Assembly: GCA_030550495.1 (NCBI GenBank)
Contig: JAUQPG010000009.1
Location: forward strand, 1-47,792
Length of the DNA stretch: 47,792 nt
Source of the DNA: Candidatus Bipolaricaulota bacterium
Lineage (GTDB): Bacteria > Bipolaricaulota > Bipolaricaulia > RBG-16-55-9 > DRXL01
Direction: 5' to 3'
Shown here: positions 1 through 47,792 of the stretch, piece by piece
How the letters are laid out: every line of letters begins with the position of its first letter
Position numbering within the stretch: the first letter of the stretch is position 1
The notes under the pieces: generated by a model
The model's database searches: none
Told to the model about the DNA's origin: nothing
Seen by the model: the letters and a program-made list of their open reading frames with translations, nothing else
Program-made: the position numbers and the translations under genes

Positions 1-1
1 T

Positions 2-499
2 ATGACCAAAGCACTCTACCCCGGTAGCTTCGACCCCATCACCTATGGGCACATCGACATCATCCGCAGAGCGAAAAAGATCTTCGATGAGCTGATCGTC
101 GCCGTGATGCGCAACCCCAATAAACCTATGCTCTTCTCGCTCGAAGAGCGCCATCGCTTAGTGATCGAAGCCCTGCGCGAGGTCGGGCTTAACGACGAGA
201 TCAAAGTCATCGCTCACGACGGGCTGCTTGTGCATCTGGCGCGTCAGCTCGGTGTCCACGCCGTCGTGCGGGGCCTGCGCGCGAGCACCGACTTCGAGTA
301 CGAGTTTCAATTAGCACTCACAAACCGAGATTTAGACCCGGAGTTCGAGAGCGTCTACTTGATGACGAGCCGAGAGTTTTCGTTCATCAGTTCGAGCATC
401 GTGCGCCAAGTCAAAAGCTACGGCGGGGATGTGTCGCGCTTTGTGCCCAAGTGTGTGGAGCGCGCTCTTGCTGAGAAGCTCTCTAAAAGCGCACGCTAA
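2..499 (+). CDS. coaD: Phosphopantetheine adenylyltransferase (CoaD)
   Basis: CoaD transfers AMP from ATP to 4'-phosphopantetheine, giving dephospho-CoA, the penultimate step of CoA synthesis in the cytoplasm. The 165-residue length is normal for the family. The nucleotidyltransferase signature GSFDPITYGH lies at residues 8-17, and the C-terminal ISSSIVRQ and GGDVSRFVP motifs are present. The start MTKALYPGSFDP matches the usual CoaD N-terminus, so the gene is complete although it begins at the second base of the window; its promoter and ribosome site lie outside. Its last 17 bp overlap the convergent gene ending at 483. Confidence 0.97.
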   Translation: MTKALYPGSFDPITYGHIDIIRRAKKIFDELIVAVMRNPNKPMLFSLEERHRLVIEALREVGLNDEIKVIAHDGLLVHLARQLGVHAVVRGLRASTDFEYEFQLALTNRDLDPEFESVYLMTSREFSFISSSIVRQVKSYGGDVSRFVPKCVERALAEKLSKSAR

Positions 500-1079
500 A
501 GAGCGAGAGCCGCCACGCTGGTCTGCTCATATGGCTGCCGCTGGGGCGTGCAACCCAGTTAAATCCTAAAGTTCCCGAGAGCGCGGCATAGAGTATAGGC
601 AGGGAGACGCGGGTTATCGTGTAGATATTAGTAATGTTTAAATTCCAGCCAAAGTGCTCTACCAAAAGCTCTGAGACCTTCACGATGCCTGCAGCGTGGA
701 GCCATCCCGACCATGATCCTACCATAGCATAGACATAGGTGAAGAACCAATCCAGGGGATCGCTTGTGACACCGCGCCAGAACCCATCTACAATAATCCC
801 TGCGCTTGCTCCTAGGGGAAGAGTCAGCGTATACACTGCGACTTGCATGACGGCAAATCCCAACCCGTGACAGAGCTCAGAGAGCTTAGGATCAGAAGCC
901 TCGCGGCACAGCGTCGTCACGTAGATGAGTTCGATGGTTGGCCCACCAACAAACCCTCCCAGCAACCCAAACACAAATTGCTCTATGAAGAAATCGCTTG
1001 GTTGGGGCTGCCCTACAGCTTCCCCTGAACTCCAGAGAATCCCTAGCCCTATACACGCCGCTATGAGCAGTCGCTTCAT
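483..1079 (-). CDS. Hypothetical membrane protein with signal peptide
   Basis: No family recognised. The 198-residue product starts with a basic, hydrophobic signal-like segment (residues 1-23, ending near SSGEAVGQ), followed by about three or four hydrophobic stretches rich in Gly (for example FVFGLLGGFVGGP and LTLPLGASAGIIV), then a polar, Arg-rich tail. It is likely exported or an integral membrane protein. The ATG lies 10 nt from a -10-like box (TACAAC), with TTGACA 18 bp further upstream. This promoter shares its -35 region with the divergent zincin gene. The 3' end overlaps coaD on the opposite strand by 17 bp. Confidence 0.75.
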   Translation of the reverse strand: MKRLLIAACIGLGILWSSGEAVGQPQPSDFFIEQFVFGLLGGFVGGPTIELIYVTTLCREASDPKLSELCHGLGFAVMQVAVYTLTLPLGASAGIIVDGFWRGVTSDPLDWFFTYVYAMVGSWSGWLHAAGIVKVSELLVEHFGWNLNITNIYTITRVSLPILYAALSGTLGFNWVARPSGSHMSRPAWRLSLFSVRF

Positions 1080-1089
1080 GAGTACTATA

Positions 1090-1141
1090 GTTGTACTATG
1101 ATTGGCTCGGTCTTGTCAAATACGCTTTGCTTCGCTATACT
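1090..1141. promoter_or_regulatory. Divergent promoters with overlapping -35 boxes
   Basis: On the plus strand TTGTCA (1113-1118), a 17-bp spacer and TATACT (1136-1141) precede GTG 1148 by 6 nt. On the minus strand TTGACA (complement of 1114-1119), an 18-bp spacer and TACAAC (complement of 1090-1095) precede ATG 1079 by 10 nt. The two -35 boxes share five bases, so polymerase could probably occupy only one promoter at a time. The direct repeat GTACTAT (1083-1089 and 1094-1100) flanks the minus -10. Confidence 0.65.
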
Positions 1142-1147
1142 GCAGGC

Positions 1148-1510
1148 GTGAAGCGCGCGGAGTTTGAAAAGCTTGTGTGGGAAGCAGTGGACAGCCTGCC
1201 CCGCTTCTTCAAAGAGCGTTTACAAAACATCATGATCGTCGTTCAGGACGAACCCGATCCTCCCGATGAGACCCTGTTGGGGCTCTACGAAGGGGTGCCC
1301 CTGACAGAGCGCTCCGTCTTCTCGGATCAGATCAGGCCTGATATCATCTATATCTTCCAAAAGAATATCGAGTCTGTCGCTCAAGGCGATCCCAATGAGA
1401 TCCGGCGCCAGGTGCGCATCACCGTCATTCACGAGATAGGACACTACTTTGGCCTCGACGAAGCCCAATTAGCAGCCTTGGAAGACGAATCAGACGCGTC
1501 GGCACAGTGA
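1148..1510 (+). CDS. Small zincin-like metallopeptidase (DUF1025/PF06262 type)
   Basis: A 120-residue predicted zinc metallopeptidase. HEIGHYFGLDE at residues 95-105 supplies the HExxHxxG motif followed by an acidic residue, as in the minimal bacterial zincins of this family; substrates are unknown. The open frame extends upstream to TTG 1091, but GTG 1148 is preferred: it gives the family's usual start (VKRAEFEKLVWEAVDSLP) and lies 6 nt after a TATACT -10 box, so the mRNA should be leaderless. The last 86 bp overlap the PIG-L gene on the other strand, and the overlap includes the zinc-binding motif. Confidence 0.85.
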   Translation: MKRAEFEKLVWEAVDSLPRFFKERLQNIMIVVQDEPDPPDETLLGLYEGVPLTERSVFSDQIRPDIIYIFQKNIESVAQGDPNEIRRQVRITVIHEIGHYFGLDEAQLAALEDESDASAQ

Positions 1511-2306
1511 GGGAAGCACTGGGCTGCAGATCAAAGAGCTCATTGCGTCGGGCGTAGCTGAAGAGATGGTCTTCAATATAGTGCATCTGGGAGCGATAGC
1601 AGTGTATGGCTTGGCACTTGCGCTCGAGTTGTTCGGGGCGAAGCTCGTGGATAACCCAGTGAGTTCCTTGTCGCAGGGAGCGTGGGGGCAGCAAGGGTTT
1701 ATCAGAGCATTTCCCCGCGGGGAGTGGCCAGGCCCCATAATGAATGAGATAGTGTCGGAGTTGAGGATGTAATTTGCTTTCGTGCAGCGCGGCGCGCGTG
1801 AAGAGATAGACCGCGTGATGATCGCCGTGACGATCTCGCGGATGCGGAAGATAGATCACTTGAGGATGCTCTTTGGTGAAGATCTCTTTGAGATCAGCTA
1901 ACAGAGCCTCGTGAGTGTATGGAGCACCCGGCCGATAGGCCCACTCATAGGGAACTGTACAGGCTTTCGTATAGGGCGACGTATGGGGCTTGGAACTGTC
2001 ACTCCATAGACGCATAAGGCTTCGGTCTGGATATCCTAACGTGATGAGACGCTTCTCGTGCACCCCAAGGATCTGAAGCGCTTTGAGTGATTCATGATAG
2101 CGCCGCTCTCCTAAGCGCAAGAAGTGCCGCGAGGGCAAGAGCAGCCCACGGCGCTGCCCGTCCCCGCAAGTCACTAAGAGCACCTTAACGACATGCCCCT
2201 TGCGCAGATGCTCTTGGATCACTCCCCCGGTAGCTAGCACCTCGTCATCGGGATGGGGAGCGATCACGAGCACGCGCGGAGCACGCTGCTTAGGCAACCG
2301 AGACAT
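1425..2306 (-). CDS. PIG-L family deacetylase
   Basis: A 293-residue LmbE/PIG-L domain protein. The zinc-site motif APHPDDE is at residues 16-22 and the second histidine cluster, PHPRDRHGDHHA, near residue 155. The family removes N-acetyl groups from sugars (GlcNAc-PI, GlcNAc-inositol, bacillithiol precursors); the substrate here cannot be read from sequence. The start overlaps the end of lon by 17 bp, suggesting co-transcription and translational coupling from the lon promoter. The C-terminal 28 residues lie antisense to the active site of the neighbouring zincin gene. Confidence 0.9.
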   Translation of the reverse strand: MSRLPKQRAPRVLVIAPHPDDEVLATGGVIQEHLRKGHVVKVLLVTCGDGQRRGLLLPSRHFLRLGERRYHESLKALQILGVHEKRLITLGYPDRSLMRLWSDSSKPHTSPYTKACTVPYEWAYRPGAPYTHEALLADLKEIFTKEHPQVIYLPHPRDRHGDHHAVYLFTRAALHESKLHPQLRHYLIHYGAWPLPAGKCSDKPLLPPRSLRQGTHWVIHELRPEQLERKCQAIHCYRSQMHYIEDHLFSYARRNELFDLQPSASLTVPTRLIRLPRLLIGLRRGQSSVLSRE

Positions 2307-4653
2307 GGCGTGGTAGAGCGATCTCTAAGACTTGCGAGATCTCCTCGACAAACTCAAAGCGGAGCGCTTCCTTGACGTTCTGCGGGAGTTCTTCTAAATC
2401 TTTCTCGTTGCGCTTGGGTAAGATCACCGTCTTGATGCCCGCGCGATGGGCTGCTAAAACCTTCTCGCGGATCCCTCCGACGGGCAAGACCTTCCCCCGC
2501 AAGGTGATCTCGCCAGTCATCGCCAAATCAGCTTGGACAGGAGTATCGGTCAGCAGCGACGCGAGCGCCGTCACGATCGTCACCCCTGCCGATGGCCCAT
2601 CTTTGGGAATCGCTCCCTCTGGCACGTGGATGTGAATGTCGTGATTGGCGAAGAAATCCGGGTCGATCCCGAACTGTTCAGCATTGGCACGGATATAGCT
2701 GAGCGCGGCTTGCGCCGACTCCCGCATCACTTCGCCCAGCTGCCCTGTGAGCTTGAGCTCGCCCTTGCCCTTCATCTTCGTCGCTTCGATGAAGACGATA
2801 TCGCCACCAACTTGAGTGACCACGAGCCCAATCGCGACCCCGGACTTAGTTAAGCGCTCCGACACTTCAGAGAAATAGCGCGGCGGCCCAAGCAGCTTCA
2901 TCAGATCTTCAGGTTGGATGAAGCGCTTGGAGCGATCTTTCTTCTCTGCGACTTGGACCGCGATCTTGCGGCAGACCGCCCCGATCTCACGCTCTAAATT
3001 TCTCACCCCGGCCTCGTGGGTGTAGTCACGGATGATCTGGCGCAGCGCGCTATCGCTGAACTCGACTTGGTTGGCTCTCAGCCCATGAGCTTTGATTTGC
3101 TTGGGAATGAGATATCTCTGGGCGATCTGGACTTTTTCGTCTTCAGAATAGCCGGGGAGCTCGAGCACCTCCATACGGTCGAGCAACGGCGCAGGGATCG
3201 TGTACAAAACATTCGCTGTTGTGATGAAGAGCACGCGCGAAAGGTCAAACGGCACATCGAGATAGTGATCGGTGAAATTATTGTTCTGTTCTGGGTCGAG
3301 GACTTCGAGCAGCGCTGATGCGGGATCGCCCCGGAAATCACTGCTCATCTTGTCGATCTCGTCGAGCATGAAGACGGGGTTCTTCGAGCCAGCGCGCCGC
3401 AGCCCCTGAATAATTCGGCCTGGAAGCGCCCCAACATAGGTGCGGCGATGCCCACGAATTTCAGCTTCGTCACGCACACCTCCAAGCGAGATGCGCACGA
3501 ATTTTCTCCCGAGCGCGCGGGCAATCGAGCGCCCCAGCGACGTCTTCCCCACCCCCGGAGGGCCTACCAAACACAATATCGGGCCCTTCATGTCTTTCTT
3601 GAGCTTCAGGACGGCTAAGTACTCTAAAACGCGCTCCTTGACTTTCTCCAAGTCGTAGTGATCTTCGTCGAGGATCTGACGTGCACGCGCGATATCGAGC
3701 ATATCTTTCGTCGTCTTGGACCAAGGGAGCGCGATCAGCCAATCCAGATACGTGCGTGAGACCGTGTACTCCGCTGAACTGGGGTGCATTTGTGCTAAGC
3801 GCTCCAGCTCGCGCAGGGCTTCTTTCTCGATATCCTTGGGCATCTTGGCCTGTTTGATCTTGCGGCGCAGCTCTTCGATCTCCGGGCCCTCTTCTTCGCC
3901 GAGCTCCTTCTTGATCGCTTCGAGCTGCTCGCGTAAGATTCTCTCTCGTGTGGACCGCCCGATCTCTTCTTGGACGCGCGTATGGATGCGCGAGCCAACT
4001 TCTAAAATCTCGTTCTCTTCTTCAAGGAGGCGCAAGACGAGCGTCAGGCGCTCCTTGACGTTAAGGGTCTCTAGGACTTGCTGTTTCGCTTCAACTTCGA
4101 TGTCGAGATTGGCCGCGATGAAGTCGGCCAATTGCCCCGGATCCGTCAGGCTCAAGGCCATAGTGTGGATCTCGGGCTGGGGGTTGGGCAGGAGGGAGAG
4201 CATCTTCTGGAAGAGCGCTGTAACTTGTTTGCTGAGCGCCTCCGTCTCAATATCTTTCTCAACGACGGACTCCAAGAGCTGAATCTTTGCCATCAGATAT
4301 GGCGTTTCGGCGGTGAACATCTCGACGGTGAAGCGCTGCAGCCCCTGCACCCACAGCAAAAGTGCATTATTAGGGGTCTTGGTCACGCGGGCGATCCGAC
4401 AGACTGTGCCTACCGTGTAGACGTCCTGAGCAGAAGGATGCTCAATAGAGGGATCACGCTGGGTCAAGACCCCTATGATCTTCGTACTTGCTAACGCATC
4501 TTCGATCAATTTGACAGAGCTTTCGCGCCCCACCGCCAATGGCAAAACAGAGTTGGGAAATACGACTGTATTTTTCAAGGGCAATATCGCGATGATCTCA
4601 GGTAAATCGGCTTTCTGCAGTTCTGTCAGCTCAAACCCTGCTGGAGTCATCAT
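2290..4653 (-). CDS. lon: ATP-dependent Lon protease
   Basis: A cytoplasmic AAA+ serine protease that degrades damaged and regulatory proteins. The 787-residue length is typical of LonA. In order: N-terminal substrate domain (LPLKNTVVFPNSVLPLAVGR), coiled linker around 190-290, Walker A GPPGVGKTS near 364-372, Walker B FMLDEIDK, and the protease domain with Ser in PKDGPSAG (about 688) and Lys in GGIREK (about 731), the expected 43-residue spacing of the Ser-Lys dyad. Two adjacent ATGs (4653 and 4650) are possible starts. A near-consensus promoter lies just upstream; PIG-L follows in the same transcript. Confidence 0.98.
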   Translation of the reverse strand: MMTPAGFELTELQKADLPEIIAILPLKNTVVFPNSVLPLAVGRESSVKLIEDALASTKIIGVLTQRDPSIEHPSAQDVYTVGTVCRIARVTKTPNNALLLWVQGLQRFTVEMFTAETPYLMAKIQLLESVVEKDIETEALSKQVTALFQKMLSLLPNPQPEIHTMALSLTDPGQLADFIAANLDIEVEAKQQVLETLNVKERLTLVLRLLEEENEILEVGSRIHTRVQEEIGRSTRERILREQLEAIKKELGEEEGPEIEELRRKIKQAKMPKDIEKEALRELERLAQMHPSSAEYTVSRTYLDWLIALPWSKTTKDMLDIARARQILDEDHYDLEKVKERVLEYLAVLKLKKDMKGPILCLVGPPGVGKTSLGRSIARALGRKFVRISLGGVRDEAEIRGHRRTYVGALPGRIIQGLRRAGSKNPVFMLDEIDKMSSDFRGDPASALLEVLDPEQNNNFTDHYLDVPFDLSRVLFITTANVLYTIPAPLLDRMEVLELPGYSEDEKVQIAQRYLIPKQIKAHGLRANQVEFSDSALRQIIRDYTHEAGVRNLEREIGAVCRKIAVQVAEKKDRSKRFIQPEDLMKLLGPPRYFSEVSERLTKSGVAIGLVVTQVGGDIVFIEATKMKGKGELKLTGQLGEVMRESAQAALSYIRANAEQFGIDPDFFANHDIHIHVPEGAIPKDGPSAGVTIVTALASLLTDTPVQADLAMTGEITLRGKVLPVGGIREKVLAAHRAGIKTVILPKRNEKDLEELPQNVKEALRFEFVEEISQVLEIALPRHVSVA

Positions 4654-4672
4654 GGGAGAATCTCAGAGAGAG

Positions 4673-4701
4673 ATTTTACTTTCGCTGTCGGGACATGTCA
4701 A
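4673..4701 (-). promoter_or_regulatory. lon promoter
   Basis: Reading the minus strand, TTGACA (complement of 4696-4701), a 17-bp spacer and TAAAAT (complement of 4673-4678) lie 19 nt before the lon ATG. This is close to the sigma-70 consensus. No CIRCE-like inverted repeat is visible. Confidence 0.7.
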
Positions 4702-4709
4702 GGCATCCC

Positions 4710-4738
4710 TTGCTAAGATCTTCGCGGCACGGTATAAC
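4710..4738 (+). promoter_or_regulatory. Promoter of the DUF599 gene
   Basis: TTGCTA (4710-4715), a 17-bp spacer and TATAAC (4733-4738) lie 12 nt before ATG 4751. The transcript would have a leader of only about five bases. It is back to back with the lon promoter. Confidence 0.6.
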
Positions 4739-4750
4739 AAAGTGATCGTT

Positions 4751-5389
4751 ATGCAAACGCTCACCCCAGAGACGATAGTCGCTTTGATCACGTTTTTTGG
4801 GTGCTTTTATGGGTATCACTCTGTCTATTTTTATCTATCGCGTCGGCACACACATGCCACACGCAAGGGCCGAATGCGCCAAGCCGTCGCTGGCGCTCTT
4901 ATGCAAGCCATCGAGGAGGGCGATCACCTTCTGGTTGTGCACCAGTTGCGCAATATTATCATGTCCGTGACGTTTTTGGCGTCGGCGAGCGTGCTGTTAT
5001 TGAGCTTTATTATTAGTTTCAGCGGCGTCTGGGAGACGATCCTAGAGCTCCCTCAGCTCTCCAGTCGCGGGCTGCGTCCGTACGATTACCCCATTTGGAC
5101 TATTATCTTTACGCTCGCCGTCTCGTTCTTCAGCTTCTTGACGGCCCTGCGCTATTTCAATCTCTTGTCTATGCTCATTAGTGCGCCGCCTAAAGCTCTT
5201 ACCGAGATGGAGGGCACCGAGCCTACGAAATATCTGACAGATCTATTTATGCGCGGCAGCGATAGCTACACCCTTGGGCGTCGTGGGTTTATTTACAGCG
5301 TTGTCGCAGCCGTGTGGTTTCTTAACGTTTGGGTCTTTATCGCTGTCACAATTCTGGTGACGGTGTGGGTGGCGATCTTCGATCGCTAG
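4751..5389 (+). CDS. DUF599 family membrane protein
   Basis: A 212-residue integral membrane protein with four hydrophobic segments (about residues 8-27, 68-90, 117-138 and 185-208). The pattern of an early charged helix, then VVHQLRNIIMSVTFLASAS, then RYFNLLSMLI and YTLGRRGFIYSVVAAVW, fits the DUF599 family, whose function is unknown. The open frame runs upstream to 4475, but that part is antisense to lon; ATG 4751 lies 12 nt after a good -10 box and starts directly before the first membrane segment. The last 44 bp overlap the convergent ABC ATPase gene. Confidence 0.8.
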   Translation: MQTLTPETIVALITFFGCFYGYHSVYFYLSRRHTHATRKGRMRQAVAGALMQAIEEGDHLLVVHQLRNIIMSVTFLASASVLLLSFIISFSGVWETILELPQLSSRGLRPYDYPIWTIIFTLAVSFFSFLTALRYFNLLSMLISAPPKALTEMEGTEPTKYLTDLFMRGSDSYTLGRRGFIYSVVAAVWFLNVWVFIAVTILVTVWVAIFDR

Positions 5390-6428
5390 GCAGAATATAA
5401 AGATCTGAAGCAGCAAATCCTAGCTGCACGACGTCGCCCTCATGAAGTGAGCTATCGAGCGCGTTGGCTTTGACGATGAGTGTGTTGCCAGCGGCTTCAA
5501 CGTGAACCCAGAGGGTATCTCCGGCAAATTCTACCTCTGTAATCTTCCCGAGTAAAATATTTTCTGCGGGTTGGTTGAGGCGAATTCTCTCAGGGCGCAT
5601 GAGCACCGTGACAAGTCGACCAATTTCTATTTCGTGAGCAGCATGAGCACGGATAGCGCTCTCACCAACAGCGAGCACAACGCTCTCTCCATCACGTTGT
5701 GCAACCCTTCCTGTCAGGAGATTGCCTCGCCCGATAAAACGCGCGACAAACTCCGTTGCCGGAGTGTGATAGACTTCTTGGGGTGTCCCGATCTGTTCGA
5801 TATGCGCAATGCTCATGACTGCAACTCTATCCGCGACGGCGAGGGCTTCCTCTTGGTCGTGGGTGACGTAGAGCGTCGTGATTTTCAGAGCTTTTTGGAT
5901 CTTTTTGATCTCGATGCGCAAGCGCTCACGTAGCTTCGCATCGAGAGCGCTGAGGGGCTCATCGAGCAATAAGATTTTGGGGTTAGGAGCGAGCGCGCGG
6001 GCGAGTGCAACTCGCTGCTGCTGCCCTGCTGATAACTCCGAGGGCATTCTCTGCTCGAGCCCCTCAAGCCCTACAAGCTCCAGCAACGCGCGCACACGAT
6101 CTCTCACATTTCCGGAAGATCTTGCGAACTTCAGACCATACGCGACGTTCTGAAAGACATTCATATGGGGGAAGAGCGCGTAATTCTGGAAGACTAATCC
6201 GACCCCGCGTCGCTCCGGCAGCACTCCCAACACGCTCTGGCCGTCAAAGAGAATATCTCCAGAGTCGGGCGTTTCAAAGCCCGCGATGAGTCTCAGTATC
6301 GTCGTCTTGCCGCAGCCGCTGGGGCCGACCAGGGCCATCAGCTCTCCTTCTGTTATCTCCAGGGAGATGCCCTCGAGAGCAACTGTCATACCAAAACGCT
6401 TCGTGATCTCTTTGAGCGTGACGCGCAT
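5346..6428 (-). CDS. Thiamine-type ABC transporter ATP-binding protein
   Basis: A 360-residue ATPase that would power the ThiP permease encoded just upstream. Walker A GPSGCGKTT is near residue 36, the Q-loop is in VFQNYALFPH, the signature is ELSAGQQQRVALARAL, and Walker B LLLDEPLSALD is followed by the switch VTHDQEEALAVADR. Residues beyond about 240 form a TOBE-like C-terminal domain, making it longer than Escherichia coli ThiQ (about 230 residues) and closer in architecture to FbpC or PotA. It starts 4 bp after thiP. Assignment to thiamine rests on the operon's TPP riboswitch rather than on the ATPase itself. Confidence 0.9.
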   Translation of the reverse strand: MRVTLKEITKRFGMTVALEGISLEITEGELMALVGPSGCGKTTILRLIAGFETPDSGDILFDGQSVLGVLPERRGVGLVFQNYALFPHMNVFQNVAYGLKFARSSGNVRDRVRALLELVGLEGLEQRMPSELSAGQQQRVALARALAPNPKILLLDEPLSALDAKLRERLRIEIKKIQKALKITTLYVTHDQEEALAVADRVAVMSIAHIEQIGTPQEVYHTPATEFVARFIGRGNLLTGRVAQRDGESVVLAVGESAIRAHAAHEIEIGRLVTVLMRPERIRLNQPAENILLGKITEVEFAGDTLWVHVEAAGNTLIVKANALDSSLHEGDVVQLGFAASDLYILPSDRRSPPTPSPEL

Positions 6429-6432
6429 AGCG

Positions 6433-8226
6433 TTAAAAGTGCTTAAAGATTCGTTCCCCCCAACGTTCTAGCAGTATAAACGCGAGCGCCGAGACGGCAA
6501 TCATTACAGTGCTCATGGCGCTGGGGGCTCCAAGAGAATGCTGACTCAAAAAGCGATAGATGGCGACGGGCATCGTGTTCAATCCCGGCCGAGCTAGCAT
6601 AAGCGTTGCGCTCATCTCGCCCAAGCTGAGCGCGAACGCGAAGACCGCCCCGGCGATCAATCCCCCAGCGACTAAGGGCAGCTCGATCTCGCGCAGCGCC
6701 CGCCAGCGTGATGCCCCCAAGCTGCGCGCCATCTCGACGATCTTCATATCGAGATTCTCCAAGACCGGCACGAGCGCCCGCACCACGAACGGAAATATAA
6801 TCACAGCGTGCGCGATGATCACGGCTGTCGCTGTGCCCGCTAGCTTGAACGGCGGTGCATTGAACGCCCGCAAAAGCGCAAATGCCAACACAATCGATGA
6901 TGTCGCGAGCGGAGCCATCAGGAGCGTATCGAAGAGCCTTCGGCCGGCCCAACGCAGTCGCGCTATCATATATGCGAAGATCAACCCCAACGGCACAGCA
7001 ATCATTGTCGCTCCTAGCCCAAAGCCCAGACTGTTGAGAATCGCTTGCAAGGGAGAATCTCCTAGGAGCGCCTCGTAATCGGGCGTAAAGATATATGAGT
7101 ACCAGCGCAGGGTCCAGCGCCCACCTCCTGGGGCGTCCTCCCAAAACGAGTCGATGACGATAGCAAGCACCGGGCCGACAAAGAGCAGTACGCTCACGAG
7201 CACGTAGAGCCAGAGCAAAATCTTCGCAGGGCGCAGAAGGTCTCTCACCCCAACAAAGAGCGGTATGGTGGAGCGCGGGCGCACATGCTCGGCTTGGCGA
7301 GCAAAGCTTCCCTGCAGGCGCAGATAGAGATAAGTCATCCCCAGCGAGAGCATAAGCCCGATGAGCGCCAGCGCTGCGCCAAGTTTATAGTTTATAAATT
7401 CGGGATCGAGCCGCGTGACGACGCGCGTGTAGATCTCGACTTCGATAGTCGAGAACCGACCGCCGCCTACAGAGAGTACTATAGGGAAGCTCAAAAAACA
7501 AAAGATAAAGACGAGCGCGGCGCCGCTGAGCAGCCCCGGCAGGATCATGGGCAACGTGATGTCCTTGAAGACATAAAAGCGCGACGCGCCCAACGTGCGA
7601 GCGCTCTCCTCGTAGCGCGGGTCGAGGCGCTCCCACGCGGCGTGCACCGTGCGCGTGATGATTGGGGCATTGTAAAAAGCGTGTGCAAGCACGATCCCCG
7701 TCAGAGAGTACATGATGGGCAGGGGCGGCTCACTCAGCCCAAAGAGCTTCATCAAGAACTGATTGAGATAGCCGTTACGTCCGAAGAGCAACGCGAACCC
7801 TAACGCAACGGTGATCGCGGGCAGTACGAAGGGCACAATGGTCAGCGCACGAACTGCTCTTTTGAGCGGGAAGTCATAGCGCGTCAGGATATACGCTAAA
7901 GGTAACCCCAGAATGATACTCGCAAGTGTGCTCAGAAGAGCTTGCCAGAGCGTGAAGAGAATGACATGCTGGAAGTAATCGTCCGCGAGGATCTTGCGCA
8001 CAAACTCGAGAGAGAAGGCGCCGTCTTTGGTGAGCCCCTCGCGCAGTAAGTTCGCTATGGGAGCGTAGAAAAAGATTATTAAGAAGAGCAGGGGGAAGGG
8101 GAGCAGGAAGCCCTCACCCCCCAGGCTGCGCCGGGACCGTACGCCTTCGCCCGCTAAGGCGGGCGAAGCCCACGCGCAGCGTGCTTGCAGGGCAGGGTGA
8201 GGGCCTTTTCGTCTAGAGCGTCTCAC
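6433..8226 (-). CDS. thiP: Thiamine ABC transporter permease, two fused domains (ThiP-like)
   Basis: A membrane permease of about 597 residues containing two tandem BPD_transp_1 domains with about 12 membrane spans, as in ThiP and FbpB. Each half has an EAA-type loop (ARTLGASRFYVFKDITLP in the first, ARSLGASRWRALREIELP in the second) that docks the ATPase. GTG 8226 follows the thiB stop by 5 bp; ATG 8262, overlapping thiB, is the alternative. Residues about 8-39 are encoded by a dispersed palindromic repeat, and there is no in-frame ATG, GTG or TTG between that repeat and the first membrane helix, so the repeat appears to be translated. Confidence 0.92.
   Translation of the reverse strand: MRRSRRKGPHPALQARCAWASPALAGEGVRSRRSLGGEGFLLPFPLLFLIIFFYAPIANLLREGLTKDGAFSLEFVRKILADDYFQHVILFTLWQALLSTLASIILGLPLAYILTRYDFPLKRAVRALTIVPFVLPAITVALGFALLFGRNGYLNQFLMKLFGLSEPPLPIMYSLTGIVLAHAFYNAPIITRTVHAAWERLDPRYEESARTLGASRFYVFKDITLPMILPGLLSGAALVFIFCFLSFPIVLSVGGGRFSTIEVEIYTRVVTRLDPEFINYKLGAALALIGLMLSLGMTYLYLRLQGSFARQAEHVRPRSTIPLFVGVRDLLRPAKILLWLYVLVSVLLFVGPVLAIVIDSFWEDAPGGGRWTLRWYSYIFTPDYEALLGDSPLQAILNSLGFGLGATMIAVPLGLIFAYMIARLRWAGRRLFDTLLMAPLATSSIVLAFALLRAFNAPPFKLAGTATAVIIAHAVIIFPFVVRALVPVLENLDMKIVEMARSLGASRWRALREIELPLVAGGLIAGAVFAFALSLGEMSATLMLARPGLNTMPVAIYRFLSQHSLGAPSAMSTVMIAVSALAFILLERWGERIFKHF
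8110..8205 (-). repeat. Dispersed structured palindrome, copy 1 (inside thiP)
   Basis: Read on the minus strand, the unit has outer arms GGCCCTCACCC / GGGTGAGGGC, then a small hairpin CACGC-TGC-GCGTG, then an inner hairpin CTTCGCCCGC-CTTA-GCGGGCGAAG, then the conserved tail GGCGTACGGTCC. Copies 2 (25012-25094) and 3 (39052-39157) share this order. This copy lies in frame within the 5' end of thiP. Confidence 0.85.
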
Positions 8227-8231
8227 GCTTC

Positions 8232-9269
8232 TTACCGTCCTGTGACGACGAGCCGAGCCCATTCATCGAGCCAGCGGTCGTCGTGCTCCGCGACTAAATT
8301 GAGGGGCAGCATCACCGGATTGGGCGGGATGACTGCACACGTCTGCCATTTCTCTGGGAGCTTCGCGTTTGAGTTCGCTGGGAACATCACTTCCGTATCG
8401 GGAAGCTTCTCTTGGACTTCGACCGAGAGCAAGAAGTCCAAGAACGCTCGAGATAACTTTGGATTGTCTGTGCTCTTGACGATCCCCGCACCGAAGATCG
8501 TGCGGTAGCCCTGATTGTTGAGCAGCAAGGGCTGGTAGCGCGCGTCGAAGCACGCATCTGTGGAGAAGCTCACGACCATTGGCGCTTCGCCCTTGGTGAA
8601 GAGCTTGTACGCGGCGCTCCAGCCAGGTTGGATCGTCAAGATCGTGGGCAAGAGCTGCTTCCAGTATTCGAGATAGCCTGGGTCGCCATAGTTGTAGATT
8701 GTCCAGAAGAGGAAGGCGTGTCCGACGCTGGAGGTCAGCGGGTTCTGAATAATTAGCTTCTTGGCGTACTGAGGCTGGGTCAGGTCCGCGAACGTCTTGG
8801 GCAGCTCTTCGGTCTTGAGCTTCTCGTTGTTGTAGACGAGAGTGATAAACCCGTGCTCATAGGGGATGAGCGTCATATCGGGGTCGAGGAGCAGTTCTTT
8901 AGAGACAGTCTTAAGATTGGGGATGTCGCTCTCGCTTAAGGGGATAAGGAAGCTGAACTTCTTCAGGCGGGGGACGTCGTTGATCTCACCCATGAAGATA
9001 TCGGCGGGTGTGCCTCCGGTGATGAGCTCGTTGATGAGCCGAGCGAGCATAGCGCGGCTTGGCCCGGTAGCGACGAATTCGACTTCGACGCCCGGGTTGC
9101 GCCTCTCAAACTCGGTCTTGATAAACTTCGCCGGGCCCCACGAGACGAAGCTTTCGTAGACATAGACGACGAGCTTCGAGCCTTCGCCGGCCTGAGCCAC
9201 AGAGAAGGAGACGCTCAAAGCCAGCACCGATCCGATGAGCAGTACGACGAGTGCTGCGTGACGCAGCAT
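8232..9269 (-). CDS. thiB: Thiamine ABC transporter substrate-binding protein
   Basis: A 345-residue periplasmic or surface binding protein. The signal peptide covers about residues 1-25 (MLRHAALVVLLIGSVLALS..., cleavage near SVAQAGEG). The mature protein starts KLVVYVYESFVSWGPAKFIK and contains the ThiB-type features PADIFMGEIND and YEHGFITLVYN. ATG 9269 is chosen over the longer frame because AAAGGAGGG (complement of 9277-9285) is correctly spaced and the signal peptide begins there. It is the first gene of thiB-thiP-ATPase, directly downstream of a TPP riboswitch, which supports thiamine or a thiamine-related ligand. Confidence 0.95.
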   Translation of the reverse strand: MLRHAALVVLLIGSVLALSVSFSVAQAGEGSKLVVYVYESFVSWGPAKFIKTEFERRNPGVEVEFVATGPSRAMLARLINELITGGTPADIFMGEINDVPRLKKFSFLIPLSESDIPNLKTVSKELLLDPDMTLIPYEHGFITLVYNNEKLKTEELPKTFADLTQPQYAKKLIIQNPLTSSVGHAFLFWTIYNYGDPGYLEYWKQLLPTILTIQPGWSAAYKLFTKGEAPMVVSFSTDACFDARYQPLLLNNQGYRTIFGAGIVKSTDNPKLSRAFLDFLLSVEVQEKLPDTEVMFPANSNAKLPEKWQTCAVIPPNPVMLPLNLVAEHDDRWLDEWARLVVTGR

Positions 9270-9321
9270 GAAATATCCCTCCTTTGTAGTCTTTCTGAGG
9301 AGAGATCTCGGGAGGAGTGCT

Positions 9322-9420
9322 GAAAGGTTCCCTACGCCGGTATTACCCGGATCAGGTTCCAAGGGTCGGTCTCGGACTAGAGACCCTCTCAGCCCGGTTC
9401 CCCGAGCTCCCCTACGCTGA
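9322..9420 (-). ncRNA. TPP riboswitch (THI element)
   Basis: On the minus strand the aptamer reads GGGGAGC, GGGCTGAGA (complement around 9387-9394), GACCCTTGGAACCTGATC and GGTAATACCGGCGTAGGGA (ending near 9329). These are the conserved THI-box segments that bind thiamine pyrophosphate. Just downstream, CTCCTCC (complement of 9311-9317) can pair with the thiB ribosome site GGAGGG (complement of 9277-9282), so ligand binding probably frees or restores this anti-Shine-Dalgarno pairing and controls translation. No T-run terminator is visible. P1 is weak by eye. Confidence 0.95.
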
Positions 9421-9422
9421 GA

Positions 9423-9451
9423 ATCTTAGCATGCTCCGCGATTCTTGTCAA
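9423..9451 (-). promoter_or_regulatory. Promoter of the riboswitch-thiBP operon
   Basis: TTGACA (complement of 9446-9451), a 17-bp spacer and TAAGAT (complement of 9423-9428) place the start of transcription near 9416, just ahead of the aptamer. The -35 box overlaps the stop codon of the upstream ABC ATPase gene. Confidence 0.75.
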
Positions 9452-10197
9452 GGCGTCCGCAGCCATCGGAGCAGCTCAGCTTTCAGGGTGACGAAATCGT
9501 GCTGAGTCGAGTCACGGGGGTGCTTCAGAGGGACTGGGACCACGGCCTTAACGCGCGCCGGACGCTCGGACAAGATATAGATTCTATCTGCAAGCGTGAG
9601 GGCTTCTTCGACGTCGTGGGTGACAAAGAGCGTCGTTCGTGGGGATTTCTGATGAGCTTTGAGGAGCCAGCCGTGGAGCTCCGATCTCGTGAGAGCGTCG
9701 AGCGCCCCGAAGGGCTCGTCAAGCAAGAGAATTTCCCGTTGAGAGAGCAGCGTGCGGATGAGGGCGACGCGCTGGCGCATCCCCGCGGAAAGCTGTGCCG
9801 GGTATGCGCCCTCAAACCCCGATAAGCCAAACTCTGCAAAGAGCTGTCTTGCACGGGCCTCGGCTCGTTTTCTCTCTTCGTGAGCGATCTCTGGACCAAG
9901 CAGAGCGTTGTTGAGCGCGGTGCGCCAGGGCAAGAGCAGGTCTTTCTGCTGCATGTACGCGACATGACGTTGGCAGTCCTTGACAAGAGCTTCGTTGAGC
10001 GAGATTGTTCCCGAGTCGGGACGGATTAGCCCGGCAATGATGTGCAAGAGCGTCGTCTTGCCGCAGCCGCTGGGGCCGACCAGCGCCACCAGCTCCCCGT
10101 GATTCGCGTCCAGATCGATCTTGTCAAGCACAAGCAGCGGCAGCCTGTCACGGGAGAAGCTCTTGGTGATCTGAATGAGCCGAAGATGGGGCGACAT
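9448..10197 (-). CDS. ABC transporter ATP-binding protein (SsuB/TauB/ThiZ type)
   Basis: A 249-residue ATPase of the nitrate/sulfonate/taurine or pyrimidine-precursor importer class. Walker A is GPSGCGKTT, signature QLSAGMRQRVALIRTL, Walker B LLLDEPFGALD, and the switch FVTHDVEEALTLADR; YMQQKDLLLPWRTALNN is the Q-loop region typical of this class. No cognate permease or binding protein is adjacent. Its position directly upstream of the riboswitch-controlled thiamine operon makes a role with a ThiXY-like hydroxymethylpyrimidine transporter plausible, but that is inference. It starts 22 bp after mgtC and is probably co-transcribed with it. Confidence 0.85.
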   Translation of the reverse strand: MSPHLRLIQITKSFSRDRLPLLVLDKIDLDANHGELVALVGPSGCGKTTLLHIIAGLIRPDSGTISLNEALVKDCQRHVAYMQQKDLLLPWRTALNNALLGPEIAHEERKRAEARARQLFAEFGLSGFEGAYPAQLSAGMRQRVALIRTLLSQREILLLDEPFGALDALTRSELHGWLLKAHQKSPRTTLFVTHDVEEALTLADRIYILSERPARVKAVVPVPLKHPRDSTQHDFVTLKAELLRWLRTP

Positions 10198-10219
10198 AAA
10201 GCACGCTGCGCTCTGCTAT

Positions 10220-10636
10220 TTATTCTGAGTGCTTACGGGTCTCGAGCACGCGCACGCCTGCTAAGATAATGAGCACAATAGCTGTGGAGATCGCGGCCAA
10301 TAGATACTGCCCAAGCCCAGCAGCCATCCCAATGGCTGCTACGGCCCATAACCCCGCGGCAGTCGTCAGCCCGCGCACGACCTCCCCTTCACGAAAGATC
10401 GTGCCTGCTCCTAAAAACCCAATCCCCACCACAATGTTCGCCGCGAGACGCCCAGGATCAGCACTTGGCCCGAAGGCCGTCACGGACAGCACTGTAAAGA
10501 GCGCTGAGCCAAATGCGACCAACATATATGTTCTCAACCCCGCGGGACGCTGCGCCCGCTCCCGCTCCCATCCTACTAGCCCCCCTAACAGCGCCGCCGT
10601 TGCTAAGCGTATGGCCAATTCCCAGGCGAGATCCAT
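10220..10636 (-). CDS. MgtC/SapB family membrane protein
   Basis: A 138-residue membrane protein with the MgtC signatures LLGGLVGWERE, AGLRTYMLVAFGSALF and VGIGFLGAGTI...VRGLTTAAGLW, and about four membrane helices. Family members are linked to Mg2+ limitation and acid stress; the molecular activity is debated. ATG 10636 is chosen because the family begins just before the first helix and because it lies 7 nt from a -10-like box, so the mRNA may be leaderless. The longer frame from 10702 would read through the promoter. Confidence 0.9.
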   Translation of the reverse strand: MDLAWELAIRLATAALLGGLVGWERERAQRPAGLRTYMLVAFGSALFTVLSVTAFGPSADPGRLAANIVVGIGFLGAGTIFREGEVVRGLTTAAGLWAVAAIGMAAGLGQYLLAAISTAIVLIILAGVRVLETRKHSE

Positions 10637-10643
10637 AGGGTAA

Positions 10644-10672
10644 TTTTCACCGAAATTCCATTCCCTTGTCAA
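10644..10672 (-). promoter_or_regulatory. mgtC promoter, leaderless type
   Basis: TTGACA (complement of 10667-10672), a 17-bp spacer and TGAAAA (complement of 10644-10649) end 7 nt before the ATG. The -35 is perfect and the -10 weak. Confidence 0.5.
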
Positions 10673-10720
10673 GATCTTCCGGCTAGAATGGGCATGGCTC
10701 ATGCGCGCACGAGCGATTCT

Positions 10721-11491
10721 CTACGGGATACTCATGGTGGCCCTCCTGGCGCTTGTCTTGATCTTTATCTGGGTGTTCTTATGGTCTGGCTGCGGCATCT
10801 GGCGCATCCCGTGCTGAAGGGCCTTGTGCACCGCAACGCGCGCCAGGATATCTAACGCATCGTAGACCGGCCCGTCGAAATCGTCTTGGTCTATTACTAA
10901 AGAGAGCTCTGTGCAGCCCACAACCAGGGCTTGCGCCCCACGCTCGCGCAGACGCGCCGCAATCGCACGCAAATCCCGTTTCATCTCGAGATCGAAGCAT
11001 CCACCTTTGATCGCATAGATGATCTCCATAACGCGAGCTTGGTCGTCTGAGCAAGGCGTAAGGACTTCGATCCCATGAGGCTCACAAGCGTCGTGATAGA
11101 GCTGTGTGCGCACCGTCGTCTCCGTCGCCAGCAGTCCAACAACGGGCTCCGTGATGCTTCGCGCTGTCTCGGCGATCATGTCTATGAATGGGATGCGCAC
11201 GGCTTTTTGTAAGTAGGGCAGAAAGACATGGGCCGTATTGCATGGCATAGCAATAAAGCTTGCGCCCATGCGCTCGAGCTTTCTCGCGCTGCGGCAGAGT
11301 GCCGGACGCGGATCGGGGCCCCCATTGAGAATAAACAGCCCGCGATCAGGGATCTGCGGGTTATTGTCGATCACGATGGGAATGTGATCTTGATCACACT
11401 GGGCAGGAGTCTTCAAGACAATGCGGCGGAAGAGCTCGGCCGTAGCAGCTGGCCCCATGCCCCCTAAGATGCCAATAACCCCTGTGTTCAT
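10721..11491 (-). CDS. Aspartate/glutamate racemase family protein
   Basis: A 256-residue cofactor-independent racemase. The start MNTGVIGILGGMGPAAT is the family's N-terminal signature. The catalytic cysteines lie in MPCNTAH and VGCTELS, the two-base (Cys/Cys) arrangement that inverts Asp or Glu without PLP. By overall form it resembles aspartate racemase more than MurI. The last residues (NTQIKIKTSARRATMSIP) are polar and not conserved. ATG 11491 lies 9 nt from a TACAAT -10-like box; a longer frame to 11572 is unlikely. It is divergent from alr, so two amino-acid racemases are back to back. Confidence 0.9.
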   Translation of the reverse strand: MNTGVIGILGGMGPAATAELFRRIVLKTPAQCDQDHIPIVIDNNPQIPDRGLFILNGGPDPRPALCRSARKLERMGASFIAMPCNTAHVFLPYLQKAVRIPFIDMIAETARSITEPVVGLLATETTVRTQLYHDACEPHGIEVLTPCSDDQARVMEIIYAIKGGCFDLEMKRDLRAIAARLRERGAQALVVGCTELSLVIDQDDFDGPVYDALDILARVAVHKALQHGMRQMPQPDHKNTQIKIKTSARRATMSIP

Positions 11492-11585
11492 GTGGGGCTG
11501 ATTGTACTGGGAGGGCTTGAGCCTGCAGGAGACACGCGTCCGTTGGGGTGCGGGAGTTGGTCTTCTGAGCAAGGGTCGCGCTTTC

Positions 11586-11615
11586 TTGGGGAAGGTCAGG
11601 CGGGGACGTTATACT
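11586..11615 (+). promoter_or_regulatory. alr promoter
   Basis: TTGGGG (11586-11591), an 18-bp spacer and TATACT (11610-11615) lie 9 nt before ATG 11625, predicting a leader of only a few bases. Confidence 0.55.
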
Positions 11616-11624
11616 GTTGATGCT

Positions 11625-12752
11625 ATGCGCCCAGCAATGGCAGAAGCGATCATAGATCTTGGGCAGCTGGCGCGCAACATCGCGACGGTGCGTGCGCGCC
11701 TTGGGGAGCGCATAAAAATTCTCTTTCCCGTTAAGGCTGACGCCTACGGGCATGGAGCTGTCAGGGTAGCCCAAGCAGCTGAGCAGGCGGGCGTCGACTA
11801 CTTTGGTGTCGCCAATATCGCTGAAGCTCAAGAACTACGCGAGGCCGGAATCAAGACCCCTATTTTGATTCTCTCTTCTTCGCGGATTGCTCATATTTCA
11901 GAGTTGGTACGCACCGACGTTGATGTGACGATCTCGAGCTTAGAGTTTGCGCAGGCGCTTGCGGCCGAAGCGCAGCGCCAAGGGCGACGCGCGCGCGTCC
12001 AAATCAAAGTTGATACGGGTATGGGGCGCAACGGTGTACTCTCTCATGACGCTCTGGCGCTCTGTCGTGCCATTGCCCAGATGCCGTCTCTGGAATGCAC
12101 TGGGATCTTCTCGCACTTCGCTTGCTCGTATAGCGAGAAAGAAGAAGACCGACTATACACACAGCGACAGATCCAGGTCTTCAATGATCTATTGGCTCAG
12201 CTTGACCGTGAGGGCATTCTTCCCCCCTTACGGCATATTGCCAACAGCTCCGGTCTCGTTCAATATGAGAATGACGTGACGACGGGCTATTATAATATGG
12301 TCCGACCTGGGATCTTACTCTACGGATACCCCGAAGTGCGACGCCCATGGACCGAGCCGATCAAGCCTATCTTGCGAATGCGCAGTTGGATCGTCACGAT
12401 GAACGAGCTGCCCCCAGGGAGTTTTATCGGCTATGGGCGTCGCTTCCAGACAAAGAGAACTTCACAGATCGTCACGATCCCCGTGGGCTATGCTGACGGC
12501 GTGATCTGGCTGTTAGCGAACGTCGGCGAAGTCGTGATTCACGGCAAGCGCGCCCCCATGGTCGGCTCGATCTCCATGGACCAGATCACCGTCGACGTGA
12601 CGGATATCCCCGAAGTCAAGCTTGGAGACGAAGTCGAGCTCATCGGACCTCATATCTCTGCGGAAGAGATCGCGCGCAAGATCGGTGCGAACTTCACAGA
12701 AGTCGTGCTTACGGCTCTATCCAGAAGGGTCGTGCGGGTGTACAACGTATAG
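11625..12752 (+). CDS. alr: Alanine racemase
   Basis: PLP enzyme interconverting L- and D-alanine for peptidoglycan synthesis. The protein is 375 residues, usual for Alr. The PLP lysine is in VKADAYGHG (Lys about 37), the opposite-face tyrosine in GYGRRF, and MVGSISMDQITVDVTD matches the C-terminal domain. The open frame continues to 11502, but ATG 11625 is chosen because the conserved N-terminus (EAIIDLGQLARNIA) follows directly and a TATACT box ends 9 nt before it. The next gene has its own promoter 7 bp downstream. Confidence 0.96.
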   Translation: MRPAMAEAIIDLGQLARNIATVRARLGERIKILFPVKADAYGHGAVRVAQAAEQAGVDYFGVANIAEAQELREAGIKTPILILSSSRIAHISELVRTDVDVTISSLEFAQALAAEAQRQGRRARVQIKVDTGMGRNGVLSHDALALCRAIAQMPSLECTGIFSHFACSYSEKEEDRLYTQRQIQVFNDLLAQLDREGILPPLRHIANSSGLVQYENDVTTGYYNMVRPGILLYGYPEVRRPWTEPIKPILRMRSWIVTMNELPPGSFIGYGRRFQTKRTSQIVTIPVGYADGVIWLLANVGEVVIHGKRAPMVGSISMDQITVDVTDIPEVKLGDEVELIGPHISAEEIARKIGANFTEVVLTALSRRVVRVYNV

Positions 12753-12758
12753 CCCCTC

Positions 12759-12787
12759 TTGCACTCTCGTCCCGGCGCTTCTACAAT
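12759..12787 (+). promoter_or_regulatory. Promoter of the SAM hydroxide adenosyltransferase gene
   Basis: TTGCAC (12759-12764), a 17-bp spacer and TACAAT (12782-12787) sit in the 47-bp gap after alr, 12 nt before ATG 12800. Confidence 0.6.
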
Positions 12788-12799
12788 GGGGACAGGGCT

Positions 12800-13585
12800 A
12801 TGGCTCTCATCACCTTGCTCAGCGATTTTGGCTCAGCTTCAGGGTACCCCGCAGCGATGAAGGGGGTCATTCTGTCGCTGTGCCCGACGGCCCAGATCGT
12901 CGATATTAGCCATGACGTCGAGCGCCATCATGTTCGGGCTGGGGCCTTCTTGCTCTGGATGGCTGTCCCTTACTTTCCCGAGAAGACTGTACACTGCGCC
13001 GTGGTTGATCCAGGCGTGGGCACAGCGCGGCGCGCTCTCGTTATTGAATCGGGAGGCCAGCTCTTGGTCGGTCCAGATAATGGGCTGCTCATCCCTGCTG
13101 CCGAACGACTTGGCCGTTTCACAGTCTTTCATATCCGCAACGAGCAATTCTTCCGTGCCCCGGTCTCGCGGACCTTTCATGGGCGCGATATCTTTGCTCC
13201 GGTCGCGGCACACCTGGCCAATGGGCTCGCTCCCCAAGAACTGGGGCCACAGATCACAGACTATACAAAGCTCTCATTTGGAGAAGGAATGCGACACGGG
13301 CGCGTCCTTGAGGGGGAGGTTATCTACATTGACCCGTTTGGGAATCTCATCACGAACATCGCCGGGGAACTGTTGCAGCATGTGTCTCCTGGGGATTCAG
13401 TAACTATCGAGGTCTCGCGCAAGGCCGCCTCAGCGCGCTATGCGCGCACTTACGGGGAGGTCGAGCCCCATGAGCTTATAGTCACAGTAGGCAGTCATGG
13501 CCAGGTCGAGATCGCCATGAACTTGGGCAGTGCGGCTCAACGCCTGCGTGCCCATACTGGCGAGCCCGTGCTCATCAAGCTATGA
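12800..13585 (+). CDS. SAM hydroxide adenosyltransferase (DUF62 family)
   Basis: A 261-residue homologue of the SAM-dependent fluorinase/chlorinase fold. Family members without the halide-binding insert hydrolyse S-adenosylmethionine to adenosine and methionine. Visible motifs are LSDFG at the N-terminus, DISHDVERH, VVDPGVGTARRAL, VGPDNGLL and TFHGRDIFAPVAAHLANG, then the C-terminal beta domain (IDPFGNLITNI). The stop overlaps the start of the CCA enzyme gene by 4 bp (ATGA), so the two are translationally coupled. The biological role of this SAM hydrolysis is not established. Confidence 0.93.
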   Translation: MALITLLSDFGSASGYPAAMKGVILSLCPTAQIVDISHDVERHHVRAGAFLLWMAVPYFPEKTVHCAVVDPGVGTARRALVIESGGQLLVGPDNGLLIPAAERLGRFTVFHIRNEQFFRAPVSRTFHGRDIFAPVAAHLANGLAPQELGPQITDYTKLSFGEGMRHGRVLEGEVIYIDPFGNLITNIAGELLQHVSPGDSVTIEVSRKAASARYARTYGEVEPHELIVTVGSHGQVEIAMNLGSAAQRLRAHTGEPVLIKL

Positions 13586-15039
13586 CTATAGCTACAGAGC
13601 GAATTTTTCGTGTCCATCCCTTTGCCCGGACGATCTTAGAGCGCCTGATCGAAGCGGGTTTTGAGGCCGTTATGGTCGGAGGGGTCGTGCGCGATGCTGT
13701 GCGTGCTCAGCTTGAGCCCGACTATGAGTTCACCCCCGACGAGGTCGACATCGCGACGTCGGCCTATCCTGATGAGATCAAAGAACTCTTTAGAGATTGG
13801 AAGATCTTCGAAGTAGGCGAGGCCTTCGGCGTCGTGATCGTCGTTGCGCCTGATGGGCACTCGTATGAAGTCGCGACATTTCGCACTGAGAGCGAGTACG
13901 ACGGGCGCTGGCCCGCGCGCGTCGCGCTCGTGCGCACCCTCGATGAAGACATTCACCGTCGAGATCTGACGGTCAACGGCTTGGCAGCGACCCTTGAGGG
14001 GCATATCATTGATCGCGTCGGCGGGATCTCTGATCTCCAGGCAAAGATCATTCGAACCATCGGCGATCCTAATAAGCGTTTCTCCGAAGATTATCTGAGA
14101 ATATTGCGGGCGATTCGGCTGGCGTGCGTCCTCGATGGCACGATTGCGCCTGAGACCAGCGACGCCATACGTCGCCATCGTGAGGGGCTGAAGAAGATAT
14201 CGGCAGAGCGCATCCGGGATGAGCTTCTGAAGATTCTTAAGACCCCGCGTGCGACCAAGGGGGTCAAGCTGCTCGATGAGCATGGGATTTTAGAGCTGAT
14301 TCTGCCCGAGCTCGTCGCCTGCAAGGGGGTGCCCCAACCAGAAAAGTACCATCCCGAAGGGGATGTGTATACGCATACGCTCTTAGCCATAGAGTGCGCC
14401 GACGCGATAGTCCGCGATCCGCTGGTGAAGTTCGCCCTGTTAGTACACGATGTGGGCAAGCCCATTGCTTTAAAGAAAAATAACTATGAGCACGCCGGGG
14501 GTCATGAAATGATTGGCGAGCAGATGGCTGAACGAATCTGTCGCCGGCTGCGCTTCAGCACCGATGAGATCAAGCTCATAAAATTTTTAGTGCGAGAGCA
14601 CTTACGTATCGGGAGATTTGCAAAGATGAGCCCTGGCAAACGTGCCACGCTCTTGAAGACTCACGAGAATCCCGAAGCGCCGTGTGAGCGTCCGGCGGAG
14701 CGCTTCCCGTTCTTTATGAAGCTTGTGGCGCTGATGATCTGCGATTGTGAGGCAAGCGCGCACAAGTCATCAGGATGGCTTCCGGTCGTGCAAGCTGTAC
14801 CCCCGTTGTTGCTCCGGGTGCGGGAGCTTGCGGAGCGGGAGCGCGCGCGCAAATTTCTTGATGGCCATGACTTAATCAAGATGGGGCTTTCCCCTGGTCC
14901 GCGCATTCGCGAGATCTTAGATGCTGTCTATGAGCAGATCTTCTCAGGAAGGATCACAACCCGTGAGGAGGCGCTCACCTTGGCCCAGCAGCTGCTCCAA
15001 GGGGTTGTCGATTCCAAGGGGAAGAGTGCGTCAGCTTGA
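13582..15039 (+). CDS. cca: CCA tRNA nucleotidyltransferase / poly(A) polymerase family with HD domain
   Basis: A class II nucleotidyltransferase of 485 residues that adds or repairs the 3' CCA of tRNAs, or adds poly(A). The head domain carries MVGGVVRDAV and DEVDIATSAYPDEI (the DxD carboxylates); the neck has RRDLTVNGLA and EDYLRILRAIRLAC. An HD phosphohydrolase domain follows, with YTHTLLAIECA and LLVHDVGKP. The two tRNA genes in this window already encode CCA, so repair or poly(A) addition may be its main job; which, sequence alone cannot settle. It is coupled to the upstream gene by ATGA. Confidence 0.93.
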   Translation: MTIATERIFRVHPFARTILERLIEAGFEAVMVGGVVRDAVRAQLEPDYEFTPDEVDIATSAYPDEIKELFRDWKIFEVGEAFGVVIVVAPDGHSYEVATFRTESEYDGRWPARVALVRTLDEDIHRRDLTVNGLAATLEGHIIDRVGGISDLQAKIIRTIGDPNKRFSEDYLRILRAIRLACVLDGTIAPETSDAIRRHREGLKKISAERIRDELLKILKTPRATKGVKLLDEHGILELILPELVACKGVPQPEKYHPEGDVYTHTLLAIECADAIVRDPLVKFALLVHDVGKPIALKKNNYEHAGGHEMIGEQMAERICRRLRFSTDEIKLIKFLVREHLRIGRFAKMSPGKRATLLKTHENPEAPCERPAERFPFFMKLVALMICDCEASAHKSSGWLPVVQAVPPLLLRVRELAERERARKFLDGHDLIKMGLSPGPRIREILDAVYEQIFSGRITTREEALTLAQQLLQGVVDSKGKSASA

Positions 15040-15040
15040 C

Positions 15041-15069
15041 TTGGAGGCCTCGGGCCTACTTGGTATAAT
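15041..15069 (+). promoter_or_regulatory. Promoter of the hairpin RNA
   Basis: TTGGAG (15041-15046), a 17-bp spacer and a consensus TATAAT (15064-15069) follow the cca stop codon directly. Transcription would start near 15075-15077, with no plus-strand gene downstream. Confidence 0.6.
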
Positions 15070-15074
15070 TACCC

Positions 15075-15174
15075 ATGCAGCCAGAAGAAGGGGGACCGGG
15101 TCAGTTCTCCTCAGCGACAAAGTCCCCCATTCCTCTCACCACCCTAAGGAGGACTACCCGGTCCCCGCTTCTGG
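15075..15174 (+). ncRNA. Candidate small RNA: long hairpin with alternative pairing
   Basis: A stem of about 27 bp joins 15081-15111 to 15146-15174: CCAGAAG with CTTCTGG, GGGGACCGGGT with ACCCGGTCCCC, and AGTTCTCCT with AGGAGGACT (one G-T pair), around a 35-nt loop. The loop holds GTCCCCC (15122-15128), which can pair instead with GGGGGAC (15090-15096). A strong promoter ends just before it. There is no following T-run, and an ATG at 15075 opens a frame of no recognisable protein. No SRP RNA, 6S or tmRNA signature was seen. The 3' arm overlaps the end of the opposite-strand zinc-ribbon gene. Confidence 0.45.
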
Positions 15175-15507
15175 TTGTGCCTGACGCCCGTTGCCAAAGA
15201 GCGTGTTTAAGAGATGAACTAATCCCATCCCAATCGCCGTTCCCAGGGCGATCCCCTCCATCGTCCCCTCGAACTTCGGCTGAGTGTAGCCGCAGTTGGG
15301 ACAGAGCAGATAGGTCTTGCCGCCGCTCTCTTCGATCTTCATGGTATTTAACTCATTCTTGCAGATAGGGCACTTGGTGGGGTTGAGGACGGACTCGGGC
15401 AGGCGCCCTACCCCCTTGCGCATCAAGGCGAGTTCGGCCTCCTTGGCGTTGATATACACCCACGCCGGCACTTTGATCGTCTTGTAGGCCTCTGGGTCCT
15501 TTACCAT
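15154..15507 (-). CDS. Hypothetical zinc-ribbon protein
   Basis: A 117-residue protein of unknown function. The N-terminal third (TIKVPAWVYINAKEAELALMR) looks like a short strand-helix unit. A zinc ribbon follows (CPICKNEL ... CPNCGYTQ, two CxxC pairs 22 residues apart), then a glycine-rich hydrophobic helix (EGIALGTAIGMGLVHLLNTLFG) that could sit in a membrane or mediate packing. The second of two ATGs (15507) is chosen because AAGGA is 6 nt away; 15510 is the alternative. Two strong promoters precede it, suggesting high expression. The final codons lie in the hairpin RNA arm. Confidence 0.75.
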   Translation of the reverse strand: MVKDPEAYKTIKVPAWVYINAKEAELALMRKGVGRLPESVLNPTKCPICKNELNTMKIEESGGKTYLLCPNCGYTQPKFEGTMEGIALGTAIGMGLVHLLNTLFGNGRQAQPEAGTG

Positions 15508-15548
15508 CATAGTTCCTTCACCAAGGTTACCTTTGTCTGCTATGTAGA

Positions 15549-15620
15549 ATTATAACCATTGTGCTATTATTGTCACAAGCTACTAAGCTGCATTATACTA
15601 CTTTTCTACCAGGTTGTCAA
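15549..15620 (-). promoter_or_regulatory. Tandem strong promoters of the zinc-ribbon gene
   Basis: On the minus strand the distal promoter is a perfect consensus: TTGACA (complement of 15615-15620), 17 bp, TATAAT (complement of 15592-15597). The proximal one is TTGTGA (complement of 15573-15578), 18 bp, TATAAT (complement of 15549-15554). The leader between the proximal promoter and the gene contains the near-palindrome AAGGTAACCTT. Confidence 0.75.
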
Positions 15621-15663
15621 GTCCCCCTCCTCTTTTTTCTAAAGATAGAATTTAGAATGCTTT

Positions 15664-16308
15664 TCAGCGAATAACCCCCCGAAGCTTCTCCCGCAGCCCC
15701 TCGTAGAAGCTCACAAACGAGAGGGCTTGGTCTATGTCTATCCACGCAACCGATTCTATCTCGTCAGGGGCAGGGCAAAAGTGCTCGTGCTCTAGCTGTA
15801 TCTCATAAAAGAACGTATGCCAATGGTAGTTCGTCGTCCGCCCCAGATGCGATTCCGTCCCCAAGAAGCGCACGATCCGGCACGGGACGCCAGTCTCTTC
15901 AGTCGTTTCGCGCAGGGCGGCTTCTTCCGGAGTCTCCCCATATCCCACAAAGCCTCCTGGGAGAGTCCACTGCCCAGCGTTGTACCCCCGCTTGGGTTTG
16001 ACCATCAAGAGCTTGCTCTCTTTGAGAATAATAGCTTTGGCCGTCAAGCGCGGTAGGGTCGCGCTCACGGCCAGTCTTACAAGAGGCAAGGCTTCGTCCA
16101 GTCCGGGAATCTGCTCTTTATGCCACCAGTCTTCGGGGTGTCTGTCCAGATGGGGCTTGCAGAAGTGAACCCTCTCCCCCCGGAGGTTCATCGTATGGAT
16201 GATCTCAAACTCCCAGGGGATCTCTGAGCGCGCTGTGGGAAAGCGGAGCCGCCCGCCTTCCGAGATCAAGAAGACCTGGCCATCTCGTTCTAAATAGTAA
16301 TGTTCCAT
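15664..16308 (-). CDS. Nudix hydrolase
   Basis: A 214-residue pyrophosphohydrolase acting on nucleoside diphosphates linked to another moiety. The Nudix box is complete at roughly residues 118-140 ([24 protein letters not shown], matching GX5EX7REUXEEXGU). About 85 residues precede the Nudix core ([20 protein letters not shown]), as in NADH-pyrophosphatase-like or two-domain Nudix proteins, but only one Cys is present there, so no zinc ribbon is supported. Substrate unknown. A TATAGT box lies 27 nt upstream, and the leader carries the inverted repeat AGGGAGGGG / CCCTTCCCT. Confidence 0.9.
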
Positions 16309-16335
16309 TAGGGAAGGGCGAATTCACCCCTCCCT

Positions 16336-16365
16336 ACTATACCCCAGAGCCCTACGGCCGCGCAA
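16336..16365 (-). promoter_or_regulatory. Promoter of the Nudix gene
   Basis: TTGCGC (complement of 16360-16365), an 18-bp spacer and TATAGT (complement of 16336-16341) lie in the 62-bp gap after hppA. Confidence 0.45.
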
Positions 16366-16370
16366 GACGA

Positions 16371-18530
16371 TTAAAAGAGCGTGAAGCGAATGACCAAGCC
16401 CACAAAGACCAGCGCGACCATGGACATTAACTTAATGAGAATATTGAGCGATGGGCCAGAGGTGTCCTTGAACGGATCGCCTACGGTGTCGCCGACGACC
16501 GCGGCTTTATGCGCAGGCGAGCCCTTGCCTCCGTAATGCCCCTCTTCTATGTATTTCTTGGCGTTGTCCCAGGCCCCTCCCGCGTTGGCCATCAGCAACG
16601 CGAGCACAAATCCAGATACCAACGCCCCGACAAGGACGCCCATCACCGCCGTCACGCCAAAGAGAATCCCCGTTATCAACGGAGAGATGATCGCTAGCAG
16701 CGCCGGCATGATCATCTCCTTGTGAGCCGTCTTCGTAGCGATCTCGACGGCCTTGGAGTAATCAGCTTTCGCTTTCCCCTCTAAGAGTCCAGCGATCTCT
16801 CTAAATTGCCGGCGCACTTCCTCAACGATCGCGCCAGCAGCTCGACCCACGGAGCTCATCGTCATAGCGCCGAAGAGGAAGGGCAACATCGCGCCGACGA
16901 AGAGCCCCAGCAGCGCATAAGGATTGGAGAGGGAGAAGACTTGATCAAGCTCAGCTAGCTCGAGAGAACGCTTCGTCAAGACTGTCACGGCCTTGCCACC
17001 CAGATCGCTTAACTGAAGAGCAATCTGATCGCGATAGGTGCTGATGAGTGCCATGGCCGTGAGCGCTGCTGACCCGATAGCGAAGCCCTTTCCGACGGCT
17101 GCGTTGGTGTTGCCCAAAGCATCTAAAGCATCGGTGCGCTTGCGCACCTCGGGCTTTTGATGAGACATTTCAGCGATGCCCCCAGCGTTGTCTGCTACTG
17201 GGCCGTAGGCATCGCTGGCCAAGGTAATACCCAAAGTCGAGAGCATCCCCACAGCAGCAATGCCGATCCCGTAGAGCCCCATCTTCATGGGGTCAAGCCC
17301 GGCTAACGCGGCACTCGCTGTTGAAGCCGCCCAGTATCCGGCGATGATCGCGATCCCAACAGCGATCACTGGGATAGCCGTCGAGCGCATGCCCGTGGCC
17401 AGCCCACTGATGATGACCGTTGCGGGGCTGGTTTGCGCTGTCATCGAGATCTGTCGCGTTGGCTGGTATTGCGATGACGTGTAGTACTCTGCGGAAAAGC
17501 CGATCACGAGCCCCGCGGCCAACCCCAAGACCAACGCGACGTACAAGCCCCAGTAGCTCCATGACCCAAAGAGTAAGATCGTAATGAGCAAGGAAAACAG
17601 CGCGATGAGCACAGCGCTGGCATAGACGCCGCGCCGCAGGGCGCGCAAGAGTTCGCCTTGCGAAGCTTCTTCGCGCGCTTGGACTAAGAAGCTTCCAAAG
17701 ACCGAGCAGATAATGCCCACGGCAGCGATGAGCATCGGATAGGCGACGCTCTGCATGACGAGCTCCTTGCCGATAAACGCTGAGATCCCCAAGGCGACCG
17801 CGGCGATGATCGCGCCCACGTACGATTCATATAAGTCGGCGCCCATGCCGGCGACGTCCCCAACGTTATCGCCGACCTGGTCAGCGACGACAGCGGGATT
17901 GCGCGGGTCATCTTCGGGGATTCCGGCTTCGACCTTGCCGGAGAGATCTGCCCCAACATCCGCAGATTTCGTGAAGATCCCTCCACCCACACGAGCAAAG
18001 AGTGCCACAGAGCTCGCGCCCATCGCTGAGGTTAATAACACCTGGGCGATCTCTTGGAGCCCCACCCCAATGGTGTAGAGAATCACGAACCAGAGCGTGA
18101 TATAAAAAAGCCCCAGCCCCACAACGGAGAAGCCCATGACGCTGCCGGCTTCGAAGGCAACTCGTAAAGCTCGGTTGAGGCTCTGTTTTGCGGCGGCCGT
18201 CGTGCGTCCGTTGCTTGTGGTGGCGATCTTCATCCCTACATAGCCTGCAAGCCCAGAGAACGCCCCTGCGGTCAGGAAGGCCCACGGCGCCCAGGGACTG
18301 AGCAAGCGGCCAAGGCTCATGAGTAACAGAATAACAAAGAGTGTCAGTAAAAAGATCGCCACGACCATATACTGCCGGCGCAGGAAGGCCTCAGCCCCTT
18401 CCCGCACATAGGAGGAGAGCTGCCGGATGCGCTCCTCCCCCTCATCGAAGCCCCGTAGGCGAACGACCAAGTATCCCACATACCCTAACGTCAGCACGGC
18501 AACCGCACCTGCTGCATACACGAAATCCAT
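16371..18530 (-). CDS. hppA: Membrane-bound ion-pumping pyrophosphatase (K+-dependent type)
   Basis: A 719-residue integral membrane enzyme with about 16 helices that couples PPi hydrolysis to H+ and/or Na+ transport. The PPi-site motif DDPRNPAVVADQVGDNVGD and the second acidic motif SDAYGPVADNAGGIAEM are intact, as is the C-terminal DTVGDPFKDTSGPSLN. The segment DALGNTNAAVGKGFA has Ala where K+-independent enzymes carry Lys, pointing to the K+-dependent class that includes Na+ pumps. Pumped ion not determined. It has its own promoter, divergent from the cupredoxin-like gene. Confidence 0.97.
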   Translation of the reverse strand: MDFVYAAGAVAVLTLGYVGYLVVRLRGFDEGEERIRQLSSYVREGAEAFLRRQYMVVAIFLLTLFVILLLMSLGRLLSPWAPWAFLTAGAFSGLAGYVGMKIATTSNGRTTAAAKQSLNRALRVAFEAGSVMGFSVVGLGLFYITLWFVILYTIGVGLQEIAQVLLTSAMGASSVALFARVGGGIFTKSADVGADLSGKVEAGIPEDDPRNPAVVADQVGDNVGDVAGMGADLYESYVGAIIAAVALGISAFIGKELVMQSVAYPMLIAAVGIICSVFGSFLVQAREEASQGELLRALRRGVYASAVLIALFSLLITILLFGSWSYWGLYVALVLGLAAGLVIGFSAEYYTSSQYQPTRQISMTAQTSPATVIISGLATGMRSTAIPVIAVGIAIIAGYWAASTASAALAGLDPMKMGLYGIGIAAVGMLSTLGITLASDAYGPVADNAGGIAEMSHQKPEVRKRTDALDALGNTNAAVGKGFAIGSAALTAMALISTYRDQIALQLSDLGGKAVTVLTKRSLELAELDQVFSLSNPYALLGLFVGAMLPFLFGAMTMSSVGRAAGAIVEEVRRQFREIAGLLEGKAKADYSKAVEIATKTAHKEMIMPALLAIISPLITGILFGVTAVMGVLVGALVSGFVLALLMANAGGAWDNAKKYIEEGHYGGKGSPAHKAAVVGDTVGDPFKDTSGPSLNILIKLMSMVALVFVGLVIRFTLF

Positions 18531-18568
18531 AGAGTGAACGGAACACCCCTTCGCGCAAAGTTTCGCTC

Positions 18569-18598
18569 ATTATACGTGAAAGCAGGGGAGCGATGCAA
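18569..18598 (-). promoter_or_regulatory. hppA promoter
   Basis: TTGCAT (complement of 18593-18598), an 18-bp spacer and TATAAT (complement of 18569-18574) lie about 38 nt before the ATG. Confidence 0.6.
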
Positions 18599-18610
18599 GT
18601 CCATTCTCAT

Positions 18611-18639
18611 TTGCGTTTTAGAGCAAAGTGTGCTATGCT
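18611..18639 (+). promoter_or_regulatory. Promoter of the cupredoxin-like lipoprotein gene
   Basis: TTGCGT (18611-18616), a 17-bp spacer and TATGCT (18634-18639), followed by the Shine-Dalgarno GGGAGGT at 18651-18657. Confidence 0.6.
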
Positions 18640-18663
18640 GCTTAGGGAAAGGGAGGTCTTTCG

Positions 18664-19068
18664 ATGAGAGTAAGGGTATTCTTTGTTTTCAGTGTGCTGG
18701 TCGGCGTTGGACTGATAGGGTGCAACCCGGCGGAGCCTCTCCCCCCGGGAGCAGCACGGGAGTTTGTCTTAGTAATGAGTGATATGCGCTTTATTGGGGA
18801 GAGCCCTCTGGCGATCGCGGGCGTGGAGAACCCCGACATCGTCGTGCAAGTTGGGGATAAGGTCAAGATCACCCTCAAGAACAAGGAGAGCCAGCTGGTC
18901 TTGCACGATTTTGCGATCAGTAACCACGACGTCAAGCTCACACAATATCTGCGCCCCAATCAGTCTGTGACCGTAGAGTTCACCGCGCCGCGGGTCGGAG
19001 AGTTTCTCTATTATGACCCGCTCAATCCCACCACGATGAGAGGGCGGTTCATCGTGATCGGGCGATGA
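18664..19068 (+). CDS. Cupredoxin-like lipoprotein lacking the copper cysteine
   Basis: A 134-residue secreted lipoprotein: hydrophobic signal and lipobox LIGC with Cys20 as the lipidation site. The rest has cupredoxin-like beta strands: VVQVGDKVKITLKNKES, then LVLHDFAI (position of the first His ligand), SVTVEFTAPRVGEF and a final strand GRFIVIGR. In blue copper proteins the loop before the last strand is C...H...M; here it is YYDPLNPTTM, so the Cys and second His are missing. It probably does not form a type 1 copper site. Family membership is inferred from the strand pattern. Confidence 0.7.
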   Translation: MRVRVFFVFSVLVGVGLIGCNPAEPLPPGAAREFVLVMSDMRFIGESPLAIAGVENPDIVVQVGDKVKITLKNKESQLVLHDFAISNHDVKLTQYLRPNQSVTVEFTAPRVGEFLYYDPLNPTTMRGRFIVIGR

Positions 19069-19069
19069 C

Positions 19070-19098
19070 TTGAATTTTCCCTAAAAGTTTTCTAAACT
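19070..19098 (+). promoter_or_regulatory. Promoter of the acidic peptide gene
   Basis: TTGAAT (19070-19075), a 17-bp spacer and TAAACT (19093-19098). The ribosome site AAGGGG (19115-19120) lies 9 nt before ATG 19130. Confidence 0.55.
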
Positions 19099-19129
19099 CA
19101 GGCGCACCACAGTGAAGGGGTGATCGGTG

Positions 19130-19258
19130 ATGAGAGCCTTATGGGAGATTGAGCTGAAGAAGCGTCCTTGGGATGACGAAGACGACGAGGACGAAGACGA
19201 CTGGGACGACGAAGATTGGGATGACGAGGACTGGGACGAGGACGAAGACGACGAATAG
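19130..19258 (+). CDS. Ultra-acidic 42-residue Trp/Asp repeat peptide
   Basis: A short open frame, ATG to TAG, encoding 42 residues. The first 13 are ordinary and slightly basic (MRALWEIELKKRP). The remaining 29 contain only Trp, Asp and Glu, with WDDEDWDDEDWDED-type repeats and Trp every five residues near the end. It has its own promoter and ribosome site, and codons alternate GAC, GAT, GAA and GAG rather than repeating one triplet, which argues for selection on the protein. No family recognised. Metal binding or a DNA-mimic role is imaginable but not shown. It ends 3 bp before the convergent alaS stop. Confidence 0.6.
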   Translation: MRALWEIELKKRPWDDEDDEDEDDWDDEDWDDEDWDEDEDDE

Positions 19259-19261
19259 AGT

Positions 19262-21895
19262 CTAGAGTCTCCCCCGGATCTGTTCCTCGCCGAGTCGGAG
19301 GGCTTCAGCTAATCCGTGAGGGTTGGAGCCACCACCCTGGGCAAAGCGAGCATTGCCTCCGCCGCCGCCGTCGATCATGGGCGTTAACGCTTTGATAATC
19401 TGCCCGGCATGAAGTTTCTTCGTTAGCGCTTCGCTCACTTTACACACGAGCGCAGCTTTGCTATTGTACACCCCCCCAAGCAACGCAACCCCGGGCGCAA
19501 TCTCCGGCTCGATTAGGTCAGCAAGGGTTTTGAGGTCTTCCAGGGGAAGATCGAGCCGCGCACAGATGACTGATGCTTCGTTCACCATGCGACGATCCTG
19601 TAAGAGCTTATCTTTCTCAAAGAGAAGGAGTTGGCGCTTGAGGGCATCGCGCTCCCGGACAAGCGCTTCGCGCTCGGCAAGCAGAGCTTCGAGCTTTGGC
19701 GCGAGATCTTTTTCAGACGTCTTGAGCATCTGGGCAAGCTGACGCTCCCTCATCTCGCGCTCCTTCAAATACTTGAAGAGATTCTCCCCGACGGCAACGT
19801 GCACGCGTCTTATCCCCGCGGCGACGCTTTGCTCACCGATAATCTTAAACAAGCCGATCTGGCCCGTTCGCTGCACGTGGGTGCCGCCGCAGAGCTCCAC
19901 ACTGAAGGGGCTTTCGTCGCCGGGCAAGGGTGCAATCGTGACGACACGGACTCTCTCCTTGCCTGCGTAGTCTTCGGTAAAGAGCGCCATGGCCCCGCGC
20001 GCTTTCGCTGCTTCTAGGGGCTCTTCAGAGATAGTCACGGGCAGGTCAGCGAGAATGGCGCGGTTCGCTAACTCTTCGATACGAGCGATCTCCTCTTCTG
20101 TCAATGGCGCGAGGTGTTTAAAGTCAAAGCGCAGCTCATCTGGGGCGACGAGCGAGCCCGCTTGAATCCCCTGAGAGTAGCCCAGGACCCTTCTCAGCGA
20201 TGCGTGCAGGATGTGCGTCGCTGTGTGATTTCTCATGGTTCGGGCACGGCGCTCGCCGTCGACTTTCAGGAGACATCGATCTCCAACGCGAAATTCTCCT
20301 TCGATGACGCGAACTTTATGGAGATAGACCCCGCGCTCGTCTTTCTGCACATCGAGAACCTTGGCCTTGCCGGGGCGCGAGCGATTCTCGATCCAGCCCG
20401 TGTCAGCGACTTGGCCCCCGGCTTCGGCGTAGAAGGGCGTCTCGGCAAACGCCAGGAGCTGCTCTTCGGCTAGGAGAAGCTCTGATTCGTATTCTAAATG
20501 CTGGTAGCCTACAAACTGTGTGGGCGGGACAGCAGCTTGAGTTCTCAGGATCTTCTCGACTCGCGGCTCAAGGCCGCGGGAGCGCTCGCGTTGCTTATTC
20601 ATCTCGCGCTCGAAGCCCGCTCGATCGACGTGCATCCCATGTTCACGCGCGATGTCTTCGAGCATCTCCACGGGGAACCCGTAGGTGTCGTGCAGGAAGA
20701 ACGCCTCCGGGCCGGGGATGAGCCTCTCGCCCTTGTGTTGTAACTCAAAGATGATCTTCTCGGCGCGCTCAAGCCCTTGATCGAGTGTGCGCTCGAAGCG
20801 CTCCTCTTCGTGCGCGACAGCTTTCAGAATAAAATCTCTCTGGGCTTTGAGCTCAGCGTAGTGCTCGCCCATCGTCTCAATAACCAGCTCGGCAACTTTG
20901 GGCAGGAATGGCGTTGGGAGCCCAAGCTTCTTGCCAAATCGGATCGCCCGACGCATGATCATGCGCAAGACATAGCCCTGCTTCTCGTTGCTGGGCAGCA
21001 CCCCGTCAGCGATGAGAAACGTCATAGCCCGTCCGTGATCAGCGATGACGCGATACGGCACGGCGTGCTCGCGCATCTGCGCGAAGCTGTGCTTGGTCAG
21101 CTCGCGCAGGCCCTCGAAGATTGGGTGAAAGAGATCCGTATCGTAGTTGCTAGAAGCATTCTGCAAGACCGCGACGATCCTCTCTAGCCCCATCCCCGTA
21201 TCCACGCCGGGCTTGGGGAGCAGAGCTCGCCTCCCATCGGGCTCTTGGTTGAACTGCATAAAGACTAGATTCCAGACCTCAAACCAGCGATTGCAGTCGT
21301 TATCGAGAGCTGGGGAGCAATCGGGGCGCTTGCAGTCGCAGAACTCCGGCCCTCTGTCCCAGATGAGTTCCGTGTTTGGGCCGCAGGGGCCGGTGTCGCC
21401 CATCATCCAAAAATTCGTCTTCTCGCCCATACGGTGAATGCGCTCTTTGGGGGCTTGGGCAATCTCTTGCCAGAGTGTGAAGGACTCTTCGTCATCTCTG
21501 TAGACCGTGAAGTGAAAGCGCGCTTTGTCGAGCCCATAGACTTCCGTCAGCAGCTCCCACGCGAACGAGATCGCCTCGCGCTTGAAGTAGTCGCCGAACG
21601 AGAAGTTTCCGAGCATCTCGAAGAACGTATGGTGTCTTGGGGACGGCCCGACGTTTTCTAGGTCATTGTGCTTTCCTGAGACGCGCATACACTTCTGCAC
21701 CGTCGCGGCGCGGGTGTACGCGCGCTTTTCCAAGCCCAAAAAGAGCTTCTTGAACTGCACCATCCCAGCGTTGGTAAAAAGCAGCGTCGGGTCATCGGGG
21801 ACGAGCGACGAGCTTGGCTCAATCGTGTGCCCCTTGTCACGGAAGTAGTCTAAGAACGTTCGGCGCACGGCAGCGGCAGTCCATCTCTCGTTCAT
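19262..21895 (-). CDS. alaS: Alanyl-tRNA synthetase
   Basis: Class II synthetase of 877 residues, full length, which charges tRNA-Ala and edits Ser/Gly mischarging. The N-terminal catalytic domain has FLDYFRDKGHTIEPSSSLVP and LFTNAGMVQFK. The editing domain has the zinc ligands RNHTATHILHASLR and CGGTHVQRTGQ. The C-terminal DHHA1 part has GGGGNARFAQGGG. The ATG at 21895 follows a TACACT box by 15 nt; no T-box leader is present. The substrate tRNA-Ala(UGC) is encoded at 37.3 kb. Confidence 0.98.
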   Translation of the reverse strand: MNERWTAAAVRRTFLDYFRDKGHTIEPSSSLVPDDPTLLFTNAGMVQFKKLFLGLEKRAYTRAATVQKCMRVSGKHNDLENVGPSPRHHTFFEMLGNFSFGDYFKREAISFAWELLTEVYGLDKARFHFTVYRDDEESFTLWQEIAQAPKERIHRMGEKTNFWMMGDTGPCGPNTELIWDRGPEFCDCKRPDCSPALDNDCNRWFEVWNLVFMQFNQEPDGRRALLPKPGVDTGMGLERIVAVLQNASSNYDTDLFHPIFEGLRELTKHSFAQMREHAVPYRVIADHGRAMTFLIADGVLPSNEKQGYVLRMIMRRAIRFGKKLGLPTPFLPKVAELVIETMGEHYAELKAQRDFILKAVAHEEERFERTLDQGLERAEKIIFELQHKGERLIPGPEAFFLHDTYGFPVEMLEDIAREHGMHVDRAGFEREMNKQRERSRGLEPRVEKILRTQAAVPPTQFVGYQHLEYESELLLAEEQLLAFAETPFYAEAGGQVADTGWIENRSRPGKAKVLDVQKDERGVYLHKVRVIEGEFRVGDRCLLKVDGERRARTMRNHTATHILHASLRRVLGYSQGIQAGSLVAPDELRFDFKHLAPLTEEEIARIEELANRAILADLPVTISEEPLEAAKARGAMALFTEDYAGKERVRVVTIAPLPGDESPFSVELCGGTHVQRTGQIGLFKIIGEQSVAAGIRRVHVAVGENLFKYLKEREMRERQLAQMLKTSEKDLAPKLEALLAEREALVRERDALKRQLLLFEKDKLLQDRRMVNEASVICARLDLPLEDLKTLADLIEPEIAPGVALLGGVYNSKAALVCKVSEALTKKLHAGQIIKALTPMIDGGGGGNARFAQGGGSNPHGLAEALRLGEEQIRGRL

Positions 21896-21910
21896 AGGGA
21901 TCAGATCTTA

Positions 21911-21939
21911 AGTGTAATCAAACGCAATTAGGCGTGCAA
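21911..21939 (-). promoter_or_regulatory. alaS promoter
   Basis: TTGCAC (complement of 21934-21939), a 17-bp spacer and TACACT (complement of 21911-21916), 15 nt before the ATG. Confidence 0.6.
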
Positions 21940-21972
21940 GCCCCTCTCGAGCACGCACAACCCAGACACACC

Positions 21973-22001
21973 TTGAAGGGCGTGCGCGCGTTCTTTATAC
22001 T
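21973..22001 (+). promoter_or_regulatory. Cytochrome c promoter
   Basis: TTGAAG (21973-21978), a 17-bp spacer and TATACT (21996-22001), with GAGGGTGAT as ribosome site before ATG 22028. Confidence 0.6.
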
Positions 22002-22027
22002 ACGATCACATCATTGAGGGTGATACG

Positions 22028-22783
22028 ATGAGACGCGAACGCTGGTATAACTTCTTCTTGGTCGTGTTTCTTTTGGTTGGGCTTGGGGTCTTCGCCTTCA
22101 AGACCATGGCGCTGCTCCAGAGCTTCTGGTATGCCCCCGTGGCAAGCGCCCAGAAGCAAGAGCCAACCTCCCCCTTGGCTCAGCTTAATCGAGTGGAGCG
22201 AGGTAAGCTCGTCTTCCAAGCAGGAGGATGCACGTCGTGTCACTTGGCACGCCTAGAACCTGGGGGGCCGTTGGTGGGCTTTCCCGTCGGGCCAAGCTTG
22301 AGTAACGTCGGGATGCGCCGCGACGACAAGTGGCTGCGCGAGCACTATATCGACCCGCAGAAGCTCGTCCCCGGTAGCAAGATGAACTCGTTTGCCTATC
22401 TCCCTAGCGATGAACTGGACGCTCTCGTAGCCTACGTGAAGCAGACGTTTACCCCACAGCATGATCCTGTGGAGGAGCCAACGCTCGTGATCCCAGAACG
22501 ATTCACGCCAGAGCAAGTCGAGCGCGGCAAGGCGCTCTTCACCAGTCAAGGCTGCATGGGATGTCACATAATTGGTAGGAGTGGCGGGCCCATCGGACCG
22601 AACCTCACCCACGCCGGCGCGCATGGGCGCACCGATGAGTGGCAGCTCCAGCATCTGAAGGACCCGCTCTCTGTCTACGTAATAGGCCCGACCGATGGAA
22701 TCCCCTGGCCTATGCCACGCTTCAATGCCCTCTCTGACGAAGACTTGCACGCGTTGGTCGCGTACTTGCAGAGCTTACGCTAA
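22028..22783 (+). CDS. Membrane-anchored diheme cytochrome c
   Basis: A 251-residue protein with one N-terminal membrane helix (about 10-30) followed by two cytochrome c domains outside the membrane. Heme sites are CTSCH (GGCTSCHLA) and CMGCH (QGCMGCHII), with likely distal Met ligands in GSKMNSF and WPMPRF. Each domain is preceded by RGKLVFQ or RGKALF and followed by a D(E/D)LxALVAYxxxx helix. The layout resembles CcoO- or CcoP-like electron carriers, but no oxidase genes are nearby, so the partner is unknown. The M42 peptidase gene follows after 12 bp. Confidence 0.93.
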   Translation: MRRERWYNFFLVVFLLVGLGVFAFKTMALLQSFWYAPVASAQKQEPTSPLAQLNRVERGKLVFQAGGCTSCHLARLEPGGPLVGFPVGPSLSNVGMRRDDKWLREHYIDPQKLVPGSKMNSFAYLPSDELDALVAYVKQTFTPQHDPVEEPTLVIPERFTPEQVERGKALFTSQGCMGCHIIGRSGGPIGPNLTHAGAHGRTDEWQLQHLKDPLSVYVIGPTDGIPWPMPRFNALSDEDLHALVAYLQSLR

Positions 22784-22795
22784 GGAGGTCGACGC

Positions 22796-23863
22796 ATGGA
22801 ACCGCGCTCCTTCGATTTTCTCAAACGGCTTTTAGCGACCGTCAGCCCTTCTGGATATGAAGATGAAGCTGCCCAGGTCTGGGCTGCGGAAGCGAAAACC
22901 TTCGCCGACGAAGTACGATCTGACACCCAAGGCAACGTCATTGCTGTCGTCAATAAGGGCGGAAAACCTAGAGTCATGCTTGCTGGGCACATGGACGAGA
23001 TCGGGTTTATGATCACTCATATTGACGACCAGGGCTTTCTCTATTTCGGACAGATCGGGGGGTGGGATCCCCAGATCGTCCAGGGCCAGCGCGTTTGGAT
23101 CCGCACGCAACACGGAAAGATCCCCGGCGTCATCGGCAAAAAGCCCATTCACTTAATTAAAGAAGAAGATCGCAATCGGGTCACCAAGATCGAAGAGCTT
23201 TGGATCGATATCGGCGCCAAAGACAAGGCCGAGGCTGAGAAATTAGTGCGCATCGGCGACCCTGCCGTCATCGATTACGGGTTTATGGAGCTAAGAAATG
23301 GGTTAGTCGTCTCGCGGGGGTTCGACGACAAGGCGGGGGCGTTCGTCGTGCTTGAAGCAGCCCGGATGCTTGCTCAGCTCAAGCCCAAAGCCGAAGTCTA
23401 TGCTGTTGCAACTGTCCAAGAAGAAGTTGGGCTGCGCGGTGCCCACACGAGCGCGTACGGCATTGACCCATTAGTTGGGATCGCCGTCGATGTCGGCTTC
23501 GCGACAGACTTTCCCACGATGGCCGAAGAACAAAAGCGCGTGGGCGCAGCAAAGCTCGGCCAGGGCCCGATGATCGGGCGCGGGCCTACATACAATCACA
23601 AAGTTGTCGAACTCTTAATAGAGACAGCCCAAGCAAACAAGATCCCGTATCAATTGAACGGCGAACCACGCGGCATGGGCACCGACGCGTACGCCATGCA
23701 GATGACCCGCGCGGGGATCGCGGCGGGGTTGGTCTCCGTGCCCAATCGCTATATGCACAGCCCCTGCGAGATCGTCTCGCTCTCGGATTTGGAGAACGCG
23801 TACACACTTATTGCCCATACGGTCGCTCAGATAGATGAGAAGATGAGCTTTGCGAGATTCTGA
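22796..23863 (+). CDS. M42 family metallopeptidase (glutamyl aminopeptidase/endoglucanase-like)
   Basis: A 355-residue dinuclear metal aminopeptidase of the FrvX/PepA/TET type, which usually assembles into large cytoplasmic complexes that finish peptide degradation. Metal ligands are in AGHMDEIGF (His about 65), SRGFDDKAGA and the catalytic VQEEVGLRGA; a later ligand is in IAVDVGFATDFP. AAGGAGGTCG precedes the ATG at the right distance. It is probably co-transcribed with the cytochrome c gene, though a functional link is not evident. Confidence 0.93.
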   Translation: MEPRSFDFLKRLLATVSPSGYEDEAAQVWAAEAKTFADEVRSDTQGNVIAVVNKGGKPRVMLAGHMDEIGFMITHIDDQGFLYFGQIGGWDPQIVQGQRVWIRTQHGKIPGVIGKKPIHLIKEEDRNRVTKIEELWIDIGAKDKAEAEKLVRIGDPAVIDYGFMELRNGLVVSRGFDDKAGAFVVLEAARMLAQLKPKAEVYAVATVQEEVGLRGAHTSAYGIDPLVGIAVDVGFATDFPTMAEEQKRVGAAKLGQGPMIGRGPTYNHKVVELLIETAQANKIPYQLNGEPRGMGTDAYAMQMTRAGIAAGLVSVPNRYMHSPCEIVSLSDLENAYTLIAHTVAQIDEKMSFARF

Positions 23864-23864
23864 T

Positions 23865-23893
23865 TTGCCCAGACAAAAATAGTCTGCTATACT
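23865..23893 (+). promoter_or_regulatory. Ferredoxin promoter
   Basis: TTGCCC (23865-23870), a 17-bp spacer and TATACT (23888-23893). The leader of about 40 nt contains AGCAAAAGCT and a strong ribosome site AAGGAGG just before ATG 23940. Confidence 0.65.
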
Positions 23894-23939
23894 TTCAGCG
23901 ATCAGCAAAAGCTGATTGCTCGTGAACGAAGGAGGCAGT

Positions 23940-24200
23940 ATGGCATTTGTTATTTGTCAGCCATGCATAGACAAAAAGCATACGGATTGCGTTCAGGTCT
24001 GCCCTGTGGATTGCATTCATCCGCGCCCGGATGAGCCCGACTTCCCCAACGTGCGCCAGCTCTATATCGATCCGAGCACGTGCATCAATTGTGGAGCCTG
24101 CGCAGCCGTCTGCCCGGAGCAAGCGATCTTCCCCGAAGAAGACGTCCCTGAGCAATGGAAGAATTTTATTGAGATCAACGCGCAGTATTATAAGAAATAA
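23940..24200 (+). CDS. 7Fe (3Fe-4S/4Fe-4S) ferredoxin
   Basis: An 86-residue electron carrier. The first cluster motif is C9-x7-C17-x3-C21-P, lacking one Cys of the CxxCxxC set as in 3Fe-4S sites. The second is CINCGACAAVCPE (CxxCxxCxxxCP), binding 4Fe-4S, with Cys25 (PVDCIH) as the extra ligand of Azotobacter-type ferredoxins. ATG 23940 is chosen over an upstream TTG because AAGGAGG is immediately before it. Its end overlaps the convergent rhomboid gene by 13 bp. Confidence 0.95.
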   Translation: MAFVICQPCIDKKHTDCVQVCPVDCIHPRPDEPDFPNVRQLYIDPSTCINCGACAAVCPEQAIFPEEDVPEQWKNFIEINAQYYKK

Positions 24201-24976
24201 TACGGCCTGACGCGGCGCCTCACAAGCAGGGCCAAGAGTGCCCCAGTGATAAACCCTCCGGCGTGTGCCCAGTACGCGACCCCGCCGCCCTCGACCGGGC
24301 TGGAAATTCCCCCGACAAATTGCAAGATAAACCAGAAGCCCAACAGAAAGATCGCCGGCAGCTCGATCAATCTGACGAAGAACGGGAAGAGCGGCACGAG
24401 CGTCAGCACTCTCCCATAGGGAAAGAGTACAAAGTACGCCCCTAACACCCCCGAGATCGCCCCGCTGGCCCCGACCATCGGGATCACCGTGTTTGGATTC
24501 GTGAGAATCTGCGCGAAGGCTGCAGCTATGCCCGATAAAAGATAAAAGAGCATATACCCGAACCGCCCGAAGACGTCCTCAACGTTGTCGCCGAAGATCC
24601 ATAAGTACCACATATTCCCCAAGATATGCCAGAACCCCGCGTGCATGAACATCGCCGTCAGCAGCGTCAGCCAGATCGTGAAGGGCACCAGTGGAGGCAA
24701 GTCAGTCCCCCTGGTGATCTCGCAGGGCGTGACTCCGAAGCGGAATGTGAACTCGTCCTCGGCAGAGATCACCGAGAACCGAAGTTGGCTTGCCAAAGCC
24801 CTGGGGATCTCGCAGCCGGCCTGCTGCCACGCGCGTACCCACTGGCGCGTGTTCTCTGTCGCGGGAGTGTTGCTCAGCGAGAACTGATAGAGAAAGACCA
24901 AGATATTTATAATAATAATCGCGACGGTGACGACCGGAAACGAGCTGCTATGTCTATAGTCGCGCAGCGGGATCAT
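24188..24976 (-). CDS. Rhomboid family intramembrane serine protease
   Basis: A 262-residue membrane protease with six or seven helices. The nucleophile is in VGASGAISGVLGAY (GxSG), the catalytic His in YWAHAGGFITG, and HILGNMWYLWIFGDNVEDVFG is the conserved His/Asn helix. About 60 extra residues with two Cys (QAGCEIPRAL and GVTPCEITRG) lie between helix 1 and helix 2, so a disulfide in that outer loop is possible. The start codon lies 6 nt after a TAGACT box, so translation is expected from a leaderless mRNA. Confidence 0.95.
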   Translation of the reverse strand: MIPLRDYRHSSSFPVVTVAIIIINILVFLYQFSLSNTPATENTRQWVRAWQQAGCEIPRALASQLRFSVISAEDEFTFRFGVTPCEITRGTDLPPLVPFTIWLTLLTAMFMHAGFWHILGNMWYLWIFGDNVEDVFGRFGYMLFYLLSGIAAAFAQILTNPNTVIPMVGASGAISGVLGAYFVLFPYGRVLTLVPLFPFFVRLIELPAIFLLGFWFILQFVGGISSPVEGGGVAYWAHAGGFITGALLALLVRRRVRPYYFL

Positions 24977-24982
24977 AGAGTG

Positions 24983-25011
24983 AGTCTAGCACAGGAGGCT
25001 CTCTTTGGCAA
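24983..25011 (-). promoter_or_regulatory. Rhomboid gene promoter, leaderless type
   Basis: TTGCCA (complement of 25006-25011), a 17-bp spacer and TAGACT (complement of 24983-24988) end 6 nt before the ATG. The -35 abuts the palindromic repeat starting at 25012. Confidence 0.6.
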
Positions 25012-25094
25012 CCAGGCTTCGCCTGCACGCTGCGCGTGGGCTTCATCTTCGCCGGCTCTGGCCGGCGAAGGCGTACGGTCCAGGCGAAGCCTGG
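25012..25094 (+). repeat. Dispersed structured palindrome, copy 2
   Basis: Outer arms CCAGGCTTCGCCTG / CAGGCGAAGCCTGG, small hairpin CACGC-TGC-GCGTG, inner hairpin CTTCGCCGGC-TCTG-GCCGGCGAAG, and the shared GGCGTACGGTCC tail. It lies between the divergent rhomboid and mscS genes. Outer arms differ in sequence from copies 1 and 3 but still pair. Confidence 0.85.
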
Positions 25095-25134
25095 CTGGCG
25101 AAAGCAAGCTCAATCTGCTATAAAATCTAAGAGT

Positions 25135-26187
25135 ATGCAAGCACAGATCTCTCTCTGGGACTATCTGATTCCGACGCTCCTGCTGATCGTGTCCTTGGTC
25201 ATTGGGCTAGTGGGGCGGCGTTATCTCTTTCGCTATCTGCACATCTGGGCGCAGCGCACGACCTGGGAGTTCGACGATATCATTATCAATGCAACGCGCG
25301 GGCCCTTCGTGCTCTGGGTCGTCGCGCTGGGGATCTATTTCGCATTAGAGTTCTCAAAGCTGCCGGACGAACTTGTCGCACTCTTGGGGAAGATCCTCCT
25401 CGCTTTGGTCGTGCTCTCGATGACGCTTGTATTAGCGAATATTGTGAGCGCTCTCTTTCAGCGGGCGGTGGCACGAGGGGAGGTCGAAGCCCCAGCAACA
25501 AGCCTGACGAGAACGTTTATCAAGGTCGGTGTGATCATCGTCGGCTTGCTCGTGCTCTTGTCCACACTAGGGATCTCGATCACACCCATTCTGACAGCGT
25601 TTGGGATCGGAGGCTTGGCCGTTGCGCTGGCCTTGCAAGACACGCTGACTAATCTCTTTGCGGGGTTCAACGTCTCGATGGCTCGTCAGATCCGCGTCGG
25701 CGACTATATCAAATTAGACACTGGGCAAGAGGGTTACGTCACGGATATCAACTGGCGCACCACGAGCATCCGCGATTTTTCCAACAATCTCATTATTATT
25801 CCGAACGCCAAGCTCGCTCAAAGCATCATCACGAATTATTATATGCCGGACAAACCCGTGACGGTTCGCATCCCCGTGAGCGTCAGCTACAGCTCCGACC
25901 CAGAGCATGTCGAGCGTGTTTTATTAGAGATCGGGCAGCAAGCGATCCGGGAGATGCCCCAGCTCGACCCGAGCTTTGCTCCCGTGGTGCGTTTTACCAA
26001 TATGGGCGATTTCTCGCTTGATTTTCTCTTAGTCGTGCGGGCCAAGACGTTTGACGATCAGTTCAGTGCGCAGCACGAGCTGCGCAAGAGAATCTTGAAG
26101 AGACTCCGTGAGGAGGGCATCGAGATCCCGTTTCCGGTGCGCACAGTGTATCTCAGAAATGACCGTTATCAGACCCCGCCCAGATAG
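25135..26187 (+). CDS. mscS: Small-conductance mechanosensitive channel (MscS family)
   Basis: A 350-residue membrane channel that opens under hypo-osmotic tension. Three to four N-terminal helices are followed by the pore helix and beta domain: ITPILTAFGIGGLAVALALQ, DTLTNLFAGFNVSMARQI, VGDYIKLDTGQEGYVTDINWRTT, then NNLIIIPNAKLAQSIITNY. ATG 25135 is chosen over the frame beginning at 25036, because that extension is the translated palindrome and a TATAAA box lies just upstream of 25135. Its 3' end overlaps the convergent livF by 19 bp. Confidence 0.93.
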   Translation: MQAQISLWDYLIPTLLLIVSLVIGLVGRRYLFRYLHIWAQRTTWEFDDIIINATRGPFVLWVVALGIYFALEFSKLPDELVALLGKILLALVVLSMTLVLANIVSALFQRAVARGEVEAPATSLTRTFIKVGVIIVGLLVLLSTLGISITPILTAFGIGGLAVALALQDTLTNLFAGFNVSMARQIRVGDYIKLDTGQEGYVTDINWRTTSIRDFSNNLIIIPNAKLAQSIITNYYMPDKPVTVRIPVSVSYSSDPEHVERVLLEIGQQAIREMPQLDPSFAPVVRFTNMGDFSLDFLLVVRAKTFDDQFSAQHELRKRILKRLREEGIEIPFPVRTVYLRNDRYQTPPR

Positions 26188-26882
26188 ACTTGCTGTACGT
26201 GCGCATCCGCGCGGAATTCTTCAGGCGTGCCCTCTTTTACAATCATGCCCGTCTCCAGCAGATAGACCCGGTGCGCATGGGCTAGGGCAAACGGCACGTT
26301 CTGCTCAGCTAAGAGAATCGTGACCCCAGACTCGTTGATCTGCTTGAGCGCCTCAGCAATCGCCTTGCGCACAATCGGGGCCAGCCCCAGCGTCGGCTCG
26401 TCTAAGAGCAAGAGCTCCGGACGGCCCATCAGCGCCCGCCCGATGGCGAGCATTTGCTGCTCACCCCCAGAGAGCGTTCGCGCCATCTGGCGCTCGCGCT
26501 GCCGCAAGATGGGAAAGAGCTGATAGACCTTCTCCAGCTCGCTCTCCGGGTCGAAGCTTTTGAAGCGAAACGCACCCATCAAGAGATTGTCTTTGACGCT
26601 CATCTCTGGGAAGAGATGGCGGCCCTCCGGACAGTGAATCACTCCCAGCTGCACAACCTTGGCGGGATCGCGCGGTAGGGGAGCACCGTTGAAGTTGATG
26701 CGGCCCTCCCCGTCTTTGAGCCCAGAGATCGTGCGAAAGAGCGTGGTCTTGCCCGCCCCATTGGGCCCAATGATCGCGACGAACTCCCCTTGCGCAACCC
26801 TCAGACTGACGTTCTTCAAGACGTGCGCCTTGGCGTAGTACACGTTGAGATCCTCGATGACCAACACCTTAGAATCCACCAC
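26169..26882 (-). CDS. livF: Branched-chain amino acid-type ABC transporter ATPase (LivF)
   Basis: One of two ATPases of the Liv-type importer, 237 residues from GTG 26882. Walker A GPNGAGKTT, signature TLSGGEQQMLAIGRAL, Walker B LLLDEPTLGLAP and the switch LLAEQNVPFALAHAHR are intact. The open frame extends to ATG 26972, but that start would overlap livG by 104 bp. GTG 26882 or 26879 gives the usual LivF length and a short, coupled overlap of 11-14 bp. It is the last gene of livKHMGF. Confidence 0.93.
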   Translation of the reverse strand: MVDSKVLVIEDLNVYYAKAHVLKNVSLRVAQGEFVAIIGPNGAGKTTLFRTISGLKDGEGRINFNGAPLPRDPAKVVQLGVIHCPEGRHLFPEMSVKDNLLMGAFRFKSFDPESELEKVYQLFPILRQRERQMARTLSGGEQQMLAIGRALMGRPELLLLDEPTLGLAPIVRKAIAEALKQINESGVTILLAEQNVPFALAHAHRVYLLETGMIVKEGTPEEFRADAHVQQVYLGGV

Positions 26883-27621
26883 CGGCGAGATAGGCTTCTT
26901 GGACTTGGGGGTTACGTGCAACTTCTTCAGGGGTGCCTTCAGCGATCTTCTCCCCAAAGCAAAGGACGACAATTCGGTCGACTAAGCGCATCACCCCGCG
27001 CATATTGTGATCGACCAAGATGATCGTCTGGCCTTCGTCCCGAAGACTCGCGATCAAGTGGGAGATCTCGTCGACTTCGGCGTGGGACAGTCCCGCAAAT
27101 GGCTCATCGAGGAGCAGGAGTTCCGGGTCGGTGCCGATGGCGCGAGCAAGCTCTAAGCGTCTCAGCCCGCCTTGAGGGAGCATCCCCGGCAGCTCCTGGC
27201 GACAGATACAGCGGTTCTCATCGGAAGAATGCTCGCACAGGCCGGTGCGCTCACAGCTCTGGAGTGTCTTTGGAGTGGGATCGATGGCGCGGGTGAAGAT
27301 CTCATTGGGGATGGCCGAGATCTCGACGTTCTCATAGACGGTCTTTCGCGGGAAATACTGAGCGATCTGGAAGACCCGCGCGATCCCGGCGTTGACGATC
27401 TTATATGTCGGCCAATGGGTGATCTCTTGCCCCTTAAAGAAGATCTGGCCCCTGTCAGGCTTGAGTATTCCCATGATGAGATTGAAGACGGTGCTCTTGC
27501 CCGCGCCGTTGGGCCCGATCAGCCCTAAGATCTCTTGAGGTTCGACATGAAATGATAAATCTTTGACGGCCATCAGGCCCCCAAACGACTTGCGCAAGTT
27601 CTCGACTCGCAAGAGTGCCAT
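26869..27621 (-). CDS. livG: Branched-chain amino acid-type ABC transporter ATPase (LivG) with Cys-rich segment
   Basis: The second Liv ATPase, 250 residues from ATG 27621, 4 bp after livM. Walker A GPNGAGKST, Walker B LLLDEPFAGLSHAE and the switch LVDHNMRGVMRLVDR are normal. The part between the Q-loop (VFQIAQYFPRKTVYENV) and the signature (LPQGGLRRLELARAI) is unusual: instead of the common RAxELLxxVGL helix it has four cysteines at about 123, 129, 138 and 140 (C-x5-C-x8-C-x-C). This could bind a metal or be redox sensitive; no such role is established. Confidence 0.92.
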   Translation of the reverse strand: MALLRVENLRKSFGGLMAVKDLSFHVEPQEILGLIGPNGAGKSTVFNLIMGILKPDRGQIFFKGQEITHWPTYKIVNAGIARVFQIAQYFPRKTVYENVEISAIPNEIFTRAIDPTPKTLQSCERTGLCEHSSDENRCICRQELPGMLPQGGLRRLELARAIGTDPELLLLDEPFAGLSHAEVDEISHLIASLRDEGQTIILVDHNMRGVMRLVDRIVVLCFGEKIAEGTPEEVARNPQVQEAYLAGGGF

Positions 27622-27625
27622 GATG

Positions 27626-28681
27626 TCAGCCTCTTCGGATCTCCCCTCGCCTCTGTCTGAAAAGCCCCATAAGCAGCGGCAACAGCCCCTGGCGTGCAAA
27701 GAACAACAACACTAAGAGAAGCGCAAAGAAGATGAACGTTGCCCACCGCTCCAAAAACGAGAGTGCCAGCCCTTCTGCCCCAATAGGCAGCTTCCACTGG
27801 GCGATCTCGCGGATGAGCTGTTCGCCCCCGCGCACGAGAAAGCCGCCCCACAACGCCCCTACGATCGTCCCCATCCCACCGATCACGGATGCGACTATCA
27901 TCTCGATGGACGACGTCAGGGAGAGCAGGGAGTTGAAAAACACGGCCTCGTTCGTGTGCACGGAGAGCGCACCTCCTAGACCGACCACCGACGCGCTGAC
28001 TGCAAACGCAAAGATCTTGTATTTCGCGACATTGATCCCTGCGGCTTCGACAGCCTCTTCGTTCTCCCGAATCGCTTCTAATATTTTACCGATGCGCGAG
28101 GTGCTCAGCCAGACCAGGCCCACCCCCACAGCAGTCATCAGCACCCAGAAGAAATAGTAATTACAGTATTGATAGAGCCGGAACGAGTCGATGTGCAGGC
28201 GAGAGAGCAATCCTTCAAGAGTGTTGAGCAGAGAATCTTGGCACAGCGGTGTCACCCCGAACTTTCCTAGCTCCCCCCCCGTCCAGTCCGCTAAGATAAT
28301 CACTAAGCGCGCTGCAGCCAGGGGCAAGATCAGCGTTACTAAAGAGAAATACGGGCCGCGCAGGCGCAGCGCCGGCACGCTGAACAGCAACCCCGCCAGC
28401 ACGGCCATACTGACCCCGGTGGGCACCGTGGCCCAGATGGGCCATTTGAGATAGAGATTGAGTAACCCTGCCGTATAGCCGGAGACCGCCACAAAAAATA
28501 TATGTCCGAAGCTGATCTGCCCGGTCATCCCCGAGAGGATATCCCAGCCCATGGCGTACACCGCGAAGAGCTGGGCATACATCAGAGTGGTCATCCACTT
28601 GGAGGGCAAGAAGGGGCCGACCGCACCGGCAACGATCACCGTCAGTCCTAAGAGGACGAATTTGAGCGTGCGCAGGCTCAT
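27626..28681 (-). CDS. livM: Branched-chain amino acid-type ABC permease (LivM)
   Basis: A 351-residue membrane permease with about ten helices. The family signatures SGMTGQISFGHIFFVAVSGYTAG, LRGPYFSLVTL, AIRENEEAVEAAGINVAKYK (ATPase-docking loop) and VIGGMGTIVGALWGG are present. A short insert near residues 139-170 contains two Cys and faces the loop before a helix. It overlaps livH by 4 bp (ATGA) and runs into livG after 4 bp. Confidence 0.95.
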   Translation of the reverse strand: MSLRTLKFVLLGLTVIVAGAVGPFLPSKWMTTLMYAQLFAVYAMGWDILSGMTGQISFGHIFFVAVSGYTAGLLNLYLKWPIWATVPTGVSMAVLAGLLFSVPALRLRGPYFSLVTLILPLAAARLVIILADWTGGELGKFGVTPLCQDSLLNTLEGLLSRLHIDSFRLYQYCNYYFFWVLMTAVGVGLVWLSTSRIGKILEAIRENEEAVEAAGINVAKYKIFAFAVSASVVGLGGALSVHTNEAVFFNSLLSLTSSIEMIVASVIGGMGTIVGALWGGFLVRGGEQLIREIAQWKLPIGAEGLALSFLERWATFIFFALLLVLLFFARQGLLPLLMGLFRQRRGEIRRG

Positions 28682-29592
28682 TCCGTCCTCCCGAACAGCC
28701 CTTCGGGCTTAATGAATAAGATCGCGATCAAGACCAAGAGCGATGAAACTCCCACCCACGACGATCCCAGAAACTCAAAGCACCGGAAGTCCGCAGCGCA
28801 GACGCGCACCGACGGTGAATAAGTCATGAGCACTTCGAGAAACCCGATGAGATACGCCGCAACGATGGACCCTTTGAGGCTCCCCAGCCCGCCAACTACT
28901 ACTATAGCGAAACTGATAATTAACGGATCACGCCACATGAACGGGTCGAGCTTCACCCAGGAAGCGAAAAAGAACCCGGCGATCCCCGCTAACGCGCCGG
29001 AGATCGCCCACGTGAGCGTGTAGACTTTTTTCACGTCGATACCCACAAGGGCTGCGCCCTCTTGGTCTTGGGCTGTAGCTAGTATGACCTTGCCCCAGCG
29101 CGCGCGGTGCACGAAGAGCCAAAAGAGCAGAATCGCAAGCCACGACGCACCAAACGCGATGATGCGATTCGTGATGACGGTCGTCTTATGAATCTCGACG
29201 CTGCCGCTTACAAACGGCGCCAAGAGCTGGGTATTGGTGGTGAAGAAGATTTTTATCAGCTCTTCGATGAGGAGTGCGCAGGCGAGCGTAGCGATCAGCG
29301 TGACGATGGGCGAGCGCTGCACATGACGGACTAAGCCGTGATAGAGCACTATCCCCAACAGTGTGCAGACCACGACAGCCAGCGCAAAAGCGCTATATAA
29401 ATTCCAGTGGAGATACTGCTGGGCGAACCACGCGGTGTACGCGCCGACCATCAAGAACGCCCCGTGGGCTAAGTTCAAGACACGCCCGACCCCGAAGATC
29501 ATCGTAAACCCGAGAGCCACAAGGGCGTAGAGCGCACTGATTAAGACCGAATAGATAACAATGCGTTCAGCGATAACGAACACTTGGTCCAT
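28678..29592 (-). CDS. livH: Branched-chain amino acid-type ABC permease (LivH)
   Basis: A 304-residue membrane permease with the LivH motifs SALYALVALGFTMIFGVGRVLNLAHGAFLMVGAY, ATAQDQEGAALVGIDVKKVY (docking loop) and VVGGLGSLKGSIVAAYLIG. ATG 29592 is chosen because it lies directly before the first helix; the longer frame from 29757 would overlap livK and read the intergenic palindrome. A loop before the C-terminus has two Cys (VCAADFRC) that may pair outside the membrane. Confidence 0.95.
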   Translation of the reverse strand: MDQVFVIAERIVIYSVLISALYALVALGFTMIFGVGRVLNLAHGAFLMVGAYTAWFAQQYLHWNLYSAFALAVVVCTLLGIVLYHGLVRHVQRSPIVTLIATLACALLIEELIKIFFTTNTQLLAPFVSGSVEIHKTTVITNRIIAFGASWLAILLFWLFVHRARWGKVILATAQDQEGAALVGIDVKKVYTLTWAISGALAGIAGFFFASWVKLDPFMWRDPLIISFAIVVVGGLGSLKGSIVAAYLIGFLEVLMTYSPSVRVCAADFRCFEFLGSSWVGVSSLLVLIAILFIKPEGLFGRTE

Positions 29593-29599
29593 AATTTTT

Positions 29600-29629
29600 A
29601 GTAGGGGCATACGGCCGTACGCCCCTACT
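29600..29629 (-). repeat. 30-bp palindrome between livK and livH
   Basis: Arms AGTAGGGGC / GCCCCTACT with the centre TACGGCCGTA form a perfect palindrome apart from one A-C mismatch pair. It lies 3 bp after the livK stop and 7 bp before livH. There is no T-run, so it looks like an mRNA-stabilising or processing hairpin that keeps the binding-protein message more abundant than the permeases. Confidence 0.75.
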
Positions 29630-29632
29630 GGC

Positions 29633-31078
29633 TTATCCAACGAAGCATTTTGCCACACTGCGGGCGAACGCCTGCCATGCTTCAAATCGTCCGCCCTTGG
29701 GCTTGCCCTTCTTCTTCCAATCTTCGACAGCTGCTTTATATGTTGTAGCTGCTGCACTGATGCACGCGTCTATGCTGACGGGGTTGCCCTCTTCATCGGC
29801 GCGCAGCCGATACTGCTTGGGCCAGATCACGACGCGCAGCGGGTCCTTCTCGGGGTTCGCCTTCAAGGGATCTTTCGCAAGCGTCGTCCACAGCACCCAC
29901 TTAGCAACTACGTAGTCAGATCCATACTTGGGGTCGTGGGGATAGATATCGTTCTTATCTCGGAACTGCACCCGCCCCACTGTGCCGACGTAGTCCGTCT
30001 TTTCCAATTCTTCGACGAGCTTGTCGGGATCGGTGCTCTTGGCGCGATCCATCGCTTCTTTGAGAATAAAGAGCGCATCGTATGTGGTGAACGCCGTGTA
30101 GAGCGGGCGGGACGGCGCAGATCCCCCGAAACGTTCTATATACGCTTGGAAGAACGGGAGCGTCTTGGGTGTGAGGGGCGTCTCGCCGGTAGCAGCATCA
30201 GCATAGGCATGGCCCATCACACGCCCACCGGTGCTCTTCCAATACTCGAACGCTTGGCCTTCCGTAATGATCCCGATGACCGGCGCGTCGACTTTGAGTT
30301 CGTACGTCTGGCCCACAAAGGGCACCCCCGGGTTGAACGCAAATCCCGGGATGATCGCATCGGCGTCGGAATCCCCGATCTGCTGAAGGATCGCGTTGAA
30401 GTCCGGGTTGTTGATGGGGAAGTTAATCGCCTTGGCAATCTGTACCCCGGCTTCCGATGGCAATCGCTCTTGGAGGAGCTTGAGAAAATCCCGCCCGAAG
30501 TTGCTGTCCTCCATCACTAATGCGACTTTCTGCACCCCAAGCTCATCTTTCATCAGGCCCTTGACCATGCCTACGGTGTCTTGGGCCAGAACTTCGCTGT
30601 TGAGCATCAGACGAAAATAATATTTATATTTTTCATAGTCGCTCTTGACCAGCTCGCTGAACTGCTTCCCGCTAGTGCCCGTATTTAAGAAGGGCTTTTT
30701 CAGGCGCGCCAGCGAGGGCATAATCCCCATGACTGCCTCATCGAGAAAGCCCCCAACAATGGCTTGAGCGCCCTTCTGGACCAGCTCTTCGTAGGCCGCG
30801 CGTGCCACATCCCCACGAAGGACTTGGTCGTCCCGAATTAGCCCGTCCATGGTGAGCTTGGGCGGTGGAAGCTTCTTGTCGTCAACTAATTTGTTGATCT
30901 CGTCGATGGCCAACAGAGCGCCGCGCACCATAGCGCGCCCCACATCCAACAGATCAATAGGGCCGATCAGCCCGACCTTCACCGGAGGCTGTTGGCCCCA
31001 GCCCAACACTGAGCTCAGCGTTAGCGTCCCTGCCCCAACGCCGAGCGCCTTCAAAAACATACGGCGATTCATCCTCAT
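29633..31078 (-). CDS. livK: Tat-exported branched-chain amino acid-type binding protein (LivK-like)
   Basis: A 481-residue periplasmic-binding-fold type I protein. NRRMFLKALGVGAG near the N-terminus is a twin-arginine (Tat) signal, unusual since LivK proteins are mostly Sec-exported. The mature protein starts PPVKVGLIGPIDLLDVGRAM and has the expected INEL-like ligand domain (GAQAIVGGFLDEAVMGI, NTGTSGKQF). ATG 31078 is chosen because GGAGGA is correctly spaced. The ligand need not be an amino acid: the family also takes up urea, amides and aromatic acids, and the genes ahead encode an enolase-superfamily enzyme. Confidence 0.92.
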   Translation of the reverse strand: MRMNRRMFLKALGVGAGTLTLSSVLGWGQQPPVKVGLIGPIDLLDVGRAMVRGALLAIDEINKLVDDKKLPPPKLTMDGLIRDDQVLRGDVARAAYEELVQKGAQAIVGGFLDEAVMGIMPSLARLKKPFLNTGTSGKQFSELVKSDYEKYKYYFRLMLNSEVLAQDTVGMVKGLMKDELGVQKVALVMEDSNFGRDFLKLLQERLPSEAGVQIAKAINFPINNPDFNAILQQIGDSDADAIIPGFAFNPGVPFVGQTYELKVDAPVIGIITEGQAFEYWKSTGGRVMGHAYADAATGETPLTPKTLPFFQAYIERFGGSAPSRPLYTAFTTYDALFILKEAMDRAKSTDPDKLVEELEKTDYVGTVGRVQFRDKNDIYPHDPKYGSDYVVAKWVLWTTLAKDPLKANPEKDPLRVVIWPKQYRLRADEEGNPVSIDACISAAATTYKAAVEDWKKKGKPKGGRFEAWQAFARSVAKCFVG

Positions 31079-31140
31079 AGCTCGTCCTCCTCCGGCACTC
31101 TGTTTGTTTATCTTAGCCGTTTGCTGGGGGCTTCTGCAAG

Positions 31141-32268
31141 TCACCCCTTGGCGGAGCGCGCTATCGCCTCTTCGTCGAGTTCGACCCCAAGCCCCGGCCC
31201 CGACGGGACTGTGATATAGCCGTCCGGGTCAACCGTCAAGGGCTTCTTCAAGAAGAAATCGCGCGCTTGGGGCGTCCAGCCTGGCGGTTCGTAGGGGAAC
31301 TCGGCCCACTCGCAGTTTGGGCACGCCCCCATTATTTGGAGATTCGCAGCTAAGCCCAGTCCGCTTGTCCACGTATGGGGAGCGATGCGCAGTCCAAAAG
31401 CTTCGGCCATAGACGCGATTTTCTTCGCCGTCAAAATACCGCCAGAGAGCGTGGCATCTGGCTGCAGAATATCTACGCACTGATTGAGAATCAGCTCGCG
31501 AAACTCGTGCAGATCCGAGTTCATCTCCCCGCCAGCGAGCGCGATCCCCACTCTTTGACGCAGCAGCCGATAGCTGTGATAGTCGTTCTTCTCTAACGGC
31601 TCTTCGAGCCAGAGCACGCCCAGTTCTTTGAGTTCTTCGGCAACGCGCTGCGCTGTCGCCAAATCCCAATGCGGGGCTTCGCCCAGGCCCGCTACGCGCC
31701 AGCCCATGTTCGCATCTACCATCAGATCTATCTTTGGGAAGTGCTCGCGCACCGCGCGGGCAACTTTCATATCGTCACGCCAATCCATACTGTGAAATCT
31801 CAGCTTGACTGCACGGAAGCCTATCTTCTGAATCTGCTCGACATACTCTAAGCGCTCTTCGACGCCCTTCAGCTCCCCCGTGCTCGCATAGGCTTTGATG
31901 CGCTCTTGATAGCCCCCTAAGAGCTTATAGACTGGGACGTTCAACGCTTTGCCGATAATATCCCACAGCGCCGGCTCGACGTACCATAATCTCAGCCCGA
32001 GAAACGTCGCCGAGCGCAAGATTTTTATAATCTCTTCGACGTTGAACGGATCTCGCCCCAATAGAAACGGCGCAAGCAGCTCGCCGAGCTTTGCGCCCTC
32101 CTGCCCGAAGGCGAACCCCGCGGAGTAGCCCTTAATCCCCTCGTCGGTCTCAAGAATCACGAGATTGACTCGGTGGAACGCTTGGGGATACCCTGGCAGC
32201 CACGCGGGATAGAACGGCTGCTCCAAAGGGTACTCTAAGAGCTTGACCGTGACATTAGTGATGCGCAC
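31141..32268 (-). CDS. Mandelate racemase/muconate-lactonizing enzyme family protein
   Basis: A 375-residue enolase-superfamily enzyme that abstracts a proton alpha to a carboxylate. The capping domain is followed by a barrel with KLRF (strand 2 base), DANMGW, EEP and GGE (Mg2+ ligands) and APHTW, whose His on the later strand is typical of the mandelate racemase subgroup, including acid-sugar dehydratases. The reaction is not fixed by sequence. It starts with GTG, sharing one base with the stop of the SCP2 gene (TAGTG), and ends 62 bp before livK, so uptake and processing of one carboxylic acid is a fair inference. Confidence 0.9.
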   Translation of the reverse strand: MRITNVTVKLLEYPLEQPFYPAWLPGYPQAFHRVNLVILETDEGIKGYSAGFAFGQEGAKLGELLAPFLLGRDPFNVEEIIKILRSATFLGLRLWYVEPALWDIIGKALNVPVYKLLGGYQERIKAYASTGELKGVEERLEYVEQIQKIGFRAVKLRFHSMDWRDDMKVARAVREHFPKIDLMVDANMGWRVAGLGEAPHWDLATAQRVAEELKELGVLWLEEPLEKNDYHSYRLLRQRVGIALAGGEMNSDLHEFRELILNQCVDILQPDATLSGGILTAKKIASMAEAFGLRIAPHTWTSGLGLAANLQIMGACPNCEWAEFPYEPPGWTPQARDFFLKKPLTVDPDGYITVPSGPGLGVELDEEAIARSAKG

Positions 32269-32672
32269 TAGGGCTGCACTCCCTTCTCGGCCAAGAATTT
32301 CTTATAGACTTCAATGGCCTGAGGCATGGTGCGCGTGAGCTGCATAATGCCGCTGACTTTGCCCTTGGGCTGGATGAGTCTCTTGGTGAACGCGAGCATC
32401 GCGTTCTCTTGGCCCGTATAGAGCTTGTGAAAGAGATCTGCCGTGAGCGTCAGAGACGCGCCCTCTTCGCCGCCAGGGTGGGTCTCACAGATCTGCATAG
32501 CCTCGCCGCGGGCGTCGACCCAAAAGTCAATATCGGGCTGCTTGATGTGAATCCCAATCAGCATCTTGAGCGCTGACCAGCCCTCATAGATCTCTTTGAC
32601 GTCTTTGAGACGGTTGGCGAACTCCAGCACGAACTGCTTCGCTTGTTGCGGGTCTGTGTATGGGAAGCCCAT
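32268..32672 (-). CDS. SCP2 sterol-binding domain protein
   Basis: A 134-residue single-domain protein with the SCP2 pattern: SLTLTADLFHKLYTGQENAMLAFTKRLIQPKGK followed by a helix (SGIMQLTRTMPQAIEVYKKFL). Family members bind lipids or hydrophobic ligands, and bacterial copies are mostly uncharacterised. ATG 32672 is chosen over GTG 32678 since AGGAGG lies 5 nt before it and overlaps the GTG. Translation is coupled to the next gene. Confidence 0.85.
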   Translation of the reverse strand: MGFPYTDPQQAKQFVLEFANRLKDVKEIYEGWSALKMLIGIHIKQPDIDFWVDARGEAMQICETHPGGEEGASLTLTADLFHKLYTGQENAMLAFTKRLIQPKGKVSGIMQLTRTMPQAIEVYKKFLAEKGVQP

Positions 32673-32710
32673 ACGCACCTCCTCAATATTAAGCTGTTAG
32701 CGATCAGCCG

Positions 32711-33073
32711 TCAGCTCACTCTCTTCCTGATGCGATACGTGTGGGTATCTATAACCACACGTGCTCCGCGCAATGCTTCTCGATCATGTGTCTTGAGGAA
32801 ATCAAGCAGGATTCGGTGAACTCGTTGCTGATTGGCAGCAGTCATCCGAAGCAGAATAATCCCACTATACTGTGCTGGAGGATACATCAAGATGTTGCCG
32901 AATCCCTTATCGTTAGTCACCAGCACGGCATCGAGCGATTGCGCCAGACTTAACACTTGAGAGTCCTCCGCGTCGGCTTGGTTCAACTCCTTAAGAGTGA
33001 TCACCTCGTGTCCTTGGGCCTGCAGGAGCTTGACTGTCTTCCCATAGACACAATGGTCTGCGAGGATCTTCAT
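32711..33073 (-). CDS. DUF5615 PIN-like toxin
   Basis: A 120-residue predicted nuclease-like protein. MKILADHCV at the start, the acidic EDSQVL, and VLVTNDKGFGNI are the spaced Asp/Glu motifs of the PIN-like DUF5615/Mut7-C group. It begins at an ATGA overlap with the DUF433 gene, the usual arrangement of this putative toxin-antitoxin pair. Toxic activity is inferred from the family and context only. Confidence 0.85.
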   Translation of the reverse strand: MKILADHCVYGKTVKLLQAQGHEVITLKELNQADAEDSQVLSLAQSLDAVLVTNDKGFGNILMYPPAQYSGIILLRMTAANQQRVHRILLDFLKTHDREALRGARVVIDTHTYRIRKRVS

Positions 33074-33330
33074 GCAGGTGTCTGGCTAGAGACCTCTGGT
33101 TCGTAAACGTGTATCTCCTCACCCTTGAGAAACTTATTAGCGAACGCGATGCACGCTAGGACATCCTCTTTGGAGATATCGGGAAAGTACTCCTCGGAAG
33201 TGATCTCAGCGATGGAGATCCCCGCAGCTAAGAGATCCAGCACTTGCTCAACCATGATGCGCGTGCCGGCGATGCGTGGCTTGCCGTGGCAGATGTTCGG
33301 GTCGACTTCGATGCGCTCGGCAATCTTCAT
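33070..33330 (-). CDS. DUF433 domain antitoxin-like protein
   Basis: An 86-residue protein with the DUF433 signature IEVDPNICHGKPRIAGTRI...VLDLLAAGIS...EYFPDISKEDVLACIAFA. This small helix-turn-helix-like domain commonly precedes DUF5615 genes and is taken as the antitoxin. ATG 33330 starts the conserved region; an upstream ATG at 33366 is possible. Its stop overlaps the toxin start by 4 bp. A TACAAT box lies 18 nt upstream, without a clear -35. Confidence 0.85.
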   Translation of the reverse strand: MKIAERIEVDPNICHGKPRIAGTRIMVEQVLDLLAAGISIAEITSEEYFPDISKEDVLACIAFANKFLKGEEIHVYEPEVSSQTPA

Positions 33331-33412
33331 AGTGCGCTCACCGCCTCGATTGTAGCACTTTGGCACTCAGCTTGCAGCTCAAGTCCTTGTCTTTGCCGAT
33401 CTCTGACAGCTT

Positions 33413-34612
33413 TTACGGTAAGCAGACTTGGCCGTCGGGCACATCTGGGTGGTTCCAGGGGTGGTTCCCTGGGTTACCCATGCCGTTCTGGTTGCCTGAT
33501 TGATTGTTGTCTTCTATTTTATTCTTCCCTAAAAATGAAACTTTCCCTCTGAAAACGTTGAACTGATTTGGGATATATCCACATTTCTCGTGAGGAACGG
33601 TAATAGCCCAATCAGCATTGCTCACAATGGTCGAATCGCTCACTACTAGCTGCGCTTCTTCTGCCAGCTCAATTCCATTACATATTTTTCCTTCCCACCA
33701 TCCTGCTGCACCTGGCTCCCAGCACCTTGGGTGAGTCCCGTTGCCCATGATGAGGCTCTCCTTGATCTGCAAGTCTGTTACCCCGAAGACTATCAAGCCG
33801 CTCACTTCATTCCCAAGAATTCGAGATCGGGATATGGTAAGACGGCCTTTACCTCCTATTCGGAAGCCGTATGTGTTACCTATAACTGATGTTCGCTGGA
33901 TATCCATTTGATTGCGCCACTCCCACGCAGCAAACGCAACAATATTCTTAGAGAGGACAGAGTTCTCGACGCTCACACGTGCATCCATGGTCGCTGTTAT
34001 CCCCTGCGGGTAGCCTGATATAGTCGAGTTCTTGACGGACAAGTATGCTGACTTTGCCAGCCATATCCCTAGACCGTAGCCGTCACCTGTAAGGCGAGAA
34101 TCAATAACTTCAACCTGAGCTGAACCATCAGCCGCAAGGGACATCCAGCTCATGTCGGGGATAAAGCCGTAAGCTATACCTTGAATTGTTGTATTCTGCA
34201 GTATAGCCTTCGTTTGACCGGTGGCATATATCCCAACGACACCAGGTTGTCCGGAGGCGTCTACTGTTATAGAGATATTCTCAATCAACACAGTGATCTG
34301 GTTGTCGCTCTGGATTGATATGACTGCTTTTTCATTCTTGGGGTTTCTGAGATGTCCCGCGTACGGGATGCCTCGCAAAGTCAGATTCTTTTTGATAACC
34401 AAACTCTCAAAGAAATATCCTGCACCCAAGCAGATGACCGCCCCCTCTTTCGCTTCATCGATCGCTTTTTGAATTGACTCACCCGGCTTAACCGTGACGG
34501 TGCAGTCCGGCTGGCCCTGCGCAAAAGGCTCTGAGCTGCTCAGAAGATTCAGCAGCCCCAGCACGAGCGCCAGAGCTGCCGCCGACCCGAAACGCTGCGC
34601 TGCGTAGATCAT
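33413..34612 (-). CDS. Secreted right-handed parallel beta-helix protein (NosD-like)
   Basis: A 399-residue exported protein: signal peptide about 1-31 (cleavage near PFAQGQ), then DCTVTVKPGESIQKAIDEA and about ten pectate-lyase-like beta-helix rungs (for example NSTISGYPQGITATMDARV and RSRILGNEVSGLIVFGVTD). The C-terminus has CGYIPNQF, a polar low-complexity stretch rich in Asn, Gly and Pro (including GMGNPGNHPWNHPD) and ends VCLP. A second protein here (44725-45612) shares the start and the CGY...VCLP end. Substrate unknown; no nitrous oxide reductase genes are near. AAGGAGGT precedes ATG 34612. Confidence 0.85.
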   Translation of the reverse strand: MIYAAQRFGSAAALALVLGLLNLLSSSEPFAQGQPDCTVTVKPGESIQKAIDEAKEGAVICLGAGYFFESLVIKKNLTLRGIPYAGHLRNPKNEKAVISIQSDNQITVLIENISITVDASGQPGVVGIYATGQTKAILQNTTIQGIAYGFIPDMSWMSLAADGSAQVEVIDSRLTGDGYGLGIWLAKSAYLSVKNSTISGYPQGITATMDARVSVENSVLSKNIVAFAAWEWRNQMDIQRTSVIGNTYGFRIGGKGRLTISRSRILGNEVSGLIVFGVTDLQIKESLIMGNGTHPRCWEPGAAGWWEGKICNGIELAEEAQLVVSDSTIVSNADWAITVPHEKCGYIPNQFNVFRGKVSFLGKNKIEDNNQSGNQNGMGNPGNHPWNHPDVPDGQVCLP

Positions 34613-34647
34613 CGCATGTACCTCCTTCGCGATCACCAGATTGTATC

Positions 34648-35769
34648 TCAAAAGATCTCCTGCAGCAGCGCGCGCAACTCTTCAAGGGTGGGCTGGCGCG
34701 GATTGAACAACACCGAGCCGTCGGCTAGAGCCAATTCTGTGATCTTGTCCAGATCGCTCTCGCGCACGCCCACGTCCCGCAAGCGCAACGGGATGCCAAC
34801 TTCAGTCATCAGTGCCCGCACGCGCGCGATCCCATCTTCGGCTGAAGAGACTGCAAGCGCCCGCGCAATCTGATCGTATTTCTCTCTCTGAACGTCGAGA
34901 TTGAACTCCATCACAGCGGGCAACGCCAACGCGCAGCACAGCCCGTGCGGCAGATCGTACAGCCCGCCTAAAGAATGTGCTATGGCGTGCGCCAGCCCCA
35001 CCCAGCCGTTATTAAACGCTATGCCCGCGATCAACGCGGCATACGAGAGGCTCGCCCGCGCCGTCATATCAGAGCCGTCTTTGACCGCACGGGGCAGATG
35101 CTCGGAGATAAGCTTAATCGCTTGAAGTGCTAGCAGATCGCTGATGGGCTGCGCTGAGATCGACACTAAAGTCTCAATAGCGTGCGTGAGCGCATCCAAC
35201 CCCGTGTGCGCCGTCACGCTGGGCGGCAGCGTCCTCGTTAGCTCTGGGTCAATGATCGCAAGCGTTGGAGCAAGATATCGGCTGACCAAGGGGAGTTTTT
35301 GCTTACGCTCCGGCACGGTGACCATCGAGATAAACGTCACTTCGCTGCCCGTGCCTGCAGTCGTCGGGATAGCGACGAGCGGGCCGCAGGGGCCGGGCAC
35401 GGCATCGTTGCCCTCATAGTCTAAGACTGAGCCGCCGTGCGTCTTGACGGCATTGAGCGCTTTAGCACTGTCGATGACGCTGCCGCCGCCAATAGCGATG
35501 AGCACATCACGCCCCTGAGCAAGAGCTAACGCGTTCTCAATGCACTGCACCGTAGGGTTTGGGAGAATGCCGTCGTAGACGGCGTAGTCGAGGCCCTCAA
35601 GCTGCGCGGTGAGCGCATCGAGTAGCCCAGCTTTACGCACCCCCTGATCCGTGACGACGAGCACAGATTTCCAGCCGCGGGTGTCTAACTCTAAGCGCAG
35701 ATTGCCCAAAGCGCCAATACCAAAGAGAATTCGCGTAGGTAGCTCGAAACTGAAGAAGATCTCTTGCAT
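34648..35769 (-). CDS. Iron-containing alcohol dehydrogenase
   Basis: A 373-residue group III NAD(P)-dependent dehydrogenase. The nucleotide-binding motif GGGSVIDSAKAL and phosphate-binding GTGSEVT are intact. Metal ligands appear in GLDALTHAIE and AHAIAHSLGG...PHGLCCALALP. The protein reduces aldehydes or oxidises alcohols; the substrate is not evident. It starts 14 bp after the aldehyde dehydrogenase stop, so the two form an alcohol-aldehyde-acid pair. Confidence 0.94.
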   Translation of the reverse strand: MQEIFFSFELPTRILFGIGALGNLRLELDTRGWKSVLVVTDQGVRKAGLLDALTAQLEGLDYAVYDGILPNPTVQCIENALALAQGRDVLIAIGGGSVIDSAKALNAVKTHGGSVLDYEGNDAVPGPCGPLVAIPTTAGTGSEVTFISMVTVPERKQKLPLVSRYLAPTLAIIDPELTRTLPPSVTAHTGLDALTHAIETLVSISAQPISDLLALQAIKLISEHLPRAVKDGSDMTARASLSYAALIAGIAFNNGWVGLAHAIAHSLGGLYDLPHGLCCALALPAVMEFNLDVQREKYDQIARALAVSSAEDGIARVRALMTEVGIPLRLRDVGVRESDLDKITELALADGSVLFNPRQPTLEELRALLQEIF

Positions 35770-35783
35770 TGTGCACCCCTAGA

Positions 35784-37250
35784 TTACATAAACCAATCGA
35801 AGAAATCCGGGCTAATATCTATCTGCACGCTCTTGATCTCCGTGTAGAGATCGAGCAAGCAGTGCAGTCCTGCCTCGCGCCCAAAGCCGCTCTTCTTCAT
35901 GCCCCCATAGGGCACACTTGCTGGATGCATATTGTAACAATTCACCCAGACTCTTCCGGCCTTCACTCGATGCGCAACCCGAAGAGCTTTGCTGATGTCT
36001 TGGGTAAAAATCCCCGCAGATAAGCCGTACTCGACAGAGTTCGCGATCTGTACGGCTTCATCCTCGCCATCGAAAGCGAATACCCCGACGACGGGGCCGA
36101 AGACTTCTTCGCACGCGAGAGCCATCGTCGGCTGTACTTCGGTGAAGACCGTCGGCTCGAAGAAGAACCCCCGCGCAAATTCTGCCCCTTGGGGCTGCTT
36201 GCCTCCTAAGACCAAACGTGCTCCTTGCTCTTGAGCGAGCTTCACGTAGTGCTTGACTTTCTCAAGTTGGGCGTGGGAATGAAGCGTGCCGAACTCGGTC
36301 ATGGGGTCGCTGGGATCGCCCATCTTCAGCTTGGACGCGCGCTCGACGAACGCGTCCAAAAACTTTTGATAGATCGGGCGCTCGATCAGCAATCTCGCTC
36401 CGGCAGTGCACATCTGTCCCTGGGCGAAGAAGTTCGCCAGGAGCGCCTGCGCGAGAGTTCTCTCAAAGTCACAGTCAGCGAAGACAATGAACGGGGCTTT
36501 GCCCCCAAGCTCAAGCGAGACGCGCGTGATGTTTGGCGCAGCAAGCTGCATAATTTTTGTCCCCGTCGCCGTCGAGCCCGTAAATGCGATCTTATTGACT
36601 AACGGGTGCGCGCAGAGGGCGCTGCCCACGGTTGCGGGAGTCGGGTCGGTAAGAACGTTATAGACTCCCGATGGCAGCCCAACACTCTCAGCAATCTTGG
36701 CTAACTCGAGTGTTGTCACTGGCGTTGTCGGCGCGGGCTTGATGACAATAGTATTTCCGGCAGCGAGCGCTGGAGCGATCTTGAGCGCTGCAAGCCATAA
36801 CGGGAAATTCCAGGGCGTGATCGCCGCGACGACCCCCAAGGGTTCGCGCCGCGTGTACGTGAGATACTCTCCTGGAACGGGAATCGTCTCGCCCATGACT
36901 GCCGGGCCGATCCCGGCGAAATACTCAAAGAGACTGATCGTCGCGGGGATATCGTGGGCTTGGATCTCTTTGATGGGGCGCCCGGTCTCTTGACACTCTA
37001 AGAGCGCAAGCTCGTCAAAGCGCTCTTTGAGCGCATTTGCGATAGCGCGTAAGAACTCGCCGCGCTCTTCATAGGAGCGCGCGGCCCAATCTGGAAAAGC
37101 TTCGGCAGCGGCGCGCACGGCGCGATCTACGTCAGCTTCAGTAGCGACAGCGCACTCAGCGATAGGCTCTTGGGTAGCGGGGTTGCGGACTTGATAGTGT
37201 GAAGGTGTCTCGTGCCAGTGGCCTCCGATGTGTAGACCGTAGCGTTGCAT
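35784..37250 (-). CDS. NAD(P)-dependent aldehyde dehydrogenase
   Basis: A 488-residue ALDH superfamily enzyme. It has the cofactor segment ITPWNFPLW, the NAD fold GSTATGT, the general base in SLELGGKAP and the nucleophile Cys in FFAQGQMCTAGARLL; EEVFGPVVGV and SFGREAG-like GFGREAGLH close the protein. ATG 37250 is selected by GGAGGGA; the longer frame would run through a promoter and into tRNA-Ala. Likely first gene of an operon with the Fe-dependent alcohol dehydrogenase. Confidence 0.95.
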   Translation of the reverse strand: MQRYGLHIGGHWHETPSHYQVRNPATQEPIAECAVATEADVDRAVRAAAEAFPDWAARSYEERGEFLRAIANALKERFDELALLECQETGRPIKEIQAHDIPATISLFEYFAGIGPAVMGETIPVPGEYLTYTRREPLGVVAAITPWNFPLWLAALKIAPALAAGNTIVIKPAPTTPVTTLELAKIAESVGLPSGVYNVLTDPTPATVGSALCAHPLVNKIAFTGSTATGTKIMQLAAPNITRVSLELGGKAPFIVFADCDFERTLAQALLANFFAQGQMCTAGARLLIERPIYQKFLDAFVERASKLKMGDPSDPMTEFGTLHSHAQLEKVKHYVKLAQEQGARLVLGGKQPQGAEFARGFFFEPTVFTEVQPTMALACEEVFGPVVGVFAFDGEDEAVQIANSVEYGLSAGIFTQDISKALRVAHRVKAGRVWVNCYNMHPASVPYGGMKKSGFGREAGLHCLLDLYTEIKSVQIDISPDFFDWFM

Positions 37251-37299
37251 AGGTCCCTCCTGCTGCCCTCGCTGCCTAGTCGGAAGCCATCGCACTGAG

Positions 37300-37328
37300 A
37301 GTATACACGGGTTGCTGAGAGAAGACAA
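37300..37328 (-). promoter_or_regulatory. Aldehyde dehydrogenase promoter
   Basis: TTGTCT (complement of 37323-37328), a 17-bp spacer and TATACT (complement of 37300-37305), about 50 nt before ATG 37250. It lies just after the end of tRNA-Ala. Confidence 0.6.
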
Positions 37329-37341
37329 GATCGGTGGGTTT

Positions 37342-37417
37342 TGGTGGAGCCGAGCGGAGTCGAACCGCCGACCTCCCGCTTGCAAAGCGGGCGCTCTCCC
37401 AACTGAGCTACGGCCCC
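37342..37417 (-). tRNA. tRNA-Ala (UGC)
   Basis: A 76-nt tRNA with acceptor GGGGCCG, D-arm GCTCAGTTGGGAGAGC, anticodon stem CCCGC and loop TTTGCAA (anticodon TGC), T-arm GGCGGTTCGACTCCGC and encoded CCA. It lies 215 bp after tRNA-Ile on the same strand. Confidence 0.98.
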
Positions 37418-37632
37418 ACGTGACAGTTGGACAGTTCTAAGTTACCAGTTTCCAGTTCAAAGTTCAAGTCTGAGGAAACTACTGCGCGGACTTTAGATAC
37501 CGAATGGAAATAGAGCAAGCTTCGCACTTCGGCGTAGGAGCCACGCACAATATGGGGAAAGTTCACGAAGCTTTGATCTCCTCAAATCTCTCAATATTGG
37601 CAAAAAAATTTTAGGTAAATTGGAACTGTCCC
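37418..37632 (-). other. Spacer between tRNA-Ile and tRNA-Ala
   Basis: The 215-bp spacer has no supported gene. It holds a degenerate simple repeat of AGTTC-type words (37427-37470: ACAGTTGGACAGTTCTAAG, CCAGTTCAAAGTTCAAG) and an AT-rich stretch near the Ile end. No rRNA sequence was recognised. Confidence 0.6.
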
Positions 37633-37707
37633 TGGTGGGTCTAGGAAGAATCGAACTTCCGACCTCGCGCTTATCAGGCGCGCGCTCTACCACTGAGCTA
37701 TAGACCC
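37633..37707 (-). tRNA. tRNA-Ile (GAU)
   Basis: A 75-nt tRNA with acceptor GGGTCTA, D-arm GCTCAGTGGTAGAGC, anticodon loop CTGATAA (anticodon GAT), T-arm GGAAGTTCGATTCTTCC and encoded CCA. The Ile(GAU)-Ala(UGC) order is that normally found in 16S-23S spacers, but no rRNA flanks it. Confidence 0.98.
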
Positions 37708-37720
37708 AGAAAGCATATTT

Positions 37721-37749
37721 ATATTAGCACTATCAGCTTCTGTTGTCAA
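37721..37749 (-). promoter_or_regulatory. tRNA-Ile/tRNA-Ala promoter
   Basis: TTGACA (complement of 37744-37749), a 17-bp spacer and TAATAT (complement of 37721-37726), 13 nt before tRNA-Ile. Confidence 0.7.
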
Positions 37750-37811
37750 GGTTGCCTTTAGCGCTCACGTTTATATAATTACTGTACACTTTTCCCCTGC
37801 GAGGTGAAAGT

Positions 37812-39041
37812 ATGAGTTCTCGAACTCTGTGGAAGTGGTCGGTGCTCGTGCTCGTTCTTCTTGGTGTGGGCTGGGGCAGCCACGCCCGGCAGTCAGCTTG
37901 GCAGTCGGTCGTGCTTGCTGAAGCCGGCTTTGCTTCAGGTGATCTCGTCTATAACTCAGACCTAACTGTCGCCCCGGACGGGACAGCCTATGTTGTCTGG
38001 GCTGATCTTGGCGGCGATATCATGCTCAGCGTCGTCCCTCCAGGGGAGACCCTGCAGCCTGGAGATCCCATCAATGTCTCTGGAGGTGCTGGCGGGGATT
38101 GGCCAGTGGCGCCTGCAGTCTCTTGGGGCGGCGGGCGGCTCTGCGTCGTCTGGGAGGGCTGGGACGATCTTGGAGGAGATATTTTTATTCGCTGCTCCGA
38201 CGACGGCGCTCAGACGTGGCTCAGCGCTCCTGTAAAGGTCGCCGAGACCGACGCAGCTTCAGGGCAGCATGAGCTTCAGGGTGAGTGGGATGGCAACGTC
38301 GACGTCTTCGTCGATGCCCAAAAGACCGTCTACGTCGCATGGTTTGAAGACTTCTCCAAGCTCGTCTGGAGCAAATCCTCCGACGGCCAGACGTTCTCAG
38401 AGTTTCAGACGCTCTTGGAGACGTTCGATTATTTGCGCTGGCCGCACTGGGCCCAGGGGCCCGATGGCACGCTCTATCTGGCGTACACGCTGGCCCTGAA
38501 CACCGACGAAGCTGACGTCTATTTCTTCAAGAGCGCTGACGGTGGCGCGAGTTGGGAAGGGCCGATCCAAGTCACTCAGAATCCCGGATTCTCTGACGCG
38601 CCCGAATGGGCTTTTATTAATACCACTATCTACAACGTCAACGATGACACCGAGCAGGCCCCCGATAGCGCCGATATTATGCTCACGGTCTCTCCCGATG
38701 GCGGCCAGACATGGAACCCCAGCGTCGTCATCGCGAAAGACGGGGCGTTCCCGTCTATCGCTACGGACGGGAAGAGTCTCTACGTGAGCTTCTCCAGCAT
38801 TGTCGGCGACGAGCCGACGGGCTTCATCTGCTCGACGGACGGCGGCCAGACATGGACGCGCGATGATATCCCTGATTCTGGGCCGAACTTTGTCTTTTTG
38901 GGGTTACGCGGCCCTGGGATTGACGCTTCTGAGACGGCTATTGCTGTAGACGCGCAAGGGAACGTCTACGTCGCCTGGGCGCGCGGAGGCCGCGATTTGG
39001 GACAATCGCAGATCATGCTGGCCAAGCGCAAGGGATGCTGA
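37812..39041 (+). CDS. Secreted sialidase-like beta-propeller with Asp-box repeats
   Basis: A 409-residue exported protein. Signal peptide about 1-25. Asp-box (BNR) motifs SxDxGxTW recur at least five times (CSDDGAQTW, KSSDGQTF, KSADGGASW, VSPDGGQTW, CSTDGGQTW), spaced as the blades of a six-bladed propeller. Sialidase catalytic residues (Arg triad, FRIP) were not recognised, so it may be a binding or structural propeller rather than an enzyme. GAGGTGAAAGT precedes the ATG; TATAAT-like sequence near 37771-37780 is a possible -10. Confidence 0.82.
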   Translation: MSSRTLWKWSVLVLVLLGVGWGSHARQSAWQSVVLAEAGFASGDLVYNSDLTVAPDGTAYVVWADLGGDIMLSVVPPGETLQPGDPINVSGGAGGDWPVAPAVSWGGGRLCVVWEGWDDLGGDIFIRCSDDGAQTWLSAPVKVAETDAASGQHELQGEWDGNVDVFVDAQKTVYVAWFEDFSKLVWSKSSDGQTFSEFQTLLETFDYLRWPHWAQGPDGTLYLAYTLALNTDEADVYFFKSADGGASWEGPIQVTQNPGFSDAPEWAFINTTIYNVNDDTEQAPDSADIMLTVSPDGGQTWNPSVVIAKDGAFPSIATDGKSLYVSFSSIVGDEPTGFICSTDGGQTWTRDDIPDSGPNFVFLGLRGPGIDASETAIAVDAQGNVYVAWARGGRDLGQSQIMLAKRKGC

Positions 39042-39051
39042 AGGGGTCATT

Positions 39052-39157
39052 GGCCCTCACCCCAGCCCCTCTCCCGCACGCTGCGCGTGGGCTTCATCTT
39101 GGCCGGCCCACGGCCGGCCAAGGCATACGGTCCAGGCGAAGTCTGGGGGTGAGGGCC
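39052..39157 (+). repeat. Dispersed structured palindrome, copy 3
   Basis: Outer arms GGCCCTCACCCC / GGGGTGAGGGCC, small hairpin CACGC-TGC-GCGTG, inner hairpin CTTGGCCGGCC-CAC-GGCCGGCCAAG, and tail GGCATACGGTCC. It fills the gap between convergent genes and ends exactly at the prfA stop codon, so it may serve as a 3'-end hairpin for both. Confidence 0.85.
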
Positions 39158-40227
39158 TACTTCTCCAACTCTGCCAACTGCTGCTCTCGATAGGCTCTAT
39201 CTAGCGCAGTGATGAGTTCGTCCAGCTCGCCCTCAAGAATGCGATCGAGTTGATAGAGCGTCAGATCAATACGGTGATCCGTGACGCGATTCTGCGGGAA
39301 GTTATATGTTCTGATCTTCTCGCTGCGCGCGGCGGTGCCGATCTGAATCCGCCGTTGCTGGGTGATCTCGCGCTGTTGCTCGAGTTCGTACTTCTCTTGG
39401 AGGCGCGCCCGCAACAGCTTCATCGCCTTCTCTCGGTTCTTGTGCTGACTGCGTTCCTCCTGGCACGTCACGACGATCCCCGTGGGCTTGTGAACTAAGC
39501 GCACAGCTGTGGCAACTTTATTGACGTTCTGGCCGCCGGGGCCACCGGCACGAAACGCTTCAAATTCTATGTCTTCATCGCGGATCTCGATTTGAACGTC
39601 TTGGATCTCCGGGAGCACCGCGACCGTAGCTGTGCTCGTGTGAATCCGCCCTGATGCTTCGGTCTCTGGGACGCGCTGAACCCGATGGACCCCGCTCTCA
39701 AACTTAAATTTGCCGAACGCCCCCGGCCCCGCTACCTCAAAGACGATCTGTTTAAATCCCCCTAAGTCCGTGGGGTGCGCGTCCAGAATCTCTATGCGAA
39801 AGTTCTGGGCGTCTGCGTACTTTTTGTACATTCTGAACAGATCGGCAGCGAAGAGCGCCGACTCTTCCCCGCCGGCCCCGGCGCGAATCTCTACGATCGC
39901 ATCGCCCGCATCGCGTGGGTCTTCAGGGACGAGCAGGAGCCGCGCTTCGTCGAGGAGCTGAGCGCGCTCGGCCTCGGCACGCTCCAGCTCTTCTTTCGCG
40001 AGAGCGCGTAGGTCCCCATCGCTCTCTAAGAGTTCGCGCGCCTCAGCTATAGACTTCTCCAGGCCTTGCAAACGCTCATACAGCTCGACAGGACGCTTCA
40101 GCCGCGCGTACTCCTGCGAGAGCTGTATGTATTGAGCACTATTGATAGTCTCCGGCTGGCTGAGCTGACGCTCAAGCTCATAATATCTCTTGTGTAACTC
40201 AGCCAGACGATCTAAAACCTTCTCCAT
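39157..40227 (-). CDS. prfA: Peptide chain release factor 1
   Basis: Reads UAA and UAG in the ribosomal A site and triggers peptide release. Length 356 residues, normal for RF1. The stop-recognition PxT motif is present as PET in [14 protein letters not shown], and the catalytic GGQ is in [13 protein letters not shown]. The HRVQRVPET form and absence of the SPF motif separate it from RF2. No hemK methyltransferase gene follows. A TATAAA box lies 11 nt before the ATG, divergent from nadB. Confidence 0.97.
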
Positions 40228-40259
40228 AGATCTTTTACTTTATATCAAAACGCGAGTCC

Positions 40260-40289
40260 TTGCGCCAATACAACATATATCTATATAAT
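40260..40289 (+). promoter_or_regulatory. nad operon promoter
   Basis: TTGCGC (40260-40265), an 18-bp spacer and a perfect TATAAT (40284-40289) lie 12 nt before ATG 40302, so the leader is only about five bases. No NiaR or NrtR site was recognised. Confidence 0.65.
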
Positions 40290-40301
40290 GGGGCGACACG
40301 T

Positions 40302-41867
40302 ATGGACGCTACCGAAAGCGATTTTCTCGTCATCGGTGCGGGACTGGCCGGGCTCTACGCGGCGCTGGGGGCAGCTCAGTACGGACGTGTATGCTTACTC
40401 ACCAAGACAAGCATCTCTGAAACGAATTCCGCGTGGGCCCAAGGGGGCATTGCCGCGGCCGTTGACGAGAGCGACTCTCCGCAGCTCCATCGAGAGGACA
40501 CGCTCCAGGCTGGGCGGGGACTATGCGATGAGCACGCTGTGGATGTCTTAGTGCGCGAGGGACCGCAGTGTATCAAAGACTTAGAGAGCTTAGGGGTTGC
40601 GTTCGACCGGACGCCCTCAGGCTATGAGCTCGGGCGCGAGGGGGGGCACAGCCGCCGCCGCATCGTCCACGCTGGGGGAAGCTCTACAGGGCAGCGCGTC
40701 GTCGCCCGACTCTCTGAGCTTGTCCTGCAAAATCCCCATATCACCCTGATCGAGCACTCACCCGTCATCGAACTGCTGACAGCTGATGGGGCATGTGTTG
40801 GGGCGAAGGTCGTGCGCGAGCAGACCGAACAGATTGTACTTGCCCGCGCGACGATCTTGGCGACTGGGGGAGCTGCAGCGCTCTACGCGCGCACGACCAA
40901 TCCCCCCGGCGCCACCGGCGAGGGCATCGCCTTAGCTTATCGTGCTGGAGCAGAGCTTGCGGATTTAGAGTTTATCCAGTTTCACCCGACAGCGCTCGCC
41001 GTTCCTACAGCGCGTAGTTTTCTCATCAGTGAAGCCGTGCGGGGAGAAGGCGCGTATCTGTTAAACCCTGATGGGGAGCGCTTTATGCTCAAGTACGATG
41101 AGCGTGGGGAGCTAGCCCCGCGCGATGTCGTCGCCCGCGCGATCTTTGAAGAGATGCGAAGATCCAAGACCGATCACGTCTTTCTCAGCCTGAAGCATTT
41201 GAAGCCTGCTCTCGTGCGCTCGCGTTTTGCGAATATCTACGAGGCGTGTCGTCAGTACGGGCTCGATCTGACGCGCGATCTCATCCCAGTGGCGCCGGCG
41301 GCGCACTACACGATCGGGGGCGTGCGCACCAATCTCTGGGCCGAGACGACCGTGAAAAATCTCTTTGCTATCGGCGAAGTTGCATGCACCGGGGTACACG
41401 GGGCCAATCGCCTCGCGAGCAATTCACTCTTAGAGTGCTTGGTCTTTGCGCGGCGCGCCGTGGAAGCTGCTGTGCGACAAGAGAGTTCAGAGTTCCGAGT
41501 TGCAAGTTCTGAGCTCAAAAATTGCGAGCGTCAAGGTACAAGCATGGGGCTGACTTCTGAGGAGCACTGTCTAGATCAGATCAAGCGTGTGATGACCGAG
41601 TACGTCGGGTTGGTGCGAGACCGCGCGGGTCTGGAGCACGCTATCCACGAGCTAAGCCGTCTCGAATCGAGAAGCTCTGGGCTTTTGAAAGACCAAGCGT
41701 TGGTCGCGCGGCTGATCGCCCAGAGCGCGCTCTTGCGCACTGAGACGCGCGGGGTTCACATTCGTTCGGATTTCCCCAACGAAGATCCCGCCTGGCAGGC
41801 GCATATCATCGTGCACAAAGATCGCCCCTTGCGCTTGGAGAAACAGCTACAAGCGGGGTCGCCATGA
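40302..41867 (+). CDS. nadB: L-aspartate oxidase
   Basis: FAD enzyme oxidising aspartate to iminoaspartate, the first step of de novo NAD synthesis; 521 residues. FAD-binding VIGAGLAGLYAAL is at about 10-22; NSAWAQGGIAAA, HAGGSSTGQRV, EFIQFHPTAL, APAAHYTIGGVRTN and GANRLASNSLLE are family motifs. ATG 40302 follows the -10 by 12 nt; the longer frame to 40260 reads the promoter. Residues about 397-409 (SSEFRVASSELKN) are encoded by an AGTTC-type simple repeat inserted in the linker before the helical C-terminus. nadC overlaps by 4 bp. Confidence 0.96.
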   Translation: MDATESDFLVIGAGLAGLYAALGAAQYGRVCLLTKTSISETNSAWAQGGIAAAVDESDSPQLHREDTLQAGRGLCDEHAVDVLVREGPQCIKDLESLGVAFDRTPSGYELGREGGHSRRRIVHAGGSSTGQRVVARLSELVLQNPHITLIEHSPVIELLTADGACVGAKVVREQTEQIVLARATILATGGAAALYARTTNPPGATGEGIALAYRAGAELADLEFIQFHPTALAVPTARSFLISEAVRGEGAYLLNPDGERFMLKYDERGELAPRDVVARAIFEEMRRSKTDHVFLSLKHLKPALVRSRFANIYEACRQYGLDLTRDLIPVAPAAHYTIGGVRTNLWAETTVKNLFAIGEVACTGVHGANRLASNSLLECLVFARRAVEAAVRQESSEFRVASSELKNCERQGTSMGLTSEEHCLDQIKRVMTEYVGLVRDRAGLEHAIHELSRLESRSSGLLKDQALVARLIAQSALLRTETRGVHIRSDFPNEDPAWQAHIIVHKDRPLRLEKQLQAGSP

Positions 41868-42709
41868 GCGAACTGAACACTCTTGTCGTCTGGGAGATCA
41901 TCGAGAGGGCATTGAGAGAAGACATCGGCTCTGGGGATGTGACGACTGACGCGATCTGCGAGCCAGATCAGGTGGGCAGAGCTGTCATCCGCACGAAAGA
42001 GCCATGCGTGGTCGCTGGAGTGCCCATCGCTCAGATGGTCTTTGAAACTCTCGATTCTCAGCTACGATTTGCGTCGCGCGTTCGCGACGGTGACCGACTC
42101 AATGCAGGGCAGATCATCGCTGAGCTTGATGGACGATTGCGAACGATCTTGACAGGCGAGCGCATCGCGCTCAATTTTTTACAGAGACTAAGCGGAATCG
42201 CGACGGCAACAGCGCGCTACGTCGAAGCCGTCAGAGATTTTTCAGTAAAGATTTTAGACACGCGCAAGACCGCGCCAGGGTTGAGAATTTTCGATAAATA
42301 TGCTGTCCGTGTTGGCGGTGGGCAGAACCATCGAATGGGTTTGTACGACGGCGTGCTCATCAAGACCAATCACATCCGCGCTGCTGGGGGCATCGCCAAA
42401 GCCATCGAGCGCGCACGACGCTCTGCCCCAACGACGCTCAGGATCGAAGTCGAAGTCAAAAATCTCAAAGAGCTGCAAGAAGCATTGGACGCCGGAGCAG
42501 ATATAATTATGCTCGACAATATGTCGCTAGAGGAGATACGCCAAGCTGTGAAGATCGCGCACGGGCGCGCCTTGCTCGAAGCCTCTGGCGGCGTGAATTT
42601 AGAGAACGTGCGGGAGATCGCTGCGACGGGCGTCGATTTTATTTCCGTCGGCGCGCTCACGCATTCTGTGAAAGCTATTGATATGCATCTGGAGGTGCTT
42701 GCGCCATGA
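41864..42709 (+). CDS. nadC: Nicotinate-nucleotide diphosphorylase (carboxylating), quinolinate phosphoribosyltransferase
   Basis: Converts quinolinate and PRPP to nicotinate mononucleotide, the third step of the pathway. 281 residues. Typical motifs are EDIGSGDVTTDA, GERIALNFLQRLSGIATAT, DTRKTAPGLRIFDKYAV, GGGQNHRMGLYDGVLIKTNH and IEVEVKNLKEL...DIIMLDNMS. ATGA overlaps join it to nadB and nadA, so the three are translated together. Confidence 0.97.
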   Translation: MSELNTLVVWEIIERALREDIGSGDVTTDAICEPDQVGRAVIRTKEPCVVAGVPIAQMVFETLDSQLRFASRVRDGDRLNAGQIIAELDGRLRTILTGERIALNFLQRLSGIATATARYVEAVRDFSVKILDTRKTAPGLRIFDKYAVRVGGGQNHRMGLYDGVLIKTNHIRAAGGIAKAIERARRSAPTTLRIEVEVKNLKELQEALDAGADIIMLDNMSLEEIRQAVKIAHGRALLEASGGVNLENVREIAATGVDFISVGALTHSVKAIDMHLEVLAP

Positions 42710-43656
42710 CCGTCGTCGAACACTTAGAGATCGCGCAAGAGATAAAAAAGCTCAAAGCCGAGAAGAACGCTGTGATCTTGGCGCATAACTATCAGTTGCC
42801 GGAAGTGCAAGACATCGCTGATTTTATCGGGGATTCGCTGGGGCTGTCGCAAGCTGCGGCCAAGACCGATGCTGATCTCATTGTCTTTTGCGGCGTGCAC
42901 TTTATGGCCGAGACGGCTTCGATCATCTGTCCGGAGAAGCGCGTCTTGCTGCCCGATCTTGAAGCGGGCTGCTCGCTCGCCGCGACGATCAACGCTGAGC
43001 AGCTTCGCGCTTGGAAAGCTGAGCATCCTAACGCCGTCGTCGTTGCGTATGTGAACACAACAGCAGAAGTGAAGGCCGAATCAGATTACTGCTGTACGTC
43101 AACAAATGCGCTCAAAGTCATCCAAGCGATCCCTCCAGACAAAGAGATTCTCTTTCTGCCCGATATGTTCTTGGGCGCGTACATTCAGAAGGTGACGGGA
43201 CGGAAGATGCACATCTGGCCTGGGGAGTGCCACGTGCACGCGGGGATTCGGCCTAGAGATATTGACGCGATGCGCGCCGCGCACCCCCAAGCTGAGCTGC
43301 TCGTCCACCCTGAGTGTGGCTGCTCGTCTTCGTGTATGTACTATCAAGCGACGGGAGACCTGAAGGGCGAGGTGCACATTCTCTCGACGGAGGGGATGGT
43401 CAAGCACGCGCGCCAGAGCCCAGCAACGGAATTTATCGTCGCGACAGAGATCGGGATTCTTCACAGACTCAAGAAGGAGACGTCGGGCAAGACGTTCTAT
43501 CCGGCCAACGAGCGCGCGATCTGCGAGTATATGAAGAAGATCACGCTCGATAAAGTCTTGAGATCACTGCGTGAAGAGATCTACGAGATTCGCGTGCCGG
43601 AGCCAACCGCAAGCAAAGCCAGAAGAGCAATTGAGCGAATGCTCGCGATCGTGTAA
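42706..43656 (+). CDS. nadA: Quinolinate synthase
   Basis: 4Fe-4S enzyme condensing iminoaspartate with dihydroxyacetone phosphate to quinolinate, the second step. 316 residues, the common length for the short NadA form. Cluster cysteines are expected in YCCTSTNA, WPGECHVHAGI and HPECGCSSSC. AHNYQLPEVQDIADFIGDSL and VYVNTTAEVKA-like VAYVNTTAEVKAESDYC are family motifs. Gene order nadB-nadC-nadA gives the complete aspartate route to NaMN. The cluster is oxygen sensitive. Confidence 0.97.
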   Translation: MTVVEHLEIAQEIKKLKAEKNAVILAHNYQLPEVQDIADFIGDSLGLSQAAAKTDADLIVFCGVHFMAETASIICPEKRVLLPDLEAGCSLAATINAEQLRAWKAEHPNAVVVAYVNTTAEVKAESDYCCTSTNALKVIQAIPPDKEILFLPDMFLGAYIQKVTGRKMHIWPGECHVHAGIRPRDIDAMRAAHPQAELLVHPECGCSSSCMYYQATGDLKGEVHILSTEGMVKHARQSPATEFIVATEIGILHRLKKETSGKTFYPANERAICEYMKKITLDKVLRSLREEIYEIRVPEPTASKARRAIERMLAIV

Positions 43657-43668
43657 AGTCTTCTTACT

Positions 43669-44787
43669 ATGAAGCGCGTCTTGGTCGGCATGAGCGGCGG
43701 CGTGGATAGCTCTGTTGCAGCACTCTTGCTCAAGCAGCAGGGCTACGAAGTCATTGGCGTCACGCTCAATCTATGGTCCTACGAAGATCGCCAGGAGCCG
43801 TATAACGAATGCTGTTCTTTGGAAGTGCGCACCGTTGCGCAGCAATTGGGAATCGAACATCACTTCATTGATGCTGGGCGTGAATTCAAAGAGCGCGTCG
43901 TCGATGTCTTTCTCGCGGAGCACGCCCAGGGGCGCACCCCTAGCCCCTGCGGACGGTGCAATCGCCTCGTGCGCTTCCCGATTCTCTTAGAGCTTGCGGA
44001 TCGCTTCGGCTGTGACTACTTAGCGACGGGGCACCATGCTCGCATCGCCGTCGAAGACGGGGTCTACTATCTCTTGACGAGCAGGGACCCCATCAAAGAT
44101 CAGTCGTATTTTCTGTATGGCTTGACTCAAGCGCAGCTGCGCAAAATTCTCTTTCCTGTGGGGGATCTCTTGAAGAGCGAGGTCTGGCAGATCGCCAGGG
44201 CACATAACTTAGTTGCAGCCCGCAAGCCAGAGAGCATGGACTTGTGCTTCATCCCTGGGGGCGACTATCGCGCATATCTGCGAGAGAAGCTCGATGGCAT
44301 TGTGCGCCCAGGGGAGATTGTCGACACATCGGGGCGCGTCGTAGGACGCCATGAAGGGCTGGCTTTTTATACGATCGGGCAGCGCCAGGGGCTGGGGATC
44401 GCGCTGGGGCAGCGCGTCTACGTCGTGGGCTTCGATTACGAAAACAATAGATTGATTGTGGGCGATGAGCGCGCACTGCTCTCGGAAGGGCTGATCGCGA
44501 CCGATGTGAATCTCATCTATAAGCCATTAGCTCTCAGCTCTCAGCTTTCCGTGGATGTGAAGATTCGCTACCGTAGCCCGCGCGTGCCCGCGACGTTAGA
44601 ATTCTTAGATGACAAGCGCGTGTGCGTGCGCTTCGCCCAGCCCCAGCGCGCCGTCACTCCGGGGCAGATCGCAGTCTTTTACGAGGGCGAGCGCGTCCTT
44701 GGGGGTGGCATCATCGAGCACGCGCTACGGCAAGCAGACAGCACCAAGTCTATTGCCGAAAATTCTGTTTTGGTCGAGCACCGCTGA
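43669..44787 (+). CDS. mnmA: tRNA-specific 2-thiouridylase
   Basis: Adds sulfur to the wobble uridine of Lys, Glu and Gln tRNAs. 372 residues. The PP-loop MSGGVDSSVAALL is at 8-20. The catalytic cysteines are in TPSPCGRCNR and MDLCFIPGGDY, and GHHARI and KDQSYFLYGL are conserved. CCSLE near residue 40 matches the subfamily with an extra Cys pair. ALSSQLS near residue 286 is encoded by a simple AGCTCTC repeat. It lies 12 bp after nadA. Its 3' end overlaps the convergent beta-helix gene by 63 bp. Confidence 0.96.
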   Translation: MKRVLVGMSGGVDSSVAALLLKQQGYEVIGVTLNLWSYEDRQEPYNECCSLEVRTVAQQLGIEHHFIDAGREFKERVVDVFLAEHAQGRTPSPCGRCNRLVRFPILLELADRFGCDYLATGHHARIAVEDGVYYLLTSRDPIKDQSYFLYGLTQAQLRKILFPVGDLLKSEVWQIARAHNLVAARKPESMDLCFIPGGDYRAYLREKLDGIVRPGEIVDTSGRVVGRHEGLAFYTIGQRQGLGIALGQRVYVVGFDYENNRLIVGDERALLSEGLIATDVNLIYKPLALSSQLSVDVKIRYRSPRVPATLEFLDDKRVCVRFAQPQRAVTPGQIAVFYEGERVLGGGIIEHALRQADSTKSIAENSVLVEHR

Positions 44788-45612
44788 ACCGCGAAAGTTA
44801 TCGGCGAGATACCCACACGTGCGCAGCTGCGCTGCTACTCCCCAGAGCCCGTTCTGGGCTATTTCGTTGGCGATCAGCTCTGTCCGAGACGCTCCCACGA
44901 GCAAGACCCCAGACCCGCGATTCTGCACGATCTCACTGTCGAAGACTCCTACAGTGCCGACGCTCTCAACGCCGGAGCGCCCGTTTGATCTGATAAGCGT
45001 TCTCTGCACAGAAGCCGTGCCCCAAATTTCCAGGCCGTTCTCGCGACTGCGCTCGACCCGACTGTCGCGAAGCTCTACAGACGCATCTGGGGAGACATAA
45101 ACTCCCCAGCCGTTCTCGATGATCTCTGAACTGTGCACAAGGACTTGCGCGGTGTCGAGCACGTAGACGCCAACCCATGGATTGCGCACGATGCGCACCG
45201 ATTCCGCGATGGCGTGGGCTGCGCCGCGCACTTGGAGTCCTGAAGGGCAGAGCAGTTCGGGATAAAAGAGCGCGCATTCTCTGCCGTGTTGGGGGGTGTC
45301 TGACGCTTTCGGCGCGTTGGCGAGCGTCAAATGTTTCAGTGTCACAGTGATGGGTGTGTCGCTCTGCACGAGGACGACGGGAAAGCCGGGCTTGCTCCCG
45401 CGCAGTACCGTCTGCCCTCCTCCTGCGCCCTCGAGGGTGAGGTTCTTTGTGATGATAAGGTTCTCTGCGCACACCCCAGGAGCGATAGCGATCGTAGCGC
45501 CATCGCGCGCAGTGTCAATGATCGCCTGAAGCGAGATAGCTGTGCAGTCTATGGGCTGTGCTCTATACAGCGCGAGCGCACCCAATAGCCCGAGAATCCC
45601 CAGCGTTCTCAT
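44725..45612 (-). CDS. Secreted right-handed parallel beta-helix protein, second copy
   Basis: A 295-residue exported protein: signal about 1-18, then DCTAISLQAIIDTARDG and rungs such as SEIIENGWGVYVSPDASVE and SEIVQNRGSGVLLVGASR. It ends with CGYLADNF...VCLP, like the protein at 33413-34612 but without the Asn/Gly/Pro-rich linker. ATG 45612 is chosen because the signal peptide starts there and TATAAT (complement of 45619-45624) ends 6 nt upstream, giving a leaderless mRNA. The longer frame to 45747 is unlikely. Function unknown. Confidence 0.83.
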   Translation of the reverse strand: MRTLGILGLLGALALYRAQPIDCTAISLQAIIDTARDGATIAIAPGVCAENLIITKNLTLEGAGGGQTVLRGSKPGFPVVLVQSDTPITVTLKHLTLANAPKASDTPQHGRECALFYPELLCPSGLQVRGAAHAIAESVRIVRNPWVGVYVLDTAQVLVHSSEIIENGWGVYVSPDASVELRDSRVERSRENGLEIWGTASVQRTLIRSNGRSGVESVGTVGVFDSEIVQNRGSGVLLVGASRTELIANEIAQNGLWGVAAQLRTCGYLADNFRGSAVLDQNRIFGNRLGAVCLP

Positions 45613-45618
45613 GGCGGT

Positions 45619-45624
45619 ATTATA
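45619..45624 (-). promoter_or_regulatory. -10 box of the second beta-helix gene, leaderless type
   Basis: A perfect TATAAT lies 6 nt before the ATG. The -35 region (TTCCCT, 16 bp away) is weak. On the plus strand the same bases give TATACT (45621-45626) facing the next gene, so this is a possible bidirectional element. Confidence 0.5.
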
Positions 45625-45654
45625 CTCGATTTGCCTTGGGAGGGAAGATCGTTT

Positions 45655-46362
45655 ATGATAGCACCGGGGATGAGAGGAATGATTGCTACCAAACGCTGTC
45701 CACCCGCTGAAGGGCTCATAGCCACGGGGCTCTACTACGTGCATCAAGGGGAACGCAAGCTCGGCGAAGAATCTTTCCAGCTCTTTGAATTACCCCATGG
45801 CCAAGGGTACCATCTTCAAAGTGCCGCTGTGCTGCAGTGGCCGTTGGCCCACGTCCAGCGCATCACCCTTGAGCTCGATCCCACCTGGCGCTATCGTGCA
45901 GCACGTATCGAATTAGAAGCCGAAGGGCACCTTACCCTAGCCCGCTATCAGCTCGATGGAGAACTCGTGAGAGCGCGAATCGAAGGGACTGGCCGACGTC
46001 CTGTGGAGCTTGCTCACCCGTGGGATGGAGCCCTGTGGGATTATCCGTCGGGGCTCTTTGCCGTCGCGCTCTGCAAGCACGTCAAACTGGCCCCTGGCGA
46101 TAGCGCTCCTGGCCGCGTTATGCGCTTTGCCCTGCCTTCGCTGGAGCCCACGCTGGAGCGCTGCACGTGCACGCGACTCTTCGACCATGCTCATACTTTT
46201 GAGCTGGGGAACTTCTTTGTGAAGGAGTTCGCGGTGCTCTCTCAGGCGCGAGAGCTCCTCCACACGTGGGTTGACGATGCTGGGGTCCCTTTGCGTATTG
46301 ACCGCTTTGATCGGGGAGAGCCCATACACTTTGGTCTTGTGCGCTACCGGCTCTTTCGCTAA
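45655..46362 (+). CDS. Hypothetical protein, soluble, beta-rich
   Basis: Not recognised. About 235 residues without signal or membrane segments. Alternating hydrophobic strands (LIATGLYYVHQGERKLGEES, AVLQWPLAHVQRITLELD, YRAARIELEAEGHLTLARYQ) suggest a lipocalin- or DUF3108-like beta sheet, which is speculative. Two Cys sit close together (ERCTCTRL). The ATG at 45655 has GGGAGGG 10 nt upstream; another choice is ATG 45670, which follows TTGCCT-17 bp-TATGAT by 10 nt, matching the leaderless style of this genome. Its end overlaps ecfT by 4 bp. Confidence 0.7.
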   Translation: MIAPGMRGMIATKRCPPAEGLIATGLYYVHQGERKLGEESFQLFELPHGQGYHLQSAAVLQWPLAHVQRITLELDPTWRYRAARIELEAEGHLTLARYQLDGELVRARIEGTGRRPVELAHPWDGALWDYPSGLFAVALCKHVKLAPGDSAPGRVMRFALPSLEPTLERCTCTRLFDHAHTFELGNFFVKEFAVLSQARELLHTWVDDAGVPLRIDRFDRGEPIHFGLVRYRLFR

Positions 46363-47147
46363 AGCACCCACAGCAGCGCTCCAAGCAGGCCTAAGCTTGC
46401 GAGTGCTGTCCCGTCCCTCCACGTGAAGCGCGGCTGGTAGAGCCGGGTGCGTGGTCGATCCGGGTCATAGCAGCGCGCAGCCATCGCTTCGGCGAGGGCT
46501 TCGGCGCGCAGCAGCGTGTTTCTCAGCAAGGGCACTAAGATCCCCACGATCTTGCGCGCGCGCTCGGCGATGCTCCCTTCAAAGGGATCTATGCCGCGGG
46601 CGCGCATCGCCTTGATGATCATATCGGCTTCGTCGAGAATTAACGGGACAAATCGCAGCGAGACGCTGAACATCAGTGCCAGGCCGCGCACGGGCACTCT
46701 CAGCTTTGCTAACGGCAGCAAGAGCCCCTCCAAGCCGTCGGCGAGCTGCAAAGCCGACGTGGTCACGCCTAAAATCGCACTGATGAGCCCGAAGTAGATG
46801 AGCCGTGCAGAGAGCATTGCGCCGACTCGGAACCCCTCGTCCGAGATCTTCAGTGGTCCCCACTGCCAGATAGGGTTTCCTGGGGCACCAAAGAGCTGCA
46901 AGAGCGCGCTCAAGAGAATCAAGACCGTCAGGGCTTGGACAGCGCGCACTAGGGGCCAGAAGCCGATCTGCCCTGCGAGCACCGCGATCAGAATAAATCC
47001 AGCAAAGATGAGATAGTCCCACAGAGAGTGCAGAAAGAAGACGGCGATAGCGAGCGCAAACGCTGCGAAGATCTTGGTGCGCGGGTCGAGCTTGTGCAAG
47101 AACGAATCTTTTGGTTGGTAGCGGCCGACGAGCTTGCGCAGGGTCAT
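46359..47147 (-). CDS. ecfT: Energy-coupling factor transporter transmembrane protein (EcfT)
   Basis: A 262-residue membrane component that links EcfA ATPases to vitamin- or metal-binding S proteins. N-terminal HKLDPRTKIFAAF and the cytoplasmic coupling motifs KAMRARGID and EAMAARCYDPDRPRT are characteristic; four to six helices. No ecfA or S-component gene lies within the window, so partners may be encoded elsewhere. ATG 47147 is chosen because it follows a TTGCGC-17-TAAGAT promoter by 11 nt; the frame extends to 47249 through that promoter. Confidence 0.9.
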   Translation of the reverse strand: MTLRKLVGRYQPKDSFLHKLDPRTKIFAAFALAIAVFFLHSLWDYLIFAGFILIAVLAGQIGFWPLVRAVQALTVLILLSALLQLFGAPGNPIWQWGPLKISDEGFRVGAMLSARLIYFGLISAILGVTTSALQLADGLEGLLLPLAKLRVPVRGLALMFSVSLRFVPLILDEADMIIKAMRARGIDPFEGSIAERARKIVGILVPLLRNTLLRAEALAEAMAARCYDPDRPRTRLYQPRFTWRDGTALASLGLLGALLWVL

Positions 47148-47158
47148 AGGGTACTTTG

Positions 47159-47187
47159 ATCTTAGAGGGCCAACTGATCCGGCGCAA
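47159..47187 (-). promoter_or_regulatory. ecfT promoter
   Basis: TTGCGC (complement of 47182-47187), a 17-bp spacer and TAAGAT (complement of 47159-47164), 11 nt before the ATG. Confidence 0.6.
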
Positions 47188-47250
47188 GTGGCTATGGGAA
47201 AACCCGAACAGATCAGGGGTCTCTCAATTTGTTGTTCAATTTCAGACATT

Positions 47251-47266
47251 TGTTCGATTTCGAACA
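47251..47266. promoter_or_regulatory. Candidate operator palindrome
   Basis: TGTTCGA-TT-TCGAACA is a perfect inverted repeat of 7-bp arms. A further half-site TGTTCAA lies at 47233-47239. It sits between ecfT and the beta-helix gene, 22 bp before the TATAAT box at 47288-47293. The regulator is unknown. Confidence 0.5.
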
Positions 47267-47332
47267 GGCATGGACTTCACACTGGGCTATAATGTGGGAG
47301 TAAGCGCACCCCCGCCGAAGGAGGGATCAACC

Positions 47333-47792
47333 ATGATGCGCGTGGTGAAGCTTTTCGGAGTCGGGGCGGCCTTGGTCGTCTTGGTTGTAAGTGTGATCGG
47401 GATCAGCGTTGAGTCTCTGAGCTTTCAGCCCTATACGGTTTGTCCATCAGGATGTCCGTTCTCCAAGATCCAAGCAGCGCTCGATGCCGCCAAGGACGGA
47501 GAGACGATCACCGTCGGGCCCGGAGTCTACAGAGAGAACCTCAAGATCACCAAGTCCGTCAGCTTAGTTGGGGCCGATCCCGCCCAAGTGCGCCTGATGC
47601 CTGGTGGCCCAGCTTATGCCCTGATCCAAGTGGGGGATGAGTCTACATTAGGCACGGTACGCATCGAGGGCTTCACCCTGCAGCAGGCTGCGGGCCTAGT
47701 CCAAAGATCGGTCTACACCGATGTGGTCTACAGCTCGATCCAAGGCTTCATCTTCCGCAACAATCGCGTGCTCAATCGTGAGGAAGTTGACT
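47333..47792 (+). CDS. Secreted beta-helix protein, third copy, cut by window end
   Basis: About 153 residues are visible and the frame is open at the window edge. Signal peptide about 1-26 (MMRVVKLFGVGAALVVLVVS), then CPSGCPFSKIQAALDAAKDGE and GPGVYRENLKITKSVSLVGA, the same opening as the other two beta-helix proteins, followed by the first rungs (VRIEGFTLQQAAG, SIQGFIFRNNRVLN). GGAGGG lies before the two ATGs (47333 and 47336) and TATAAT at 47288-47293. Whether it ends in CGY...VCLP cannot be seen. Confidence 0.85.
   Translation, partial: MMRVVKLFGVGAALVVLVVSVIGISVESLSFQPYTVCPSGCPFSKIQAALDAAKDGETITVGPGVYRENLKITKSVSLVGADPAQVRLMPGGPAYALIQVGDESTLGTVRIEGFTLQQAAGLVQRSVYTDVVYSSIQGFIFRNNRVLNREEVD

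Follow-up and report, generated by a model that had tools for sequence, protein, structure and literature searches.

Members of Candidatus Bipolaricaulota carry palindromic repeats of several families in frame inside unrelated conserved genes, and the same loops are native in some close relatives and filled by different repeat families in others. The presence of these repeats, their frame, openness and dispersal, the native loops in relatives, and the occurrence of different families at one site are shown by the analysis below. That ribosomes read them is an inference, made without expression data, and one that is hard to avoid at internal sites: because inserts inside conserved enzymes have conserved sequence on both sides, the lineage likely carries palindromes translated inside proteins. 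A repeat in a ThiP-like permease gene of the source genome (G000, a member of Candidatus Bipolaricaulota) is probably one part of this genome-wide in-frame insertion, and we hold the explanation as a whole to be likely.

The repeat in a ThiP-like permease gene

The window, that is, the whole stretch of 47,792 nucleotides that was analysed, contains on its minus strand the open reading frame of a fused ABC permease (6433 to 8226; 597 residues from the favoured GTG start codon at 8224 to 8226). The permease is a duplicated BPD_transp_1 protein whose matches to thiP models all fall short of the curated cut-offs, so “ThiP-like” is a safer name than the thiP of the initial annotation. The reading frame is also open from an ATG at 8262, which gives 609 residues. 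The GTG lies 5 nt after the stop (TAA, 8234 to 8232) of the upstream gene, which encodes a ThiB-like solute-binding protein (8232 to 9362, minus strand), and starts at the equivalent place are found in G001, G003, G004, G005, and G007.

The repeat is a palindromic unit of 95–96 bp (8110 to 8205, minus strand). With the GTG as codon 1, positions 8205 to 8110 are exactly codons 8–39 (GPHPALQARCAWASPALAGEGVRSRRSLGGEG). This bears out the initial annotation, which had placed a dispersed repeat at these coordinates, in frame in the 5′ part of the gene, and had assigned it to about residues 8–39; its claim that the source-genome gene has no in-frame ATG, GTG, or TTG from the end of the repeat up to the first membrane helix also held. 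The strand carrying the repeat has a predicted fold of −68.6 kcal/mol over 128 nt. In an AlphaFold model of the permease, residues 1–36 are disordered (pLDDT < 50) and the first helix begins at residue 38. An Rfam scan of the region returned sub-threshold matches only, none above the gathering score.

When its copies are compared, the unit proves to be composite, with family B modules nested in family A arms, an arrangement also present elsewhere in the source genome. Its outer arms, GCCCTCACCC (8110 to 8119) and GGGTGAGGGC (8195 to 8204), are of family A type, the former resembling the palindrome arms at the ThiP site of G001 and G004, and together they enclose a core hairpin of family B type, CTTCGCCCGC-TAAG-GCGGGCGAAG (8145 to 8168). 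Family A has the form CCCTCACCCC..CCTCTCCC..GGGAGAGG..GGGGTGAGGG, plus related AGACCT..AGGTCT forms, and the family B modules are CCAGGCTTCGCCTGG, GGCGGGCGAAG, and GCGCAGCGTGC. The 1.63 Mb assembly holds 18 matches to the unit at E ≤ 0.001, self counted. A second copy in the window, a family B repeat (25004 to 25102), and a third, family B within family A arms (39052 to 39166), are both intergenic.

The interval from the upstream stop to the first helix also holds a palindrome in three species of the same genus (G001, G004, and G005) and in one of the same family (G007). The five occupied species differ in the core of the palindrome, with outer arms in common in G000, G001, and G004, and in all five the palindrome is open and in frame with a GTG or ATG just past the upstream stop. 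In each relative the palindrome matches dispersed repeats of its own genome (13 matches in G001, and 52–63 in G004, G005, and G007). The site is empty in G003, of the same genus, which has just MRRWGGEQ there; more distant relatives mostly have short tails, of about 5–9 residues in clear cases, and G028, of another family, has a degenerate in-frame palindrome. The expectation of the initial annotation that the insertion would be confined to the source genome thus failed, as most close relatives carry an insertion of different sequence at this position. How many independent events occurred is uncertain because the ThiP tree leaves genus g1 unresolved; by sequence type there were at least three. 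Separately, two genomes (G010 and G059; loci L016 and L017) have no ATG, GTG, or TTG near the expected permease start, and an ATA or ATC after a GGAGG motif there is possibly a non-standard start codon.

The main caution on the ThiP-like tail comes from N-terminal REPs of several proteobacteria, which were judged often to be untranslated (PMC3733652). By analogy, the repeat would be an untranslated operon spacer whose arm GGTGAGGG serves as the ribosome-binding site for a non-standard start codon (CTG, for example) downstream of the repeat. In favour of this, GGTGAGGG lies a few nucleotides 5′ of an in-frame CTG just before the helix and is a possible Shine-Dalgarno sequence; G001 has an in-frame GTG after the repeat; and intergenic copies elsewhere stand before proper ATGs. 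Against it, the frame fits an upstream start beside the preceding stop in all five occupied species; three of the five (G000, G004, and G005) have no ATG, GTG, or TTG after the repeat, the other two (G001 and G007) having one in or just after the arm; a short protein would miss the basic residues that precede the helix in most unoccupied relatives; and copies lie within conserved sequence of other genes in the same genomes. We consider the spacer unlikely. The upstream starts, the loss of the basic tail from a downstream start, and the empty site of one congener make a translated repeat the most economical reading, and probably the correct one, with translation inferred and not measured by proteomics or ribosome profiling. 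The initial annotation had offered either a translated repeat or a CTG start; the former is supported, and the latter remains possible and cannot be excluded for this gene.

Repeat copies inside conserved enzymes

The classification covered 97 repeat copies, drawn from 75 stretches of G000, G001, G005, and G007 by repeat search and not at random. A copy counted as in frame if it lay inside an ORF, had no stop, and was flanked on either side by coding-like sequence in its own frame; the classification thresholds were exploratory. Under this rule, 32 of the 97 copies are in frame, 9 have same-strand flanks with a different or interrupted frame, 6 sit between opposite strands, and the remaining 50 are either intergenic or unclear; the in-frame count is conservative as to MutL, whose copy the rule classes as unclear. 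No gene broken by a repeat was found among the 97 copies, the nine same-strand exceptions being gene boundaries, C-terminal extensions, or leader positions. The used frame of the in-frame copies is stop-free, which is partly so by construction because openness was a selection criterion; for the remaining two frames on the same strand, 20 of 60 cases are open. Ribosomal bypassing was also considered and was dropped as unneeded, every counted in-gene copy being open and in frame.

Hosts identified by NCBIfam models above cut-off are LeuS, Dxr, PurL (two inserts), MnmA, NadB, HypF (two inserts), Tgt, RecG, TpiA, agmatinase, TilS, MutL, and biotin ligase. Alignment to PDB structures places the inserts of TpiA, Dxr, and Tgt between conserved elements, before the AYEPVWAIGTG strand, PIDSEH, and FGIVQGG, respectively. 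In the source genome the TpiA insert is 19 residues long. TilS, MutL, and a membrane-bound transcription factor of that genome also hold in-frame inserts, and in relatives the corresponding linker or loop is occupied by a different repeat.

Some further observations concern single copies. Compared with solved Tgt, the Tgt of G005 (L160) has some 35 additional residues at 102–137, after FSLG, a second insertion that is probably another repeat. An A-type repeat makes up the C-terminal tail of an Rrf2-like regulator (L044, 2500 to 2600). Family B repeats adjoin apparent tRNA gene ends (L043, 1990 to 2140; L050, 2020 to 2080), a possible preferred insertion place.

Filled, empty, and differently filled loops

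For 16 sites, orthologues were gathered within the family, with at most eight genomes per site, and the frame is kept in all 93 placed loops. Among the 11 sites with a native-length loop, a fold of z ≤ −4 was found by hand count in 28 of the 32 loops that are longer by 11 aa or more, and in none of the 31 loops within 5 aa of the shortest. Long loops are thus mostly self-complementary and short ones never, so most of the length variation at these 11 sites comes from palindromes. The NadB loop is a weak case, its length varying without palindromes in most species. In the NadB of the window (41262 to 41783), the loop has SSEFRVASSELKN-like residues, which look like heptamer-derived coding repeats and not like an A or B palindrome.

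A referee might ask whether the inserts are assembly artefacts or the host genes pseudogenes, since the genomes are draft metagenome assemblies and palindromes are difficult to assemble. Against this, the frame is kept in every placed loop across independent assemblies, the used frame has no stop codons, and a second place was listed neither for G005 LeuS nor for G000 TpiA. This explanation is all but excluded.

In TpiA, Dxr, Tgt, an SbcD-related phosphoesterase, and HypF, a loop that holds family A in one species holds family B in another. In MnmA (44299 to 44775, plus strand), the loop is native in the source genome, holds palindromes in G003, G005, and G008, and has a repeat-like insert in G004. 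For LeuS, LdhH, and PurL, the loop is filled at an identical junction in G005 and G008, which belong to different genera, and keeps its native residues in G000 and, where sampled, in G007. The flanks of the G005 genes are closest to those of the empty G000 and not to those of the occupied G008. Gene-wide transfer between G005 and G008 was ruled out for the three genes by flank identities. As an observation in its own right, the parallel inserts of G005 and G008 at a single codon junction per gene, with nearer relatives native, can be seen in the locus pairs L211/L201 (LeuS), L230/L219 (LdhH), and L204/L206 (PurL).

An alternative to repeated insertion is that each site received one ancestral insertion, which has since diverged beyond recognition. 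This is supported by the outer arms common to G000, G001, and G004 at the ThiP site, by the A-type repeats that recur in the RecG, TilS, and C45 loops, and by the A-type inserts at the same junction in G005 and G008. Against it, near relatives of occupied species have native loop residues (EFSDAKAR in PurL and TPERD in LdhH), which would not be regained by deleting a repeat; the unrelated families A and B lie in the same loop in different species; and the G005 flanks of LeuS, LdhH, and PurL are nearest the empty genome. We regard a single ancestral insert as unlikely. Repeated insertion at tolerant loops, or hotspots, is favoured, and is likely, because G005 and G008 are filled, G000 and G007 are native, and the G005 flanks are nearest G000.

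A bolder reading, which we put forward only as a possibility, is that an active, RAYT-independent mechanism repeatedly puts palindromes into identical codon junctions in core enzymes and replaces the native loop. It rests on the parallel inserts of LeuS, LdhH, PurL, and Tgt in G005 and G008 with nearer relatives native and, if true, would imply site preference or short gene conversion in place of random insertion followed by selection.

Spread of the repeats and comparison with known systems

A-type palindromes number 9–113 in genera g1 and g3, versus 0–26 in the rest of the phylum sampled, with 0–12 in a reversed-pattern control. No Y1 transposase (RAYT; Y1_Tnp, PF01797) was found in G000, G001, G003–G005, or G007–G009, whose assemblies are 61–93% complete; the sole exception in the g1/g3 RAYT search is one partial Y1_Tnp match in G002. 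By inspection the units end in CCCTCACC/GGTGAGGG, AGACCT/AGGTCT, or CCAGGC. No GTAG or CGTC tags were seen at the unit ends of the copies inspected by eye, without a systematic scan, and no target-site duplication was recognised at the inserts inspected, nor a parent transposase for the repeats. The AGACCT..AGGTCT ends of one A-type form (HypF of G005) suggest defined termini.

In the explanation that we favour, several palindrome families (A and B) would have spread through the genomes of this Bipolaricaulota family (genera g1 and g3), with mobilisation inferred to act in trans. In-frame copies in surface loops, linkers, and termini would survive selection, loop exposure being itself inferred, and unrelated families would hit the same tolerant loops again and again, the inserted peptides being putatively near-neutral filler. 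In the ThiP-like permease, a non-autonomous palindromic element would have entered the gene in frame, past the start codon and ahead of the first membrane helix, and its translation would give a disordered, basic N-terminal tail. The Bipolaricaulota inserts form a natural catalogue of loops that tolerate 20–30 extra residues, and they advise caution in annotating start sites and in taking indels as adaptive.

Elements of this kind are already known, as RPEs, Wolbachia elements, and intragenic REPs. Coding palindromes have been described mainly from the obligate intracellular Rickettsia and Wolbachia, with intragenic REPs scattered elsewhere, and no report of them in Bipolaricaulota was found in the literature searched. 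Inverted repeats also occur inside protein-coding genes of Nematomorpha mitochondria (PMC6649704); there, however, they are embedded in mitochondrial coding sequence, whereas the Bipolaricaulota repeats are dispersed insertions, and relatives have the loops concerned in native form. Intragenic MITEs such as Coxiella QMITE1 are similar in being small non-autonomous inverted-repeat elements able to fuse in frame with genes (PMC10969869); for the repeats studied here, neither a parent transposase nor a target-site duplication was recognised. Intragenic REPs with GTAG or CGTC tags are known from Opitutus terrae, Thauera, Thioalkalivibrio, and Xanthomonas (PMC3733652). They are likewise dispersed short palindromes, some in frame inside ORFs, including one at approximately the same recB site in two species (PMC3733652). 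The Bipolaricaulota families differ in having CCCTCACC, AGACCT, or CCAGGC arms, without those tags as far as inspected, and in the absence of a detected RAYT from the eight genomes listed above.

The closest likeness is to the Rickettsia palindromic elements, reportedly described by Ogata in 2000 and 2002, and to the Wolbachia elements. RPEs are palindromic repeats in frame in unrelated conserved genes, at exposed positions, with groups that differ at one locus between species (PMC10969869, PMC3767692), and the Rickettsia and Wolbachia elements share with the present repeats the in-frame palindromes, the unrelated conserved hosts, and the different groups per locus. Two features expected of RPE-like elements are present here: palindromic units in many dispersed copies, and in-frame insertion into existing ORFs at sites that are empty in homologues. 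The initial annotation's comparison to RPEs is thereby supported as to kind, with no sequence homology claimed. The Bipolaricaulota units are shorter (about 50–120 bp, versus 100–150 bp for RPEs) and occur in a different phylum, without, to our knowledge, any reported intracellular life. Unlike the Rickettsia and Wolbachia elements, they show empty native loops in close relatives and several families at one loop. With several repeat families in core enzymes of a candidate phylum, and close relatives filled or empty, they offer comparative material on the question of hotspots versus single inserts (PMC3767692). Compared with the known systems, three things are new: the lineage; repeat families that, in the copies inspected, lack the known tags; and a clear series of loops, native, A-filled, or B-filled, among closely related genomes.
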